Of a stretch of DNA of 64,000 nt, positions 1 to 64,000 are shown piece after piece. The stretch is from the NCBI RefSeq assembly GCF_014192715.1, contig NZ_JACHYH010000001.1, forward strand, positions 1,178,001 to 1,242,000, in the 5' to 3' direction. Within the stretch, counting starts at the first letter, position 1; every line of letters starts with the position of its first letter. This DNA comes from Luteibacter sp. Sphag1AF. GTDB lineage: Bacteria > Pseudomonadota > Gammaproteobacteria > Xanthomonadales > Rhodanobacteraceae. The notes beneath the pieces are model-generated. The model did not search any database, was not told where the DNA came from, and worked only from the letters and a program-made list of their open reading frames with translations. Both the position numbers and the translations under genes were made by a program.

Positions 1-130
1 CATGGGGGCCCGTCGCCGGGCCTGCCCGGCCAGTGTGTGCCCCGATTCTTATCGAAAGCTTAGGAAGAAGCATCGGGACACCCGCTGAGCTATGGTCTCG
101 TCTGCCCGGTACTGCTGAAGGAGACGATGG
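1..130. other. Left edge, no gene visible
   Basis: These bases precede the response regulator. A short hairpin (GCCGGGC/GCCCGGC, 15-30) may be a terminator of a gene beyond the edge; I see no coding signal. Confidence 0.3.
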
Positions 131-796
131 GTGCATATCATCGTGGTCGAAGATGACATTCCGTTGGGAACGGCCATTCAGGCTGCCCTGGAACGCCTGA
201 CCTACACCGTGTCCTGGCTGCGCAACGGCACCGAGGCACTGATAGCCCTGCGCGACCAGACAGCCGACCTGATCCTGCTGGACCTGGGCCTGCCCGGTAA
301 AGACGGCCTGGACGTGCTGGTGGAAGCGCGCAGGGCGCGCGTCGGCACCCCGGTCATCGTGATGACGGCGCGTGATTCCGTGGAATCGCGCATTCAGGGG
401 CTGGACGCCGGAGCCGACGACTATCTGGTCAAGCCGTTTCACCTGGACGAACTGGCCGCGCGCATCCGCTCGCTGACCCGCCGTGCTCAGGGGCTGGCCG
501 ACAATCTGGTGGAAGCCGGTGCCCTGTCGATGAACCTCGCCACGTCCGACGTGACCTGGCATGGCAACCGGGTGGAGCTGACCCGTCGCGAGTTTTCACT
601 GGTGCAGATGCTGCTGGAGCGCGCGGGTCGCCTCGTGCGCCGTGATGCGCTGGAAAACTCCATTTACGGCCTGGACAACGCGATGAGCGCGAACGCGCTC
701 GAAGTGCTGGTCCACGGCGTGCGCCGCAAGCTCAGCGCCACCGCCATCCAGACGGTGCGTGGTTTTGGCTACATGATTCCGCGTGATCCCCGATGA
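131..796 (+). CDS. OmpR/PhoB-family response regulator (QseB-like)
   Basis: A cytoplasmic DNA-binding response regulator of 221 residues, the usual length. The receiver domain (about 1-115) has the acidic pocket E7-D8-D9, phospho-acceptor D51 in LLDLGLPG, T79 and K101. A winged-helix output domain (about 130-218) ends in the typical VRGFGYM motif. The start is GTG at 131, chosen because AAGGAG at 118-123 sits 7 bases upstream; the ATG at 127 is out of frame. The stop overlaps the next gene, a sensor kinase, by 4 bases, so the two form a translationally coupled pair. The overall look is closest to QseB/TctD regulators, but the signal is not visible. Confidence 0.93.
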   Translation: MHIIVVEDDIPLGTAIQAALERLTYTVSWLRNGTEALIALRDQTADLILLDLGLPGKDGLDVLVEARRARVGTPVIVMTARDSVESRIQGLDAGADDYLVKPFHLDELAARIRSLTRRAQGLADNLVEAGALSMNLATSDVTWHGNRVELTRREFSLVQMLLERAGRLVRRDALENSIYGLDNAMSANALEVLVHGVRRKLSATAIQTVRGFGYMIPRDPR

Positions 797-2202
797 CCTC
801 CCGAAGCATCCTTTCGCGCCTTCGCTGGCTGATCATCGGCCTGATGCTGCTCATCCTGGTGCCGCTGGGCATCTTCAGTTTCAGGAAGACACTCAACGAA
901 ATTGACGAGCTGTCCGATGGGCGCCTGGCCCAGGCCGCGCGTACGCTGGACGTGCTGGTACAGCACGTGGGCATCGCCGCGCTGGCGCGCGGATCGGACG
1001 AACACCTGAGCGTTCCCATCAACGCGGTGCGCAATAATGCACTCACGGTTCAGGGGCACACGTACGAATCGGAGGTGGGCTATCAGGTGTTCGATGCCCA
1101 CGGAAGCACGATTCTTGCGACCGAAAACATGGCCGCACTGCCGCCACCTGCCGGTGCCGGGGACGCGGAAACATTTCACGACGTGCAGGCCGGCAGGCAC
1201 CTGTGGCGCGTTTACATGCTGACCGATACCGACGCGGGCGTGACCATTCGCGTGGGTGAGCGCTACGACAGTCGCCACGACATCACCCATGCCCTGTGGA
1301 TCGAACATGGCCTGCCTCCGCTGCTGCTGCTTCCGCTGCTGGCCCTGTTGATCGGCTGGGCAGTGCGGCGCGGGTTGCGTCCGCTGGAAACGCTGACCAA
1401 TGCGCTGTCCGCACGCGAGCCGGGCAGTCGCGAATTGATTGTGCTGGACGATGCACCGCGTGAAATTGCCCCCGTGGTGAATGCGCTGAACACGCAGATC
1501 GCCAGCATCGAGAACGCCCTGGAACGCGAACGCCGCTTCAGCGCCGACGTGGCGCACGAACTGCGCACGCCGCTCGCGTCCACCATGATCAACCTCGAAA
1601 ACGCGATGGCACTGGCGAAGGGCGCGGAAGCTGACCTCGCCATCCGCTCCGCGCACGAATGCCTGGAATCGCTGGCCCGGCGTACGGAGCAGCTGCTGGC
1701 GCTGGCGCGACTGGAGTCTGGCGCCGCGGCCGGCCCGCGCGTGGCGCTGGACATGGTGGACGTCGTGCGCGACACGCTGGACGACATCACGCCGCTGATC
1801 GCCACCGGCCACGTGGAACTCAGCGTGACCTCCCTGCCCGACCACGTGCCGCTTGTCGGCTATGGCGCCGCACTGGGCGCGATGCTGCGCAATCTGCTGG
1901 AGAACGCGCTGCGCCATGTGCCTGCTGGCGGCCACGTCGGACTGTCTGTCACCCAGGATGCCGATACCGTCACGCTGGAAGTCGTCGACGATGGTCCGGG
2001 CATCGCGCCGGAGCGCCGTGAGCACGTGTTTACGCGCTTCCACCGGGAACCGGGTTCAGGCGGTGACGGGCTGGGGCTTGGCCTTTCCATCGTGCAGCGC
2101 GCCGCCTGGTTTCATGGCGCAACCATCGAACTGCTGGATTCACCCCACGGCCAGGGGCTCCGGGTGCGGGTGCGCATTCCAAAATCGGCTCACGCCGGGT
2201 GA
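793..2202 (+). CDS. Membrane sensor histidine kinase, partner of the upstream regulator
   Basis: A 469-residue inner-membrane kinase. Transmembrane helix 1 lies at about residues 11-29, a periplasmic sensor region of about 140 residues follows, then helix 2 at about 175-192, a short HAMP-like linker, a HisKA domain with His255 in VAHELRTPL, and a HATPase domain with an N box (NLLENALRH), DDGPGI and GLGLGLSIV. Its ATG overlaps the regulator stop (ATGA), which fixes the start and indicates cotranscription. It should phosphorylate the regulator at D51. It resembles QseC/TctE kinases; the ligand is unknown. Confidence 0.92.
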   Translation: MTSRSILSRLRWLIIGLMLLILVPLGIFSFRKTLNEIDELSDGRLAQAARTLDVLVQHVGIAALARGSDEHLSVPINAVRNNALTVQGHTYESEVGYQVFDAHGSTILATENMAALPPPAGAGDAETFHDVQAGRHLWRVYMLTDTDAGVTIRVGERYDSRHDITHALWIEHGLPPLLLLPLLALLIGWAVRRGLRPLETLTNALSAREPGSRELIVLDDAPREIAPVVNALNTQIASIENALERERRFSADVAHELRTPLASTMINLENAMALAKGAEADLAIRSAHECLESLARRTEQLLALARLESGAAAGPRVALDMVDVVRDTLDDITPLIATGHVELSVTSLPDHVPLVGYGAALGAMLRNLLENALRHVPAGGHVGLSVTQDADTVTLEVVDDGPGIAPERREHVFTRFHREPGSGGDGLGLGLSIVQRAAWFHGATIELLDSPHGQGLRVRVRIPKSAHAG

Positions 2203-2254
2203 CGCTGCTGCCGCTACAATCGACCTGACTCTGCTGATCTGACGTACCGACATC

Positions 2255-2791
2255 ATGCGCAACCCTCTCCAGGAACAACTACTTAAAGCCGGCCTCACGA
2301 CAAAATCGAAGGTCTCCCAGGCGGTTCGCGAGCAGACCAAACAGCGGCAGGGCAAAGCCCCGGCACCGCCGTCCGCCGACAAGGTGGATGCCGCACGACT
2401 GAAGGCCGAGAAAGCCGAACGTGACCGCGCCATCGAAGCGGAACGCAAGGCAGCAGCCCAGGCCGGCGAGATCCGCGCGCAGATTCGGCAGATCATCCAG
2501 ACCAACACCGTCAAGCGCGAAGGCGAACTGGACTATCGCTTCACCGACGGCGACCGCATCAAGTCCATCCTGGTCAACGAACTGCTTCGCACCCAGTTGT
2601 CGCGCGGCGTGCTGGTGATCGCCCGCGATGGCGATGGGTATGCGCTGATTCCGCGTGCCGCAGCCGACAAGGTTCATGCACGCGACGCGTCGTATATCGT
2701 GCTGGATCACGGCACCCCTGGGCAGCCCAGTGCCGATGACGAAGATGATTACTACAAACAGTTCCAGGTGCCTGACGATTTGATGTGGTAA
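2255..2791 (+). CDS. yaiL: DUF2058 family protein (YaiL-like)
   Basis: A 178-residue soluble, highly charged protein. The N terminus (NPLQEQLLKAGL then KSKV) is the hallmark of DUF2058, annotated in enterobacteria as YaiL, a nucleoprotein or polynucleotide-associated protein. Residues 30-85 form a long charged, probably coiled-coil helix rich in Lys, Glu and Ala. The C-terminal part (about 90-170) is the conserved globular region ending in an acidic tail. It is probably monocistronic, starting 52 bases after the kinase. The molecular function is not established. Confidence 0.85.
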   Translation: MRNPLQEQLLKAGLTTKSKVSQAVREQTKQRQGKAPAPPSADKVDAARLKAEKAERDRAIEAERKAAAQAGEIRAQIRQIIQTNTVKREGELDYRFTDGDRIKSILVNELLRTQLSRGVLVIARDGDGYALIPRAAADKVHARDASYIVLDHGTPGQPSADDEDDYYKQFQVPDDLMW

Positions 2792-2800
2792 TTGCAACGC

Positions 2801-2822
2801 CACGTCATGCGCGAATGACGTG
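2801..2822. promoter_or_regulatory. Inverted repeat between the DUF2058 gene and rsbR
   Basis: CACGTCAT (2801-2808) and ATGACGTG (2815-2822) are perfect 8-base complements with a 6-base loop. It lies 9 bases after the DUF2058 stop and about 100 bases before rsbR. No T-run follows, so it is either a weak terminator or an operator for the stressosome operon. Confidence 0.4.
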
Positions 2823-2924
2823 AAGAAAGCGTCAACATCCGTGTGAAAAATAGTGTCCGGGTGGCTATTCCATTGCCCGGCGCCGCACGCCAGAATCAAC
2901 CTTCTTTATATTGGGGATTCAACG

Positions 2925-3776
2925 ATGGCGGCACTTGCCCGGCAAACGACGGACGCAATGGGTTCCCACGAAGCAGCACTGCTGGCCGAGTGGCGAGCCA
3001 ATCTTGAAGCAAGCGGTGCCGCCCGCGGCCTGAGCCCGGAAGAGCTTGCCCGGCAAACGGCCGAGTTTCTGGGCTTGGTCATTACCTGCGCAGTAAACGG
3101 CGATGCATCCAACATCTCCGGAGCCGATTGGGACAGCGCCAGACAGTTCCTCGAAAAACTGTCGCGCACGCGCGCCACGCAGGGTTTTGAATCCCACCAC
3201 ACGGCCAACTTCATCTTTTCGCTGAAGCGTCCGCTGTTCGCGCTGCTTCAGCGCACGTATGCCACGGACCCTGCCACGCTCGCCGATCAGATGTGGGCAA
3301 CCACCGAACTGCTCGACCAGCTCGGCATGCATACGACCCGTACCTTCCAGAAGTCGCGCGAAGAAGTCATCAAGCGTCAGCAGGAAGAACTGCTGGAGCT
3401 GTCGACGCCCGTGGTCAAGCTGTGGGACGGTGTGCTGGCATTGCCCATGATCGGCACCCTGGATTCGCAGCGCACGCAGGTGGTCATGGAGTCGCTGCTT
3501 CAGCGCATCGTGGATACCGGTTCGGAAATCGCCATCATCGACATCACGGGTGTACCCACGGTCGACACGCTGGTGGCACAGCATCTGCTGAAGACGGTCA
3601 CCGCCATCCGCCTGATGGGCGCCGACTGCATCATCAGCGGCGTGCGTCCGCAGATTGCGCAGACCATCGTGCATCTGGGTCTGGACCTGCAAGGCATCGT
3701 CACCAAGGCCAACCTCGCTGACGCACTGGCGCTCGCACTGCGCCGCTCGGGACTCACCGTCGTCAAGGCATCCTGA
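2925..3776 (+). CDS. rsbR: Stressosome sensor/co-antagonist RsbR (RsbRD-type N domain + STAS)
   Basis: A 283-residue stressosome scaffold subunit. Residues about 14-150 resemble the RsbRD_N sensor domain (for example FSLKRPLFALLQ) and not the globin-like domain of Bacillus RsbRA. Residues about 160-283 are the STAS domain. Two threonines matching the RsbT targets T171 and T205 of B. subtilis are present: T178 in MIGTLDS and T212 in GVPTVDT, with the same 34-residue spacing. ATG 2925 is chosen because GGGGA precedes it and the match begins there; an upstream in-frame ATG at 2853 adds 24 unrelated residues. It heads an operon with rsbS (4-base gap). What the N domain senses is unknown. Confidence 0.92.
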   Translation: MAALARQTTDAMGSHEAALLAEWRANLEASGAARGLSPEELARQTAEFLGLVITCAVNGDASNISGADWDSARQFLEKLSRTRATQGFESHHTANFIFSLKRPLFALLQRTYATDPATLADQMWATTELLDQLGMHTTRTFQKSREEVIKRQQEELLELSTPVVKLWDGVLALPMIGTLDSQRTQVVMESLLQRIVDTGSEIAIIDITGVPTVDTLVAQHLLKTVTAIRLMGADCIISGVRPQIAQTIVHLGLDLQGIVTKANLADALALALRRSGLTVVKAS

Positions 3777-3780
3777 CACC

Positions 3781-4143
3781 ATGGACCGTATCCCGATCCT
3801 CAGGATGGGTGAGTTCCTTCTGGTGACGATCCAGGTCGACATGCACGATCAGCTCGCGCTGACCTTGCAGGACGACCTCTCCGAACGCATCAGTGCCTGT
3901 TCCTCCAAGGGTGTGCTGATCGACATCTCGGCGCTGGACATGGTCGACTCGTTTATCGGTCGCATGATCGGCAACATCTCGGGCCTGTCGAAAATCATGG
4001 ATGCCGACACCGTGCTGGTGGGCATGCAGCCCGCAGTCGCCATCACGCTGGTGGAACTTGGCCTCACGTTGCCCGGCGTCATCACCGCCTTGAATGTGGA
4101 ACGCGGCATGACGTTGCTGCGCGCACGCCTGGACCACCAATGA
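3781..4143 (+). CDS. rsbS: Stressosome scaffold STAS protein RsbS
   Basis: A 120-residue single STAS-domain protein that co-assembles with RsbR and holds RsbT in the stressosome. The family-defining stretch VDSFIGRMIG is present, with S57 at the position of the RsbT-phosphorylated S59 of B. subtilis, followed by the conserved GMQPAVAITLVELG. ATG 3781 follows the rsbR stop by 4 bases; the frame is open further upstream but that part is antagonistic to the rsbR coding frame and unlike the family. The stop overlaps rsbT by 4 bases (ATGA), implying fixed stoichiometric synthesis. Confidence 0.95.
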   Translation: MDRIPILRMGEFLLVTIQVDMHDQLALTLQDDLSERISACSSKGVLIDISALDMVDSFIGRMIGNISGLSKIMDADTVLVGMQPAVAITLVELGLTLPGVITALNVERGMTLLRARLDHQ

Positions 4144-4544
4144 TCGTTCGCGACAGTGGCACCCAACCCGTTCGCATCGAGCAGGACGTGGTGCTGGCGC
4201 GCCACACCGTGCGCCGGCTTGCCGTGGAGTGCGGTCTTCGACTGATCGACCAGACCAAGATCGTCACTGCCGCCAGCGAGCTGGCGCGCAACACCGTCGT
4301 CTACGGCGGTGGTGGCGACATGGACTGGGAGATTCTTGAGGATGGCGCCCGCCACGGTCTGCGCCTTGTGTTCCGCGACGAAGGCCCGGGCATTGCAGAC
4401 ATGAAGCTGGCCATGACCGACGGCTGGACTTCGGGCAACGGCCTTGGCCTTGGTCTTACCGGTGCGAAACGCCTGGTGGGCGACTTCGACATCGACAGCC
4501 GGCCTGGCGTGGGGACGCGCATCACCATTGCGCGATGGACATGA
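4140..4544 (+). CDS. rsbT: Stressosome serine/threonine kinase RsbT
   Basis: A 134-residue GHKL kinase. The N box (ASELARNTVVYGGGG), G1 box (RDEGPGIAD) and G2 box (GNGLGLGLTGAKRL) are all intact, as in Bacillus RsbT. In known stressosomes RsbT phosphorylates RsbS and RsbR, leaves the complex and activates a downstream partner. In Bacillus that partner is the RsbU phosphatase; no RsbU or sigma-B gene is visible here. Its start and its stop each overlap the neighbouring gene by 4 bases, the tightest coupling in the operon. Confidence 0.94.
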   Translation: MIVRDSGTQPVRIEQDVVLARHTVRRLAVECGLRLIDQTKIVTAASELARNTVVYGGGGDMDWEILEDGARHGLRLVFRDEGPGIADMKLAMTDGWTSGNGLGLGLTGAKRLVGDFDIDSRPGVGTRITIARWT

Positions 4545-5551
4545 GAATTGCAGGCACGCCTGCGCACGTCGTAGCCGTTGAAGAGATCAGCCAGGTCGGT
4601 CAGGCGCGGCGCACTGCGCAGCAGTTGGCCGAAGGCGCAGGTTTTGATGAAACGGACGCCGGACGCGTTGCGCTGGTGGCAACCGAACTTGCCAGCAATC
4701 TGTTGAAGCATGGGCGGCACGGCGCCGTTTACCTGCGCTGCGTTCCCGGCCGCGATGCGGTGGGAGTCGAGATTCTCGCCGTGGATCGCGGTCCTGGCTT
4801 CGACCTCGCCCAGTGCCTGCCCGATGGCGTATCCAGTCGCGGCACGCAGGGCATCGGGCTTGGCTCGGTCATGCGTCAGGCACAGGTATTCGACCATTAC
4901 TCCGATGAACGCGGTTCGGTGCTGCTGGCGCGCTTGTATCCCCGTGTGCTCAAGGAGCAAGACCACCGCTTCGGCGCGGTACAGCAGTCGCTGCACGACG
5001 ATCCCGCCTGCGGCGACAGCTGGGCCCTCACCTGCAACGGCGACGCGCTTGCCTGCATGGTCGTGGATGGGCTGGGCCATGGACCTGATGCTCAGGTAGC
5101 CGCACACGCCGCCATCGCCGCGTTCCTCGCGAGCCCGTTTGGCGACCCTTCCGAAACGTTGGCCGATGCGCATAGTGCAATGACCGGCACGCGCGGCGGC
5201 GCCGTGGCCATTGCACGCCATGAGCGCCAGAATGGCCGACTGCGGTTCAGCGGCATCGGCAACATCTCTGCCACTCTGCTGGGGCCAGACAGCTCGCGGG
5301 GTCTCGCATCGCATCCGGGCATAGTTGGCGTACAGTTCAGACGAGCCCACACCTTCGACTTTCCCCAATCGGGAGGGCAACTGCTCGTCATGCACAGCGA
5401 CGGCCTGCAATCCCGCTGGCGGCTCACGGACTACCCCGGTCTGTGGCACAGGCATCCGGCGGTGATTTCCGCCGTGCTTCATCGGGATTTTAGCCGGGGT
5501 CGTGACGACGTCACCGTTCTGGTCATCGCACTGGAGGCCCCGCGTGGCTGA
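4541..5551 (+). CDS. GHKL ATPase fused to SpoIIE/RsbX-type phosphatase
   Basis: A 336-residue two-domain protein. Residues about 1-130 form an RsbT/RsbW-like ATPase with N box ELASNLLKHG, DRGPGF and GTQGIGLGS. Residues about 150-335 form a PP2C/SpoIIE phosphatase with CGDSW, MVVDGLGHGPDA, GIGNISATL, HSDGL and GRDDVTVLV, carrying the metal-binding Asp residues. By position and domain it corresponds to RsbX, which dephosphorylates RsbS and RsbR and resets the stressosome. Bacillus RsbX lacks the ATPase half. ATG 4541 is chosen for its ATGA overlap with rsbT; ATG 4535 is an alternative. Confidence 0.88.
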   Translation: MRIAGTPAHVVAVEEISQVGQARRTAQQLAEGAGFDETDAGRVALVATELASNLLKHGRHGAVYLRCVPGRDAVGVEILAVDRGPGFDLAQCLPDGVSSRGTQGIGLGSVMRQAQVFDHYSDERGSVLLARLYPRVLKEQDHRFGAVQQSLHDDPACGDSWALTCNGDALACMVVDGLGHGPDAQVAAHAAIAAFLASPFGDPSETLADAHSAMTGTRGGAVAIARHERQNGRLRFSGIGNISATLLGPDSSRGLASHPGIVGVQFRRAHTFDFPQSGGQLLVMHSDGLQSRWRLTDYPGLWHRHPAVISAVLHRDFSRGRDDVTVLVIALEAPRG

Positions 5552-6398
5552 TAACGACGCAACTGCCATCGACGCCCTCCGCCGCGAGAACGAAGCGCTT
5601 CGTTCCGAACTGGAAGAGACCAATCACGGGGTGGTCGCGCTGTACGCCGAACTGGACATGCAGGCCGAAGAGCTGCGCCAGGCGTCGGATCTGAAAAGCC
5701 GCTTCCTGTCGTACATGAGCCACGAATTCCGCACGCCGCTGGGCTCGATCCTGAGCATCACGCGACTGCTCAGCGATGAGCTGGATGGCCCGCTGAACGA
5801 CGAACAGCACAAGCAGATCCAGTTTGTCAGTGGCGCCGCCCGCGAGCTCAGCGACATGGTGGACGATCTGCTTGACCTGGCCAAGATCGAGGCAGGACGC
5901 ATCACCATTTCGCCTGCCTGGTTCGACATGCTGGATCTGTTCGCGGCGCTGCGCGGCATGTTCCGCCCCATCGGGGATGCCACGACGGCGGACCTCATCT
6001 TTGAAGATCCCGAGGGCATTCCGCGCCTCTTCACCGATGACAAGAAGCTGGCGCAGATTCTGCGCAATTACATTTCCAACGCGCTCAAGTTCACCCAGCA
6101 CGGCGAAATCCGCGTTTGCGCGCGCATGGAAAACGAGCACGAGGTCTGCTTCTCGGTCAGCGATACAGGGATCGGCATTCCGCCGGAATCCATGGACAGC
6201 CTGTTCGATGATTTCACGCAGGTGGATTCACCGTTGCAGAAGCGCTGGCGCGGCACGGGTCTGGGCCTTTCGCTCTGCCGCCGCTTCGCCGCCCTGCTGG
6301 GTGGAAAAGTGGGGGCCACCAGCGTGCCGGGCCAGGGTTCGGTTTTCTTCGTGATCGTCCCCGTGGCGCTACCGCAGGAGACCTCCGATGGCGCTTGA
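5544..6398 (+). CDS. Soluble sensor histidine kinase of the stressosome operon
   Basis: A 284-residue cytoplasmic kinase without membrane helices. An N-terminal coiled coil (about 8-50) leads into HisKA with H60 in SHEFRTPLGS, then HATPase with N box NYISNALKF, SDTGIGIP and RGTGLGLSL. There is no separate sensor domain, so input probably comes by protein contact, possibly released RsbT. GTG 5544 is chosen: GGAGG lies just upstream, it overlaps the phosphatase stop by 8 bases and the coiled coil starts there. The in-frame ATG at 5502 would lie deep inside the upstream gene. It overlaps the next gene by 11 bases. Confidence 0.88.
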   Translation: MADNDATAIDALRRENEALRSELEETNHGVVALYAELDMQAEELRQASDLKSRFLSYMSHEFRTPLGSILSITRLLSDELDGPLNDEQHKQIQFVSGAARELSDMVDDLLDLAKIEAGRITISPAWFDMLDLFAALRGMFRPIGDATTADLIFEDPEGIPRLFTDDKKLAQILRNYISNALKFTQHGEIRVCARMENEHEVCFSVSDTGIGIPPESMDSLFDDFTQVDSPLQKRWRGTGLGLSLCRRFAALLGGKVGATSVPGQGSVFFVIVPVALPQETSDGA

Positions 6399-8331
6399 CA
6401 TTCATCTGCTGATCGTTGACGACAACGCAGCCACGCGGTACGCGATGCGACGCGTGCTGGAACGCCATGGCTACCACGTCGAGGAAGCAGGCACAGGCAC
6501 CGATGGGCTGGTCCTTCTGGAACACTCACGCGTGGATGCGCTCGTGCTGGACGTAAACCTGCCCGACATGAGCGGCTTCGATATCGTGCGCAAGTTGCGC
6601 GCAGAGAATCGTACCGCCCTGCTTCCCGTGATCCATGTGTCCGCCGCCTCCATTGAAACCGGTGACCTCATCACCGGGCTGGATGCCGGCGCGGATGCTT
6701 ACCTGATTCATCCGGTCGATCCGGACGTGTTGCTGGCAACCCTGCGCACGCTGCTTCGCGTGCGTGACGCCGAACTGGCGCTACGCGAGAGCGAGGCGCG
6801 CTTCCGCGAAATCTTCGACAACGTTGCCGCCCCCGTGGCCGTGGTGAGTGCCACGCTTTGCGTGCACGAAAGCAATCAGGCTTTCGCACGCCTTCTTGAC
6901 GACAAGGGCACAGGGCCTGCACTGGCCGAACGCATCGTCGAAGGGCAAGACGCGACCCTCACCGAACTCGGCGAGCACCTTGCCCGCGGTGACCGCTGGC
7001 ATGGCACGATCCTGCTGAGCACCCGTCGTGGCGTGCGCGAAACCGAATGGCGTGTTGCGCCTTACCGCACGCTGGGCACCGGCATCATCTATGTGGATGA
7101 CATCACCGAGCAGCGCCAGCGCGAACGCGAGCAGATGGCCGAACTGGACACGACCACCACGCAGCTCGCACGCGAGGTCGAAGAACACGCACGTACGGAA
7201 GCACAATTGTTCCAGGCGCAAAAAATGGACGCGCTGGGCAAGCTCACTGGCGGCATCGCGCACGACTTCAATAATCTGCTCACCAGCATCATCACGGGGG
7301 TGGAGATCATGAATCAGCGCATATCGGAGGGGCGTCACGAAGGCGTGCAGCGCTTCGCCGATGCCGTGCTTGGCTCGGCACGCCGTGCCGCAGCGCTGAC
7401 ACATCGCCTGCTCGCCTTCGCCCGCCAGCAGCCGCTGGATGCCCGTCCGGTGGATGTGAGCCAGCACGTGCGTTCGCTGGGCGACATGCTCCGGCGAACC
7501 ATCGGTGAAACCATCCAGCTCGACATGGAGGCGCTGGTGGACGGCGCCTATGCGCGCGTGGACCCCAATCAGCTCGAAAATGCCGTCATCAATCTGGTCA
7601 TCAACGCGCGCGATGCTTTACCCAATGGTGGCCGCATCATCGTGGCGACCAGCCGGCTGGAAGTGCGCAACCATGCGGAACTCCTCGGCGGCGAGTACAT
7701 CTCGCTGTCGGTGCGCGACAACGGCACCGGCATTGAGCCGGACATTCTCGACAAAGTGTTCGATCCGTTCTTCACCACCAAACCGCTGGGTCGTGGCACG
7801 GGGCTTGGCCTCTCGATGATTTACGGATTTGCACGACAGTCTGGCGGTGAAGCACTGATTCGCAGCTGGCCGGGGCGCGGCACCGAGGTCACACTGATCC
7901 TTCCCGCCACGGAAGCACCGGACGTCGAAGAGCCCGTCGCAGCAATCAAAGTCACCCGGGGCACCGGGCAGCACATCCTGCTGGTGGAAGACACCACGAC
8001 CGTCCGCGTGCTCACCGCTGAGCTGCTGACTGACGCAGGCTATCGCTGCACGCACGTGGCCGACGTAGACGCCGCGCTTGTGTTGCTAAGAGGTGATACC
8101 GCCATCGACCTGCTACTGACCGATGTGGGCATGCCGGATATGGACGGCCGCGCGCTGGTGGATATCGCCCGAGCCTGGCGCCCGCGCCTGCCCGTGCTGT
8201 TCATGACCGGATACGCCGAGAACGCGCTGGATCGCGACGCGTTTCTCGGCGCAGGCATGGACATGGTCATCAAGCCGTATGCCATCGACGATTTGCTGGC
8301 GCGCGTACACACCATGCTGTTGCGCCGGTAG
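6388..8331 (+). CDS. Hybrid REC-PAS-histidine kinase-REC protein, end of the stressosome operon
   Basis: A 647-residue soluble protein. The order is REC1 (1-125, D55 in [12 protein letters not shown]), PAS (about 135-240), coiled coil, HisKA with H292 in [11 protein letters not shown], HATPase ([20 protein letters not shown]) and REC2 (about 530-645, DVGMPDMDG, Lys in IKPY). REC1 has His (LIHPVDP) where receivers carry the conserved Lys. CAGGAG at 6375-6380 supports ATG 6388. It is probably phosphorylated by the preceding kinase and passes phosphate to REC2 or an unlinked regulator. No DNA-binding or GGDEF output is present. It is the likely output of the stressosome. Confidence 0.9.
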
Positions 8332-8338
8332 CTGAAGT

Positions 8339-9520
8339 TCAGTCGAGCGCGGTGGCCGGACCATAAAAGCCGTAACGCGTGCGCTCCGCCGGTATGCCCA
8401 GCTCATCCATGCCGGCCTTCATCGCCTTCATGAAGGCGATGGGGCCCAGCACGTACACATCCACGTCGCGTGTCGCCGGCATCCACGCGGCGAGCAGCGC
8501 GCTGTCGACAAGACCGGTGGCATCCGGCGGGTTGTCCGGCTGGTCGTGTAATTCATAGCAGGTGTAATGCTTCAGATGGGCGTGCTCACTGGCCAGCATT
8601 TCCACGTCGATGCGGAAGGCGTGCGCACATGCGTGGCGCGCCGCGTGGATGAAATGCACGGGGCGTTGTTCTGCCAGTGCAGATTCCAGCATCGGCAACG
8701 TTGCGGTGATCCCGATTCCGCCGCTGATAAGCACCAGCGGCCGACCGCTGCTCTGAAGCACGAAGTCTCCCGACGGCGGGAATAGCTCGAGCGTATCGCC
8801 GAGGTTCACGCGATCATGCAGATAGCCGGAGACCACGCCACCGGGCTGCCGTTTCACACTGATGCGATACGTGGAACCATTGGTCAACGATGAGATGGCG
8901 TAGTTGCGCCGTGTCTCCACGCCGTCAATATCCACACGCAGACCGATGTGCTGCCCCGGCTCGTGCAGCATCACCGGGCCGTTGTCGTCCGGTGCGAAGG
9001 TCAGCGAGGTTACCTCGCTGCTTTCGCGGGTCTTGGCCACCACCACAAACTGACGGGCGCCACGCCAGCCGCCGGGCTTCTTCGCCACGCTGTCGTAGAT
9101 CTTCCGCTCCTCTTCCACCAGCAGGGCCGCCAGTTGTCCGTACGCGGCACCCCAGGCATCGAGCACGGCGTCGGTAGCCACCTCGTGCCCCAGCACCTCG
9201 CGAATGGAACGCAGCAAGGTGGCGCCAACTACCGGATACAACGAAGCCGGTACCTGCATGGCCACGTGTTTGCACACGATCACGCGAACCAGGTCCGCAA
9301 GCACGTCAAGCTGGTCGATGTGGCGCGCATACGCCAGCACGGCGCGCGCAAGGGCACGCTGCTGCGCGCCGCTGTGCTGGTGGGAGGGATTGAAGTACGC
9401 ACGCACCTGTGGATTCTCTGCCAGCAGCGTGCGGTAGAAGTGCCGGGCAAGCACCTCACTGCCCGTCTCCAGCAGTGGCACGGTGGCGCGGACGATGGCA
9501 CGATGTTCGGGAGATAGCAT
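8339..9520 (-). CDS. hmp: Flavohemoglobin, nitric oxide dioxygenase
   Basis: A 393-residue three-domain protein converting NO and O2 to nitrate with NAD(P)H. The globin domain (1-140) has Y29, Q53, proximal H85 and Y95 at exactly the E. coli Hmp positions. An FAD domain follows (about 150-260, RNYAISS) and then an NAD domain (LISGGIGIT). The C-terminal end reads YGFYGPA in place of the usual FxxFGP. ATG 9520 is chosen over an in-frame start at 9595 because GAAGGAT lies 7 bases upstream and the globin begins there. It is convergent with the stressosome operon, 7 bases apart. No NsrR site is evident. Confidence 0.96.
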   Translation of the reverse strand: MLSPEHRAIVRATVPLLETGSEVLARHFYRTLLAENPQVRAYFNPSHQHSGAQQRALARAVLAYARHIDQLDVLADLVRVIVCKHVAMQVPASLYPVVGATLLRSIREVLGHEVATDAVLDAWGAAYGQLAALLVEEERKIYDSVAKKPGGWRGARQFVVVAKTRESSEVTSLTFAPDDNGPVMLHEPGQHIGLRVDIDGVETRRNYAISSLTNGSTYRISVKRQPGGVVSGYLHDRVNLGDTLELFPPSGDFVLQSSGRPLVLISGGIGITATLPMLESALAEQRPVHFIHAARHACAHAFRIDVEMLASEHAHLKHYTCYELHDQPDNPPDATGLVDSALLAAWMPATRDVDVYVLGPIAFMKAMKAGMDELGIPAERTRYGFYGPATALD

Positions 9521-9670
9521 GGTTGATCCTTCGATGGTGTCCGCAGACAACATCAACGACCGTGCCAGCAAGGATGACACGGTCGGAACAACCACTTAGA
9601 CCGTTCGACGTCGTTTTGACTGCCACTGCGCGACGTCTGATCGACCCACGCTCCAGTCAATATGACCGAA

Positions 9671-9699
9671 GGCCGTACCGCCATACAGGCGAGACGGCC
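9671..9699 (-). terminator. Hairpin downstream of the sugar porter gene
   Basis: Outer arms GGCCGT and ACGGCC and inner arms CGCC and GGCG form an imperfect hairpin 10 bases after the sugar porter stop. The T-tract is poor. It probably ends the porter transcript before the hmp promoter region; the remainder of 9521-9708 shows nothing else I can name. Confidence 0.4.
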
Positions 9700-9708
9700 C
9701 TCGCTGCA

Positions 9709-11103
9709 TCAGCGACCGATATTGCGCAGGCGTTCGCCGTGCATCAGCTTTCGCTCGATCTGCTCCAGCGTCACGCCCTTGGTTTCCGGCACCAGCCAGA
9801 ACGTGATGAGGATGAACAGCGCATTGAGCGCGCCATAAAGCCAGAACGTCTGCGCATTGCCGATACCGCTCAGCAGCGACAGGAACGTGGCGCCCACAAT
9901 GGCGTTGGCCGCCCAGTTGGTAAAGGTGGAACAGGCGATGCCGAAATCGCGTCCCTTCAGCGGTTGCACTTCCGAACACAGCGTCCAGATCAACGGGCCC
10001 GCCGACATCGCGAAACCAACAATGAAAACCAGCAGCATCGCGACGGTGAAAATCTGCTCGCCGTGCGACTGGATGCCCAGATGCATCATCGTGCCCACCA
10101 CGCCCAGCCCCGTGGCCATGATGGCGAAGCCCGCATACAGAATGGGCTTTCGACCCAGACGATCAACGAACGCGAACGCGATCAGCGTGGCGAGCACATT
10201 GGTCAGACCCACCGCAGCGGTAAACCACATCTGCGCATGCGTGTCGTATCCCATGTCCTTGAAAATGCGCGGAGCGTAGTACATCACCACATTCATGCCG
10301 GTGAACTGCTGGACAACCTGCAACAACACGCCCAGTCCCACGGAGCGACGGAAGTTGCTGTTTCCGAGGAACAGGCTCAGGCCATGCTGACGCGTCTTCA
10401 ACTGCTCTTCGATGTCGGATATTTCACGGGCGATCACGGTGTCGTCGCCGCGCAGCTTCTTCAGAACCACCTGGGCTTCATCCTTTCTTCCCCTCATCAG
10501 CAGCCAGCGCGGGCTATCGGGAAGGAAGAACAGACCCACGAGAAACAGCACACCCGGCACCGCGATCACGCCGAGCATCCAGCGCCAGTTGCCTGACGAA
10601 CTGAAGGCGGTATCGGAAAGGAATGCCACCAGAATGCCCGTGGTGATCATCAACTGATAGACGGAAATCATCGCGCCGCGAATGTGCTCTGGCGCAACCT
10701 CCGCCAGATACAGGGGCGCCGTGAACGTCGCCACGCCGATGGCCAGACCCAGCACGAAGCGTGCAACGATCAGACTTTCCGGTGACCAGGCGGCTGCACA
10801 GAACAGCGAGCCCGCCACGAACAGCACGCCGGCAAGCAAAAGCGAACGCTTCCGTCCCAGGACGGCAGACATCCAGCCTGCCCCGACCGCACCCACCGCT
10901 GCACCGCCCATCATGCTGCTGACGATGGCCTCGATCATGTGATCAGAGACTTTGAATTCCGCCTGGATGAACTGGGTGGCGCCGGAGATCACGCCGATGT
11001 CGAGGCCGAACATCAGGCCAGCGAGGGCAGCCAGTACACAGGTGGTGAACACCGCTCCGCGTACCTCAGGCGGAACGGTGGCAGCTTTGACTTGAGCATC
11101 CAT
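9709..11103 (-). CDS. Sugar porter family MFS symporter (xylose/arabinose/galactose type)
   Basis: A 464-residue inner-membrane sugar:H+ symporter with 12 predicted helices. Family signatures are GLDIGVISGA in helix 1, RFVLGLAIGV, PLYLAEVAPEHIRGAM, PDSPRWLLMRGR, QQFTGMN in helix 7, DRLGRKP and the C-terminal VPETKG. This is the AraE/GalP/XylE group; the exact pentose or hexose cannot be read from sequence. GGGGA lies 8 bases before the ATG. It is codirectional with the upstream SDR gene, 133 bases apart. The SDR resembles xylose dehydrogenase, so a pentose is the likely substrate. Confidence 0.92.
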   Translation of the reverse strand: MDAQVKAATVPPEVRGAVFTTCVLAALAGLMFGLDIGVISGATQFIQAEFKVSDHMIEAIVSSMMGGAAVGAVGAGWMSAVLGRKRSLLLAGVLFVAGSLFCAAAWSPESLIVARFVLGLAIGVATFTAPLYLAEVAPEHIRGAMISVYQLMITTGILVAFLSDTAFSSSGNWRWMLGVIAVPGVLFLVGLFFLPDSPRWLLMRGRKDEAQVVLKKLRGDDTVIAREISDIEEQLKTRQHGLSLFLGNSNFRRSVGLGVLLQVVQQFTGMNVVMYYAPRIFKDMGYDTHAQMWFTAAVGLTNVLATLIAFAFVDRLGRKPILYAGFAIMATGLGVVGTMMHLGIQSHGEQIFTVAMLLVFIVGFAMSAGPLIWTLCSEVQPLKGRDFGIACSTFTNWAANAIVGATFLSLLSGIGNAQTFWLYGALNALFILITFWLVPETKGVTLEQIERKLMHGERLRNIGR

Positions 11104-11236
11104 GGGTGATTCCCCAGCGTGAGAAGGGGAAAATTGAATGCCGTGGCATGTGTTCTTGCTGTCATCAGCAAGTGCGCATGGCGTTAGTCCTCATCTGCGA
11201 TTCATGCCGCACGGGTATTGCGAGCCAGGGATCGGG

Positions 11237-12001
11237 CTATGCCCAGCCACCATCCACGATGAAGTTCTGGCCGGTGCACATGCGGCTGTCATCAGCGGCG
11301 AGGAAGAGGGCGGCACGTGCCAGGTCTTCCGGGAGAAGATGTCCGGGCATGCACTGCACTCGCCTGATCTCTGCTTCGCCTTCCTCGTCCAGCCAAAGGC
11401 GCTGCTGCTTCTCGGTGATGACCCAGCCGGGAACGAGGCAGTTGATACGGATGCGCTGCTGACCCAGTTCGCGGGCCATGCCGTTGACGAATCCGCTGAT
11501 GGCGGCCTTGGCCATCGCGTACATCGGGTAGCCCGCGTTCTTGCGCATCCATCCTGTGGAACCAAGACATATGACGGAGCCACCACCCAACGACTGCATG
11601 TCGGCGAGCACTGCCTGCGTCGCAAAATATTGATGACGAAGATTCGTGGCCACGCTTTGATCAAACGCGGCTGGCGTCGTGTCGGCGAACTGATGGCGCA
11701 CGTCGTTGGCGGCGTTGTTGATCAGCACTCCGATGGGGCCGAACGCCGAACGCACCTCGGTCACGGCCCGGTCCAGCGCGGCGGGGTCGGACAAATCGCA
11801 TGGCACGAAGCGCGGTGGATGCATGGCGTCGGCCAGCGTTGCTGCCAGTCGCTCGCCGCCTGGCTGATCCAGATCGAGAAACCCTACTTTAGCGCCCTGG
11901 CGCGCGAAATGCTCGACGAACGAAGCGCCGATGCCACTGGCGCCTCCGGTAATCAGAACGACTTTGTCGATGAGACTGGGATAGGTCGCGAACGCGCTCA
12001 T
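11237..12001 (-). CDS. SDR oxidoreductase resembling NAD-dependent D-xylose 1-dehydrogenase
   Basis: A 254-residue short-chain dehydrogenase with cofactor motif TGGASGIGA, NNAAND, catalytic Ser in CLGSTGW and Tyr/Lys in YAMAK. The N terminus (YPSL then VVLITGG), FARQGAKVGFLDLD, the NLRHQYFATQAV stretch and the CTGQNFIVDGGW end closely match my recollection of Caulobacter XylB, the first enzyme of oxidative (Weimberg-type) pentose catabolism. ATG 12001 is chosen because the family match starts there; an in-frame ATG at 12121 adds 40 unrelated residues. The porter downstream could supply its substrate. Other aldose dehydrogenase activities remain possible. Confidence 0.82.
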   Translation of the reverse strand: MSAFATYPSLIDKVVLITGGASGIGASFVEHFARQGAKVGFLDLDQPGGERLAATLADAMHPPRFVPCDLSDPAALDRAVTEVRSAFGPIGVLINNAANDVRHQFADTTPAAFDQSVATNLRHQYFATQAVLADMQSLGGGSVICLGSTGWMRKNAGYPMYAMAKAAISGFVNGMARELGQQRIRINCLVPGWVITEKQQRLWLDEEGEAEIRRVQCMPGHLLPEDLARAALFLAADDSRMCTGQNFIVDGGWA

Positions 12002-12034
12002 GCCTGGACAATTCCTCGGGAAAAGCGAAGTGAT

Positions 12035-12050
12035 CAAAGTGACGACTTTG
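12035..12050. promoter_or_regulatory. Palindromic candidate operator in the divergent promoter region
   Basis: CAAAGT and ACTTTG flank GACG, a perfect 6-base inverted repeat, 34 bases before the SDR start. A second palindrome, GCAATTGC, is at 12063-12070. The region serves both the SDR/porter unit and the divergent HTH-GAF gene, so it may be an operator for either. Confidence 0.4.
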
Positions 12051-12152
12051 TGAGAATGGATCGCAATTGCACATCGTAACGCTGACGTCACGTGCCCCGG
12101 AGGGATCATCGGCAGCGACACAAAAAATCATAAGCACTGTGCCGTAGATGCT

Positions 12153-12971
12153 GTGTTAGTTTGGCTGATCCTCTTCTGCTCGAACTTCCATTTGGCCACC
12201 CAAAGCAAAAACGATCTATCTCCCGACGACGATCCCACGCTGACCACGCGGGACGCTGCGAATCTTTTGGGGGTTTCGGTGAGTACCGCGCAGAAATGGA
12301 TTGAAAGTGGAGAGCTTGCGTCCTGGAAAACGCCCGGTGGACATCGTCGCGTGCGACGCAGTGCGGTGCTTGGTTTGCTGGACCAGCGCACGGCCGGTGG
12401 ATCGCGGTCTACTGGCGCGCGTCATCTAATTGGCGAAACGGCCGCCGAGATGCAGCCGTTGCGCGAGCCAGGCTATGTCACTCCCGCAGACGAAGACGCC
12501 CGGCTCCGCTCGACGGCACGCACCGGCCTTGTGGATTCTCACGCTGATCCTGCATTTGACCGGATCACCTGGCTGGCCAGCCTGATCGTAGGCACACCGG
12601 TATCGCTGTTGACCGTGCTGACCGCGAGGCGCCAGTGGTTCAAGTCGCGCCAGGGCACCGACATGGTGGAGACGCCGCGCGAATGGGCGTTCTGCAACCA
12701 CGCGATCCTTGCCGACGGCGTGCTGGTCGTGGAAGACGCGTGCGAGGACGAGCGCTTCCGCGACAACCCGCTGGTCATCGGCGAACAGCACGTGCGCTTC
12801 TACGCCGGGTACGCGGTACGCGCTCCGGACGGACACGCGATTGGCACGCTATGCGTGCTGGACCGCAAGCCTCGCACTCTGGACCCGGTGCAGGAACGCG
12901 GGCTGCGTGCACTGGCTGCCATCGCCAATGACGAAATCCGTTTGAGAATGTGCGAACGGGGCCTGACCTGA
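12153..12971 (+). CDS. Excisionase/MerR-like HTH fused to a GAF domain
   Basis: A cytoplasmic protein of up to 272 residues. Residues about 28-78 form a BldC/excisionase-type winged helix (TTRDAANLLGVSVSTAQKW and WKTPGGHRRV), a DNA-binding fold. Residues about 130-265 form a GAF domain (FDRITWLASLIVGTP, REWAFCNHAI, VVEDACEDERF, GTLCVLDRKP) of the kind usually found in front of kinases or cyclases. The start is uncertain: GTG 12153 has no good ribosome site and encodes an unlikely hydrophobic leader; TTG 12192 may be real. Divergent from the sugar genes. It is probably a ligand-responsive regulator; the ligand is unknown. Confidence 0.8.
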   Translation: MLVWLILFCSNFHLATQSKNDLSPDDDPTLTTRDAANLLGVSVSTAQKWIESGELASWKTPGGHRRVRRSAVLGLLDQRTAGGSRSTGARHLIGETAAEMQPLREPGYVTPADEDARLRSTARTGLVDSHADPAFDRITWLASLIVGTPVSLLTVLTARRQWFKSRQGTDMVETPREWAFCNHAILADGVLVVEDACEDERFRDNPLVIGEQHVRFYAGYAVRAPDGHAIGTLCVLDRKPRTLDPVQERGLRALAAIANDEIRLRMCERGLT

Positions 12972-13024
12972 GGGCTGCATTGCGCGCACAATGCAGCGGC
13001 AACTCACCGTCATGGAGCTTCCTC

Positions 13025-13792
13025 ATGCGCTTGAACGTTCTTGCTTTGTTGCTTGCCGCCTCACTGCCTGCCGCCGCACTGGCGGATCAGGCGACCACGC
13101 CCGGCGCCGTTCCGGCCGCCGTCACGGCGGCGGTGAACGACCCTGCCCGGCAGGCCGATGCCGTCAATGACTCTCGCCGCAAGATCACCGAACTGGCCAC
13201 GTTCGCCGGTGTGCAGCCGGGTCAGCGCGTGGTCGACCTGATCCCCGGCAGCGGCTATTTCACCCGGGTGTTCAGTCAGATCGTGGGCCCGAAGGGACGC
13301 GTGTTTGCCGTGTGGCCCACCGAGTACGCGAAGGAAGCGGAGTCGGACGTCAAGGGATCGCGCGCGCTGGCTGCCGATCCGCATTACAACAACGTCGTGG
13401 TGCTGGTGCAGCCGGCTGCTGCCGTCAGCCTTCCCGAGAAGGCCGACGTGGTATTCACTTCGCAGAACTACCACGACTACCCCGACCCCTTCATGGGCAA
13501 GGTGGACCTGGCCAGGTTCGACAAGCAGGTATTCGACGCGCTGAAGCCCGGCGGCACGTTCGTGGTGATCGACCACGTGGCGGAGGCTGGCTCCGGCCTG
13601 CGCGACACCAACACGCTGCATCGCATCGACCCGGCCATCGTGCGCAAGCAGGTGGAGGCGGCTGGCTTCGTGTTCGACGGCGAAAGCAATGTACTGCGCA
13701 ACCCGGCCGACGATCACACGCTGAAAGTCTTCGATCCGAAGATTCGCGGGAAGACCGACCAGTTCGTCTATCGGTTCCGCAAGCCTAAGTAA
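13025..13792 (+). CDS. Exported class I SAM-methyltransferase-like protein (COG4798 type)
   Basis: A 255-residue protein with a clear signal peptide (residues 1-20, LLLAASLPAAALA then DQ). The mature part has a Rossmann methyltransferase core: a glycine-rich motif in VDLIPGSGYFTRVF, an acidic motif, FTSQNYHDY, and GGTFVVIDHV. This is the predicted methyltransferase family COG4798. SAM is not expected in the periplasm, so the substrate and even the activity are open. ATG 13025 is chosen because GGAG precedes it and the signal peptide starts there. It is convergent with the VOC gene, sharing a hairpin at the ends. Confidence 0.85.
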   Translation: MRLNVLALLLAASLPAAALADQATTPGAVPAAVTAAVNDPARQADAVNDSRRKITELATFAGVQPGQRVVDLIPGSGYFTRVFSQIVGPKGRVFAVWPTEYAKEAESDVKGSRALAADPHYNNVVVLVQPAAAVSLPEKADVVFTSQNYHDYPDPFMGKVDLARFDKQVFDALKPGGTFVVIDHVAEAGSGLRDTNTLHRIDPAIVRKQVEAAGFVFDGESNVLRNPADDHTLKVFDPKIRGKTDQFVYRFRKPK

Positions 13793-13798
13793 AACAAC

Positions 13799-13833
13799 GG
13801 AAGTTACGGCCCCTTCCAGGGGTCGTAACTTCC
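13799..13833. terminator. Bidirectional hairpin terminator between methyltransferase and VOC genes
   Basis: GGAAGTTACG (13799-13808) pairs perfectly with CGTAACTTCC (13824-13833), and the loop itself pairs (CCCCT with AGGGG around TCC). The near-continuous 16-base-pair stem covers the last bases of the VOC gene and begins 6 bases after the methyltransferase stop. AAAAC on the 5' side gives a modest T-tract for the minus strand. Confidence 0.7.
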
Positions 13834-14223
13834 GATGTACCAGAGATGGCCTTCAGGGTCGCGCGCGCTGTAACCAGCCCCGCCATACTCTTTCTCCGAA
13901 TAGGCATCGACGATGATCGCGCCTGCTGCCACGGCGTTGTCGTAGTGCGCGCGGCAATGGGTGACCGTGATGCATGAGCACTGGGTCTGTCTGCCGCCCG
14001 CCTCGTCCGGCTGCATCATCAGCTGGCCGAACGGCGTGTCGTCGCGCACGCTGCCCAGCATGACCATGCCGGAGCCGTAAGTCAGCTGGGCATGTTCCAC
14101 CTGGCCCTGAGCGTCTTCGTAAACGGCTTGTTGGGTGAAGCCAAAGGCCTTGCAGAGGAAAGCGATGGCGGCATGCGCGTCGCGATAGCGCAGGCACGGA
14201 ATGATCGTACTGCCCGTTGACAT
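13804..14223 (-). CDS. VOC/glyoxalase-fold protein (PhnB-like)
   Basis: A 139-residue single-domain vicinal-oxygen-chelate protein with paired beta-alpha-beta-beta-beta modules (IIPCLRYRDAHAAIAFLCKAFGF, then VEHAQLTYGSGMVMLG) and the typical end YSARDPEGHLWYIGSYDPW. Such proteins act as glyoxalases, dioxygenases or antibiotic-binding proteins; the activity cannot be told from sequence. GGAG at 14229-14232 is the ribosome site, directly adjoining a hairpin at 14233-14260. It lies downstream of the chemoreceptor gene on the same strand. Confidence 0.85.
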   Translation of the reverse strand: MSTGSTIIPCLRYRDAHAAIAFLCKAFGFTQQAVYEDAQGQVEHAQLTYGSGMVMLGSVRDDTPFGQLMMQPDEAGGRQTQCSCITVTHCRAHYDNAVAAGAIIVDAYSEKEYGGAGYSARDPEGHLWYIGSYDPWKGP

Positions 14224-14232
14224 GGCGTTCTC

Positions 14233-14260
14233 CGGCGTAAGTTGGAAGCAACTTACGCCG
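14233..14260 (-). terminator. Perfect hairpin between chemoreceptor and VOC genes
   Basis: CGGCGTAAGTTG and CAACTTACGCCG form a perfect 12-base-pair stem with a 4-base loop, 10 bases after the chemoreceptor stop and immediately before the VOC ribosome site. There is no T-run. It could end most chemoreceptor transcripts or attenuate VOC expression. Confidence 0.55.
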
Positions 14261-14270
14261 AAGTTGGCGC

Positions 14271-15611
14271 TCAGGCGAGTTCCGCCACCGCGCGGCGCAC
14301 CACGTCAATGCCGCCGGCCTGCGCATCGGTCGCGTGGGCCACGTCTGCCACCCGCTCGCGCACGGCAGACACCGAGGTGAGGATGTCCCGCATGGCGGCG
14401 CTGGCATCCGTACTGCGCGCGCTTCCTTCTTCCACGCGCAGCAGCGTCTTCTCGATGAGCGTGCGGATTTCCCGCGCCGACTCGGCACTTCGTTGCGACA
14501 GCAGGCGGACTTCCTGAGCCACGACCGCAAAGCCGCGACCGTGCGCACCGGAGCGCGCCGCCTCGATGGCGGCATTCAACGACAGGATGTTGGTCTGGAA
14601 GGCGATGCTGTCGATCATGCTGACGATTTCCGCGATGTCGCGCGCACCTTCATGGATGGCCGCCATCGTGGCGATCACGGCGTTGACCATCTCGCCGCCA
14701 TCGGCAGCCGAACGGCTGGCTTCGGTAGCCAGATCATTGGTCGCGCGCGCCTGCTTCGCGATGGCCGGCACGGTGTCGGCAAGATCGGCCAGCGAGGTAT
14801 GCAGCGTGCGCGTGGCGCGCGTCTGCGCCGTGACGTCGGTGGCGTACTTCACCACTTTGAACGGGCGACCGGCCATGTCGAAGATCGGGTTGTAGGTGCC
14901 CTGAATCCAGATTTCCCGGCCGGCGCGATCCACGCGACGGTACAGCGATGCGTCGTATTCGCCCCGACCGAGCTTTTCCCAGAAGGCGAGATACTCCGCG
15001 CTTTCGCGCTCTTTGGGGTCCACGAACATCCGGTGATGCTGGCCGATCACTTCCTCACGGGTGTAACCCATGGTTTGCAGGAAGTTGTCGTTGGCCTCCA
15101 GGATGATGCCGTCCAGCGTGAAGCTGATGACGGCCTGGGCCTTGTCGATGGCGGCGAGGCGGCCTTCCATGTCGGCAATCTGGAGACGTCGCGCGGTGAC
15201 GTCGGTCGCGCACTTCACCACTTTATAGGGTTTGCCGTCGCGCCCCAGCACAGGGTTGTAGCTGGCCTGAATCCAGACCTCGCGCCCGTCGGAGGCAAGG
15301 CGCCGGTACATGGCCGAATCGGCCCGTCCCGCTGCAAGGTTTTTCCAGAACTCCGCGTAAGCGGGCAGTTCGGCTTCGGCGGGGTCCATGAACATGCGGT
15401 GGTGTCTGCCCACGATGTCCTTCAACTCGTAACCGAAGGTGTCGAGGAACAACTGGTTGGCCGTGAGCACCGTGCCGTCGACGCGGAACTCGATGACCGC
15501 CTGGGTCCGGTTCAAGGCGTCCATCTGGCTACGTACATCCGTGCGCGTGCGGCCTCCTGCCCGTTTGAAGACCGACGTCAGGCCGGCCAGCATCGTCATT
15601 GTCACGGTCAT
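14271..15611 (-). CDS. Cytoplasmic methyl-accepting chemoreceptor with tandem PAS domains (BdlA/Aer-like)
   Basis: A 446-residue soluble chemoreceptor without membrane helices. Two tandem PAS domains (about 35-145 and 155-270) are visibly duplicated: both contain GR(H/Q)HHRMF-like and (V/I)WIQxxYNP motifs followed by KVVKxATDVTA. A short MCP signalling domain follows (about 280-446) with the hairpin tip core [20 protein letters not shown] and [12 protein letters not shown]. This layout matches Pseudomonas BdlA, which links energy or redox state to biofilm dispersal. The start is uncertain among ATG 15611, GTG 15605 and ATG 15599, since a strong GGGGGAGGA lies at 15612-15620. A FliA-like promoter lies upstream. 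Confidence 0.92.
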
Positions 15612-15670
15612 TCCTCCCCCACCCACAGGTCCGGCCCGGACTCATGCTCCGGACTTCGCCTTGAGGTCGG

Positions 15671-15697
15671 TTATCGGCCCTGTGATGAGGGGCTTGA
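15671..15697 (-). promoter_or_regulatory. FliA (sigma-28)-like promoter of the chemoreceptor gene
   Basis: On the minus strand the exact sigma-28 -10 sequence GCCGATAA (15678 to 15671) is preceded after 15 bases by TCAAG, close to the -35 consensus TAAAG. The predicted transcript start is about 50 bases before the ATG. The gene type (chemoreceptor) fits flagellar-class control. The rest of 15698-15831 holds no gene. Confidence 0.65.
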
Positions 15698-15831
15698 ACG
15701 CCGGACGGCCGCCCGCGCGCCACATAAACCTCGCCAAATCAATGAGTTAAAAAATGAGCGTCAAGACCATGTGAAGCCATGCCGATTCTGCGTAGCGAGC
15801 ATGCTGGTTGGATCGTGGCAAACCGTGCAGG

Positions 15832-16449
15832 TCAAAGCTTCGGAATGCGGATGCGGCTGATCATCAGCGCCCCGGAACCTGCAAAAAGCAGCACCAGCGG
15901 ATGCAGTTCGAGCCGACCGAAAGACAGCGTGCCACCCCACAGGCTGTCGCCCAGGGCACCGTAGAACGCCGCCACGGCCAGCATCGCGACCAGGATCAGC
16001 GTGGTCGGGATCGGCGTTCCCTCGAAATATTTGACCTTGTCGCCACCGGCCGACATGGCTTCGGCCGTGACGTTGTAGCGGGCCAGACGCGATACGCCAC
16101 AGGCGACGAACGCCACGAGCACTACGCGATCCAGCGAACCCTGCATGCCGCATCCGTAAGCGATGGCGGCGGGCACTACGCCGAACGAGATGACGTCGGC
16201 CAGTGAGTCGAGCTCACGGCCCAGCGCAGAGCTTTTCTGACGCCAGCGGGCGACACGCCCGTCCAGGATGTCGAAAACCAGCGCCACCACAACCAGTGAG
16301 CAGGCCAGATAGATGTGCCAGACCTCGCCATACTGGAGATAGGACATCATCGAAAACAGCGCGCTGACACCCGCCGCGGCATTTCCCAGCGTGAACCAGT
16401 CGGCGAGATGGAACTCGCGAATCATCGCAAAGGGTCGGCGCGCATTCAT
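15832..16449 (-). CDS. pssA: CDP-diacylglycerol-serine O-phosphatidyltransferase
   Basis: A 205-residue membrane enzyme making phosphatidylserine from CDP-diacylglycerol and serine, the precursor of phosphatidylethanolamine. The complete CDP-alcohol phosphotransferase motif is present in FDILDGRVAR, spaced 8 residues to G, then 3 and 3 to the last two Asp residues (GRELDSLAD). Several membrane helices follow. ATG 16449 (MNARRP) is chosen because the family match starts there; an alternative is ATG 16425 (MIREFH). The frame is open far upstream but antisense to the FAD gene. It is probably transcribed alone or with the FAD gene upstream. Confidence 0.92.
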   Translation of the reverse strand: MNARRPFAMIREFHLADWFTLGNAAAGVSALFSMMSYLQYGEVWHIYLACSLVVVALVFDILDGRVARWRQKSSALGRELDSLADVISFGVVPAAIAYGCGMQGSLDRVVLVAFVACGVSRLARYNVTAEAMSAGGDKVKYFEGTPIPTTLILVAMLAVAAFYGALGDSLWGGTLSFGRLELHPLVLLFAGSGALMISRIRIPKL

Positions 16450-16549
16450 GGGCGGATGGCAGTCCTGTGAGGTCAGAAAATACAGATGATCGGTGAGCCT
16501 AACCCGACACGCGGCCGGGGTGAAGGCAGACTTCCGGCAGGTCGTAAGA

Positions 16550-18187
16550 TCAGGCGGCGTTGTCGTTGATCTGCAACGCCACCGCCTCGGCCACGCGAAT
16601 GCCATCGACGGCCGCCGACAGAATGCCGCCTGCGTAGCCCGCGCCTTCGCCGGCCGGATACAGACCATGCGTGTTGAGGCTCTGGAAGCGCTGGTTTCGT
16701 TTGATGCGCAGCGGCGACGACGTGCGGGTTTCCACGGCGGTGAGGATCGCATCGTGCATCGCGTAACCTCGCACCTGGCGCTCAAACGCGGGCAACGCCT
16801 CGCGAATGGCGGCGATGGCGTAATCCGGAAGCGCGCTGGCCAGGTCACCCAGACGCACGCCCGGCTTGTACGAAGGCTGCACGTCGCCGAACGCCGTGGA
16901 CGGCTTGCCCGCGAGGAAGTCGCCGATCAGCTGCGCGGGCGCCTGATATTCACCACCACCCAGTTCGTAGGCACGCGATTCCCAATGGCGCTGCAAGGCG
17001 ATACCCGCCAGCGGGCTGCCACTGTTGTCGTACGGCGCGAAGTCAGCGGGGTCGATGCCGACCACGATGGCGGCATTGGCGTTGCGCTCGTTTCGCGAGT
17101 ACTGGCTCATGCCATTGGTGACCACGCGACCCGGCTCCGACGTGGCAGCCACGACGGTACCACCCGGACACATGCAGAAGCTGTAGACCGAGCGGCCGCC
17201 CTTGCCGTGATGCACCAGCTTGTAGTCGGCGGCGCCAAGAATGGGGTGCCCGGCCTGCGGGCCGAAGCGCGCCTTGTCGATCACCGACTGCGGATGCTCC
17301 ACGCGGAAGCCGATGGAGAATGGCTTCGCCTCCATGTAGACGCCGCGTCCGTGCAGCATTTCAAAGGTGTCGCGCGCGCTGTGACCGATAGCCAGCACCA
17401 CGTGATCGGCGCGGATTTCTTCGCCGCTGGCCAGAGTGACGCCACGCACGTGACGCTCGCCGGCCGCATCGGTTTCCACCAGCACGTCCTCCACGCGGCT
17501 GCTGAAACGGATTTCGCCGCCCTGCGACTCGATGGTCGCGCGCATGTTCTCCACCATCGTCACCAGACGGAAGGTGCCGATGTGCGGCTTGCTCACGTAC
17601 ATGATTTCTTCGGGCGCGCCGGCCTTCACGAATTCAACCAGTACCTTGCGGCCATGGTGCAGCGGATCGGAAATCTGGCTGTAGAGCTTGCCGTCGGAGA
17701 ACGTGCCTGCGCCGCCCTCGCCAAACTGCACGTTGGACTCGGGGTTGAGCTCGCGCTTGCGCCACAGGCCCCAGGTATCGACGGTGCGCTCGCGCACGGC
17801 CTTGCCCCGGTCAAGGATGATCGGGCGATAGCCCATCTGCGCCAGCAGCAGGCCGGCAAACAGGCCGCACGGACCCGTGCCGATCACCACGGGACGATGG
17901 GAAAGACCCGCCGGCGCCTGAGCCACAAAGTGGTAGCTGGTGTCCGGCGTGGGCTGCACGTGCTTGTCGTCGGCGTGACGGGCCAGCAGCCCGGACTCGT
18001 CGGCAACGTCCACATCCAGTGTGTAGATCAGCTTGATGGCGCCGCGCTTGCGCGCGTCGTAGCCCCGGCGAAACACCGTATAGCCCCGCAGCGCGGACGC
18101 GCCGATGCCAAGCCTGGCCAGAATCGCCTGGCCGATGGCGTCATCGTCGTGATCGAGCGGGAGCTGGATGTCGGTGAGTCGAAGCAT
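16550..18187 (-). CDS. FAD-dependent dehydrogenase of the COG2509 family
   Basis: A 545-residue soluble flavoprotein. A short N-terminal domain of about 95 residues precedes the dinucleotide-binding motif VVIGTGPCGLFAGLLLAQMG. Conserved family blocks follow: NVQFGEGGAGTFSDGKL, HIGTFRLVTMVENMR, LAIGHSARDTFEML, YSFCMCPGGTVVAA and the FAD-binding end LYPAGEGAGYAGGILSAAVDG. Proteins of this kind are widespread in bacteria as uncharacterised FAD-dependent dehydrogenases, and no substrate is established. The gene is 62 bases downstream of the aspartic-protease-like gene on the same strand. Confidence 0.88.
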   Translation of the reverse strand: MLRLTDIQLPLDHDDDAIGQAILARLGIGASALRGYTVFRRGYDARKRGAIKLIYTLDVDVADESGLLARHADDKHVQPTPDTSYHFVAQAPAGLSHRPVVIGTGPCGLFAGLLLAQMGYRPIILDRGKAVRERTVDTWGLWRKRELNPESNVQFGEGGAGTFSDGKLYSQISDPLHHGRKVLVEFVKAGAPEEIMYVSKPHIGTFRLVTMVENMRATIESQGGEIRFSSRVEDVLVETDAAGERHVRGVTLASGEEIRADHVVLAIGHSARDTFEMLHGRGVYMEAKPFSIGFRVEHPQSVIDKARFGPQAGHPILGAADYKLVHHGKGGRSVYSFCMCPGGTVVAATSEPGRVVTNGMSQYSRNERNANAAIVVGIDPADFAPYDNSGSPLAGIALQRHWESRAYELGGGEYQAPAQLIGDFLAGKPSTAFGDVQPSYKPGVRLGDLASALPDYAIAAIREALPAFERQVRGYAMHDAILTAVETRTSSPLRIKRNQRFQSLNTHGLYPAGEGAGYAGGILSAAVDGIRVAEAVALQINDNAA

Positions 18188-18251
18188 GGCGGGGGGACTT
18201 CAGAAGTGCGCGAAAGACGCATTTTCGCATGCCCTGCCCCGCCACGCCGAC

Positions 18252-19253
18252 TTATCGCCCTGTAGTGGGCTGGCAGCCGGAGGCGCAGCGAAACCACGCG
18301 GCGGCGTGGGCGTAGTCCAGCGTCAGGACAAAATGCCCAAACACGTTGCCGCCCATGGCGCCCTGGAGCGGGCGATCCACGTAATCATCCAGCGCGCGAA
18401 AGGCGCTGTCGGGACGCTCCGTGAACCATACCGGCCCGACGGTCCAGCCGGCGACGTTGACCTGCGGCACCTCGATCAGGCGCGTGCCATGGCCCAGCAG
18501 GTTGTCGCCATCGGTGACGATGCGCCACTCAGGATGCGCGGCGTGCCAGCGATCCAGCGTGCTCGTGATGACATAACTGGTGACCCCGACCCCACGCACC
18601 GTCGGCGTTCCCGACGCCTTCGCGCCGGCCGGCGTCGGGCGGGCTGTGGCGCCCGTATCCAGCAGCATGGGAATGACCTGCCCATCCACCCGCATGTCGA
18701 TGCGCACGAGCCCGGCCACATGGCCCGCGCCATTGCGTTGCAAACCCAGGTCCGCGCGATGGTTCGTGCTGGACTCTGTGGCTTTCCAGTGGACCGGTTC
18801 GCGCCACATCTTTTTGGCGGGATAGTCCAGCGTCCAGGTGAAACGGGGAAGATAACCCGCACCCAGAATGCCGTCCTCGCCGTCCACCAGGATGCCCTTG
18901 TCGAGCACGAACGCCGCCGCGCCGCAGGGCGTGCCTGCCACCAGCGGAATGCGGGCATCGCCGCCGAAGACGCCCGCGCCCGCGACGTTCATCGCTTCAT
19001 CGCCATGGCCGCAAGGCGACACGGCGAGCTGGTGCGCATCGGCTGCGTGGCGGTACAACGGGAACAGGCCGTTGCCACCGCCAGGTCCGCCCGTGTCGAC
19101 CAGCAGGCGCAGCGTGCGGCCATCGGGCAGCGTGGGCGTGACGTAGAAGTGGCCCGCTTCATACACGGCGGGCATGAGCGTGCGTTCGTCCGCGTGTGCC
19201 ATGCCGGCAACAGGCGCCAGAACGGCGAGGAGCAACCCCGCCGCCTGCTTCAT
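18252..19253 (-). CDS. Exported protein with two retropepsin-like Asp-Thr-Gly motifs
   Basis: A 333-residue protein with a signal peptide (1-20, ending AGMAHA). Two aspartic-protease-type motifs sit in one chain: LLVDTGG (D53-T54-G55) and MLLDTGA (D199-T200-G201), each followed by beta-rich sequence; GILGAGYL and GNVFGHFVLTLDY resemble the flap or dimer parts of retropepsin-like domains. It may be a periplasmic aspartyl peptidase, but many such homologues have no shown activity. ATG 19253 has GGATGG upstream; ATG 19265, 4 bases after the previous stop, is also possible. It is likely cotranscribed with the TonB-like gene upstream. Confidence 0.7.
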   Translation of the reverse strand: MKQAAGLLLAVLAPVAGMAHADERTLMPAVYEAGHFYVTPTLPDGRTLRLLVDTGGPGGGNGLFPLYRHAADAHQLAVSPCGHGDEAMNVAGAGVFGGDARIPLVAGTPCGAAAFVLDKGILVDGEDGILGAGYLPRFTWTLDYPAKKMWREPVHWKATESSTNHRADLGLQRNGAGHVAGLVRIDMRVDGQVIPMLLDTGATARPTPAGAKASGTPTVRGVGVTSYVITSTLDRWHAAHPEWRIVTDGDNLLGHGTRLIEVPQVNVAGWTVGPVWFTERPDSAFRALDDYVDRPLQGAMGGNVFGHFVLTLDYAHAAAWFRCASGCQPTTGR

Positions 19254-19269
19254 GTGCTGTGCCATCCGG

Positions 19270-20133
19270 TCAGGAGTGATCGGTCGGCGTGAGCAGGGTC
19301 AGGCCGCTACCCACCAGGTACAGGCCGCCTTCGGGCAGTGCATCCGCTGCGCCCGCACTTTCGTCTTTCGCCTTCGGCACAGCATCCAGCCAGGCGATGT
19401 GCTCCTTCGGACCCGGAACATAGGCTTCCCACTGGCCGTAACCGGCCTGCTTCGCGACACCGTCCTGGTTGAGACGGAACAGGATAGGGACGCGCACGAC
19501 CCACGAGTCGTCGCTGATGTGCGAACCGGTCGTGGGCAGCGCAAACGTCCACTTGCGGGCAGCGGCCACCGAGGCGGTGGCGAACATGCGGCGCAACGCG
19601 CGCATGTCTGGCTCGGCTGCCACCGCTTCCAGGTTGATCTGCTCGGCGTCCACATTCATGACGTGGCCATCCCGGCCCACGCGCAGCAGCAGATATACGG
19701 CCGCAGGAACGCGCGCGCGCACGGCAAGCTCCGGGTACGTCGGCGGCTTGTGATCAACGTAGGTGACCGAATCGCTGGGCGTGCCTTCGCCAAAGTTGGC
19801 ACCCTTCACGCGAGCCACATAGGTGCCATCGCCGTTCGGCGAGGCGACCACGCGCAGGCTCATGGTTGCGTGTGCGTTCACCGGCTTGCCGTCCAGCAGC
19901 ACCGGCTTGAAACGCCACTGCGCCGCGCTGCGCTGAATCAGCGAGACCACGTCGGCGGGAATCTTTTCCGGCTGGTCGACTACGTACTTCGTGACGGCGC
20001 CTTCGGGCGACACATCCACGGAGCCGGTAACGACCATGCTGGCTTCAATCTGCTTTCTCACCGCCGCCGGCCCCCCGGCGATAGCCAGTCCCGCTACCAG
20101 AAACGCGCCCATCCCCACCGCAAAACGTGTCAT
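19270..20133 (-). CDS. Exported protein with TonB C-terminal-like domain
   Basis: A 287-residue protein with an N-terminal signal or anchor (MTRFAVGMGAFLVAGLAIAGG). The region about 155-225 (YPELAVRARVPAAVYLLLRVGRDGHV, then AARKWTFALP) matches the TonB C-terminal fold: a proline-tyrosine entry, a basic hydrophobic strand and a final RxWxF helix-strand. The proline-rich spacer of true TonB is missing, so it is not a classical energy transducer. AAGGA lies 8 bases before ATG 20133. It may form a unit with the aspartic-protease-like gene, 16 bases downstream. Confidence 0.7.
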   Translation of the reverse strand: MTRFAVGMGAFLVAGLAIAGGPAAVRKQIEASMVVTGSVDVSPEGAVTKYVVDQPEKIPADVVSLIQRSAAQWRFKPVLLDGKPVNAHATMSLRVVASPNGDGTYVARVKGANFGEGTPSDSVTYVDHKPPTYPELAVRARVPAAVYLLLRVGRDGHVMNVDAEQINLEAVAAEPDMRALRRMFATASVAAARKWTFALPTTGSHISDDSWVVRVPILFRLNQDGVAKQAGYGQWEAYVPGPKEHIAWLDAVPKAKDESAGAADALPEGGLYLVGSGLTLLTPTDHS

Positions 20134-20198
20134 GCCGGCATTCCTTGTGATGAATGCCAAGTATGACGTGCGCACGAAGGGCAACGTCAAGTGCATGG

Positions 20199-20729
20199 TC
20201 AATAGCGAATGGATGCCCAGCGCTCGCCACGCGTGATGCATTCCAGTCGCTCACCGCGTCCGCGCACCCACTCGGGCACAAGAAACAATGTGTTGCGAAA
20301 GTCGGGCGTCGACAGCGAATAAAGATTGGCCGTCGCGTCAAAGGCGAAGCCTGCATGTATATCGAGCAACGATGGCAACTGAAACGTGCCGCAGCGGTAG
20401 GTGTTTTCGGTCCACACGTACACCGGCGACGATTCCACTTCGTACAGCCGTCCGATAAATCGTGCGAATCGGGAATGCAGACGTTCGTCAAACGGGATGT
20501 TGCATGCCATGTGTTCCTGGCGCGGCGGATGCAGCAGACACCGGCGCATCCGCTGCGCATCTTCAAGCGAACCCACTTCTTCCTCGGACACGGTACGTCC
20601 GGCAATGGCTGCCAGTTCAATCAGGTAGTACGGCAAATGAAATGCCCGCGTGCGCAACTCACCGGGGGACGGGGAGTACGGGGCGGCGTGGCGACGCAGT
20701 GACGTTCGCTCCGCACGGTTGTGATCCAT
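20199..20729 (-). CDS. Hypothetical soluble protein
   Basis: A 176-residue protein I do not recognise. It has no signal peptide or membrane helix; it is rich in Arg, aromatic residues and His, with a predicted alpha/beta C-terminal part (LFLVPEWVRGRGERLECI). ATG 20729 is chosen because AGGAG lies 9 bases upstream and the longer frame from 20837 has no such site. It lies between the TonB-like gene and pbpC, with gaps of 65 and 179 bases. The codon pattern looks like that of its neighbours. The gap 20730-20908 shows nothing I can name. Confidence 0.6.
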   Translation of the reverse strand: MDHNRAERTSLRRHAAPYSPSPGELRTRAFHLPYYLIELAAIAGRTVSEEEVGSLEDAQRMRRCLLHPPRQEHMACNIPFDERLHSRFARFIGRLYEVESSPVYVWTENTYRCGTFQLPSLLDIHAGFAFDATANLYSLSTPDFRNTLFLVPEWVRGRGERLECITRGERWASIRY

Positions 20730-20908
20730 CACCTGTTGCTCCTGAATGGCGGTGCGTGAAGGGGCGCCGGAAGCGCGACCGCCCCAGACGTTAGTCACGT
20801 TTGAGCCACGTGTCAAAGTACATGTTTCGATTGGCATTTTCGTACCAAGCGCTATCAGACGAGTCTGAAAATAACGGCCAATCCCTGCCCGCCATCACAC
20901 CAGAATGC

Positions 20909-23290
20909 CTACAGGTCCGCAGAAATCGACAACGGCCTGGAATCGCTGCGCCCACGGTCATCCACCACACGCACCACAAATTTGCCGGTGCGTTCCGGTT
21001 GCCACATCAACGTCTGGCCAGCGGGTGTGCTGCCGAGGTACGCATCGTCAACAAACCAGTAGAGCTGGCGGCTGCTTGCATCGGTGGTAGCTGTGAATGC
21101 GATGCGCTGCTCGCCGATGCGCGATGCACGCATCGTGTAAGTGCTGCCGCGCAACGGGGAAGTGATGCGCGGCGGATCGCCCACCGCCACTGCCCCGCCC
21201 TGGCAATCGGGCAACGCGGGAGGCGTGCGGCGCGCCATGCCAGCCTGCGCGAATACGCGTTGCAGATCGGACGGCCAGTATTCGTAGACCTCGGTGCGCG
21301 TGTGTTCCGGATCAAAAGGCGGGCACGCCGGTTTGCCCGTTGCGATGTCGACAATCACCGGGCGATGCACGGTGCTGACCTTGATCGGCGACTTGCCCGG
21401 GATGAACCACGTGGTGCCAAGCTGCGGGCACCACGCGTTTGGCAGATCGCCACTGGCGAGGCATATCGACACGCGCCGCACATTGGCCGGATTGCGGCGT
21501 ACCGGTTCGGCAAGGCCCGGCCGCTCGGCGCGCAGCGCGTCAGCGATGCGGAAGAACAGAGGCGCGGCTGCATCCACACCGACAAACGCGGGGTTGCCGG
21601 TGCCATCGAAGTTGCCGATCCACACCACCAGCACATAGGGGCCAAAGCTTCCCGCCGTCCATGCGTCACGGAAGCTCCATGACGTGCCGGTTTTCCAGTA
21701 GACCGGCATGCGCGACGGTTGCGCAGCCACGGCATCATCTGGCCTCGGGTTCTGGCGCAGCATGTCCATGGTCATGAAGCTGGCCTCGTCGCTCAGCATG
21801 CGCGTGCCCGCGGTCTGCGGATCACTGGCCAGCGTGCGCAACGGCTTCAGGTTGCCGCGATTGGCCAGCATCGCGTAAAGGCCACCCAGTTCCTGCATGG
21901 TGACTTCACCGCCGCCCAGCACCAGCGCCAGGCCGTAATGCTGCTCGCCCGCCATGCGGCTGACGCCGGCGTCGTGCAGGAACTGATACAGGTTCGGGCT
22001 GGCCAGACGCGATGCCACATATACCGCCGGAATGTTCCGGCTGCGGATCAGCGCCTGGGTGGCCGTGATGGGGCCGAGGAAATGACCGTCGAAGTTTTCC
22101 GGCGAGTACGGCCCGAACGACGTCGGCACGTCGCGCAGCACCGTCTGCGGATGCAACACGCCCTGATCGAAACCCAGTGCATAAATGAAGGGCTTCAGCG
22201 TGGAACCGGGCGAACGCTTTGCCTGCGTGCCGTTGACCTGGCCGGCAATGGACGAATCGAAATAATCCGCCGAACCGACCATCGCCTTGATGCCCATGTC
22301 GCGCGTATCGATCAGCAAGGCGGCGGCATTGCGGATGCCGCGATCACCTGCGTGCGCGATGTACTGATGCACCTGGCGCTCAAGGCTGTGTTGAAGGCGC
22401 AGATCGAGCGTGGTGGTCACGCGCATGTCGCCGCCGCCTTCCAGGCGGCGCGCGGCCAGGATCTGCTCCACAAAATGCGGCGCTTCAAACGGCAGTCGCG
22501 ACAGGGGCCGCAGGCGCAGCGGGAGATCGAACAGGGGTCGGGCCGACGCATCGGCCGGGTGACGTGCAATCCAGCGCTCGAACAACCGGTTGCGCGACGC
22601 AGCCAGCCATGGCCCAATCACCGCGTCACCGGCATCGCTGTCGCTTTGCAGGCGACGGGACGGGTCCTGCGGGATCACGGCCAGCGTCAACGCTTCGGGC
22701 AGGCTCAGCCGACCGGGCGCCTTGCCGAAGTAGGCGAGACTCGCCGCGCCCACACCTTCCACGTTCCGGCCGTACGGCGCCGCGTTGAGGTAAGCCTCCA
22801 GGATGTCGTGCTTGGAATAGCGCAGCTCCAGTTCCATGGCGCGCGCCATCTGCCGAAGCTTGCCGCCGGGTGTTCGCGTGTCCAGCTTCCACAGCAGGCG
22901 TGCGAGCTGCATCGTGATGGTGGAGCCACCCTGTGGATGACCTCCACGGACATAGGTGACCCACGCACCGCGCATCAGGCCGTAGGGATTGAAACCGGGA
23001 TGCCAGCGGAACCAGCGATCTTCATGCAGCAGTACACCTTCGGTCACGGCGGGCGAGATGTCCTCCAGCGGCACCCACAGGCGATAGCGCTGATCGGACG
23101 CCAGCGTAAGGCGCAGCAGGCGACCATCCGCATCGTAGACCGCCGTGGACGACGGCAGCCACGCGCGAAGCGGCTCGTGCGGCCACAGGCGCATCGCCAG
23201 CGGCACGGCCGCCACAAGCAGCAATGCCACCAGTGCGTTGTGCCAGCGGATGCGCGCGATGCGCGCAAGAATGAGGCGGGGCGACTTCAT
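20909..23290 (-). CDS. pbpC: Penicillin-binding protein 1C (transglycosylase/transpeptidase)
   Basis: A 793-residue bifunctional class A PBP anchored by an N-terminal helix (about 18-34). The glycosyltransferase 51 domain has the EDRWF block and QGGSTITMQLARLL. The transpeptidase domain has catalytic Ser at about residue 363 in SPGSTLKP, an SRN-type motif (RSRNIPAVYVA) and KTGTSWSFRDAW. A PBP1C-specific C-terminal domain ends the chain. It follows the alpha-2-macroglobulin gene on the same strand by 50 bases, as in E. coli yfhM-pbpC; together they are thought to repair peptidoglycan where a protease-trapping macroglobulin guards the periplasm. Confidence 0.95.
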   Translation of the reverse strand: MKSPRLILARIARIRWHNALVALLLVAAVPLAMRLWPHEPLRAWLPSSTAVYDADGRLLRLTLASDQRYRLWVPLEDISPAVTEGVLLHEDRWFRWHPGFNPYGLMRGAWVTYVRGGHPQGGSTITMQLARLLWKLDTRTPGGKLRQMARAMELELRYSKHDILEAYLNAAPYGRNVEGVGAASLAYFGKAPGRLSLPEALTLAVIPQDPSRRLQSDSDAGDAVIGPWLAASRNRLFERWIARHPADASARPLFDLPLRLRPLSRLPFEAPHFVEQILAARRLEGGGDMRVTTTLDLRLQHSLERQVHQYIAHAGDRGIRNAAALLIDTRDMGIKAMVGSADYFDSSIAGQVNGTQAKRSPGSTLKPFIYALGFDQGVLHPQTVLRDVPTSFGPYSPENFDGHFLGPITATQALIRSRNIPAVYVASRLASPNLYQFLHDAGVSRMAGEQHYGLALVLGGGEVTMQELGGLYAMLANRGNLKPLRTLASDPQTAGTRMLSDEASFMTMDMLRQNPRPDDAVAAQPSRMPVYWKTGTSWSFRDAWTAGSFGPYVLVVWIGNFDGTGNPAFVGVDAAAPLFFRIADALRAERPGLAEPVRRNPANVRRVSICLASGDLPNAWCPQLGTTWFIPGKSPIKVSTVHRPVIVDIATGKPACPPFDPEHTRTEVYEYWPSDLQRVFAQAGMARRTPPALPDCQGGAVAVGDPPRITSPLRGSTYTMRASRIGEQRIAFTATTDASSRQLYWFVDDAYLGSTPAGQTLMWQPERTGKFVVRVVDDRGRSDSRPLSISADL

Positions 23291-23307
23291 GAGAAACGCT
23301 CAGGAGA

Positions 23308-23331
23308 CGCGCCACCCACCGGGGTGGCGCG
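23308..23331 (-). terminator. Hairpin inside the macroglobulin-pbpC unit
   Basis: CGCGCCACCC and GGGTGGCGCG form a perfect 10-base-pair stem with loop ACCG between the macroglobulin stop and the pbpC start. No T-run follows on the minus strand. It may attenuate pbpC or protect the long upstream mRNA from decay. Confidence 0.5.
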
Positions 23332-23340
23332 CCTTCGGCA

Positions 23341-26300
23341 TCACTTCTTCCGTTCGACGTTCATGTACGTGCCACCCACGGAACGCGCCTGCACCTGGCG
23401 GTCGTAGAGCGCTTCACCGAAGGCCGGCGGAATGATGAACTTGCCCGCGTTGGTAGCCTTGATGCGATACACGAACTCCTGCACGTTGCTGTTCGCCACG
23501 CCGTAGATGACCACGCGATCCTCGCGGATGTCGGCGTACTCCAGCGCCCACGACGAGCCCGGCTGGCCGATCGGCGAACGCCAGGTCGGCGTCGGTGCCG
23601 GAGCACCATCGTCTTCGGATTCTGATGCGCCTTCTGAATCGTCCGGACTGGACGCGTCCGCCGTGGAGCTGTCGTCGGCCACCGGGGGCGGATTGATCAC
23701 CGGCTCGAAGCCGCCGGGCAGAAGATCGGTGATGGCGACACTCTGCGACGCGTTGTCCGTGGTGCGGATGCGCACGTGCACGTCGATCTCCTGACCCACG
23801 GTGACCGTGCCCAGCGACTTGCCGTTGGTGTCGGTGTAGTCGCGGGTCACTTCCAGGCCCTGCTTCAGCGCCGTCATGGGTGCCTTGCGGTCGTAGCCGC
23901 TCTGCGCCACGCCATACCACGCGGTGTTGGCCGAATCGTTGACCAGTCGCAAACGTGCAGCCGATGGCGACCAGTGGCCTTGCTGCGTCACGCCTGCGGC
24001 CGAGCCGATGGCTTTCAGCGCGCCATTGGCCGCCACTTCGTTGATGGCCAGCTGGTTGACATCATCAGCCGCCTGGGAAGCCCATGCATCAAGCGCCAGG
24101 ATCAGCATGCCGGAGGACAGCGTGTTGTAGTGACCCTTGCCCAGCGGGCCCACGAGGTTCTGCACAACCTGCGGCGGCAGGCTCTTCGCACGCTCGGGGA
24201 AATGCCTGGCCAGGATGTACAGCGTGGTGGCATCGCGGATCACCGGATCGTAGTAGCGCGCGTAGTTGTACGGCTCATCGCTGTTGGTACGCACGAGCTG
24301 CTTCTGCAAATCGGCAATCAGCGCATTGGCCTGCTGATCCTGATGCAGCAGCTTGAACGATGCGGCAAGCCACGCGGCCGCCAGATCGCCGTGCCATGCC
24401 TTGGGCAACACTTCGTCCAGGCGGCGCTGCACGGAGGCCAGGTCGTTGGTGGTAACGTTGCCCTGGCGGGTCAGCAGATAAATGGCGTATGCGCGTTCGC
24501 GCAGCGAATCGAGCGTGTTGCCGCTGTCGTCTGCCGCAATCTGGCGGAGGGCGCCGTTGGCCGATTCCAGCATGTCCTGCGGAACGGCCACGCCGCGCTC
24601 ACGCGCTTCGATCAGGTAGTGCGTGGCGTAGTCGGTCACGAACGCATCAGTGTCCGGCGTGGCAACCCACAGGCCAAAACCGCCCTGCCCGTTCTGGCGT
24701 CCGTGCAACGTGTCGAACAACGCCGCCACCGGATCGGTTACCGGGGTGCCGTCTGCGGTGAGCGCCGGATTGATGTGGCCGAACTCCGGCCGCTTGCCAA
24801 GAATCAGCGCCGGCATGGCCGCCGACACGACCTGCTCCGTGCAGTAATGCTGGAAGTCGACCAGGTACGCTGCCAGACCGCGCGCCAGCACCACCGGAAC
24901 AGTGGAGAGGGAGACGTCACGGCGTGCATACGCGTCGTACATCGAGCGTACATCCGTCACATCCGCCTTGCCGTGCGCGTCCACCTTGCCGAAGCTCATC
25001 TGCGACATGTACGGCGACGCAGGGCGAACCGACAGGTCCACGCTCTGCTTCGCCGACTTGTCGCCGTAGCTGGCGGTAAAGGTGAAGTTGCCCGAACCCA
25101 GCGTGTCGGTGGCGCGTACGCGGAAGATGGCCACACCTTCGCGCATTTCGCCGAGGCTTAGCTTCTGGCTGGCATCGCCCACGACCTGAAGCTGAGGGCC
25201 GGTCTTCAACTGCACGCTGACCGGCACTTCCTTGCCGCCCAGACCCGTAAGGTTGTTGGCCACGCCCACGCTGACTTCCACTTCGTCGCCCGGCGCCACC
25301 GTGGTGGGCACGTTGGGCGAAAGCACGAAGTCGCCTCGCACGGTGGTGGAACCTTCAAACGTGCCGATCTTGTCCGGCGACACGCTGATGGCCATCACGC
25401 GCAGCTTGCCGTTGAAGTAATCGGGCACGCGATAACTCAGGTCCTTGCTGCCATCCACGTCCACGATGCCCGACCAGTAGGCCACGGGCTTGTCACGCTT
25501 GCGCTTGAACGGGTTGAGCTGGCGGCCGATGCCACCGTCCGCATCGCCGCCGGGCGCTGCCATGGACATCACCTTTTCGATGTCCGGAATGATGAGGTCA
25601 AGAATCTGCGACGTACCCACTTCCAGCATGCGCTTGCGGAAGAAGAAGTCGAGCGGATCGCCCAGTTTGTAGCGCGCGACCTGAAGAATGCCTTCGTCAA
25701 TCGCGAACACCACCATGCGCGTGGGCGTCGGCGCGGTGACATGGAAGGTGACTTCCTCGCCCGGCTTCACGAGCGCGGGCGATTCCACGTTGATGGCGTT
25801 GCGACGTGCATCGCGGTTGACCGAGAACGGCACCACACCGAAGCTCAACGGACTCATGAAGATTTCATCCGACGACGGATCGCGGATGTACTGCACGTTG
25901 ATGTAACCGTTGCCTTCAAAGCCGGCGGGCACGGTGATGTGCTGCACGCTGCTGGTGGAGTCGGCATGGAACCATGCATGCGCGTACACCTTGTCGCGCT
26001 CGATGGTAATGAGGCCACTGCCCGCGTACGGCGCGCGGATGGCGATATCGACCGCTTCACCCGGCGCATAGTCCTTTTTCGACAGCGTGAGCTGAAGCTC
26101 GGCATTGCGTTCCAGCGAACGCGACACGTTGCCTTCGCCGGCCACCGAATACGCGACGCGATTCACTTCCTTGCCGTCGCCATTCTTCACCACCAGCGCG
26201 AAGTTGCCGGGCTTGTCGGTGGGTAGCGTCACATCCAGACCCGCTGCCGGAATGGTCAGCGCGCTTTCGCTTACCGTGGTTTCGCGGGCCTTGGATTCGT

Positions 26301-29300
26301 ACTTGTAGACACCGGAGTCCTGCTTGGTCAGCACCGACACGTAGCGGGTTTCCACAATAGCCTGCTTCATGCCATTGAGGTCGATCTTCTTCGCCTTCGG
26401 ATCAATGGCGATGAGGTTGACGGTGCGTTTTGCGTCGCGCGCCACGTAGTCGAGGTTGTCTGCCGCGCGGTAACCGACCAGCCAGTCGTTGGACGACACC
26501 ATGCCCTGGGTTGCCGCAGCGACACCACGGCCTCCATCGGCTTCATAGGCCTTGGCCAGGAAGTACAGCTGGTAGGTGGCGTCGGCGTACTTGGTCAGGT
26601 CCAGGCGGAATTCCGCATGGCCCTTGTCGTCGGTAGTGGCATCTTCCAGCGATTCCTCGAAGCCTTCCTTCGCGCGGCGCACGTCGTAGAAGTGATAGTC
26701 GCGGTAGCTGCGGAATGCCGGATACGCAGGACGCAGCGTCAGCGAACCTTCCACACGGCGATTGGCCGCTGGCGTGCCGAAGAGGTTCTGCACATCCACC
26801 AGCGCTTTCAGGTCCGCCGGCTTGACCCAGCCTTCGGCTACCTGATCGGACAGGCGTGCCACGACCTTCATGCGGTCGGGCTGAAATTCCTTCACCTGCA
26901 CCGTGGTGCTGCCGATCTGCGACGCCGGCTTGCCGTCCTTCGCGATGTAGAGATTGACCGTCCAGTTGCCGGTCGGCGCGGTCTCCGCCGGGGTGTAGCT
27001 CAGTTCCGCAAACCCGGATTCATCCATGGACACCGGCTGCTGTCGCACGGCGGTGCCGCGCGGATCGACGATTTCGGCGACCAGCGGCATGCCTGCCACG
27101 CTGCGCGTCCAACTGGACGCACGCACGATCATGCCAATGTGGAAAAGATCGCCCGGGCGGTAGATGCCACGGTCGGAGAACAGATACGCGGACAACTGGC
27201 CCTGGCTGCGCGCGTTGGGTTCGCCACCGATATCGAAGCGCGAGTAGTCCAGCACGCGGTCGTAGGCGCCCAGCGGCAGGAAGGACAAGTCCTCGCCCTG
27301 ACGCACCACATACATCTCCGGCGTTTTCTCCTTGTCGAAACCCTTGAGGCTGGAGAAATGCACCGTGCCGTCCGCGCCAGTGGTCTGGGTGAACAGCGTG
27401 CTGCCGTTCTTCGCGATCACGGACACCGTGGCCCCGGAGACCGGCGAGCCCGTGCGGATGGATTGCACGAACACATCCTGACTGCCATCGACAGAGCGCT
27501 TGGCGAGCACGCCCAGGTCGGTGATGACAACCAGGCGGTCGTCGGTTGGCCAATCGCCGGTATAGCGGTTGGACGACGAACCTTCCTCGTCGTCACCGTC
27601 GCCTTCTTCGTCGCCATTGGCCTGACTGCTGCTGTCCGCCGAAGCGGCGACTTCTTCCGGCGTGCCGCCTGCCTGCTGCGCGGCGAGTTCACGGTCGACT
27701 TTTGCTTTTTCAGCGGCGGCTTTCTTTTCGGCTTTTTCGTCGTAACCACTCAGGCGCAGCAGGAACACGCCGCGCTTGCCGGACGCGAGGTATTTGCCCA
27801 GATCCACACCTTCGTAATGCGCCTTGCCCGGCGCGTCGGTGGGGAAGGAAATCTTCTGCTCGAAGCGGTCAACGATGTGGTCGGAGGTCAGGCCATACAT
27901 CTGCGGACGCGTCGTCGTGCCGCTGTTCATCGACACAAGATGCTGCAACTGGTCCGGCTGCACGCGACCGATTTCAAGCGTCATGCCCGGCATGTTGCGG
28001 GAAACGACCGAGATGCGCCTGGACCCGCTCATCGACAGCAGCGAACCATCCGCCATGAAGCGGAGCAGCTTCGGATAGTCCGGAACCGTCAGCGTCTGCG
28101 CGTGCGGCGCGCCCATGATGTAGCCACCAAACGACGTCAGGCCCTTTTCGACGCGAACATACACGCGCTGACCGGGCTGCGCCTGGTAACGGATGCTCTG
28201 CATCTGGGAATAGGCGTTTTCCGTCGGCACCACATCGAGCTTGAGGATAGTGGAGCGACGCAACACGTCGTCGCTGACCTGGGAGTCGGACCAGGGGTAA
28301 TAGCCATCGTCACCACCACCGGAACCATTCGGGCCGGTGGCGGGCAGAAGCCAGGCATGCACTTTCTTCGCAAGATCGCTGTCGCTGACGGCACCGGTGG
28401 CGTTGAGCACCATCACCTGCTCGGGCTCGAAACGCGCGTTGTCGACCAGCGTGGCCGAAATCTCCGAGATGCTCAGGCTGTAGAGGCCAGGCACGCGCAC
28501 GGAGGTGGTCAGTTCCTTCGGCGTGCCATCACCGCCGCGCGAGCTGCGCAGGCCTGAATCAAGCGACACGCCCACGGCGCCGTCGTCACGCGGGAGGTCC
28601 AGCGGCTGGGTATGCACGAACGCATTGAGGCGACGCTCGTCGTAGGTGACGCTGAATTTCAGATCATCCTGCGGCTTGCCTGCGCGGTTGAGCATGCTGG
28701 CGTGCACGCGCTTCTCGAACTGCGCGGCGTCCACCGGGTAGTTGAAGCCGACCTGCACGATCGCCTTCTTCATGGTGGGATTTTCGGGGTCCTGGTAGAA
28801 CTCGCCACGCACGATGCGCGCGGTGAACGCGGCCGTGTCGAACGTGAACTTGTCCGAATTCATCGGCACGTGCGGCGCAAACACCTTCGCCTTGTCGAAA
28901 GAGACCTCGACGTGACGGCCCACGGGCCAATCCTCGGCCGGCACGAACTTCAGGGTGCGGTCGTCTTCCCACGTCCACTGGCCCCCCAGCTTCGGGTTCA
29001 TGACGATGCCTTCGGTCACGGGCTTTTGCAGGCTTTCAATGCGCGCTGCCGAACCGGAGAAGCGGACATACAGCGGATGGATGATGACCGGCGTCTGCTC
29101 GTACGCGCTGGGCGGGGGCGAGGTGACGTCGAAGGTCACCAGGTGGGGCTCAACCGGCCTGGGGCGGTTCTCGTACCAGTGCCAGCCAAACCAGCCACCG
29201 GCCACCAGCACGAACACGGCGGCGATGATGCCCGAGGAACGGACAGGATGCTGGCGAGCCTGGTTGCCTGCGGCTGACACCCAGCCAGGTGCATTCCAGG

Positions 29301-29400
29301 ACATCTGGCCGAATATCGGGCGCAGGATCCGTCCGAGTAACCAGAACAACCCGCGCACGAGGCGCAGGGGCAGCGTGGCGATAAAACGCAGCAGATCCAT
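23341..29400 (-). CDS. yfhM: Bacterial alpha-2-macroglobulin (YfhM-like), inner-membrane anchored
   Basis: A 2019-residue protease trap facing the periplasm. A single membrane helix lies at about 57-73 after a basic 50-residue cytoplasmic segment; there is no lipobox, unlike E. coli YfhM. Many beta domains (MG modules) follow, with a bait region, then the thioester motif CTEQ at 1520-1523 in YCTEQVVSAAMP and the helical thioester-linked domain. Two low-complexity acidic inserts occur: about residues 585-620 (Asp, Glu, Gly, Ser rich) and about 1900-1935. GGAAGGGA precedes the ATG. It is paired with pbpC downstream. Upstream gap 29401-29576 shows nothing I can name. Confidence 0.95.
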   Translation of the reverse strand: MDLLRFIATLPLRLVRGLFWLLGRILRPIFGQMSWNAPGWVSAAGNQARQHPVRSSGIIAAVFVLVAGGWFGWHWYENRPRPVEPHLVTFDVTSPPPSAYEQTPVIIHPLYVRFSGSAARIESLQKPVTEGIVMNPKLGGQWTWEDDRTLKFVPAEDWPVGRHVEVSFDKAKVFAPHVPMNSDKFTFDTAAFTARIVRGEFYQDPENPTMKKAIVQVGFNYPVDAAQFEKRVHASMLNRAGKPQDDLKFSVTYDERRLNAFVHTQPLDLPRDDGAVGVSLDSGLRSSRGGDGTPKELTTSVRVPGLYSLSISEISATLVDNARFEPEQVMVLNATGAVSDSDLAKKVHAWLLPATGPNGSGGGDDGYYPWSDSQVSDDVLRRSTILKLDVVPTENAYSQMQSIRYQAQPGQRVYVRVEKGLTSFGGYIMGAPHAQTLTVPDYPKLLRFMADGSLLSMSGSRRISVVSRNMPGMTLEIGRVQPDQLQHLVSMNSGTTTRPQMYGLTSDHIVDRFEQKISFPTDAPGKAHYEGVDLGKYLASGKRGVFLLRLSGYDEKAEKKAAAEKAKVDRELAAQQAGGTPEEVAASADSSSQANGDEEGDGDDEEGSSSNRYTGDWPTDDRLVVITDLGVLAKRSVDGSQDVFVQSIRTGSPVSGATVSVIAKNGSTLFTQTTGADGTVHFSSLKGFDKEKTPEMYVVRQGEDLSFLPLGAYDRVLDYSRFDIGGEPNARSQGQLSAYLFSDRGIYRPGDLFHIGMIVRASSWTRSVAGMPLVAEIVDPRGTAVRQQPVSMDESGFAELSYTPAETAPTGNWTVNLYIAKDGKPASQIGSTTVQVKEFQPDRMKVVARLSDQVAEGWVKPADLKALVDVQNLFGTPAANRRVEGSLTLRPAYPAFRSYRDYHFYDVRRAKEGFEESLEDATTDDKGHAEFRLDLTKYADATYQLYFLAKAYEADGGRGVAAATQGMVSSNDWLVGYRAADNLDYVARDAKRTVNLIAIDPKAKKIDLNGMKQAIVETRYVSVLTKQDSGVYKYESKARETTVSESALTIPAAGLDVTLPTDKPGNFALVVKNGDGKEVNRVAYSVAGEGNVSRSLERNAELQLTLSKKDYAPGEAVDIAIRAPYAGSGLITIERDKVYAHAWFHADSTSSVQHITVPAGFEGNGYINVQYIRDPSSDEIFMSPLSFGVVPFSVNRDARRNAINVESPALVKPGEEVTFHVTAPTPTRMVVFAIDEGILQVARYKLGDPLDFFFRKRMLEVGTSQILDLIIPDIEKVMSMAAPGGDADGGIGRQLNPFKRKRDKPVAYWSGIVDVDGSKDLSYRVPDYFNGKLRVMAISVSPDKIGTFEGSTTVRGDFVLSPNVPTTVAPGDEVEVSVGVANNLTGLGGKEVPVSVQLKTGPQLQVVGDASQKLSLGEMREGVAIFRVRATDTLGSGNFTFTASYGDKSAKQSVDLSVRPASPYMSQMSFGKVDAHGKADVTDVRSMYDAYARRDVSLSTVPVVLARGLAAYLVDFQHYCTEQVVSAAMPALILGKRPEFGHINPALTADGTPVTDPVAALFDTLHGRQNGQGGFGLWVATPDTDAFVTDYATHYLIEARERGVAVPQDMLESANGALRQIAADDSGNTLDSLRERAYAIYLLTRQGNVTTNDLASVQRRLDEVLPKAWHGDLAAAWLAASFKLLHQDQQANALIADLQKQLVRTNSDEPYNYARYYDPVIRDATTLYILARHFPERAKSLPPQVVQNLVGPLGKGHYNTLSSGMLILALDAWASQAADDVNQLAINEVAANGALKAIGSAAGVTQQGHWSPSAARLRLVNDSANTAWYGVAQSGYDRKAPMTALKQGLEVTRDYTDTNGKSLGTVTVGQEIDVHVRIRTTDNASQSVAITDLLPGGFEPVINPPPVADDSSTADASSPDDSEGASESEDDGAPAPTPTWRSPIGQPGSSWALEYADIREDRVVIYGVANSNVQEFVYRIKATNAGKFIIPPAFGEALYDRQVQARSVGGTYMNVERKK

Positions 29401-29576
29401 AGTCCCTTCCGATCCTTACTGTCTTGGCCGTGTACGCTCGCGCCGTCCTGCGGAGCGGGCCGCGGACGGACGGTGAGTCTGATTGTTGATCCCCATCAAA
29501 GCCTGCCACCCAGTCGTGGCACGAGGGCGCCGGAATTCTGACACAGTGCTGGCAGCATCACCGTGCGCGAATGCGC

Positions 29577-29825
29577 TTAACGCTCGATCGGCGAAAGTGT
29601 GGCCCGGGTAGGTGCATACCCACACGCCTTGGCGTTGGCCACGCGCTGCTCAGCCGTCATGTCGGCCGTTGCCAGACGTGCCCGGCATTCATCGTAGGAC
29701 TCTCCCGGCGGGCGCATGAGGAAGTACACGAGCAGCACCAGCGCCACGATGGTCAGCGCAATCCACGGTAGCCAGCCCACGAGGCGTGCGGCCAGAGTGG
29801 GCTCGGGAATGCGGTAGGGGCTCAT
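29577..29825 (-). CDS. Small single-pass membrane protein, unknown
   Basis: An 82-residue protein with one membrane helix at about 16-36 (WLPWIALTIVALVLLVYFLM) and a small C-terminal domain containing two Cys (YDECRARLATADM and NAKACGY), spaced like a disulfide-stabilised helical hairpin. Its ATG overlaps the histidine kinase stop by 4 bases (ATGA), so it is translationally coupled to that kinase. It may be an accessory of the kinase or an unrelated envelope protein. I do not recognise a family. Confidence 0.7.
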   Translation of the reverse strand: MSPYRIPEPTLAARLVGWLPWIALTIVALVLLVYFLMRPPGESYDECRARLATADMTAEQRVANAKACGYAPTRATLSPIER

Positions 29826-31000
29826 GCGCCGCAGGGTACCCGAAAGGTGAAGCGCGTGAGTTCAGGGCTGGACGCCACGTCCAGCGTGCCGCCGTGGGCG
29901 CGCGCAATTTCCGAGGCGATGTACAGGCCAAGCCCGAGTCCCGGCTGCGGACGGCTGGTTCCCTTGCGCGAGAACGGCTGGAACATCCGGGCCAGCAGGT
30001 GCGGCGGAATGACCCTGCCACCATTGGACACCGACAGCACGAACTGGCTGCCGATGACACTCGCATCCACTCGCACGGGCAGCTCGGGATCGCCATGAGC
30101 GAGCGCATTGTTGAGCAGGTTGGACAGAAGCTGCGCCACCCGTCGCGGATCGCAGGTCACCGGCCGGTCGATGGCGATGTTGACGTCCAGCGCGCGCGCC
30201 GGGTGGCTGGCCTGACTCTCTTCGACCACGTGCCTCAGGTCGTCGGCCAGGTCGTGGCTGGCCCGGAGTGCCAGCGGAATGCCTCCGCCCAGACGGCCAC
30301 GGGCGAAGTCCAGCACGTTGTCGATCAGATCAGACATGCGGTCGCAGCTGCGGCGCATGGCTGACACCGTACGCCGGGCACGGGCATCCAGAGCCATGGC
30401 TTCCAGTGATTCGGTGCCAAGACGGATGGCATGCAGCGGACTGCGCAGATCATGTCCCACCACGGCAATGAACTGCTCGCGCAGGACGGCAACCGAGTGC
30501 GCATCGGCCAGGGCCGTGTCGCTGGCCTGAAGGCGTTCTTCCAGGTCCAGCTGGGTGGCGATCAATTGCGCCAGCAGGGTCACGGTCGGCACGACGACCT
30601 TTTCATCCAGCGACAGCGGGCGCGGATCAAGGGCGCACAGGGTGCCGAAAAAGGTGCCGTCGACACGTACGATGGGAATGGAGATATAGCTTTCAAACCC
30701 ATAGCGCCTGGGCGTGGGATGCCCGGCGAACTCCGGCATGACGCTCGCGTGTCCGAAGATCACGGGCTGGCGATGCTGGCGGATTTCGTTGCAGATGGTG
30801 GACTGGAGGTCCAGCGCTTCGCCGGGTTTCAGTCCGAACTCGATGTTGTCCTTGACGGCGCAGGCCACCCAGGATTGTTCGGTCACGCGCGCCACAGCCG
30901 CGAATCGCATGCCCGTGGTATGCGCCACCACTTCCAGAATGGCAGGAACCGCAGCAATGCGAGCCACTGCCTCGATATCTTGCGCTATGCCCGGTTCCAT
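29822..31000 (-). CDS. GAF-domain sensor histidine kinase
   Basis: A 392-residue soluble kinase. A GAF domain (about 20-160, with AVKDNIEFGLKPGEALDL, STICNEI and FGTLCALDPRP) is followed by a short coiled coil, HisKA with H183 in VVGHDLRSPLHAI, and HATPase (NLLNNALAHG, FSRKG, PGLGLGLYIASEIA). The D box is unusual (SVSNGG in place of DxGxG), which may weaken nucleotide binding. AAGGGG sits just upstream of the ATG. It is divergent from the PAS/HWE kinase and overlaps the small membrane protein. No cognate regulator is adjacent. Confidence 0.9.
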   Translation of the reverse strand: MEPGIAQDIEAVARIAAVPAILEVVAHTTGMRFAAVARVTEQSWVACAVKDNIEFGLKPGEALDLQSTICNEIRQHRQPVIFGHASVMPEFAGHPTPRRYGFESYISIPIVRVDGTFFGTLCALDPRPLSLDEKVVVPTVTLLAQLIATQLDLEERLQASDTALADAHSVAVLREQFIAVVGHDLRSPLHAIRLGTESLEAMALDARARRTVSAMRRSCDRMSDLIDNVLDFARGRLGGGIPLALRASHDLADDLRHVVEESQASHPARALDVNIAIDRPVTCDPRRVAQLLSNLLNNALAHGDPELPVRVDASVIGSQFVLSVSNGGRVIPPHLLARMFQPFSRKGTSRPQPGLGLGLYIASEIARAHGGTLDVASSPELTRFTFRVPCGA

Positions 31001-31167
31001 TGCCCCTTCACGCCCACCTGTTTCGACCCTGTCAGCATAGCGGTTTGCACCGTGGTACAGGCAGCGACAAATATGAGCGTCCGCTTGTGCACAGGCTGCA
31101 CAGCGGCGCTAGGATAAGGTTCGACGCCCGGGTCTGGGGATCGGGGCTGCATCGTCAGGGTGAATCC

Positions 31168-32190
31168 ATGAACGAAGACGCCGGAAGCCACTTTCCCAGC
31201 GCAGCCGGTATCCGTGACACGGAGCTTCGGGAATTGGCCGACTTCGCGCCCGTGATGATCTGGCGAGCGGGCAAGGACAAGCGGTGCGACTGGTTCAATC
31301 AGTCCTGGCTGCGGTTCACCGGCCGCAGCATGGACGAGGAACTTGGCTATGGCTGGGCCGAAGGCGTGCACCCGGATGACCTGGACCGCTGCGTCGACAC
31401 CTACAACGCCTCCTTCGATGCCCGCCAGCCCTTCTCCATGGAGTACCGGTTGCGCCGCGCCGATGGCGAATACGTCTGGCTGCTGGACAACGGCACGCCC
31501 TTCAGCCGGAACGGCGAGTTCGCCGGCTACATGGGCAGCTGCGTGGACGTCTCCCATCATCGGGAGTCCACCCGCGCCCAGCGCATTCTTATCAACGAGC
31601 TCAACCATCGGGTGAAGAACACCCTGGCCATCGTGCAGGCGATGGCGAGCCAGACCTTCCGCAGCGAGCGGCAGCCCGACGATTCGCTGTCGATCTTCGA
31701 GGCGCGCCTCCGGGCGATGGCCGATGCGCACGATCTGCTGGTGGCCCGCTCGTGGGAGGACCTTCCCCTGCAACGCATTATCGAGGCCGCGGTAGCGCCT
31801 CACGATCCGGGTGGCGCGCGGGTCGTAACGCACGGCCCCAATGTCATGCTGCGGCCGGAAACGGCCGTGTCCGTGGCGATGGCCTTGCATGAGCTATTCA
31901 CCAACGCGACCAAGTACGGCGCGCTGTCCAACGCGGTCGGCACGGTCACTGTGTCCTGGACGATTGATGATGCCTCGCCGCCCATCCTGACGGTGAACTG
32001 GAAGGAGCGCGGCGGCCCACCCGTGATCGCACCCACCCAGCGGGGGTTTGGTACCCGCTTCATCGAACGGGTGCTGGCTAACCAGGTGGGCGGGACGGCC
32101 GAAGTCCGCTTCGCCCCGGACGGCCTGGAGTGCCGGTTTGAAGCGCCCATCGTGCCGCGCCACAGTGGCGCACGACGCCGGCGCGCGTGA
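31168..32190 (+). CDS. PAS-domain HWE-family histidine kinase
   Basis: A 340-residue soluble kinase. PAS (about 20-135, FAPVMIWRAGKDKRCDWFNQSWL and EYRLRRADGEYVWLLDNG) precedes an HWE-type dimerisation domain with H147 in LNHRVKNTLAIVQ and an ATPase domain with ELFTNATKYGALS and the WxE motif in VNWKERGG that names the family. The HWE family includes blue-light receptors, but this PAS lacks the LOV Cys signature GRNCRFLQ. ATG 31168 is chosen for AGGGTGA upstream and the start of PAS; the longer frame from 31000 has a low-complexity leader. No partner regulator lies next to it. Confidence 0.9.
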   Translation: MNEDAGSHFPSAAGIRDTELRELADFAPVMIWRAGKDKRCDWFNQSWLRFTGRSMDEELGYGWAEGVHPDDLDRCVDTYNASFDARQPFSMEYRLRRADGEYVWLLDNGTPFSRNGEFAGYMGSCVDVSHHRESTRAQRILINELNHRVKNTLAIVQAMASQTFRSERQPDDSLSIFEARLRAMADAHDLLVARSWEDLPLQRIIEAAVAPHDPGGARVVTHGPNVMLRPETAVSVAMALHELFTNATKYGALSNAVGTVTVSWTIDDASPPILTVNWKERGGPPVIAPTQRGFGTRFIERVLANQVGGTAEVRFAPDGLECRFEAPIVPRHSGARRRRA

Positions 32191-32242
32191 GTTTTTCTGC
32201 ATCCGCTGCCCGTTGGCTGGGGCATGCTCGGGAGTGAGGATC

Positions 32243-32300
32243 AAAAAAAGAAAAATTATTTCTGATCCCATGTCGATTCGCGGTCCTCTCGTTCGACGTC
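32243..32300 (+). promoter_or_regulatory. ECF42-like promoter with A-rich upstream element
   Basis: TGTCGA at 32271-32276 and CGAC at 32294-32297, 17 bases apart, match the promoter reported for ECF42-group sigma factors (TGTCGA at -35, CGA or CGT type at -10). An A-rich tract, 32243-32261, lies where an UP element would sit and is strikingly AT-rich for this genome. It precedes the DGPF operon whose last gene encodes the sigma factor, suggesting autoregulation. Confidence 0.7.
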
Positions 32301-32355
32301 ATGACGAGAACGCGGATTTCCCGCGTCCTGCCACCGACCTTCAAGGAGCAAAAAC

Positions 32356-32772
32356 ATGCGATTCATGGTGATCGTCAAAGCCAGTCCCGATACCGAAGCG
32401 GGCGTCATGCCCAGCACTGACCTGCTGACGCAGATGGGCCATTACAACGAGTCGCTGGTAAAGGCCGGCATCCTTCTGGCGGCCGATGGCTTGCACCCTT
32501 CGTCGCGGGGTGCCCGCGTCCGCTTCAGCGGCAGCCAGCGCGAAGTGATCGACGGGCCGTTTGCTGAAGCGAAGGAACTGATCTGCGGCTTCTGGATGAT
32601 CCAGGTGGGCTCGATGGCCGAGGCCATTGAATGGGTCAAGCGCTGCCCGATGGACGACTCGGTCCTCGAAATCCGCCAGGTCTTTGAGCCGGAGGAGTTC
32701 GGCAACGAATTCACGCCCGAAGCCCGCGAGCAGGAAGAGCGCATCCGCGTCCACCTGTCTGCCCAGCACTGA
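32356..32772 (+). CDS. DGPF/YCII-domain protein, first gene of the ECF42 operon
   Basis: A 138-residue single-domain YCII-related protein of ferredoxin-like fold. The family hallmark DGPFAEAKELICGFWMI gives the DGPF name; the N-terminal strand MRFMVIVKA and the conserved His-type region H30-Y31 (MGHYNESL) are visible. AAGGAG at 32342-32347 supports the ATG. Proteins of this kind accompany ECF42 sigma factors in many phyla, with unknown biochemical roles, possibly in oxidative or antibiotic-related metabolism. Confidence 0.93.
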   Translation: MRFMVIVKASPDTEAGVMPSTDLLTQMGHYNESLVKAGILLAADGLHPSSRGARVRFSGSQREVIDGPFAEAKELICGFWMIQVGSMAEAIEWVKRCPMDDSVLEIRQVFEPEEFGNEFTPEAREQEERIRVHLSAQH

Positions 32773-32802
32773 CCGCCCCTCACCCACCCAAGGAACACAT
32801 TG

Positions 32803-33237
32803 ATGAAACTCAATCCCTACCTGATGTTCAACGGTAACTGCGAAGAGGCCTTCAACTTCTATCAGAAGGCACTTTCGGGCGAGATCACCATGCTTTCCCG
32901 CTATGGCGACATGCCGCAGGAGGAAGGCGGCGGTGGTGAGGGGCCGGGGCCGATTCCGCCGGAGTTCCTCGACCGGATCATGCACATGCGCATCGTGGTG
33001 AAAGGCCAGACCCTCATGGGCTCCGACGTCCATCCGCGCTTCGGATACAAAGGCATTCAGGGGTGCAGCGTGGCGCTGGGCTTCAACGACGTCGCCGAGG
33101 CCGAGCGCGTCTACAAGGCACTGTCCGAGGGCGGCAAGATCGAGATGCCTTTTGCGCCCACGTTCTGGTCGGAAGGCTTTGGCATGTTTGAAGACAAGTT
33201 TGGCGTGCCCTGGATGGTCAACGGGCCGGAACGCTGA
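32803..33237 (+). CDS. VOC family protein (PhnB-like) of the ECF42 operon
   Basis: A 144-residue VOC-fold protein of the PhnB/3-demethylubiquinone-methyltransferase-like group: LNPYLMFNGNCEEAFNFYQKALSG, MHMRIVVKGQTLMGSD, GFNDVAEAERVYKAL and FWSEGFGMFEDKFGVPWMVNG. These are typical of small enzymes or binding proteins with no proven substrate. ATG 32803 is chosen (AAGGAA 7 bases upstream); a TTG directly before it is in frame. It sits between the two DGPF genes, 30 and 9 bases away, so it belongs to the same operon. Confidence 0.9.
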   Translation: MKLNPYLMFNGNCEEAFNFYQKALSGEITMLSRYGDMPQEEGGGGEGPGPIPPEFLDRIMHMRIVVKGQTLMGSDVHPRFGYKGIQGCSVALGFNDVAEAERVYKALSEGGKIEMPFAPTFWSEGFGMFEDKFGVPWMVNGPER

Positions 33238-33246
33238 GAAGTCCCG

Positions 33247-34017
33247 ATGCGCTTCCTGATTGTTCGCAAGGCAGATGCCGCCACCGAAGCGGGCGAGGCC
33301 CCCAGCCATGAACTGCTGGTGGCCATGGCCCAGCACCACGACACCCTGGCGGCCGAAGGCCGCCTGCACGGTGGCGAAGGCCTGAAAGCCAGCCGGCATG
33401 GCGTCCGGGTCCGCTTTGCGGGCGACGAGATCACGGTGACGGAGGGGCCATTCGCTGAAACCCATGAACTCGTGGCCGGCTTCAGCCTGATTGAAGCCGA
33501 CTCGCTGGATCACGCTACCGAATGGGTGCGCGAATGGCCCATGGCCGATGCCGGCGGCAACGTCTGCATCGACATTCGCAGCGCGGGCTGCCCTGGGGGA
33601 CTTGCCGGCATTGCAGTGACGGACGTGGACGATGACACCTCCACGACACGCTTCGCCATCCTGCTGAAAGCCGACGAAGCCAGCGAGCGGGACGTGAATC
33701 CCGGGAGCGCCGTGCTTTCGGCCATGGAGCGCGCCAATCGGCAGGGCGTCGAGGCGGGCTTCCTGCTGGCTGGCGAAGGTCTCAAATCCAGTGCCAGCGC
33801 CCGGCGTGTCCGCTTCACCCGGGGCGAGGCCACTCTCATCGACGGGCCGTTTGCCGAGATGAAGGAGCTGGTGGCGGGCTTCTGGATCGTGCGGATGGCC
33901 TCCATGGAAGACGCGGTAGCCTGGGTGAAAACCTTCCCCTATCCGCGTCGTGAGTCGGCCACGGTGGAAATCCGTCCGCTGTTCGAACTGGCGGAACTGA
34001 TGGCAACTGCCACCTGA
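33247..34017 (+). CDS. Tandem DGPF/YCII-domain protein
   Basis: A 256-residue fusion of two YCII-related domains, residues about 1-115 and 135-256. Each repeats the same layout: MRFLIV/RFAILLK at the start, GEGLK, RVRF and then EGPFAETHELVAGFSLI or DGPFAEMKELVAGFWIV. The first copy has Glu in place of Asp in the DGPF motif. Two strand-rich units in one chain mimic the dimer formed by single-domain relatives. It starts 9 bases after the VOC gene; a strong hairpin separates it from the sigma factor gene. Confidence 0.92.
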   Translation: MRFLIVRKADAATEAGEAPSHELLVAMAQHHDTLAAEGRLHGGEGLKASRHGVRVRFAGDEITVTEGPFAETHELVAGFSLIEADSLDHATEWVREWPMADAGGNVCIDIRSAGCPGGLAGIAVTDVDDDTSTTRFAILLKADEASERDVNPGSAVLSAMERANRQGVEAGFLLAGEGLKSSASARRVRFTRGEATLIDGPFAEMKELVAGFWIVRMASMEDAVAWVKTFPYPRRESATVEIRPLFELAELMATAT

Positions 34018-34026
34018 CGTGTCACG

Positions 34027-34061
34027 GCAAGGCACGCCGCCTTTGCGGCGGCGTGCCTTGC
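34027..34061 (+). terminator. Strong 15-base-pair hairpin before the sigma factor gene
   Basis: GCAAGGCACGCCGCC (34027-34041) and GGCGGCGTGCCTTGC (34047-34061) pair perfectly around TTTGC. It begins 10 bases after the tandem-DGPF stop and ends 33 bases before the sigma factor ATG. There is no T-run, so it probably partially terminates or stabilises the upstream mRNA, lowering sigma factor output relative to the DGPF proteins. Confidence 0.65.
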
Positions 34062-34094
34062 ACCTGCTCGGTGCCGATGATGTGATCCCCGGTC

Positions 34095-35369
34095 ATGACC
34101 GCGACCGACGTCCATCGCACCATCAATGAACTCTGGCGGATCGAATCGCCGCGGCTGATTGCCGGTATCGCGCGCATGGTTCGCGATGTGGGGCTTGCCG
34201 AAGAGCTCGCCCAGGACGCCCTCGTGGCTGCGCTGGAGCAGTGGACGGCACAAGGCGTGCCCGACCGCCCGGGTGCGTGGTTGATGACCACCGCGAAACA
34301 TCGCGCCATCGACCGCATCCGGCGCGAACGCATGGCGGGCCGCAAGATGGAAGCGCTGGCGTACGAAGCCGATGCGCTGGGCGAACTGCCCGCAGATGCC
34401 CTCATGGATGCGCTTGATGACGACATCGGCGACGATCTTCTTCGACTGCTGTTCGTGGCGTGCCACCCGGTGCTGTCCATCGACGCACAGCTGGCGCTCA
34501 CGCTGCGTCTGCTGGGCGGCCTGACGACCGGGGAAATTGCCCGCGCCTTCCTGGTGCCCGAAGCCACCATGGCGCAACGCATCGTGCGCGCCAAACGCAG
34601 CCTGTCCGATGCGGGCGTGACCTTCGAAGTGCCGGGCGCCAACGAGCGGCAGGCGCGGCTGGACGCCGTGCTGCGGGTGATCTACCTCATCTTCAACGAA
34701 GGTTATGCGGCCACGGCGGGCGACGACTGGATGCGCCCATCGCTGTGTGAGGAGGCGATGCGCCTGGGCCGCGTGCTTGTCGGCCTGATGCCACGCGATC
34801 CGGAAGTGCATGCGCTGGTCGCGCTGATGGAAATTCAGTCATCCCGCTCGGCGGCGCGCACCGACGCGCACGGCAATCCGGTGCTGCTGCTGGAACAGGA
34901 TCGCTCACGCTGGGACCATTTGCTGATCCGGCGCGGCCTGGCTGCACTGGCGCGCGCCGGGCAACTGACCGATGAGCCGGGACCCTATGCTTTGCAGGCT
35001 GCCATCGCGGCGTGTCACGCCCGGGCACTCGCCCCGGAACAGACGGACTGGCAGCGCATTGCCATGCTCTACGACGAGTTGCAGCACCTCACGCCTTCGC
35101 CCGTGATCGAGCTGAACCGCGCGGTTGCCGTGCTTATGGCAGAGGGCCCGGAAGCGGCCCTGGCTCTGGTTGAGCCATTGATGGACGAACCCGCGCTGAA
35201 GCATTACCACCTGCTGCCCAGCGTCCACGGCGATCTGCTGTTCCGGTTGGGCCGGCTGGCGGAAGCGCGCGATGAGTTTCATCGCGCAGCCTCGCTCACC
35301 CGCAATGCGCGCGAGCAGCAACTGCTCACCGCGCGTGCCCGGATGTGCGCAGACGGCCTGAACGGGTGA
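34095..35369 (+). CDS. ECF42-type RNA polymerase sigma factor with long C-terminal extension
   Basis: A 424-residue sigma factor. Sigma-2 lies at about 10-80 (ESPRLIAGIARMVRDVGLAEELAQDALVAAL, RPGAWLMTTAKHRAIDRIRR) and sigma-4 at about 125-185 (LTLRLLGGLTTGEIARAFLVPEATMAQRIVRAKR). The remaining 235 residues form the DUF6596/TPR-like extension that defines ECF42 (IYLIFNEGYAA, MPRDPEVHALVALM, LNRAVAV, LLPSVHGDLLFRLGR). No anti-sigma factor gene is adjacent, as is usual for this group, where the extension is thought to control activity. It probably transcribes its own operon from the promoter before 32356. Confidence 0.93.
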   Translation: MTATDVHRTINELWRIESPRLIAGIARMVRDVGLAEELAQDALVAALEQWTAQGVPDRPGAWLMTTAKHRAIDRIRRERMAGRKMEALAYEADALGELPADALMDALDDDIGDDLLRLLFVACHPVLSIDAQLALTLRLLGGLTTGEIARAFLVPEATMAQRIVRAKRSLSDAGVTFEVPGANERQARLDAVLRVIYLIFNEGYAATAGDDWMRPSLCEEAMRLGRVLVGLMPRDPEVHALVALMEIQSSRSAARTDAHGNPVLLLEQDRSRWDHLLIRRGLAALARAGQLTDEPGPYALQAAIAACHARALAPEQTDWQRIAMLYDELQHLTPSPVIELNRAVAVLMAEGPEAALALVEPLMDEPALKHYHLLPSVHGDLLFRLGRLAEARDEFHRAASLTRNAREQQLLTARARMCADGLNG

Positions 35370-35371
35370 AC

Positions 35372-35869
35372 TCAGTGCGGACGCTCGGGAGCGTCCGGCA
35401 CTTCAAATTCGATGTCCGTACCGTCAGCAAGCCCCTGGATGGCCTCGATCATCTCACCGGTTTCGCTGAAATGCTGAATCGCGGTGACGGGACGCAGGTT
35501 TTCCGGCTCGTACAGGCCATCGGCGAAGATCGGCAGCGTGTCGTACGTGTAGCACTCGCCCGGCGCCAGCACCTTGCCCTGCTCATGCAGTGCTTCGATC
35601 AGACCCGGCAGCAGCCAGTCGTCCTGCACTTCGGTATCGCGCAGCAGCTCGTTGAACTCAGGCACCGTCCCGGCAACCTTGTCGTTCTCACCCGTACCGG
35701 TGTTGAGCCAGTAGACGCCGCCCTCGTCCGCCTCGTAGAACATGTCGCCCAGCGCGGAGAACAGCAGCGGGGTGAATGCGGTACCGACTCGCCATTCCCA
35801 GGCCTTGGCCAATGCCGCGATCGCGTCAGCGTCGGGCTTGCAGATCAGATCGTCCCAAGTGAGGGCCAT
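35372..35869 (-). CDS. Tdi1/DUF1851-like protein (immunity-type)
   Basis: A 165-residue acidic soluble protein. LFSALGDMFYEADEGGVYWLNTGTGENDKVA and the later PGECYTYDTLPIFADGLYEPENLRPV look like the GAD-like/DUF1851 family, whose Agrobacterium member Tdi1 protects against a type VI DNase effector. I assign it from recall and with moderate confidence. No effector, VgrG or type VI gene lies in the window, so an immunity role here is an orphan role at best. It is convergent with the sigma factor gene, two bases apart. Confidence 0.65.
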   Translation of the reverse strand: MALTWDDLICKPDADAIAALAKAWEWRVGTAFTPLLFSALGDMFYEADEGGVYWLNTGTGENDKVAGTVPEFNELLRDTEVQDDWLLPGLIEALHEQGKVLAPGECYTYDTLPIFADGLYEPENLRPVTAIQHFSETGEMIEAIQGLADGTDIEFEVPDAPERPH

Positions 35870-35979
35870 ACGGGATTCCAGCGTCTTTCGGGTAGAGGAA
35901 CCGGCATTTTAGGCCCTCCGGGCGGGACGAGGTAGCGATCCGTTCGTGCAGACCCCGACATTGTGCGATGGCGGGCCTG

Positions 35980-37131
35980 CTACTGCGCAGCCGCCGCCGT
36001 TACCGCATCAACAAACGCCTGGCGGTCACGCGCCTGCACCGCATCCGTCGCCACGGGCCATGCCGCTAGCTGCACGATCACGAGACGGCGCGCCGGGTCC
36101 ACCCAAAGCAGCTGACCAAAAATGCCGATTCCCGCGTAGCGGCCGCCATCAAACGTCCACCACTGGTAACCATAGCCTCGCCCCGGCAGACCGATATCGG
36201 CATGGCTGCGCGTGGCATCGGCAAGCCAGCCATCCGCCAGAACCGGTTTCCCCTGGGCGACGCCGCCATCAAGCAGGAACTGCCCCATGCGCGCATAGTC
36301 AGCCAGGGTAGCGGACACGCCCGAGCCACCGGCTTCCACGCCATCCACAGGGTCCTTCAGCCACAACGCGTCGCTGGCCATGCCATACGGCTTCCAGATG
36401 GTTGCCGAGAGGTAGTCCGCCAGCGTGCGACCGGTGGCGCGATTCACAAGGATGCCGATCAGATCGGTTTCGCCCGTTTTGTAGACCCACTTCGAGCCCG
36501 GCGCGGACTCAGCTGGCAAACGTGCCATGTACGACACCAGCAACGGCGTACCCGGCTGACGCACCCCCTCGTACATCTGCGCCACATCCGATGCGGGATC
36601 GGCGTAATCCTCATTCCAGCGCACACCCGACGTCATGCTGAGCAGCTGCCGCACAGTGACGTGTTGGTAGCCGCTGCCACTCAGTTCGGGAATGTAGCGG
36701 GTGACCGGGTCATCCAGATCATGGATGGACCCGTCACGCAACGCCGCGCCCACCAGCGTGGAGGTGAACGATTTGGCGACAGAGAACGAGGTCCAGCGTT
36801 GCCCCGGGCCAAACCCCAGCCCGTAACGTTCCAGCCGGACCTTCCCGTCCTGCAACACCATGATGCCGGCCACGTGGTGCGCGGCCATGTAGCTGTCCAG
36901 TGTGGTGCCGTCCGTCCAGCGCGGCACAAGGGGGGTGCCGGGCACCAACGCATGCACGATGGACCCGTGAGGCACGCGATTGCTGGCGTACTGGGTTTCC
37001 ATCGCGCGGAAATGGGCTTCGCGATCCGGCTGATTCCAGAACAGCACATCGGTGCGACGGGCGTGAGGTGTGGACGCGCAGGCGGCGCAGAGGCCAAGCG
37101 TGGCGATAACAAAAAAGCGCAGGAATGACAT
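35980..37131 (-). CDS. Exported serine hydrolase, beta-lactamase/class C fold
   Basis: A 383-residue protein of the beta-lactamase-related family. The signal peptide (1-19) ends in LCAACAS; the Cys may carry a lipid, although the box is not ideal. The SxxK motif is SVAK in WTSFSVAKSFTS, the Tyr motif region is WVYKTGETDLIG, and GYGYQWWTF is typical of the esterase-like members. It may be an esterase, a D-aminopeptidase or an EstB-type lipase rather than a lactamase. It lies 24 bases from ybhN on the same strand and could be the last gene of the mod unit. Confidence 0.87.
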   Translation of the reverse strand: MSFLRFFVIATLGLCAACASTPHARRTDVLFWNQPDREAHFRAMETQYASNRVPHGSIVHALVPGTPLVPRWTDGTTLDSYMAAHHVAGIMVLQDGKVRLERYGLGFGPGQRWTSFSVAKSFTSTLVGAALRDGSIHDLDDPVTRYIPELSGSGYQHVTVRQLLSMTSGVRWNEDYADPASDVAQMYEGVRQPGTPLLVSYMARLPAESAPGSKWVYKTGETDLIGILVNRATGRTLADYLSATIWKPYGMASDALWLKDPVDGVEAGGSGVSATLADYARMGQFLLDGGVAQGKPVLADGWLADATRSHADIGLPGRGYGYQWWTFDGGRYAGIGIFGQLLWVDPARRLVIVQLAAWPVATDAVQARDRQAFVDAVTAAAAQ

Positions 37132-37155
37132 GGCGCGACTATACCGGCCGGGCGC

Positions 37156-38124
37156 TCAGTGCGCCGATACGCTGACCCCGCGCCGCACACGCGAGCGGCG
37201 CCGGATTTCGAACGCCACCAGGGCCAGCGATGACACCACGAAGGGGAACAATCCGTAGATCACCCGATACGCCAGCAACGCGGCCAACACCTGCGGTCGC
37301 GCTTCTTCCGGAAACGAGGCAAGCGTCAACGCTTCAAAAGCACCTATGCCACCGGGCGCGTTGCTGACAATGCCCGCGATCACCGCGCCCATGTAAATGG
37401 GTATGAAATCAATAAAGCTGCCTGCCAGCTCGGGGGGCAGAAGCAGATACATCGCGGCGATGGCGGCGGTCATTTCCACCGTGCCGATCACGATCTGCGC
37501 ACCCGCCGAACGAGCCGACGGCACGGGGGTGGAGAATTTGCCGATGCGAAGATCGGTGTGCTTGCCCGACAACCATTTCAACAAAATGGCGAACGCGAGA
37601 ATCAGCACCACGCCCGGCCAACGCCCCCAGCCATGCGTGATCGATGGCTCCAGCATCAACGCAATGCACGTGATGGCAGCAAAACCCATCGCGACACTGA
37701 AGCCCACCAGCCCGACAATGCGCGCCACATCCGGTGCCGTGACGCCGCGCGTCGACAGAAGGCGATAACGCAGCGCCGTGCCGGTAATGGCATGGAAGCC
37801 CAGCGCGTTGCAGATGGCGTGCGACGTCGTGCCCGAGAACAGCGCCATCCGCGTGGACACTTGCCCCGGCACCACCGTGCGCACCGCGAACAGGTCGTAT
37901 GTGGCGAGTGCTGCCCAGCTCACCAGCGTGGCCGCCACGGAACCGACGACATGCCAGCGGGGCGTGCGTTCCAGTGCAGCCAGCACGTCGCGCCACGACA
38001 TCTTCGAGATGTATTTGTCGAGCACCCACGCGGCGGCAGCCACGACGAAAATCGCCAGGGCATAGTGAATGACGGGGCCGAGCCAGGCGCGGCGGGGCCG
38101 GGGTGCGTCGTTGCGGCGGGTCAC
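37156..38124 (-). CDS. ybhN: YbhN/LPG-synthase-like flippase-type membrane protein
   Basis: A 322-residue polytopic protein with about 8 helices of the UPF0104 (lysylphosphatidylglycerol synthetase transmembrane) family: HAICNALGFHAITGTALRYRLL, NAPGGIGAFEALTL and YRVIYGLFPF. Relatives move or flip lipids and affect envelope stress resistance. The start GTG 38124 is chosen because GTGA overlaps the modC stop by 4 bases; ATG 38187 would encode 21 more residues within modC. This coupling places it in the modABC operon, an uncommon partner. Confidence 0.85.
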   Translation of the reverse strand: MTRRNDAPRPRRAWLGPVIHYALAIFVVAAAAWVLDKYISKMSWRDVLAALERTPRWHVVGSVAATLVSWAALATYDLFAVRTVVPGQVSTRMALFSGTTSHAICNALGFHAITGTALRYRLLSTRGVTAPDVARIVGLVGFSVAMGFAAITCIALMLEPSITHGWGRWPGVVLILAFAILLKWLSGKHTDLRIGKFSTPVPSARSAGAQIVIGTVEMTAAIAAMYLLLPPELAGSFIDFIPIYMGAVIAGIVSNAPGGIGAFEALTLASFPEEARPQVLAALLAYRVIYGLFPFVVSSLALVAFEIRRRSRVRRGVSVSAH

Positions 38125-38843
38125 GGGAGGTCGCTGTCCATGCGCGTTGGTGGCGCGGCTGATGTCGTGGATCGCGCATCTTCCCACAATCGTCCATCGC
38201 GGATTTCGATCGTGTGACCCTCCAGCGCAACCACGTCAGCCGGATCGTGCGTGATGACCATCAATTGCAGATCCAGGCGCGCCTGCCATTGAAGCAACTC
38301 GCTGCGCATGCGTTCGCGAAGCGCCGGATCAAGCGCCGCAAATGGCTCGTCCAGCAACACGATACCCGGCTCGGCGGCCAGCGCACGTGCCAGCGCCACG
38401 CGCTGACGCTGGCCTCCGGAGATGCGCGCCGGATAGCTGTGAGCCACCGCGCCCAACTCGAACATCTCCAGCCAGTGAGCGACCACGGGCGACATGCGCC
38501 GACGCGGCGGGTTGAGCACGCCACGGGTGAGCCCGAAGCCGATGTTCTGAGCCACGGTCAGATGCGGAAACAGCGCGTAATCCTGAAACAGATACGCCAC
38601 CTGGCGATCACGCGCCGGAAGATTGATACCCGCCCGCGCGTCGTAGAGCGTTCGCCCGCCCACCCGGATATGCCCGGCATCGGGCGTCAACAGGCCCGCG
38701 ATGGCCCGCAGGGTGAGGCTCTTGCCGGCGCCGGAAGGGCCGAACAGCACAATGCGGCGACTATCCGATGAGAAGGCCACGTCCAGCGAAAAACGCCGGT
38801 CGTCGGCCGTGAGCTGTCGGGAGATGGCGACGTCGACGCTCAT
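38121..38843 (-). CDS. modC: Molybdate ABC transporter ATP-binding protein, short form
   Basis: A 240-residue ATPase energising molybdate uptake. Walker A is GPSGAGKS, the Q-loop YLFQDYALFPHLTV, the signature ISGGQRQRVALARALA and Walker B IVLLDEPFAALD. Standard ModC has a further C-terminal MOP (molybdate-binding) domain of about 70 residues, missing here. ATG 38843 overlaps the modB stop by 4 bases (ATGA), excluding the longer frame. It is followed by ybhN, also overlapping. Confidence 0.93.
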   Translation of the reverse strand: MSVDVAISRQLTADDRRFSLDVAFSSDSRRIVLFGPSGAGKSLTLRAIAGLLTPDAGHIRVGGRTLYDARAGINLPARDRQVAYLFQDYALFPHLTVAQNIGFGLTRGVLNPPRRRMSPVVAHWLEMFELGAVAHSYPARISGGQRQRVALARALAAEPGIVLLDEPFAALDPALRERMRSELLQWQARLDLQLMVITHDPADVVALEGHTIEIRDGRLWEDARSTTSAAPPTRMDSDLP

Positions 38844-39520
38844 GAATCGAGCCGCCGTACCGGTGCATGTCCGGGCGCCAGCCACGCGGCAAGCAACAGC
38901 GCCACCACGCAGGTGACCGAGGTGACGATCACCATCAGCCCGGCCACCTCGTCGTGGCCCGCACCCACGGCGGCGTAGATGGCGACGGAAAGGGTCTGCG
39001 TACGCCCCGGCAAATTGCCGGCAATCATCAGCGTGGCACCGAACTCGCCCATCGCGCGGGCGAAGGCGAGCAGCGCGCCGGCAGTGATCCCGCGCGCCGC
39101 CAGCGGCAACGACACCCGGAAAAACACAGGCAGCTCGCGCAGCCCCAGCACGCGCGCGGCGTTTTCCAGTTGAGGATCAACATTTTCAAAGGCGGCGCGT
39201 GCCGCCTTCTGCACCAGTGGAAAGGCCACCAGCGTGGAAGCGACGACCGCGCCCTGCCAGGTGAACACGAAGCGGATGCCATGCCGGTCCAGCCACTCCC
39301 CAACGACGCCGTGCGTTCCAAGCAGCACAAGCAGGTAATAGCCCAGCACGGTGGGCGGCAGCACCAGCGGCAGCGTCAGGATGGCGTCGACAAGCTCGCG
39401 GACGGGATGGCGCCAGCGCGACAAGCCGTACGCCACCGCCACGCCCAGCACGAGGTTGATGCCCGTGGCCCATAGCGCGACCTTCAGCGACAGCGCGAGG
39501 GGAATCCAGATCTCGCCCAT
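38840..39520 (-). CDS. modB: Molybdate ABC transporter permease
   Basis: A 226-residue inner-membrane permease with about 5 to 6 helices. Family signatures are LPLVLPPTVLGYYLLVLLG and the cytoplasmic EAA-type loop near ENAARVLG, LPLAARGITAGALLAFARAMGEFGATLMIAGN. It begins 10 bases after modA (ends at 39530) and shares the operon order modA-modB-modC. The start ATG 39520 is followed by MGEIWIPLALSLKVA, matching the usual short N terminus. Confidence 0.94.
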   Translation of the reverse strand: MGEIWIPLALSLKVALWATGINLVLGVAVAYGLSRWRHPVRELVDAILTLPLVLPPTVLGYYLLVLLGTHGVVGEWLDRHGIRFVFTWQGAVVASTLVAFPLVQKAARAAFENVDPQLENAARVLGLRELPVFFRVSLPLAARGITAGALLAFARAMGEFGATLMIAGNLPGRTQTLSVAIYAAVGAGHDEVAGLMVIVTSVTCVVALLLAAWLAPGHAPVRRLDS

Positions 39521-39529
39521 GGCGGCCGA

Positions 39530-40285
39530 TCAGGGCGCGCGGAAACCGAAGGTCCGCAGGATCGACTGACCTTGTGCCGAGAGCACGAAGTCCCCGAACG
39601 CGCGGGCGTCGGCCTGCTGTTTCGACCCGGCGACAACGGCAAGCGGGTAGCTGATCGGCCTGGGTGTCGGCACAACCGCCACGACCCTGACCTTGTCTTT
39701 CATTACAGAGGCATCGGTCGCAAACACGAAGCCCGCGTCCACTTCGCCACGCGCCACGTAGTCAAGACTCTGCCGCACGTTCTGGGCGAGCACACCCTTG
39801 GCCGAAACGCCCTTCCACAGGCCGGAGGCTTCCAGCGCTGCCTGCGTGTAGCGGCCCACGGGCACGGAGCCGGGATCGCCGTACGCCACGCGATGCACGT
39901 CCGCATGGATCAGATCCGCCGGGCCCGTGATCGACAGCTTGCCCGCCGCCGGTACGATGAGGACCAGCGCGTTGGTGGCAAAGTCGCGGCGCGTGGCCGG
40001 GTCCACGGCCTTCGCACTGACGGCCTTGTCCATCGCCGTCTGATCCGCGGAAGCGAAGACATCAGCGGGCGCGCCCTGGGAAATCTGCCGGAGCAGGATG
40101 TCCGAGGCGGCAAAGTTCAGCACGACATGTGTGTCAGGGTGCTTTGCTTCGTAGGCCTTGCCCACGGCCTGGAAGGCGTCCGTAAGGCTGGAGGCCGCTG
40201 ATACCACCAGATCGCCGGCCGATGCCGTGACCGCTGCCGTCGCGAGAACGACGGCGAAGAGCAGACGGGGAACAGGTCGGCGCAT
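39530..40285 (-). CDS. modA: Molybdate-binding periplasmic protein
   Basis: A 251-residue solute-binding protein with a signal peptide (residues 1-23, ending ASA then GDL). The oxyanion site motif ASSLTDAF, followed by NFAASDILLRQISQGAPADVFASAD, is that of ModA; the final part (DVRVVAVVPTPRPISYPLAVV) matches the second lobe. AAGGAAG, 8 bases before ATG 40285, decides the start. Heads the operon modA-modB-modC-ybhN. No ModE site or molybdenum cofactor riboswitch is evident upstream. Confidence 0.94.
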   Translation of the reverse strand: MRRPVPRLLFAVVLATAAVTASAGDLVVSAASSLTDAFQAVGKAYEAKHPDTHVVLNFAASDILLRQISQGAPADVFASADQTAMDKAVSAKAVDPATRRDFATNALVLIVPAAGKLSITGPADLIHADVHRVAYGDPGSVPVGRYTQAALEASGLWKGVSAKGVLAQNVRQSLDYVARGEVDAGFVFATDASVMKDKVRVVAVVPTPRPISYPLAVVAGSKQQADARAFGDFVLSAQGQSILRTFGFRAP

Positions 40286-40403
40286 GGCTTGGCTTCCTTC
40301 AGCGTGAGTGGCGATAGTAACCGGGGGACCCGCCCACGCCATGGCGCGGGCATCGCGCGGCGGTTTGCCGCAGAACCCCTTCGGCGCGGTCGTGCGATCA
40401 TCT

Positions 40404-40419
40404 CTGGACCCGGGTCCAG
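40404..40419. promoter_or_regulatory. Perfect 16-base palindrome before the DUF2946 gene
   Basis: CTGGACCCGGGTCCAG is its own reverse complement and ends 3 bases before the DUF2946 ATG at 40423. Centred in the leader of the receptor operon, it is a candidate operator, perhaps for metal-responsive control, in the gap shared with divergent modA. Confidence 0.5.
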
Positions 40420-40422
40420 GGT

Positions 40423-40830
40423 ATGAGTTTCAAGGGGATGCTGGTGCATCGCAACGTGACGCAAAGCCGGTGGCTGACAGGGATGGCGATGTTCGCCCTC
40501 TGGCTGGCCATCCTGGCGCCGGTGGCCTCCAGGGTCATGCCGGCAGCGGACGCGTTGGACACCATGGGAGCCTGGTGCGAAGGACGCGCCGGGCTCGTCG
40601 ACCACCCACCGTCGCATGCCGAGGACTCACACGACATCGGGCACATGGATGCCTGTGGCTACTGCACGCTGCTGGCCCAGCAACCCGGGCTCGGCAGCGT
40701 TGCCTTCGTAGCGCCCTTCGTACCTGTCAGCGGTTTCATTGCCGCCCCCCTGCCGTCACTGCAAGCGACGGATACACCGTTTGCGCGTCACGCCCCTGCT
40801 CGCGGACCACCTGGTTTCAAGAACGCCTGA
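40423..40830 (+). CDS. DUF2946 family protein
   Basis: A 135-residue protein with a signal-like helix (about 18-38) and the family features: a Cys-Glu pair (WCEGRAG), several His residues (HPPSHAEDSHDIGHMD) and the CGYC motif in DACGYCTLLA, typical of metal-binding exported proteins found near TonB-dependent or copper genes. ATG 40423 is assumed; ATG 40438 is possible. It precedes the TonB receptor gene by 43 bases, so the two probably form a metal (possibly copper) uptake or response unit. Confidence 0.82.
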   Translation: MSFKGMLVHRNVTQSRWLTGMAMFALWLAILAPVASRVMPAADALDTMGAWCEGRAGLVDHPPSHAEDSHDIGHMDACGYCTLLAQQPGLGSVAFVAPFVPVSGFIAAPLPSLQATDTPFARHAPARGPPGFKNA

Positions 40831-40873
40831 TCGCTTCGATTGGAAGTTTTCTTAAACCTACTGGACTGACTGC

Positions 40874-43153
40874 ATGTCGATTCGTTCGCTTTACGAAGGC
40901 GGGCCTCTGGCCGTCGCCATCGCCTGCGCGCTGATCTCCCCGGCCTATGCCGACGAGCCGCAACGCACGCAAACCCTTCAGGAAATCCGCGTGTCCGCGC
41001 TGGGTAACGCACCCGCCGTGGACCCCAACATGCCGGCGCCGGTGGAAAGCGTCACGGCGGAGAAGCTGGCTCGCCTCAACGTGGTGAACGTGGAGGATGC
41101 CGTGAAGTACATGCCGGCCTTCGGTATCCGCAAGCGCTTCATCGGCGACGAAAACGCCACGTTCTCAGTGCGCGGCACCAGCAATCAGCAAAGCGCCCGT
41201 GGGCTCGTATATCTGGATGGCTTGTTGCTGAGCAATCTTCTGGGCAACAACTGGGCCAATCCGCCACGCTGGTCGATGGCGTTTCCCGACAACCTCGCCC
41301 GTGTCGATGTGATCTATGGCGCGTATTCCGCGTTGTATCCGGGCAATGCCATCGGCGCGACGGTCGTCATGACCACGCGGATGCCCACCCGACGCGAAAT
41401 CACCGCCGAAATGCAGGGCTTCACCCAGCACGTGGATACCTACGGCGTGAATCGCAATTACGGCGGCAGCCGCCAGTCGGTGACCTACGGCGATCGCGTG
41501 GGCAAGGTGTCGTTCCTGCTGGGCGTCTCGCACCTTCAGTCCAACGGTCAGCCGCTGGTGTACGCGACGCAGAACGCGTCGGCCATCACGGGCAGCACGC
41601 GGCCGGTGAGCGGCGCCATCGGGGATACCGGCACCACGGGGCTTCCCCGCCAGGTGCTGGGCATCAACTCCGAAGGACAGGAAGCGACGAGCCAGAACGA
41701 GGCGAAGCTCAAGGTCACCTACGACATCACGCCGACGCTGCAAGCCGGCATCAGCGCCGATTACTGGCAACAGGACATGTCCCACCGCACGCAGAGCGCG
41801 CTGCGTGATGCGGCCGGCAACCCGGTGTATGCCGGCGTGGTGAGCATCGCGGGCAAGCAGTACACGCTGCCGGCGAATTTCTTCGCACCCAGCACGCGGC
41901 AAAGCCGCAACTATCTGTACGGCGTATCGCTGGGCACGCATCGGGCGTCGGGCTGGAACATCGAGGCAAACGCCTCGTACTTCGACATGGACCAGAACCG
42001 CGACCGGGTGGCCTCGGCCTATACGTACAACGGCGCGGGCCAGCTCACCGCAGGCGACGGCAGCCGCTGGCGCACATTCGACCTTCGCGCCAGCTACCGG
42101 CCCGACGCAATCGCGCCCAACACGCACTGGCTGAGCTTCGGTTATCACTACGACGGCTATGCGCTGGCCAATGATGTCGCCTCGCTGGCGCAATGGCGTA
42201 CGGGTAGCGCCACGGCGGATCTCGGTGGCAACACCGGCTCGACGCAAACCCAGGCCCTGTACGTGCAGGACGCCTGGCAGCTGACCGACCGCTGGCAACT
42301 GACGACGGGCGCCCGCTTCGAACAATGGCGCGCATTCGACGGCACACGTTCGACGGCAACCGCTTCCATCGGCTACCCCGGACGCAAGGAAACGCATACC
42401 TCGCCCAAGGCGTCCCTGAGCTGGCAGGCCGCTGACGAACTGGTCCTGCGCCTTTCCGCCGCGCGCGCCTACCGGTTTCCCACCGTCAACGAACTGTTCC
42501 AGGGAAGTTTCAATGGCCTGGCGCTCATCAACAACAATCCGAACCTGAAGCCTGAAAACGATCTCTCCCGTGAGCTGTCAGCCCAGTGGTATCGCGGCCA
42601 CGGCGTCACCCGCGTGTCGCTGTATCGAAGCGACACGCGCAACACGCTTTTCAGCCAGACCAACACCACGGTTTTCCCCACCGTGACCAATGTGCAGAAC
42701 GTGGGTCTTGTGCGCACACGCGGGGCGGAAGTCAGCTACGACGGTCAGGGAGTGGGATTTAGCTGGCTGGACGTGACGGCAAACGCGACGTACACGCAGG
42801 CGACAACGGTACGCAACGATCAGAATCCAGCGTCTGTGGGCAAGCAGTTCTATCGCATCCCCCGCTGGCGCGCCAACCTGATCACCACCTGGCACACCTC
42901 CGCGCGCACCCTTCTGACGGTGGCCGGACGTTACTCCGGACGCCAGTACAACACGCTTGATCACAGCGACATTAATCCGGACACGTTCGGCGGCGCCAGC
43001 GCATTCCTCACCTGGGATGCGAAATTCGTCTACAGGCCCACCGACCAGTTGGACCTCGGTGTTGGTGTGGATAACCTCACTGACCGGCGCTATTACGTGT
43101 ACTACCCGTATCCGTCGCGCACCTTCATGGTGGAGGCAAAGCTGCACATGTAG
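40874..43153 (+). CDS. TonB-dependent outer-membrane receptor
   Basis: A 759-residue receptor. A signal peptide (1-26, ending AYA) is followed by a TonB box-like LQEIRVSAL, a plug domain (about 55-165, VRGTSNQQSARGLVYLDGLLL and LYPGNAIGATVVMTTRMP) and a 22-stranded barrel ending with the aromatic-rich strand YPYPSRTFMVEAKLHM. The sequence lacks the SUS or siderophore hallmarks that would fix a substrate; with DUF2946 upstream, copper or another metal chelate is likeliest. A small hairpin lies 5 bases after the stop. Confidence 0.93.
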   Translation: MSIRSLYEGGPLAVAIACALISPAYADEPQRTQTLQEIRVSALGNAPAVDPNMPAPVESVTAEKLARLNVVNVEDAVKYMPAFGIRKRFIGDENATFSVRGTSNQQSARGLVYLDGLLLSNLLGNNWANPPRWSMAFPDNLARVDVIYGAYSALYPGNAIGATVVMTTRMPTRREITAEMQGFTQHVDTYGVNRNYGGSRQSVTYGDRVGKVSFLLGVSHLQSNGQPLVYATQNASAITGSTRPVSGAIGDTGTTGLPRQVLGINSEGQEATSQNEAKLKVTYDITPTLQAGISADYWQQDMSHRTQSALRDAAGNPVYAGVVSIAGKQYTLPANFFAPSTRQSRNYLYGVSLGTHRASGWNIEANASYFDMDQNRDRVASAYTYNGAGQLTAGDGSRWRTFDLRASYRPDAIAPNTHWLSFGYHYDGYALANDVASLAQWRTGSATADLGGNTGSTQTQALYVQDAWQLTDRWQLTTGARFEQWRAFDGTRSTATASIGYPGRKETHTSPKASLSWQAADELVLRLSAARAYRFPTVNELFQGSFNGLALINNNPNLKPENDLSRELSAQWYRGHGVTRVSLYRSDTRNTLFSQTNTTVFPTVTNVQNVGLVRTRGAEVSYDGQGVGFSWLDVTANATYTQATTVRNDQNPASVGKQFYRIPRWRANLITTWHTSARTLLTVAGRYSGRQYNTLDHSDINPDTFGGASAFLTWDAKFVYRPTDQLDLGVGVDNLTDRRYYVYYPYPSRTFMVEAKLHM

Positions 43154-43158
43154 CGGAT

Positions 43159-43173
43159 GCGGCGCTTCGCCGC
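43159..43173 (+). terminator. Small hairpin after the TonB receptor gene
   Basis: GCGGCG and CGCCGC pair around CTT six bases after the receptor stop. A second hairpin, GACGGCGC/GCGCCGTC, lies at 43219-43238. Neither has a U-tract; together they probably end the receptor transcript. The remainder of 43154-43303 holds nothing else visible. Confidence 0.4.
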
Positions 43174-43303
43174 GGTTGAAACAGGATAATTCGCCCTAAA
43201 ATGAGGCACGGGAGACACGACGGCGCATGGGCGCCGTCTCATTGACACGCACGCAACGCCGGCGTTGGGGGAAATCCGGCGGATGTGTGCGCGGAGCAGC
43301 GTC

Positions 43304-44101
43304 ATGGTTCAGCAGTTTTCCCTCGGTGGCCACATTGCGTGGCTGAAGCGCTATGAGGCCGATGGCGCCTCGCGCCGGCTCCTTGTACGCGTGTGGAATG
43401 CGCTGGTCACCCGGCTCGGCATCACGCCGCTGCGCTCACCGCCCCGTTATGTGGGCGAGGACGCCAAGATCATCGAACATCGTCGCATTGAGGTATTGCG
43501 TGCCTGCGGTGCGACCGTGCCCGACATTCTCGGCGAAGGCCCTGCCAGCCTGATCCTCAGCGACATGGGCCCCACCCTTGCCTCGCAACTGAAAAAACTG
43601 CCCGCCAGTCAGCGCGATGAACTGGTGGAGCAAACGGCACGTGCCATCGGCGACCTGCACGCGCGCGGCGGTTATCTGGGTCAGGCATTTGCCCGCAACA
43701 TCACCGTGGGCCCGAACGGCGTGGGCTTCATCGACTTTGAAGATGATCCCGGCGAGGTGATGTCGCTGCCTCAGGCGCAGGCCCGCGACTGGATTCTGTT
43801 CGCCGCCGGCATGGGCAAGCATTACCGCGGCCGCGTGGATTTTCTGGCCCGCATCCTGGCCCGCACCTCCAGAGAGGCCGATGCCGAGGTGATCAGCGAA
43901 GTGGAAAGCGCGGTAAAGCGACTGGGCTTCGTGCGCCGCATCGGCCGCTTTCTCGGCCGGGGCGCACGCGATACCGCTTCGTCAGTCGCCGCACTGGCGC
44001 GCGCTTTCGGTAGCGCATCGGTGCTGGCGCTGATGGTGGACGTGATGAGCGATGGTGACTGCGACCTGTGGATGGGCTTCGTCGCGGCGCTTCAGGGCTG
44101 A
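43304..44101 (+). CDS. Kinase-like protein resembling LPS-core or 3-deoxy-manno-octulosonate kinases
   Basis: A 265-residue protein of the protein-kinase-like superfamily. A degenerate catalytic loop is visible (GDLHARGGYLGQAFARNITV, with the His-x-x-Gly and Arg-Asn pair) and FIDFEDDPG serves as the metal-binding motif in place of DFG. It resembles bacterial lipopolysaccharide kinases such as WaaP/KdkA and BUD32-like proteins. ATG 43304 is chosen for GGAG 9 bases upstream; longer starts at 43265 or 43283 are possible. Its target is not known. Confidence 0.7.
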   Translation: MVQQFSLGGHIAWLKRYEADGASRRLLVRVWNALVTRLGITPLRSPPRYVGEDAKIIEHRRIEVLRACGATVPDILGEGPASLILSDMGPTLASQLKKLPASQRDELVEQTARAIGDLHARGGYLGQAFARNITVGPNGVGFIDFEDDPGEVMSLPQAQARDWILFAAGMGKHYRGRVDFLARILARTSREADAEVISEVESAVKRLGFVRRIGRFLGRGARDTASSVAALARAFGSASVLALMVDVMSDGDCDLWMGFVAALQG

Positions 44102-44156
44102 TCCGCCATGACGGCTCGTCGACGCGGGACAGACAGGGACGTTCTATCCTTGCGCG

Positions 44157-46775
44157 ATGACCACCACCCGTGACAAATCCGGCTTCGTGCGCGTCCGTGG
44201 GGCGCGCGAGCACAACCTGAAGAACGTCGACGTCGACGTGCCGCGCGATGCGCTGGTGGTGTTCACCGGCGTCTCCGGCTCCGGCAAATCCTCGCTGGCG
44301 TTCGGCACGCTGTACGCCGAAGCCCAGCGTCGCTACTTCGAATCTGTCGCGCCCTATGCGCGCCGCCTGATCGACCAGGTAGGCGTTCCCGACGTGGACG
44401 ACATCGAAGGACTGCCGCCGGCGGTGGCTTTGCAGCAGGCACGCGGCACGCCCGGTGCACGATCCTCGGTCGGCAGCGTGACCACGCTGTCCAGCTTCGT
44501 GCGCATGCTCTATTCACGCGCTGGCGAATACCCGGCAAAGCAGCCGATGCTGTTTGCCGAGGACTTCTCGCCCAACACACCGCAGGGGGCGTGCCCGCAT
44601 TGTCAGGGTCTGGGCAAGGTCTATGAAGTGACCGAAGAGACGATGGTGCCCGATCCGTCGCTGACGATCCGCGAGCGCGCCATCGCGTCCTGGCCTCCGG
44701 CCTGGCATGGGCAGAACCTGCGCGACATCCTGGTCACTCTGGGCTATGACGTCGACATTCCCTGGCGCGATCTGCCGAAGAAGGACCGGGAATGGATCCT
44801 TTTCACTGAAGAGCAGCCGGTCGTCCCCGTCTATGCGGGCTTCACCCCTGCTGAAACACGGGCAGCGCTGCGCCGCAAGACAGAGCCCAGCTACCAGGGC
44901 ACGTACATGGGTGCACGCCGCTACGTGCTGCATACCTTCACCACGACACAAAGCGCCATGATGAAAAAGCGCGTTTCGCGCTACATGCGCGGCAGCGTGT
45001 GCCCGAAGTGCGACGGCAAGCGGCTGAAACCTGAGTCCCTGTCGGTGACGTTCGCCGGGCTGGACATCGGCGCATTGTCACAACTTCCTTTTGATCGGCT
45101 GCTGGAGGTGCTGCGCCCCGCCGCCGAAGGCCGTTTTGACGAGGCGCGCGAGGTTGCGACCCGCAGCCGCGCCGATGGCATCAGCGATGCCGCGAAGCGC
45201 AAGGCAAAAGGCGGGGCCGCGCATGTGGGTTCGTCCGATGTGCGCCGCACGCCCAATCTGTCTGAAGAGAAGCGTATCGCGGCACAGCGCATTGCCCATG
45301 ATCTGGTCGGCCGCATCGAAACCATGCAGTCGCTCGGGCTGGGTTACCTGTCGATGGAGCGCAGCACGCCGACGCTGTCGCCGGGCGAACTTCAGCGGCT
45401 GCGGCTGGCTACACAGATCCGCTCCAATCTCTTCGGCGTGGTGTACGTGCTGGACGAGCCTACCGCCGGCCTGCATCCGGCCGACGGCAACGCGCTGCTT
45501 GCGGCGCTGGAGTCCCTGCGCCAGTCCGGAAACTCGATCTTCGTGGTGGAACATGATCTGGACACCATGCGCCGCGCCGACTGGCTGGTGGACGTGGGCC
45601 CGGACGCTGGCGAACGGGGCGGCCGCGTCCTCTACAGCGGGCCGCCTGCCGGCTTGCGCGAGGTCGCCGAATCGCGCACGGCACGCTACCTGTTCAACCT
45701 CACACCTCCCGCGCCGCGCGAGCCGCGCCAGCCATCGGGCTGGCTCGAGCTCAAAGGCATCACCCGCAACAACCTGCGCCAACTGGATGCGCGCATTCCG
45801 CTGGGGGTGTTCGTGGCCGTGACCGGCATTTCCGGTTCGGGCAAATCCAGCCTCATCAGCCAGGCTCTGGTCGAACTGCTGGGGCAGCATCTGGGACACG
45901 ACGACGAGGAACCGGACAGCGCCGACGCGGACGACGGCGAACCGGTCATTCTGGCCACGACGGGCGGCCGCATCGCGTCGGGTGCCGATCAGGTCAAGCG
46001 GCTCATCCGCGTGGACCAGAAGCCCATCGGGCGGACACCGCGCTCCAACCTGGCCACCTACACCGGCCTGTTCGACCACGTGCGCAAGCTGTTCGCGGGT
46101 ACGCCTGCGGCAAAAGCCAAACGCTACGACGCGGGGCGCTTTTCCTTCAACGTGGCCAAGGGGCGCTGCGACACCTGTGAGGGCGAAGGCTTTGTCAGCG
46201 TGGAACTGCTGTTCATGCCCAGTGTTTATGCGCCCTGCCCTACCTGCCACGGTGCGCGTTACAACGAGCAGACCCTCAAGATCACCTGGAACGGCAAATC
46301 GATTGCCGAGGTACTGGGCATGACCGTGGAAGAAGCCCACGCGTTCTTCGCCGACGAGACCGCACTCCTGCGTCCGCTGTCGCTTCTGATGCAAATTGGC
46401 CTCGGCTATCTGCGGCTTGGCCAACCGGCCACCGAACTGTCCGGGGGCGAAGCCCAACGCATCAAGCTGGCCACCGAACTGCAACGCACGCAACGCGGAC
46501 ATGCGGTGTATGTGCTGGACGAGCCCACCACCGGCTTGCACCCCTTTGACGTGGAGAAGCTCGTCGCGCAATTGCAGCGGCTGGTGGATCAGGGCCACAC
46601 GGTCGTGGTGGTGGAGCACGACCTGCGTGTCGTGGCCGGCAGCGACTGGGTCATGGATGTGGGCCCCGGCGCGGGCGACGAGGGCGGAAAAATTGTGGTC
46701 AGCGGACCTCCTGCCGAGGTCGCCGCCTGCCCATCAAGCCGGACTGCGCCGTATCTGCGCCCGCTGGTTTCCTGA
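44157..46775 (+). CDS. uvrA2: Class II UvrA-like ATPase (UvrA2)
   Basis: An 872-residue DNA-binding ATPase of the UvrA family with two ABC modules and zinc-binding CPHC/CPKC and CDTC/CPTC pairs. Walker A motifs are [10 protein letters not shown] and [10 protein letters not shown]. The region between [15 protein letters not shown] and the first zinc module lacks the roughly 110-residue UvrB-binding domain of classical UvrA, as in UvrA2. The first signature is altered ([13 protein letters not shown]), the second intact ([13 protein letters not shown]). A linker insert near 345-365 is basic and another near 580-590 is acidic. UvrA2 proteins help with DNA damage or antibiotic tolerance. Confidence 0.9.
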
Positions 46776-46865
46776 GCGAATTCGCAAGTATTCGTGGTGA
46801 ATGCGCCCCCGGCTCCGGTATGCTGGATGGCCGCATCCGCGGTCCAACCCTGGAACTGCACGCCC

Positions 46866-47231
46866 GTGCCCGTACTTCGACTTGCCTTCGTCGTCATGCT
46901 TTTCGTGTGCGGCACCGCATCCGCCCAAAGCGTGGAATCCGATACGCGCGTGGAAGGCATTGGCATCGTGAAGCACTACGCCACCATCCGCGCGATGGCC
47001 GGGCAGCTTTGCGGCATGGATGCGGATGACCTGGCCGCTTATGACACCCACGTGCGGGCCGTGATCACCGCAACGCCGGGTGGCCAGCAGGCATACGACG
47101 CGTCCACGACCACGGCCAATGGGCAGATTGCTGCTGTGCTGACGCGGTCGCCGACGGAAATCGACGAAGCGAAGCAGGCCACCTGCCCGCAGGTAAAAGC
47201 AACGTTCCTGCAATTGGGCATCCAGCCCTGA
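46866..47231 (+). CDS. Small exported protein, unknown
   Basis: A 121-residue protein with a good signal peptide (VLRLAFVVMLFVCGTASAQ) and a helical mature part with two Cys (LCGMDADD and ATCPQVK) that could form a disulfide. The start is uncertain: GTG 46866 gives a neat signal peptide with GGAA upstream; ATG 46827 and GTG 46794 are in frame. It lies 90 bases after uvrA2 and 97 bases before the hybrid kinase, both on the same strand. Family not recognised. Confidence 0.6.
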   Translation: MPVLRLAFVVMLFVCGTASAQSVESDTRVEGIGIVKHYATIRAMAGQLCGMDADDLAAYDTHVRAVITATPGGQQAYDASTTTANGQIAAVLTRSPTEIDEAKQATCPQVKATFLQLGIQP

Positions 47232-47327
47232 TCCCGGGCAACCCCAACCGATAAGTGTTGCGGGCCAACGGACGCGCTACCATCCCGCTCCCGGTCACGC
47301 GCCGCCGAAACGATTCGCCTGCCGTCC

Positions 47328-50300
47328 ATGAATGCCGAGCAAAGCGTCTCCACGCCCACCTTTCTCGCCCGCGGCGGCGAACTGGGCTCGATGATTGCAG
47401 CCCTGAACTGGGCAGCCACGCCACTCGGCGCACTGGACGAATGGCCCGCCTACCTGCGTCACACGGTCGCCCTGATGCTTCGCGCCAAAGTTCCCATGGT
47501 GATTTTCTGGGGACGGGCAGGCCACATGATTTACAACGACGCATACCGCGACATCGCCGGTGCCCGCCACCCGGAGGTGCTGGGTGTCAGCGTGCTGGAG
47601 GCATGGCCGGAACTGGCGTCGTTCAACGCCCGCGTCATTGATGAAGTGCTGGCCGGAGGTACGCTTGCCTACCGCGACGAGCATCTGGTGATCCTGCGAT
47701 CCGACAAGCCCGAAGACATCTGGCTGCACATCGACTACAGCCCCATCGTCGACGACGACGGGACGCCGGTCGCCGTGATGACGCTTGTTAAAGACACGAC
47801 CAAGCGGGTCCAGGTGGAGCAGCGCCTGCGCATTGCCCAGCAGGCGGGCGGCGTAGGCACCTTTGAGTGGTTCCCCGAAGACGGCCGGCTGGAAGTGTCG
47901 GACGAGTACCGCCGGATCTGGGGGCTGGAAGGCGATGTCGCCGTCACCGAATCCCTGCTGGTTGGCCTGGTGCATCCGGACGACCGCCACGCGGCAGGCA
48001 CGAATCGCCTGGACCGCCCCAATCCGCTGGACTACGCCGAGTATCGGCGACTGGACCCTGTTACCGGCAGCATCCGCTGGATAGCACGCCGTGGCGAGGT
48101 CATCGCGGGCCCCGAACATGCGCGTAGCCGCTACCTCGGCATTGCCATGGACATCACCGACCGCAAGCTTGCCGAACAGGCGGTGCGGGAAAGTGAGTCG
48201 CGCTGGCGCAACCTGTTTGAGCAAATGCAAGAAGGCTTCTTCATCGGCGAAGCTGTCCGCGACGAGCGAGGCCAGATGATCGACTTCGTGTTCGTCGAGC
48301 TCAACCCCGCGTTCGAGCAACAGACCGGCGTGGAGATTTCACTCGCCATGGGCCGGCCGCTGAGCGAAGTACTGCCCGGCACACCCGTCGAACTGATGCA
48401 GCGCTACGCCAAAGTCCTTGCGACCGGTGTCCCCGACGAATTCGAACTGCAGGTCGCTGCGCTGGAGGATCGCTGGTTCGAGGCGCGTGTGCGCCCTGCC
48501 GGCGGTGATCGCTTCGCCGTGCTCTTTGTGGATATCTCGTTGCGCAAGGCCAGCGAACGGGTTATTGCCGAAAGCGCCGAGCGATTCCGCAGCATGGCGC
48601 AGTCCATGCCCAACCACGTCTGGACGTCACGCCCGGACGGCCTGCTGGACTGGTTCAACGAGCGGGTTTACACCTACGCGGGCGTTCCCCACGGCACGCT
48701 GGATGGCGAGGCCTGGGCCACGCTGGTGCATCCGGAAGAACGCGAGGAAGCGGCCCGCGCGTGGGTCGATGCGATTGCACGCGGGCAGAACTACGAAACC
48801 GAATTCCGCATCCGCCGACACGACGGTGAATGGCGCTGGCATATCGTGCGTGCCGTACCGCAACGTGACAGCGATGGCCGCATTGACCGCTGGATTGGCA
48901 CGAACACCGACATCGAAGATCAAAAAGCGGCGGAAGCCGCACTATCCAACCTTGCAGCAACGCTGGAAGACCGCGTTGCCCAGCGCACCGGAGAACTGCT
49001 GCGCACCCAGGATGCCCTCCGGCAAAGCCAGAAAATGGAATCGCTGGGCAACCTTACCGGTGGCGTGGCGCACGACTTCAATAATCTGTTGCAGGTCATC
49101 AGCGGCAACCTGCAATTGCTGAGTGCCGATATCGCCGGCAACGAGCGTGCCGAGCGGCGCGTGGCCAATGCGATGTCCGGTGTGGCGCGCGGGTCCAAAC
49201 TTGCCACGCAGCTGCTTGCCTTCGGACGTCGTCAGCCGCTGGCGCCCAAAGTGGTGAATATCGGGCGCTTCATCCGCGACATGGACGACCTGCTTCGTCG
49301 TGCACTGGGTGAAGCCATCGAAGTGGAAACCGTGATCGCGGGCGGCCTCTGGAACACGCTGATCGACCCGAGCAATGTGGAAAACGCACTGCTAAACCTG
49401 GCAATCAACGCACGCGACGCGATGAATGGCCAGGGACGCCTGACCATCGAGGCAGGCAATGCCTTTCTCGATGCCGCATACGTGGACGCCCATGAAGACG
49501 TGACCGCAGGCCAGTACGTGTTGCTGGCGGTCACCGATACCGGAACCGGCATGCCGCCGGACGTGGTCGACAAAGTGTTCGAGCCATTCTTCACGACAAA
49601 ACCAGAGGGCCGCGGTACGGGCCTGGGGCTTTCGATGGTGTACGGCTTCGTCAAGCAATCCGGCGGCCACATCAAGATCTACAGCGAACCCGGCCACGGC
49701 ACCACCATCAAGCTTTACCTGCCGCGTTCCACGCAAAGCGAAGACCTCATCGTTGACGTCGACACCGGCCCCGTTACGGGCGGCACCGAGACCATTCTGG
49801 TGGCCGAGGACGACGATGCCGTGCGCGATACCGTGGTGGCGATGCTTGGCGATCTGGGCTACCGCGTGCTCAAAGCCCGGGATGCACAGAGCGCCATGTC
49901 GATCATCGAAAGTGGCGTGCCCATCGACCTGCTGTTTACCGACGTGGTGATGCCGGGCCCGCTGAAAAGCCCGGAAGTGGCGCGTCAGGCGCGCGAACGC
50001 CTGCCCAACATCGCCGTACTGTTCACCTCCGGCTACACCGAAAACTCCATCGTTCATGGCGGTCGCCTGGATGAAGGCGTCGAATTGCTCAGCAAGCCGT
50101 ACACGCGCGAAATGCTGGCCCGACGCCTGCGTCAGGTGCTGGCAAATCAGGCCCAGCGGCGCGTTCCCGCGCATGCCGATGCGAAGGTTGCGCCAGCACA
50201 GACGCTACAGCCCGCGCGCATCATCGTGTGCGAGGACGACTGGCTCATTCGTGCGACGGTGGTCGAAATGTTGCAGATGAAAGGCCACGACGTGCGTGAG

Positions 50301-50573
50301 GCTGGCGATGCGCTGGCCGCCCTTGCCCTGCACTCGCAGATGCCGGCCGACGTACTCATTACCGACGTGAGCCTGCCCGGCATGTCCGGCGTGGAACTGG
50401 CACGCACGCTGCGGACACAACACCCGGAACTGGTGGTGATCTTTGCCACCGGGCATGCGAATGTCGCGGGCGTCGAAGCGGGGGCGCGTACGGCGGTATT
50501 GTCCAAGCCTTATGGCTCGGAACTGCTCGTAACAACGATGGCCTCGCTTATCCCCGGGGCGCACACAGCCTGA
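47328..50573 (+). CDS. Multi-PAS hybrid histidine kinase with two receiver domains
   Basis: A 1081-residue soluble hybrid kinase. PAS-like modules occupy about 20-155 (FWGRAGHMIYNDAYRDIAG), 165-280 (GGVGTFEWFPEDGRLEVS), 285-410 (FEQMQEGFFIGEAVRDE) and 420-545 (WTSRPDGLLDWFNERVYTY), then a coiled coil, HisKA with H582 in [11 protein letters not shown], HATPase ([20 protein letters not shown]) and two receivers: REC1 (DVVMPG, KPYT) and REC2 (DVSLPGMSG, KPYG). No membrane helix or output domain is present. It probably feeds an unlinked regulator. The ribosome site is weak, so expression may be low. Confidence 0.92.
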   Translation: MNAEQSVSTPTFLARGGELGSMIAALNWAATPLGALDEWPAYLRHTVALMLRAKVPMVIFWGRAGHMIYNDAYRDIAGARHPEVLGVSVLEAWPELASFNARVIDEVLAGGTLAYRDEHLVILRSDKPEDIWLHIDYSPIVDDDGTPVAVMTLVKDTTKRVQVEQRLRIAQQAGGVGTFEWFPEDGRLEVSDEYRRIWGLEGDVAVTESLLVGLVHPDDRHAAGTNRLDRPNPLDYAEYRRLDPVTGSIRWIARRGEVIAGPEHARSRYLGIAMDITDRKLAEQAVRESESRWRNLFEQMQEGFFIGEAVRDERGQMIDFVFVELNPAFEQQTGVEISLAMGRPLSEVLPGTPVELMQRYAKVLATGVPDEFELQVAALEDRWFEARVRPAGGDRFAVLFVDISLRKASERVIAESAERFRSMAQSMPNHVWTSRPDGLLDWFNERVYTYAGVPHGTLDGEAWATLVHPEEREEAARAWVDAIARGQNYETEFRIRRHDGEWRWHIVRAVPQRDSDGRIDRWIGTNTDIEDQKAAEAALSNLAATLEDRVAQRTGELLRTQDALRQSQKMESLGNLTGGVAHDFNNLLQVISGNLQLLSADIAGNERAERRVANAMSGVARGSKLATQLLAFGRRQPLAPKVVNIGRFIRDMDDLLRRALGEAIEVETVIAGGLWNTLIDPSNVENALLNLAINARDAMNGQGRLTIEAGNAFLDAAYVDAHEDVTAGQYVLLAVTDTGTGMPPDVVDKVFEPFFTTKPEGRGTGLGLSMVYGFVKQSGGHIKIYSEPGHGTTIKLYLPRSTQSEDLIVDVDTGPVTGGTETILVAEDDDAVRDTVVAMLGDLGYRVLKARDAQSAMSIIESGVPIDLLFTDVVMPGPLKSPEVARQARERLPNIAVLFTSGYTENSIVHGGRLDEGVELLSKPYTREMLARRLRQVLANQAQRRVPAHADAKVAPAQTLQPARIIVCEDDWLIRATVVEMLQMKGHDVREAGDALAALALHSQMPADVLITDVSLPGMSGVELARTLRTQHPELVVIFATGHANVAGVEAGARTAVLSKPYGSELLVTTMASLIPGAHTA

Positions 50574-50740
50574 GCCGCGTGCCCGCGCAACGCGGGCGCT
50601 GCTTTCCAACATGTCGGGCGGCTCCGGCAGGCCTCGCATGCCCGATTCCGGCAGTCTCACGCCCCTTCGGGACACCCCGCACACGCCCTCCGGGCCGATC
50701 CGTTGTAACCTTTGCGGCACAACGACGTAATCGTTTTCAC

Positions 50741-50754
50741 GTAACGCGCGTTAC
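50741..50754. promoter_or_regulatory. Palindromic candidate operator upstream of the beta-glucosidase gene
   Basis: GTAACGCGCGTTAC is a perfect 14-base palindrome 102 bases before the bglX ATG, with a possible -10 (TATGCT, 50780-50785) downstream. Its central CG is common in LacI/TetR-type sites; no regulator gene is adjacent. Confidence 0.5.
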
Positions 50755-50855
50755 ATGGCCCCGAAGCGGCTTTATCCCGGTATGCTTTGCGGCTTCTCAA
50801 GCGCTGAGTCCGACCTTCGGGCCGCCATCCCCCATCGCAGCAAGAGTGTTTGCCC

Positions 50856-53021
50856 ATGACCCGTGATCCCCGCATCGAAGACCTGATCGCCCGCATGACC
50901 GTCGAAGAAAAGGTCGGCCAGTTGGGCGTATTCGCCGATGCGGTGCGTCCGTTCGCCCCCGACATCAATCCGGAAGTGAATGCCCGGGGTGCCAACGAGG
51001 TGCTGGACCAGATTCGTGCCGGCCTGGTGGGTGCACTGTTCAACGGCGTGGGCGCTCTGGAAGGTCGCGAAGCGCAGCGCGTGGCGGTCGAGGAAAGCCG
51101 TCTGGGCATTCCGCTGATTCTGGGCGCAGACGTGATTCACGGCATGCGTACCGTGTTTCCGATTCCGCTGGGTGAAGCGGCCAGCTTCGAGCCGGATCTG
51201 GCCGAGCGCACCGCACGCGTCACGGCAGTGGAAGCAACGGCTGCCGGCATTCACTGGACCTACGCGCCGGCCGTGGACATCGCGCGCGACCAGCGCTGGG
51301 GCCGTGGTGCCGAAGGCGCCGGTGAAGACGTGGTGCTGGGCAGCGCTTTCGCTGCCGCCCGCGTTCGCGGCTTCCAGGGCAGCGACCTCACATCCAACGA
51401 TTCGCTACTGTCCACGCCCAAGCACTTCGCCGCTTACGGTGCGGTCGCGGGCGGCATGGAATACAACACGGTCGACATCTCCGAGCAGACCCTGCGCGAC
51501 GTTCACCTGCCGCCGTTCAAGGCCGCGTTCGATGCGGGCGCCCTCACTGTGATGAGCGCCTTCAACGACATCAACGGCGTGCCGGCCTCAGCCAATCGCG
51601 AGCTGATGACCGACATCCTTCGTGGTGAGTGGGCATTCAAGGGCTTTGTCGTATCCGACTACACGGCTGACTTCGAACTCATCGCACACGGCTATGCTGC
51701 CGACGAGCGCGACGCAGCCCGCCTCTCGTTCATTGCCGGCGTGGACATGAGCATGCAGAGCGGCCTGTATGCCGCCCACCTGCCCGACCTGCTCGAAAAG
51801 GGCGAGGTGTCGATGGAAATGCTGGACGAGAGCGTGCGCCGCGTCCTCTCGGTCAAGTCGGCCATTGGCCTGTTCGACAACCCGTACCGCTCGCTTGATC
51901 CGGCCCGCGAAGCGGACGATTCGCTGCGTCAGGCGCACAGCGAACTGGCGCGCGACGCCGCACGCCGCTCCATCGTGATGCTGAAGAACGATGGCGTGCT
52001 CCCGCTTCGCAAGACGGGCCAGCGCATCGCGCTGATCGGCCCGTTTGCCGAAGATCAGGACAACCTCGAAGGTTGCTGGACACTGTTCGGCGACAAGACC
52101 CGCCACGTGGACATCGCCACCGGCCTGCGTGCCGCCGCGCCGGACATCGTCGTCGTCCCGGGTTCGGGCATTGAAGAACCCATCGAGGGCGGTATCGACG
52201 CGGCCGTGGCCGCTGCGAAAAACGCCGACGTCGTACTGCTTGCCGTGGGCGAGCCCCAGGTCTATTCCGGCGAAGCACAGTCGCGCACGCAGATCATCGT
52301 GCCGCCTGCTCAGCAGGCGCTGGTGGAAGCCGTGGCCGCTACCGGCACCCCGTACGTCATCCTCCTCAAGAATGGTCGTGCGCTGGCCCTGACCGGCGCG
52401 GTTCGCGCCGCTAACGCCATCCTGGTCACGTGGTTCCTCGGCAGCCAGACCGGCCCGGGTATCGCCGACGTGGTGTTTGGCGACTACAACCCCGCAGGCC
52501 GCCTGCCGATCAGCTTCCCGCAGGATGCCGGCCAGCAGCCGTTCTTCTACAACCACCTGCGCACCGGCCGTCCGGAACTGGCAGACCAGCCGCCGGCGTT
52601 CAAGTCGCGCTGGCGCGAGATCACCCACGAAGCGCTGTATCCGTTTGGTCATGGCCTGAGCTACACCACGTTTGGCTACAGCGCACCGCGCCTCAGCACG
52701 GCAAGCCTCGGCTGGGACGACACGCTGACCATCAGCACCACAGTCACCAACACCGGCACGGTCGCGGGCGAAGAAGTGGTGCAGCTTTACGTGCACGACC
52801 GCGTTGCAAGCCGCGTGCGCCCGGTGAAAGAACTGAAGGCCTTCCGCAAGATCCACCTGGCACCGGGCGAATCTCAGGAGGTCAGCTTTGAACTCACCCG
52901 CCACGATGTGGCGTTCACGCTGCGTGACGGCACGTTCGCCGCAGAGCCAGGCACGTTCCACGTGTGGGTGGCCGGCTCGTCGGCGCAGGGCGAAGCGGCA
53001 GATTTCACGCTGCTGGCTTGA
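50856..53021 (+). CDS. bglX: GH3 beta-glucosidase, cytoplasmic form
   Basis: A 721-residue family GH3 enzyme cleaving beta-glucosides. The catalytic Asp is D268 in FVVSDYTADFE; conserved substrate-site blocks are GADVIHGMRTVFPIPLGEA, WGRGAEGAGEDVVLG and STPKHFAAYGAVAGGMEYNTVD, and the C-terminal fibronectin-like domain with VVQLYVHDRVAS. No signal peptide is seen, whereas E. coli BglX is periplasmic. ATG 50856 is used; a TTG two codons earlier is in frame. It is followed by a hairpin 10 bases after the stop. Confidence 0.93.
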   Translation: MTRDPRIEDLIARMTVEEKVGQLGVFADAVRPFAPDINPEVNARGANEVLDQIRAGLVGALFNGVGALEGREAQRVAVEESRLGIPLILGADVIHGMRTVFPIPLGEAASFEPDLAERTARVTAVEATAAGIHWTYAPAVDIARDQRWGRGAEGAGEDVVLGSAFAAARVRGFQGSDLTSNDSLLSTPKHFAAYGAVAGGMEYNTVDISEQTLRDVHLPPFKAAFDAGALTVMSAFNDINGVPASANRELMTDILRGEWAFKGFVVSDYTADFELIAHGYAADERDAARLSFIAGVDMSMQSGLYAAHLPDLLEKGEVSMEMLDESVRRVLSVKSAIGLFDNPYRSLDPAREADDSLRQAHSELARDAARRSIVMLKNDGVLPLRKTGQRIALIGPFAEDQDNLEGCWTLFGDKTRHVDIATGLRAAAPDIVVVPGSGIEEPIEGGIDAAVAAAKNADVVLLAVGEPQVYSGEAQSRTQIIVPPAQQALVEAVAATGTPYVILLKNGRALALTGAVRAANAILVTWFLGSQTGPGIADVVFGDYNPAGRLPISFPQDAGQQPFFYNHLRTGRPELADQPPAFKSRWREITHEALYPFGHGLSYTTFGYSAPRLSTASLGWDDTLTISTTVTNTGTVAGEEVVQLYVHDRVASRVRPVKELKAFRKIHLAPGESQEVSFELTRHDVAFTLRDGTFAAEPGTFHVWVAGSSAQGEAADFTLLA

Positions 53022-53031
53022 TCCATTGCCG

Positions 53032-53062
53032 CCGGATCAGGCCCGACATGGACCTGATCCGG
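53032..53062 (+). terminator. Hairpin terminator after bglX
   Basis: CCGGATCAGG (53032-53041) and CCTGATCCGG (53053-53062) pair perfectly with an 11-base loop, 11 bases after the bglX stop. No T-run follows, but the GC-rich 10-base stem is typical of this genome. Confidence 0.6.
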
Positions 53063-53146
53063 TGCGCCGCAGGGCTGCGCGTGTTTCATGCCGTCATCCC
53101 GAACGACCGCGCATAATGGCGCGAGTCACTTCCGGGAGATGTCCTC

Positions 53147-53932
53147 ATGCATGACCTTCGCAACAAGGTTGCAGTCGTTACAGGCGCTGCCAGCGGTATC
53201 GGCCGCGCCATCGCCGAAGCGTACGCCAAGGCTGGCGCGAAGATCGTCATCGCAGACATACAAGCTGACGCCGCCCAGGCAGCAGCCCGTGCATTGCAGG
53301 ACGCAGGAGGCACGGCCCTCGGCATCGCGATGGACGTCACCGACGAAGACCAGGTGAATGATGGCTTCGCACGCGTTGCCGACGAGTGGGGCCCTGTCGA
53401 CATTCTTGTCAGCAATGCCGGCGTCCAGATCATCTCGCCCATCGTGGACTTAGCGTACGCCGACTGGAAGCGCATGCTGGCCATCCATCTGGACGGCGCG
53501 TTCCTGACCACGCGCGCCGCCATGCGCCAGATGACCGCTGCGGGCAATGGTGGCTCGATCATCCTGATGGGCTCGGCACACTCCCACGTCGCATCGAAAT
53601 TCAAGGCGCCTTACGTCACCGCGAAGCATGGCCTGTTGGGGCTTGCCCGCACTATCGCGAAAGAAGGCGCTGAACATCGCATCCGCGCAAACGTCATCTG
53701 CCCGGGGTTCGTCCGCACGCCGCTGGTGGAGAAGCAGATACCCGAACAGGCGCGCGAGCTGGGCATCTCCGAAGAGGAGGTGATTCGTCAGGTCATGTTG
53801 AAGGATACGGTGGATGGTGAGTTCACGACGCTGGAAGACATCGCTGATGTTGCTCTCTTCCTGGCAGGGTTCGGGTCTGCCGCGCTGACCGGGCAGTCGC
53901 TTACCGTGAGCCACGGCTGGTCGATGAACTAG
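53147..53932 (+). CDS. bdhA: D-3-hydroxybutyrate dehydrogenase (SDR)
   Basis: A 261-residue cytosolic SDR oxidising D-3-hydroxybutyrate to acetoacetate with NAD, part of ketone body or polyhydroxybutyrate use. Cofactor motif [20 protein letters not shown], catalytic Ser in [15 protein letters not shown], then YVTAK, and the family-typical end [19 protein letters not shown] and [10 protein letters not shown]. The long loop after Ser with Lys and Phe before the catalytic Tyr distinguishes it from acyl-carrier reductases. It follows bglX by 125 bases with its own GGGAG ribosome site; probably monocistronic. Confidence 0.92.
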
Positions 53933-54023
53933 GGCGACGACCCGCACTCCGCAGGCGACTCGCTTACTTCGCTCGCGCGCCCGGATCACTAACGTTGGGT
54001 CTTTTCCACGGAAGGACCTGACA

Positions 54024-55739
54024 GTGAAGACACACACATTGCGCCAATGGATCTCCGCGCTCCTGATGGTAGGGCCGCTATCGGTCGCCGCCACTGAAAC
54101 ACAGCCGCTACCCCGCCCCGTTCCGTCGGTGCCCGCCACCACGATCACGTGGGGTGAATGCAGTTCCTCGCTGGTTGCGGCGCCGGAAACACTGAAAAGT
54201 CGCGTTCAATGCGGGCAGCTGGACGTGCCGCTGGATCACCACAATCCGGATGGCAGAACCCTCACCGTCGCACTCGTCCGCATTGCCGCCGGTAACCCTG
54301 CAGAACGCCGTGGTTCGATCTTCTTCAATCCGGGCGGCCCGGGCAGCAGCCCCATGAGCGTGCTTCCGCTTTACGCCTGGCTCTGGAGCAACATCACGCC
54401 GGGTGATCCCATTCATGGGCTTACACGGGAGGTGGGTGAGAAGTACGACCTCATCGGAGTCGTGCCGCGTGGCCTGAATGGAGGTACCACGTATTCGTGT
54501 CAGTCCCCCGAGGCCGATGTCGCCTTCAACGACGTGATAGCGGATCGTAGTCCCGCCAATATCGCCGCCGTGGATCTGGCCGTACGCCGCTACGTCGCTG
54601 CGTGCAAGGACCATCCATTCCGCCCGTACATCACCACGGAACAGAACGTCTTTGATCTCGACCTGGTGCGGCGTTCACTCGGCGAAGCGAAACTCAACTA
54701 CTTCGGCATTTCATACGGTACGTGGATGGGTATCTGGTACGCGTCCCTCTATCCGGCGTCCACTGGCCGGATGCTTCTGGATTCCAGCATGGACTGGACC
54801 GGTACGATGGAAACCAACCTGCTCGCTTCTGCACCCGAGCAGCAGGCTCGCTTCAATCGCACCGTGGCAGATCCCATGGCGGCTGCGTCGACACGCTACG
54901 GCATGGGCAACACCCGGGATGCGATCATTGCGCGCATTCGAGCCCTGTCACCGCGTGTACGTGAAGCATGGGCATCGGACTACCGCTACCCGGAAAGCGT
55001 ACTCGCCGCAGTTGCCGCATCCGAATGGCTTACCACGAATCCTGATCTCGGTTCCGACGATATGAAAAGTATCGCGTCCTCGTATGTATTCAGCACCGAT
55101 CCGCAGGTGAATGAGCGTGCGCAAGCGGAAGCGCGAAGGATGGTTTCGTCATATTTCCTGCCCAACAATGCTGCCAACCGGATTTCGCTGACGCCGGCGT
55201 ACTCCGTACTGTTGTCCACGACGTGCAACGACAGCCCCACCGTTCGCGACACGACGTGGTGGCAAAACACCATCGCCGACTACTCGCATCGCTACCCGGC
55301 CGCGGTGGGCGATCATCTGTTCTATCACTGCGCCCTTTGGGGCGGCCCTCAGACCGTCCAGCCAACATTGCAGGCGCTGGTGAACGTGCCGGACATACTG
55401 ATGATCCATTCCGAGTACGACGTGGTGACGCCGCTGACCAGCGCGATGCGATCATTCGAAGCGACACCTTCTGCTCACATGATCGTGGCAAGAGGTGCCG
55501 ATGAGCACGGCTTTTTTGGCCACACGGAGACGGCATGCATTGAGCGCGTAGTAGCTTCGTTCCTGCTTGACGGCATCAAACCGGCGGATCGTCTGACCAA
55601 CTGCCAGATCGCGTTGCCATCCCCCGGTTCGAGTCCGTTGCCTTCGGGCTATAGCGATCCCTTGCTGGCAAAAACCCTTCGCGAATATCTGCTGCGCTCA
55701 CGAGGATTCAACGGGTGGCGGCCCGGCTTTCGCCAGTAG
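54024..55739 (+). CDS. Exported alpha/beta-hydrolase, S33-type aminopeptidase (copy 1)
   Basis: A 571-residue exported hydrolase of the tripeptidyl-aminopeptidase/TAP-like family. Signal peptide 1-24, then a first domain with FFNPGGPGSSP as the oxyanion region and the nucleophile in GISYGTWMG; the Asp is in HSEYDVVTP and the His in ADEHGFFGH. A lid region lies between. GTG 54024 is supported by GGAAGGA 7 bases upstream. It probably trims N-terminal tripeptides or dipeptides in the periplasm. A paralogue follows 97 bases downstream. Confidence 0.88.
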   Translation: MKTHTLRQWISALLMVGPLSVAATETQPLPRPVPSVPATTITWGECSSSLVAAPETLKSRVQCGQLDVPLDHHNPDGRTLTVALVRIAAGNPAERRGSIFFNPGGPGSSPMSVLPLYAWLWSNITPGDPIHGLTREVGEKYDLIGVVPRGLNGGTTYSCQSPEADVAFNDVIADRSPANIAAVDLAVRRYVAACKDHPFRPYITTEQNVFDLDLVRRSLGEAKLNYFGISYGTWMGIWYASLYPASTGRMLLDSSMDWTGTMETNLLASAPEQQARFNRTVADPMAAASTRYGMGNTRDAIIARIRALSPRVREAWASDYRYPESVLAAVAASEWLTTNPDLGSDDMKSIASSYVFSTDPQVNERAQAEARRMVSSYFLPNNAANRISLTPAYSVLLSTTCNDSPTVRDTTWWQNTIADYSHRYPAAVGDHLFYHCALWGGPQTVQPTLQALVNVPDILMIHSEYDVVTPLTSAMRSFEATPSAHMIVARGADEHGFFGHTETACIERVVASFLLDGIKPADRLTNCQIALPSPGSSPLPSGYSDPLLAKTLREYLLRSRGFNGWRPGFRQ

Positions 55740-55758
55740 GTTTCCGTCAGCAGACTAC

Positions 55759-55770
55759 CCATCGCGATGG
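55759..55770. repeat. Palindrome between the tandem hydrolase genes
   Basis: CCATCGCGATGG is a perfect 12-base palindrome, 20 bases after the first hydrolase stop and 66 before the second start. It could be an operator or a weak hairpin; no function can be assigned. Confidence 0.35.
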
Positions 55771-55836
55771 TCTTCGCTGACGCGCATCTGGCCGACCGAA
55801 AGCTAGAGTGCTCGTTTTTCCGATCATGGACGAACG

Positions 55837-57540
55837 ATGCGCGTACCTTCACTTCATGCCGGCGGACATCCCGCCGGCTTTTTCTTTACATGGCTGATTG
55901 GCATCGGCTGCTCTGTAGCCATCACGGCCACCGCATTCGCCACACCGGGCGCACCGTCCACACCGCCCGTCATCTCCTGGGGAACGTGTGGCCCACACGT
56001 GCAAGGCCAGTCCGTTGATGCTCTGGGGGCCCGGCTGCAATGTGGGCACATGGAGGCACCCGTAGATCATCTTCGCCCGGAAGTGGGCACGATCGACGTG
56101 GGGTTGATCCGGGTGACGGCGGCAGACCCCCAACGCCGTGAGGGCACGATTTTCTACCATCCCGGTGGACCGGGTTCAGAACCATCCGGCCCGCTCATCG
56201 AACTCGCGGAGCTGTGGAGCATCACCGATGCGGCTGATCCCATTCACGGCGGCCAGCGCGAACTGGCCGACCGATATGACCTCGTGGCCGTTGTTCATCG
56301 CGGACTCCCCGGTGGAAGAATCTTCGACTGCTCTCCTGTGCTTTCCACCTTCCACGTGCTGGCATCTGATCGCAGCAAGGAAAACCTTCATGCTGCGGAC
56401 GAAGCCGCGCGTGATCTTGGCTTCCATTGCACGCGCGATTCATTCCACGCCTATGTGAGCACTGAACAGGTCGCTTACGACATGGACCTTGCACGGCGCG
56501 CATTGCACGAAGACAAGCTCAACTTCTACGGTGTGTCTTACGGCACGTGGGTGGGCGCGTGGTACGGCGCGATGTTCCCGCAGAACGTGGGACGCATGCT
56601 GCTTGATTCGAGCATGAACTTCACCGCGAACTTCGCGGACGCCGCCACGGCAACGGCTCAGGAGCGCCATCGCCGGTTCGTGCGACTGGCACTGAAGCCC
56701 GCCATCGCCCAGCCAGCGCTGTATGGACTGGGAACCGATGAGGAGGCCATCCTCGCCCGTTTCCGAAATATGCCGCAGCGCGCGCTGGCCGAATGGGCAA
56801 CGCACATCACGAGTGCCGAAGCGTTGACGGCCGCGCTTGTAATGGCCGACTGGGTTCGCGCACACCCTTTCATCACGGAGAAGGAACTGACCGAGCGCGT
56901 CGAAACGCAGACGTTCAGCCACGTTCTGGGGATCGATGCCGGCATCCGGTCGTTCGCGCGACATCTGGTCGCGCGTTATTTTGGTGACGTGAACGAACCT
57001 TCCTACATGGCCGGTGGCAGCGCCCTGTCGGTATATCTGGCGGTGAACTGCAACGACACGGAAAGACCCACTGATCCGGCCTACTGGAACGCGCTGGCAC
57101 AAACCCATGCCCGGCTGTATCCGGGTGGCAGCCGTAACGAGGCCTTCAATCTTTGCGGTTACTGGGGCAAGCGTGTCACCCGTCGTCCATCGCTGGAGCC
57201 GCTGCATGCGGCACCGCCGATCCTGATGGTGCATGCGGAATACGACGATTTCACGCCGCTGTCCAATGCGTCCATAGCCTGGAATGCACTGGGCAACGCC
57301 AGCATGATCGTGGCGCGCGGCATGTCCGGCCACGGCATTTTCTCCGACTCCGACACACCGTGCGTGGAACAGGGTGCGGCAACCTATCTGCTCACGGGCA
57401 AGACACCGGAGCACAAATTCTCTTCTTGCAACGCGGTGGTATTTGGCCAGGGTCGAAACGGGCGGTCTTCTGCCGCCACGGAACAGCGCATCAAGGCGCT
57501 GCGAGCCCAGCACGCAGCACGCTGGGCCAGCGACTTCTGA
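55837..57540 (+). CDS. Exported alpha/beta-hydrolase, S33-type aminopeptidase (copy 2)
   Basis: A 567-residue paralogue of the upstream hydrolase. Shared blocks include CGHMEAPVDH versus CGQLDVPLDH, FYHPGGPGSEP, VSYGTWVGAWY around the nucleophile, the Asp in HAEYDDFTP and the His in MSGHGIFSD. An N-terminal signal or anchor segment (about 15-33) is present. The two differ over much of the lid, suggesting different substrates. Tandem duplication with divergence is the best explanation. It is convergent with the porin gene and shares a hairpin with it. Confidence 0.88.
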   Translation: MRVPSLHAGGHPAGFFFTWLIGIGCSVAITATAFATPGAPSTPPVISWGTCGPHVQGQSVDALGARLQCGHMEAPVDHLRPEVGTIDVGLIRVTAADPQRREGTIFYHPGGPGSEPSGPLIELAELWSITDAADPIHGGQRELADRYDLVAVVHRGLPGGRIFDCSPVLSTFHVLASDRSKENLHAADEAARDLGFHCTRDSFHAYVSTEQVAYDMDLARRALHEDKLNFYGVSYGTWVGAWYGAMFPQNVGRMLLDSSMNFTANFADAATATAQERHRRFVRLALKPAIAQPALYGLGTDEEAILARFRNMPQRALAEWATHITSAEALTAALVMADWVRAHPFITEKELTERVETQTFSHVLGIDAGIRSFARHLVARYFGDVNEPSYMAGGSALSVYLAVNCNDTERPTDPAYWNALAQTHARLYPGGSRNEAFNLCGYWGKRVTRRPSLEPLHAAPPILMVHAEYDDFTPLSNASIAWNALGNASMIVARGMSGHGIFSDSDTPCVEQGAATYLLTGKTPEHKFSSCNAVVFGQGRNGRSSAATEQRIKALRAQHAARWASDF

Positions 57541-57546
57541 GTGAGC

Positions 57547-57579
57547 GTGTGCGCCGGGATGCAGCATGCCGGCGCACAC
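57547..57579. terminator. Bidirectional hairpin terminator between hydrolase and porin genes
   Basis: GTGTGCGCCGG (57547-57557) and CCGGCGCACAC (57569-57579) are perfect 11-base complements with an 11-base loop. It lies between two convergent genes (stops at 57540 and 57585), so it can end both transcripts. Confidence 0.65.
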
Positions 57580-57584
57580 CCCCG

Positions 57585-58769
57585 TCAGAACATGATCTGC
57601 GCGCGCACCTGCACGACATTCGGGTCGATACGTACGCCACGCCGGTCGCTGTTGGCGTGAACGTAGTTTCCCTGCAACTTCAGGTAACGGTTGATGTACC
57701 AGTTGATGCCGAACGTCCAGTCACGCTCGGTGCCGCCCAGGATCGGACCATCGTCCAGATCAAGCTGGCTGTAACGAATGGCCAGCTCCACCGCTCCGTA
57801 AGCGCCCTTCGGCTTCAGGTCGGCCACGTTGCCGCCGCTGTAGCCGCGTGATTCGCCGGTCAGCACCCAGCTTCCAAACACGTAAAAGCCTTGCGCGTGA
57901 TAGGCAGGGCGGCCGTCGTCGAGTTTGACCTTCGCACTAAGATATTCGCCCTGCACCGACCAGGGACCGCGAATCCAAAGCGATTCAAAACCACGCCGAT
58001 CCACGTGAGTGGTGGGCGTAAGCGCCCCGGAATCAATCAGGCGCTGATTGAGAAGGCCCGCCTCAGGGCGGGCCCGTAAACGCGCAGACGGCGGGTGATA
58101 CACGCCGCGGCCATCGGTGGTGCCCTCGGGCTCTTCACGGGACGCCGAAACACCCAGGTGCAGCACGTTGCCCGCTGCATTCAATGGAACCCAGGCAGCA
58201 CGCGCGGCCCACATGCGTCCGTCTGCGTCACCCTGAAGATCGCCTCCCGAGTAATAGCCAACATTCAGGACGAAATGCGGACGCAGCAGCGCCCAGTCCA
58301 CGCCTATGCGACGCCCCGCGTAGATGGCCTGCACCGGCAGAGCCGTCTCCATGAAGGTCGTGGAGCCGGTGCCGGTAACGCCCTCGAAGCCCACAAAGGT
58401 CTTGTCGTAGCCCACGCGAAGCGAGCCGTAGTCCGCACCAAGCCACGGCCTGGTCTGCACGCGGGCGTACACATCGAGCCAGGTTCTTGCCTGAAAGTCG
58501 AAAACCGCCGTCGCTTCGTACACGTCCTTCTTGCGGACGAAGACGCCGAACTCCTTGCGCCGGTTGGTCTGGCTGTCCTCGAATGCGCCTCTATCGCTGG
58601 AGAAGCGGTCCACATCGTATTGGTATTTCACGGAAACACCGAGGTCGGTTCCGTCGGCGAACACATAGTGCGTGGGCCAGTTGCTGCTGAAGTCATAAGG
58701 GCCATTGGTGGCGTGCAGCGACGTGCACGCCACCAACGACAAAACGAGCACCGGAAGGCGCTTGTACAT
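57585..58769 (-). CDS. OprO/OprP-like outer-membrane porin
   Basis: A 394-residue beta-barrel porin. A signal peptide (about 1-20) precedes a strand-rich chain with family features of the phosphate-selective porin O/P group (GVSVKYQYDVDRFSSD, RKEFGVFVRKKDVYEATAVFDFQARTWLDVYARVQT, YLSAKVKL and VELAIRYSQLDLDDG). It ends in RAQIMF, with a terminal Phe as barrel proteins require for assembly. The basic loops of phosphate porins are not obvious, so the solute may be another anion. GGGGA lies before the ATG. No pho box is seen. Confidence 0.88.
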   Translation of the reverse strand: MYKRLPVLVLSLVACTSLHATNGPYDFSSNWPTHYVFADGTDLGVSVKYQYDVDRFSSDRGAFEDSQTNRRKEFGVFVRKKDVYEATAVFDFQARTWLDVYARVQTRPWLGADYGSLRVGYDKTFVGFEGVTGTGSTTFMETALPVQAIYAGRRIGVDWALLRPHFVLNVGYYSGGDLQGDADGRMWAARAAWVPLNAAGNVLHLGVSASREEPEGTTDGRGVYHPPSARLRARPEAGLLNQRLIDSGALTPTTHVDRRGFESLWIRGPWSVQGEYLSAKVKLDDGRPAYHAQGFYVFGSWVLTGESRGYSGGNVADLKPKGAYGAVELAIRYSQLDLDDGPILGGTERDWTFGINWYINRYLKLQGNYVHANSDRRGVRIDPNVVQVRAQIMF

Positions 58770-58888
58770 AATTCAAATCCCCGGGAAGCAGGCGACGGCA
58801 CGCCCGCAGGCTATTTATCGCATTAAATAGCGACCGGAAATTCAACTTCTTGAGCGTCATGGTATTTTCAACCGCATAAAATCGCGGC

Positions 58889-60088
58889 TCAGCTCGCCGG
58901 GAACCCATGCGACCGGGCGTTCCATGCCACGTACCACCCGGCAACAAGCAACACCACCGCAAGCCAGGGCAGTGTGGACGCACCGCCCCAGTCCAGCCAG
59001 ATGCCGCCCGCCAGACCACCACCGGCAATGGCGAGGTTCCATGCGGTAACCAGCATGGATTGTGCAGCGTCGGCTTCGTCCGTGGCGGCTTTCGCCGCCG
59101 CAGTCTGAAACAGCGTGGCCGATCCGCCGAACGCCACACCCCATACCCCGACGGCGACGTACACAACCCAGGGTATGGCCCCCGCAACGACAAGACCCAG
59201 CATCGCAGACAGGAACAAAGCCGTGCTCAACAACACGAGTTGGCGCAAATGCCGGTCAACAAGCGTACCCGCGACCCAGATGCCCAGAAGTGACGCCCCG
59301 CCGAACAAAAGCAGCGCCGCACCCAGCTGCTTCCCGATCTTCGCTGCCTGTAGCAACGGTTCGAGGTAGGTATAGAGAATGTTGTGGGCAAGCACGAACA
59401 GGATCAGCGTGAGTAGTACCTGACGCACGCCGGCACGTGCCAGCACGGAAAACACGCTGCGTCGCTTCGCCACCGGTGCCGCTGCCATGTCAGCCACTGC
59501 CCAGCGCATCCACACCAGCAACAGCGCGGCCATGATCGACACGATGCCAAAGGTCCATCGCCAGCCCACTGCAGCCCCGAGCCAGGCACCGGCCGGAAGC
59601 CCCAATGCGAGCGCCAGTGGGGTACCTAGCATGGCAACAGCAATCGCTTTGCCCTGAAGCTCTGGCGTCACCATCCGACTTGCCATGCCCGCAAGCAGCG
59701 ACCACAGGATTCCCGCGCTCACGCCCGCGGCGAAGCGAGCCAGCAGCGTGACGTAGTAAACGGGCGACAACGCCGTCACGATGTTCGATACGGCAAAGCC
59801 CGCCACCGCCAGCATCAGCAGCGGGCGACGGCGCCAGCCGCGCGTCATCGCCACCACAGGGATGGCGGCAAGCAACGAACCCAATGCATAAAACGTTACC
59901 AACTGGCCAACCAACGCAGAGGAAACCTGCAAGCCCTTCCCCATTGGCACGAGCACGCCGGCAGGAAGCGCTTCCGTAAGAATCGTGATGAATCCCCCCG
60001 TGGCAAGCGCAAGCAACGCAGACCACGGCAATCGCGCGGATGACGCCACCGTGTTCAACGGCGCGGCATCCAGATCCAGGCGGGTCAT
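58889..60088 (-). CDS. MFS transporter of the DHA1/arabinose-efflux type
   Basis: A 399-residue inner-membrane transporter with 12 helices. Motifs of the AraJ/YdhP-like group include FITILTEALPAGVLVPMGKGL in helix 1, GSLLAAIPVVAMTRGWRRRPLLM as motif A, FAAGVSAGILWSLLAGMASRMV and LGTPLALALGLPAGAWLGAAVGWRWTFG. It overlaps the serine hydrolase gene by 4 bases (ATGA) on the same strand. It may export the hydrolase product or a sugar or drug; substrate unknown. Confidence 0.9.
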   Translation of the reverse strand: MTRLDLDAAPLNTVASSARLPWSALLALATGGFITILTEALPAGVLVPMGKGLQVSSALVGQLVTFYALGSLLAAIPVVAMTRGWRRRPLLMLAVAGFAVSNIVTALSPVYYVTLLARFAAGVSAGILWSLLAGMASRMVTPELQGKAIAVAMLGTPLALALGLPAGAWLGAAVGWRWTFGIVSIMAALLLVWMRWAVADMAAAPVAKRRSVFSVLARAGVRQVLLTLILFVLAHNILYTYLEPLLQAAKIGKQLGAALLLFGGASLLGIWVAGTLVDRHLRQLVLLSTALFLSAMLGLVVAGAIPWVVYVAVGVWGVAFGGSATLFQTAAAKAATDEADAAQSMLVTAWNLAIAGGGLAGGIWLDWGGASTLPWLAVVLLVAGWYVAWNARSHGFPAS

Positions 60089-61269
60089 GACGCACGCTCT
60101 GCGTCGATAGCCGCATAGATCACATCACGCAGTTCGCTCACGAAGCGGCCCGACATGCCCTCGTACAGCGTGTTGGTGAATGCGACGACGGTAAGTTGAC
60201 GGGCCACGTCCACGAACCACGAGTGGCCATAGGCTCCGCCCCAGCGCCATGTACCTGCGGCCTCGGGGGTCTGCGCAACCTCGGCATCGCGCAGGACCGA
60301 GAAGCCAAGCCCGAAGCCAAAGCCGGGTGCATCCGGCGGCCCGTTCTGGCCCACCTGGTTGCGTGCCATCTCCGCGATCAGCATCGGGGAAAGGCCCGGA
60401 TGCTTTTCCTGGCGCAGCGCCTCAAGAAAACGCAGCATATCGGGAGCTGTACCCACCATGCCCGCGCCGCCGGAAGGAAACGCTGAGGGCGTCGTAGCGC
60501 GCGCGGGCGAATACATGATGCCGACCGCACCTTCGAACGGCGTCACGACATCACCTTCGCGCAGAAGACGAAGGCCTTCGTTGTCCAGTACGTAGGGTTG
60601 AGCAAGGCGCGTTGCATCGACCGCATGGAAGTCCGTATCCACGATGCCGATGGGCGTGGCGATCAGCTGACGAACCGCCTCCGGCAAGGCCATGCCGGTC
60701 GCCGCTTCAATCAGCCCACCCACGACATCCACCGCGATGGAGTAGCGCCACGATGTACCCGGTTCAAAGAGCAACGGCACCGAGGCGATGCGTCGAAGGT
60801 TTTCCTTAAGGTCGATGGCGCTGTCGTCCATGCCGTCGGATACACCCGCCCGCGCAAATGGACCTTCCGTGTCCTCCTCCAGAAAACGATATCCGAGCCC
60901 GGCCGTGTGAGTCAGCAACTGGCGTAGCGTGATATCGGGCGTCCGGCCATCGGCAAGCCTCGGCCGGAATTCAGCTAGCCACCGATGAATCGGTTGATCC
61001 AGCTCAAGCGCGCCGCGACCGACCAATGCCATCGCGGTCGCCGTTACCAGCGGCTTGCTGACGGACGCCAGGCGAAACAGGGTGTCCTGCTGCATGGGAA
61101 CGTCGCGCTCCCTGTCTGCAACACCGGCCGCCTTGGCAAACAGCGGCTGGCCGCGATAGACAGCCAGCACCACGGCCCCGGCAAGGCGGCCCTCCGCGAT
61201 AGTGCGGTCGATCAGGTGTTCCACAGCACGCGTGTCGATGGCGCGCCGGAGGAGTGGGATGGCAGACAT
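60085..61269 (-). CDS. Serine hydrolase, beta-lactamase-related (cytoplasmic)
   Basis: A 394-residue beta-lactamase-fold hydrolase with no signal peptide. The catalytic SxxK is SVSK in LFRLASVSKPLVTA. The Tyr motif is YSIAVD, with Ile in place of the usual Asn, and the HTGG-like region is in LLTHTAGLGYRFL. Such proteins are esterases of the EstB type, often acting on small esters or lactams. It is the first gene of an operon with the MFS transporter and lies divergent to the LysR regulator, which probably controls it. Confidence 0.88.
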   Translation of the reverse strand: MSAIPLLRRAIDTRAVEHLIDRTIAEGRLAGAVVLAVYRGQPLFAKAAGVADRERDVPMQQDTLFRLASVSKPLVTATAMALVGRGALELDQPIHRWLAEFRPRLADGRTPDITLRQLLTHTAGLGYRFLEEDTEGPFARAGVSDGMDDSAIDLKENLRRIASVPLLFEPGTSWRYSIAVDVVGGLIEAATGMALPEAVRQLIATPIGIVDTDFHAVDATRLAQPYVLDNEGLRLLREGDVVTPFEGAVGIMYSPARATTPSAFPSGGAGMVGTAPDMLRFLEALRQEKHPGLSPMLIAEMARNQVGQNGPPDAPGFGFGLGFSVLRDAEVAQTPEAAGTWRWGGAYGHSWFVDVARQLTVVAFTNTLYEGMSGRFVSELRDVIYAAIDAERAS

Positions 61270-61332
61270 GGATGAGACTCCGCAAAAAGGAGCCTCACGA
61301 TAGAAACGACCCTATTGAGGAAAAAGCGGGAT

Positions 61333-61359
61333 GATGTTCGCTAGAGTACGGACAACATC
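61333..61359. promoter_or_regulatory. Candidate LysR operator in the divergent promoter
   Basis: GATGTT (61333-61338) and AACATC (61354-61359) form an inverted repeat with a 15-base spacer, the T-N11-A type layout of LysR sites. It lies 19 bases before the LysR start and about 65 before the divergent hydrolase start. Confidence 0.5.
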
Positions 61360-61377
61360 GTCCGCAATGGAGGTCTC

Positions 61378-62352
61378 ATGGACCAGTTCGCCAGCTTCCG
61401 GGTATTCGCCCGCGTGGCCGAAACCCGCAGCTTCGTCGCGGCCGGGCGGGCACTCGGCATATCGGCTTCGGCTGTGGGCAAAAGCATCTCGCGCCTGGAA
61501 GATCGCCTGGGCGTGAGGCTGTTCCATCGCAGCACCCGAAGCATCGCCCTCACGACCGAAGGCCAATACCTGCTGGAGCGATGCCGTCGCATCTTCGCGG
61601 AAGTGGACGATATGGAGGCCGAGCTCACGGCCACCACCAGCCGGCCGAAGGGACGCCTGCGCATCAGCCTGCCGCTGGTCAGCAGCCTGGTGCTGCCTCT
61701 GCTGGCCGACTTCATGCTGGCCTACCCCGACGTGCAGCTGGATCTCGATTTCAGCGACAGACTGGTGGACGTCGTCGAGGAAGGGTTCGATGCCGTCGTT
61801 CGTACCGGCAAGCCCGCCGACTCGCGTCTGACAGCACGGCAGGTTGGGTCGTTCCGCCTGCGGCTGGTCGGCTCGCCCCGGTATTTCGAACGCGCAGGCA
61901 CGCCGCACACCCCGGCCGAACTGGCCACCCACCTGTGTCTGCACTATCGCTTTCCCACCAGCGGGCGGCTCGAACTCTGGCCGCTGCGGACGGAGCCCGG
62001 CACCCCGGAGCCGTGCATCCCCATTTCCATGGTGTGCAACAACATCGAGACGCGACTCTGCTTCGCTCAGCGCGGCGTGGGCATCGCCTGCCTGCCCGAC
62101 TTTGCCGTGGGCAATGCGCTGGCCGATGGCACGCTGGTAACGGTGCTGGACGATTTCATGGAACGCACGATCCCGCTGAATGTGCTGTGGCCATCAAGCC
62201 GACATCTGACGCCACGCCTGCGCGCCTTCATTGATTTCTTCAGCGAGCGGGTGACCATCGCCGATCCTGCCTGCCGCAAACCAGCGCCCGAACCGTCCTC
62301 AATCAGATCGCGCGCGGGCCGCGCCACACGGGATACCACACGCAAGGCCTGA
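61378..62352 (+). CDS. LysR-family transcriptional regulator
   Basis: A 324-residue LysR-type regulator. The winged helix-turn-helix is at about 1-60 (FASFRVFARVAETRSFVAAGRALGISASAVGKSISRLEDRLGVRLFHRSTRSIALT), followed by a linker helix and a periplasmic-binding-protein-like effector domain (about 90-300) of the CrgA/DsdC-like subgroup. GGAGG lies 5 bases before the ATG. It is divergent from the hydrolase-MFS operon and convergent with the EmrB-type exporter; either may be its target. The C-terminal tail is Arg and Pro rich and lies outside the domain. Confidence 0.93.
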   Translation: MDQFASFRVFARVAETRSFVAAGRALGISASAVGKSISRLEDRLGVRLFHRSTRSIALTTEGQYLLERCRRIFAEVDDMEAELTATTSRPKGRLRISLPLVSSLVLPLLADFMLAYPDVQLDLDFSDRLVDVVEEGFDAVVRTGKPADSRLTARQVGSFRLRLVGSPRYFERAGTPHTPAELATHLCLHYRFPTSGRLELWPLRTEPGTPEPCIPISMVCNNIETRLCFAQRGVGIACLPDFAVGNALADGTLVTVLDDFMERTIPLNVLWPSSRHLTPRLRAFIDFFSERVTIADPACRKPAPEPSSIRSRAGRATRDTTRKA

Positions 62353-62367
62353 TTCACTGATCAGGCC
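62346..62367. terminator. Bidirectional hairpin overlapping both stop codons
   Basis: GGCCTGAT (62346-62353) and ATCAGGCC (62360-62367) form a perfect 8-base stem with loop TCACTG. It covers the stop of lysR (62352) and that of the MFS gene (62361), so it can terminate both convergent transcripts. Confidence 0.6.
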
Positions 62368-63983
62368 ACTTCCGTCGTGGCTCCCATGGTTTCCATCTTT
62401 TCGTCCAGAGACTTGATGCTCTTCCGAGGCCCGCGAAGCAGCAGCGCGCCAGCCGCGCATACCAGCATGATGACCCCCGCCATCAGGAACACATCGCTAT
62501 AGGCCTGAAGTAATGCCTGCTTGTGAATCACCTGCTGTATCTGCCCCAGCGCCCGCTGCCGCAATGTCGCAAAGGCAGCGCCCTGAAGCGCATCGTCAGG
62601 TGCCACCGCATGCCCTGCGAAGCGACTGACCAGTGCAACGATGCGATCCCGATATGCTTCCGCAAACGGCGTCACGTGCTCGCCAATACGCATGGCGTGG
62701 AACTTCTCGCGCTCCACCACCCACTGACTGGCAATGGCGATGCCGATGGCGCCACCCACGTTTCGTACCATGGAGAACACGCCGGATGCCGAGCCGAGGT
62801 CCGACTTGCTCATGCCCTCGATGGACATCACACCCAGCGCCACCACGATCAGCGACTGGCCAATGCCACGCACGATCAACGACGGCACGATTGTGTTCTG
62901 CGCTGATTCCTGGCTGAGATGCATGTTCATAAGACAACCCACCGCCATGATGGAAAAGCCCAGCACGATGGCGATGCGTGGACTGGTCCGCCGCATGAGC
63001 GGCGGCGTGGCGAACGACATGATGAATTGCACGACGCCGTAGGGAATCATCACCACGCCGATATCCCTCGCGTTGAAGCCCTGCACATCGGCGAAGTAGT
63101 TCGGCACGAGAAACACCACGCCAAACACCACGGCCCCGAACAGGAACTGCATGAGGCTGGCCAGACCGAAGTTGTAGCTGCCCAGCAGGCGCAGATTGAT
63201 GAAAGGTTCCTTGCGGCGCAACTCGATCCACACAAACGCCACAAGCCCCAGTGCCGCCGCCATGGCTGCCGACACGATGAAGGAAGATGAAAGCCAGTCC
63301 TTGCGTCCGCCTTCTTCCAGCATGATCTGCAACGCCGACAAACCCAGCGCCATCGCCGCGATGCCACCCCAGTCGCCATGCTTCAGACGCGCCAGTTCCA
63401 GCGGCTTTGCGCGGATGGACCAGCCGATGGCCGCCAGCAACGCGAGACCCGGCGGAATCTGCAGGTAGAAGATGTACCGCCACGAATACATGTCGGTGAG
63501 CCAGCCGCCCAGCGACGGGCCAGCCGCCTGAGCCACGTTGTTGGACACCGCAAAGAGCGCCATGCCCAGCGCGTGCTTTGATCGGGGCAACTCCGTGACG
63601 ATCAGCTGGAACGACAGCGGAATCAGCACGCCGCCAAAGGCACCCTGCAAGGTACGCGCGAAAATCATCGTGCCGATGTTGGGCGCAACCGAACACAGGA
63701 TGGAGAAGACGACAAAGCCCAATGTTCCCGTCATCAATACGCGGCGCATCGAAAATACGCTGGCCAGCCACGCTGACAACGGAATGACGATGATTTCAGC
63801 CACAAGATAGGCCGTGCTGATCCACGATCCTTCTTCGAATGTGGCACCCAGCGAACCGCGGATGTCCGGCAGCGACGCGTTGGTCACGTGGACATTCATG
63901 CCTGCCATGAAACAGCCCACTGCCCCGCCAATGACCGCGACCCAGGTTCGCAGCGAGACGGTGTCTTCGCTGGACGCGCTCAT
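62361..63983 (-). CDS. EmrB/QacA-type MFS multidrug exporter
   Basis: A 540-residue transporter with 14 predicted helices (DHA2 family). Signatures are VTNASLPDIRGSLGATFEEGSWISTAYLVAEIIVIPLSAWLASVFSMRRVL, RTLQGAFGGVLIPLSFQLIV, GPSLGGWLTDMYSWRYIFYLQIPPGL and the long C-terminal GVFSMVRNVGGAIGIAIASQWV. It resembles EmrB and fatty acid or drug exporters that work with an EmrA-type adaptor; no adaptor gene is in the window, but one could lie just beyond 64000. The ATG is at 63983, 17 bases from the right edge, so upstream signals are not visible. Confidence 0.93.
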   Translation of the reverse strand: MSASSEDTVSLRTWVAVIGGAVGCFMAGMNVHVTNASLPDIRGSLGATFEEGSWISTAYLVAEIIVIPLSAWLASVFSMRRVLMTGTLGFVVFSILCSVAPNIGTMIFARTLQGAFGGVLIPLSFQLIVTELPRSKHALGMALFAVSNNVAQAAGPSLGGWLTDMYSWRYIFYLQIPPGLALLAAIGWSIRAKPLELARLKHGDWGGIAAMALGLSALQIMLEEGGRKDWLSSSFIVSAAMAAALGLVAFVWIELRRKEPFINLRLLGSYNFGLASLMQFLFGAVVFGVVFLVPNYFADVQGFNARDIGVVMIPYGVVQFIMSFATPPLMRRTSPRIAIVLGFSIMAVGCLMNMHLSQESAQNTIVPSLIVRGIGQSLIVVALGVMSIEGMSKSDLGSASGVFSMVRNVGGAIGIAIASQWVVEREKFHAMRIGEHVTPFAEAYRDRIVALVSRFAGHAVAPDDALQGAAFATLRQRALGQIQQVIHKQALLQAYSDVFLMAGVIMLVCAAGALLLRGPRKSIKSLDEKMETMGATTEVA

Positions 63984-64000
63984 CGTGAATGTGTGTCGAT

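Follow-up and report, generated by a model that had tools for sequence, protein, structure and literature searches.

Stressosome loci of the RsbRST-SigB type are described from Bacillus and Listeria. The phosphorylation sites of Listeria RsbR are T175 and T209 (PMC7705745), and RsbT, whose residue D92 contacts RsbU, acts through a coiled-coil linker in that protein (PMC12143880). RsbU_N outputs also include histidine kinases and GGDEF proteins, in which the RsbT-controlled enzyme follows a dimeric helical linker (PMC12143880, PMC9237108). For downstream genes of RST modules, Heinz et al. (2022) reported eleven architectures, among them phosphorelays of HisKA and REC proteins, and the control by RsbT of a kinase lacking RsbU_N is presented as an open question in Gram-negative stressosomes (PMC9237108). 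In Vibrio, the RSTX genes are followed by kinase and receiver genes with no SigB (V. vulnificus VvD1/VvD2; PMC9237108, PMC10014275); an interaction between RsbT and VvD1, a kinase of another class than the one discussed here, was not detected (PMC9237108).

Two further systems resemble parts of the present locus. The S-helix is a coiled coil of about 40 residues that precedes catalytic domains, with an ERT signature at heptad positions c, d, and e and, at a d position of the core, a polar residue (Anantharaman et al. 2006, PMC1592074). Leptospira LvrA/LvrB comprises a receiver-controlled kinase acting via a coiled-coil helix; the available text of that report describes no stressosome genes and gives LvrB as Rec-DHp-CA with one receiver (PMC13269768).

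Results

We analyzed a 64,000-nucleotide stretch of Luteibacter sp. Sphag1AF DNA (here called the window), in which positions 2925 to 8331 hold six nearly gapless genes on the + strand. The product of rsbR (2925..3776) has an RsbRD_N sensor domain (PF14361; E, 3.3e-20) and a STAS domain (PF01740), that of rsbS (3781..4143) has one STAS domain, and that of rsbT (4140..4544) is a free HATPase switch kinase. A placement of rsbS at 3782-4140 was out of frame and was rejected, so that its start was set at 3781. The fourth gene, called X (4535..5551), encodes a fusion of HATPase_c_2 and a SpoIIE/PP2C domain (SpoIIE E, 2.9e-8), as the earlier note on this DNA had read it. It is followed by the output histidine kinase (5544..6398; HisKA and HATPase) and by a second, CckA-like kinase (6388..8331) with two Response_reg domains (REC1 and REC2) flanking HisKA and HATPase. 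The intergenic gaps are +4, -4, -10, -8, and -11 nt in this order, which confirms the order and the near-continuous overlap claimed before, and the claimed lack of a GGDEF or DNA-binding output also held, since Pfam (E≤0.1) listed neither a GGDEF or EAL domain nor any DNA-binding family for the six proteins. A promoter scan of the locus gave two sites, both on the opposite strand, where 1.1 were expected, and the promoter and terminator scans were no better than shuffles. Adjacent RsbR, RsbS, and RsbT of these domain compositions, with a PP2C protein, make up an RST(X) module, and the six genes are best read as one stressosome unit with a histidine kinase as its output.

Phosphorylatable residues occupy the positions of Listeria T175, T209, and S56, namely, S181 and T215 of RsbR and S57 of RsbS. 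S57 had been named correctly, but T178 and T212, proposed for RsbR, are wrong in position because T175 and T209 align without gaps to S181 and T215. The S181 position is Ser or Thr in 132 of 132 RsbR rows, and likewise the T215 position, whereas Thr occupies the T178 position in 119 and the T212 position in 113 of these rows. RsbS of the window matched Listeria-type RsbS chains at 111 bits. The catalytic motifs, at the residues relevant in each family, are present: the N-box, G1, and G2 of RsbT; H60 of the first kinase; H292 of the hybrid kinase; D55 and D579 of its receivers; and D178 and the GRDD motif of X. A search of its own genome with RsbT also picked up the HATPase of X and, weakly, a single place on another contig, and in a tree the X domain was related to RsbT yet stood on a separate branch (support, 99/99). 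The RsbU-contacting residue D92, placed on both proteins by way of the B. subtilis sequence, was tried as a specificity mark and does not discriminate because RsbT and X both keep it.

A SigB general stress operon (RsbU, RsbV, RsbW, and SigB), judged on searches for RsbU_N and SigBFG, was not found. Seven matches to the SigBFG family in the whole genome all fell below the cut-off (best, 140.5 bits versus 234.35), and RsbU_N had no match in the output protein or the genome, while the B. subtilis control was matched. With the gene content, this bears out a stressosome with a kinase output instead of sigma-B. The locus shares with the RsbRST-SigB systems of Bacillus and Listeria the three Rsb proteins, the phosphosite positions, the HATPase motifs, and a PP2C reset enzyme; it differs in its lack of RsbU_N and of SigB over the cut-off, in an output consisting of a kinase pair, in a Ser at the first RsbR site, and in the extra HATPase domain of X. 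Compared with Vibrio RSTX, RsbR of the window matches RsbRD_N and has no globin match in Pfam, and its RsbS scores only 38 bits against chain 7o0i_a, which is presumably V. vulnificus RsbS.

The same gene order was found in 80 of 80 fetched relatives; all six genes were seen in 79, and each gene was present at at least 80% coverage in 75, so that the arrangement is not a chance one. Pseudomonas and Stutzerimonas carry the cassette widely, and it also occurs in Luteibacter, Dyella, and Variovorax. That it is unusual is thus not supported, and RST modules with kinase outputs have already been published (PMC9237108).

The first kinase had been called sensorless, and indeed only HisKA and HATPase were found, preceded by a single helix in an AlphaFold2 model (mean pLDDT, 77; pTM, 0.57). 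Residues 2-77 form one helix in this model, continuous with the catalytic dimer helix as in an S-helix. Within it, residues 22-38 (5607..5657, + strand; ELEETNHGVVALYAELD) make up a 17-residue candidate coupling helix with the pattern E-L-x-x-T-N-x-G-V-x-A-L-Y-x-E-L. Conservation was 0.961 in this helix, 0.976 in the H-box, 0.831 in the CA domain, and 0.545 in the tail. With heptads assigned by hand, the a/d pattern continues into the DHp helix, and the ERT signature is missing, T-N standing at d and e in 19/19 rows of the helix profile A4. The same 19 rows show no variation at E, N, G, A, and E, which lie outside the a/d core. Some invariant positions are e/g positions, which a plain dimer could conserve too. 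From ALYxEL to the phosphoacceptor His the spacing is 23 in 9/9 HisKA outputs, counted among those that match the search string and are without a CckA-like core. Helices preceding ten other kinases of the order scored at most 3.6 bits versus 72.5.

We searched 398 genomes of the window's phylum, to which the genome counts are confined, other phyla being represented by plasmid records. Helix profile A1 alone matched 18 genomes, of which 17, including that of the window, did so at E≤8.1e-8 and always downstream of rsbR-S-T-X; the 18th match (E, 3.5e-4) was not downstream of RST genes. Profile A4, to which 10 of its 17 matched genomes also supplied rows, gave 17 matches at E≤1.8e-15, the next best being 0.006. 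An RsbS profile, built entirely on rows from helix loci (11 rows being from the 17 genomes), matched 31 of the 398 genomes; the 17 at E≤1.3e-57 were the 17 helix genomes. In the other 14, with weaker RsbS, the helix was lacking, a further contrast between the window and the Vibrio type, and some of these loci have hybrid kinases. Among 151 genomes of the window's own order, the same 8 carry strong RsbS and the helix; two of these genomes also belong to the 398. In plasmid records the RsbS type does not strictly go with the helix: L173 (181 bits), L177 (169 bits), and L200 (153 bits) have high-scoring RsbS and no helix match, L177 retaining a shortened piece of the helix and L200 showing no output gene. 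Joint inheritance without contact could also account for the association of helix, RsbS type, and operon; the loci are related, and the counts are raw with respect to kinship. In the sampled genomes the helix was restricted to stressosome loci, unlike the S-helix. The helix and RsbU_N never occurred in one protein among those scanned by Pfam.

Behind the helix stand HisKA kinases, kinases with a CckA-like core, and, in Streptomyces, a PP2C phosphatase (SpoIIE). In distant operons (Deinococcus, Sphingomonas, and others), the kinase is fused to an RsbT-like domain (T'), and the helix comes after that domain; the T'-helix-HisKA protein of Deinococcus radiodurans (L175, 9966-11699) is an example. 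The fused T' scored 88-123 bits in 10 helix loci and was decayed in 7, and its copies fell on one branch of the tree (support, 100/98). T' may thus be decayed or missing, as it is in the window, while the helix persists; conversely, Paraburkholderia D15, Salipiger, and Phaeobacter (L173, L180, and L181) have T' but no helix, so neither is obligatory. A natural T' fusion for folding was sought in viral contigs, and none was found there. In literature titles and abstract openings, among the matches listed, neither the helix nor a fusion of an RsbT-like domain and a kinase is described; Fig. 3 of Heinz et al. may show HATPase-HisKA fusions.

The description of the second kinase as a REC-PAS-kinase-REC hybrid stood for the two receivers and HisKA/HATPase, but the PAS domain reached only a subthreshold Pfam match. 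Canonical receivers carry a conserved beta-5 lysine. In REC1 (6409..6744, + strand), the phospho-Asp (D55) is present in 105 of 105 sequences and the Lys in none, a His standing in its place in 100 (H108 in the window). A two-kinase phosphorelay is unproven, REC1 lacking this Lys. The NCBIfam models of LvrA and LvrB match the first and second kinases, respectively, below their cut-offs.

Discussion

The earlier note asked how RsbT talks to the histidine kinase, which is the right question, and the helix, a feature new relative to that note, offers an answer. By analogy with Bacillus and Listeria, RsbR and RsbS would form a STAS scaffold holding RsbT; upon stress sensed at RsbR, RsbT would phosphorylate S181 and T215 of RsbR and S57 of RsbS and then depart. 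X, which its sequence predicts to be, likely, an RsbX-like feedback phosphatase, would remove the phosphates and reset the complex. Freed RsbT may then engage the N-terminal helix of the first kinase, which runs on into the phosphoacceptor helix, and so set kinase activity, comparable to RsbT ordering the RsbU linker in B. subtilis. Taken as a whole, the explanation that the helix takes over the role of RsbU_N and links RsbT to the output has, in our estimate, an even chance of being correct.

The helix might instead be a mere dimerizing signaling helix, an S-helix variant, with RsbT controlling the kinase otherwise, e.g., by Ser/Thr phosphorylation. Phosphorylation of the sensor kinase has been proposed for outputs without RsbU_N (PMC9237108), and the hand-assigned a/d pattern, which runs on into the DHp helix, together with the polar core d residue known in S-helices (PMC1592074), would fit. 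However, the same helix precedes PP2C domains, ten other kinases have no scoring helix before them, a T-N pair replaces the ERT signature, and residues outside the a/d positions are invariant, and we regard this possibility as rather unlikely. It appears improbable that X is the real target of RsbT and that the kinases, only cotranscribed, sense via the weak PAS or another protein. X does follow rsbT in 80 relatives and in 16 fetched operons answering the helix profile, and its HATPase is related to RsbT, but in the T' fusions the output enzyme is itself joined to an RsbT-like domain, the first kinase is sensorless, and in V. vulnificus the loss of RSTX resembles the loss of the downstream kinase in phenotype (PMC10014275).

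The T' domains could also be taken to bind the STAS scaffold and carry the kinase to the stressosome, the window-type helix alone docking on the scaffold or X and free RsbT having no role. This would accord with the RsbT-like nature of T', whose intact aligned copies keep the N-box, G1, and G2, whereas free RsbT is encoded beside T' in 10/10 loci with intact T' and helix; we see only a slim chance for it. Returning to coupling by the helix, we propose, with some hesitation and short of an even chance, that it may be a transferable RsbT-responsive coiled-coil switch, exchangeable across output enzymes and a general alternative to RsbU_N in Pseudomonadota, Deinococcota, and Actinomycetota. The fused T' would drive some lineages, and free RsbT in trans alone would drive the line of the window with Pseudomonas, Dyella, and Xanthomonas. 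With a near-invariant, swappable helix of 17 residues at a fixed distance from the phosphoacceptor His, the question can be reduced to point mutations, and the natural RsbT-like fusions are ready single-chain constructs. Besides, stressosome outputs can be tagged in sequence data by this helix, among them the PP2C proteins of Streptomyces and the kinases of Deinococcus.

Downstream, the atypical receiver of the second kinase might let it read the first kinase, and the signal might then go to a partner whose gene lies elsewhere.

A conserved seventh gene was sought in 81 loci. With the cassette and its antisense ORFs excluded, the commonest neighbors occurred in 10/81 loci each, a tally that is only rough because long antisense ORFs disturbed gene calling. 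By appearance, one of these neighbors is UvrA-like and one is LysR-like.

Organization of the operon

The operon (2925-8331, plus strand) consists of six genes assigned using Pfam: rsbR, rsbS (start at 3781), rsbT, a HATPase_c_2+SpoIIE fusion gene (X) after rsbT, a histidine kinase gene (first kinase), and a gene for a REC-(weak PAS)-HisKA-HATPase-REC kinase (second kinase). The intergenic gaps of +4, -4, -10, -8, and -11 nt agree with an earlier note on this DNA describing six overlapping or nearly overlapping genes. An OmpR-type regulator/kinase pair and a DUF2058 gene lie upstream. Downstream, a flavohemoglobin gene (8342-9595; NO-inducible flavohemoprotein in NCBIfam) is located on the opposite strand, tail-to-tail with the operon.

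The RsbR of the window has an RsbRD_N domain, which occurs once in the genome, whereas Vibrio RsbR has a heme globin. T175 and T209 are the reported phosphorylation sites of Listeria RsbR (PMC7705745), and their gap-free alignment partners in the window are S181 and T215. These two positions were Ser/Thr in all 132 RsbR rows, unlike T178 and T212, and thus the sites proposed earlier for RsbR should be corrected, while S57 of RsbS was rightly assigned. The output had also been proposed not to be sigma-B; indeed, none of the seven SigBFG family matches in the genome exceeded the cut-off, and a genome search detected no RsbU_N, a known RsbT-target domain. Stressosomes with kinase outputs have already been described (PMC9237108, PMC10014275).

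From the loci gathered for comparison, we examined 105 REC1-type receivers (REC1 being the N-terminal receiver of the second kinase; at least 110 bits). All 105 have the phospho-Asp, but in every one the conserved Lys is replaced, by His in 100 and by R, E, A, Q, and D in one each. The corresponding residue in the window is H108 (6709-6711). By these residues, the second kinase begins with an atypical receiver. The C-terminal receiver retained its Lys in 78 of 81 loci and was not properly matched in the three remaining ones (L038, L098, and L101). Phosphate acceptance by REC1 is putative, so we treat the "phosphorelay" of the earlier note as a hypothesis.

Distribution of the cassette

With the first kinase as a query, we found 89 relatives and analyzed the best 80, which were mostly from Pseudomonas and Stutzerimonas but also from Luteibacter, Dyella, Variovorax, and one bin labelled Paucimonas. 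Among these best 80 of 89, gene order was kept in 80, all six genes were present in 79, and each gene had at least 80% coverage in 75. The shortfalls were a cut or absent rsbR in L038 and L066 (both at contig starts), a short X match in L076, a short hybrid kinase match in L098, and a last kinase of just 30% identity in L101 (Variovorax). The six-gene stressosome-kinase cassette is thus common, and it is also plasmid-borne, e.g., on the 29-kb pXVH29 of Xanthomonas vasicola. Its distribution is patchy, since it was found in 8 of 151 genomes of the window's order, including 4 of the 7 from its genus. By rough clustering, the most common noncassette neighbour occurred in at most 10 of 81 loci, and therefore there is no fixed seventh gene as the final output.

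In Stutzerimonas chloritidismutans AW-1 (L029, 4870-6211), about 1.3 kb, possibly an insertion, separates rsbR from rsbS, unlike in its relatives. The rsbR piece at the contig start of L038 (3-440) is 97% identical to that of the window over 146 amino acids, and the other genes are 53 to 83% identical, reflecting either recent exchange or a chimeric contig.

The proposed coupling helix and its association with stressosome genes

AlphaFold2 predicted a single helix across residues 2 to 77 of the first kinase, continuing into the phosphoacceptor helix (mean pLDDT, 77, against 64-69 in the other four models; pTM, 0.57). In this model the kinase is without a sensor domain, in line with its earlier description as sensorless. 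Within this region, 17 residues (22-38; 5607-5657), here called the coupling helix, had a mean major-residue frequency of 0.961 among 95 window-type kinases (90 distinct), with 13 of 17 columns reaching at least 0.95. The corresponding means were 0.976 in the H-box, 0.856 in the remaining DHp domain, 0.831 in the CA domain, and 0.545 in the tail that precedes the helix. In L049, a metagenome-assembled genome, a stop codon falls within the helix region, possibly through assembly error.

A helix profile (A1; 10 rows, 40 positions) matched 18 of 398 genomes of the phylum, once per genome. Upstream, rsbR-S-T-X lay directly adjacent in 16 of 17 loci besides the window (17 of 18 with it), the sole exception being the weakest match (E 3.5e-4); at least two of those 17 genomes, the window's and G442 (whose locus, L120, exactly matches L024), are represented among the rows of A1. 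An RsbS profile detected 31 of the same 398 genomes: 17 at E≤1.3e-57, identical to the helix-bearing 17, and 14 at 2.8e-33 to 1.1e-13 (weak-RsbS genomes), none of which had the helix. This score gap arises partly by construction, because all profile rows come from helix loci and 11 of these rows belong to the 17 genomes; the six genomes without a row (G022, G203, G382, G430, G442, and G487) still scored E≤1.1e-58. A broader helix profile (A4; 19 rows, 10 from the 17 genomes) recovered 17 genomes at E≤1.8e-15 and three more at 0.006 to 0.008. In the 151 genomes of the order, where the window is the sole row of A4 and two of the eight positive genomes are also among the 398, the strong-RsbS and helix sets were the same eight genomes; a ninth had a weak RsbS and no helix. 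Helices preceding ten other kinases of the order scored at most 3.6 bits, against 72.5 bits for the window. These counts, which ignore relatedness, show that the helix and the stressosome genes are associated; contact between them is not implied.

RsbT-like fusions and a possible coupling mechanism

We compared 133 loci (the window, 80 first-kinase relatives, 20 loci from the follow-up of the A1 matches, and 32 plasmid and weak-RsbS loci), including the duplicates L024/L120 and L181/L183 and the stray match, L136. RsbS was present in 132, of which 113 had the helix. Outside the 80 relatives, an RsbT-like domain (T'; 88-123 bits) shared an open reading frame with the helix and lay ahead of it in ten loci (L128, L130-L135, L172, L174, and L175), and a decayed T' (12-36 bits) was found in seven (L129, L176, L179, L197, L199, L201, and L202); none was found in the window, 14 other window-type loci, or L178. 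In a tree of 63 HATPase domains, 18 T' domains fell on one branch (100/98), some decayed ones as long branches, and 20 X HATPases on another (99/99), the remainder being RsbT.

The enzymes behind the helix are, by Pfam, HisKA kinases or SpoIIE phosphatases with or without GAF (L178 and L179). The kinases of L132, L135, and L172 look CckA-like in the DHp domain. The distance from ALYxEL to the phosphoacceptor His was 23 residues in 9 of 14 rows and 64, 64, and 50 in L132, L135, and L172, respectively, the difference of 14 equalling two heptads; the string had no match in L129 and L177. The latter (Nonomuraea) has a shortened helix undetected by the profile. In an Embleya plasmid (L176, 8411-10651), the helix unit is tandemly duplicated, its 18-residue period corresponding to about five helical turns. 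Plasmid MP1 of Deinococcus radiodurans (L175, 7123-12927) has a complete RST-X operon, in which a T'-helix-HisKA-HATPase-REC kinase is followed by a receiver-first kinase; the single paper listed in a literature search on it was a review whose title suggests another subject.

In Bacillus subtilis, RsbT binding to RsbU is reported to turn a flexible linker into an ordered, short coiled coil, an idea its authors extended to RsbU_N kinases, and such linkers have polar residues at core positions (PMC12143880). In our own heptad assignment (L23 as "a"), the core of the helix is L23, T26, V30, L33, L37, and Q40, with T26 and Q40 polar. A4 shows no variation at E22, N27, G29, A32, and E36, which lie outside the a/d core. 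This pattern is compatible with a tunable helix, one face of which would bind a partner; in our view, RsbT upon release, or T' in the fusions, would therefore order the helix. The same polar core and invariant noncore positions also fit an unusual S-helix that only dimerizes. Ordering by RsbT or T' is the reading we prefer. Among the matches listed, titles and abstract beginnings contained no description of the helix or T'.

Other couplings

Outputs were surveyed in the 14 weak-RsbS genomes, where the contigs of L192 and L193 end too soon. RsbU_N occurred on a kinase and a GGDEF protein in L184 and on a kinase in L188. L183 (equal to Phaeobacter L181) had T'-HisKA_2 without the helix. The other outputs were PAS-GGDEF-EAL (L187, L190, and L191), GGDEF (L195), hybrid kinases (L189, L194, and L196), and a plain HisKA kinase (L186); none was recognized in the one ORF scanned in L185. 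The helix is therefore one of several couplings. Besides, T' occurs with a kinase in the absence of the helix in three plasmid loci, L173, L180, and L181, so T' can do without it; L173 has an RsbS of 181 bits despite this absence. No separate rsbT was seen in L189 to L191 and L193, each of which has one strong RsbT-like domain in an ORF of about 350 amino acids after rsbS, which is HATPase+SpoIIE by Pfam in L189 and of similar size in the other three.
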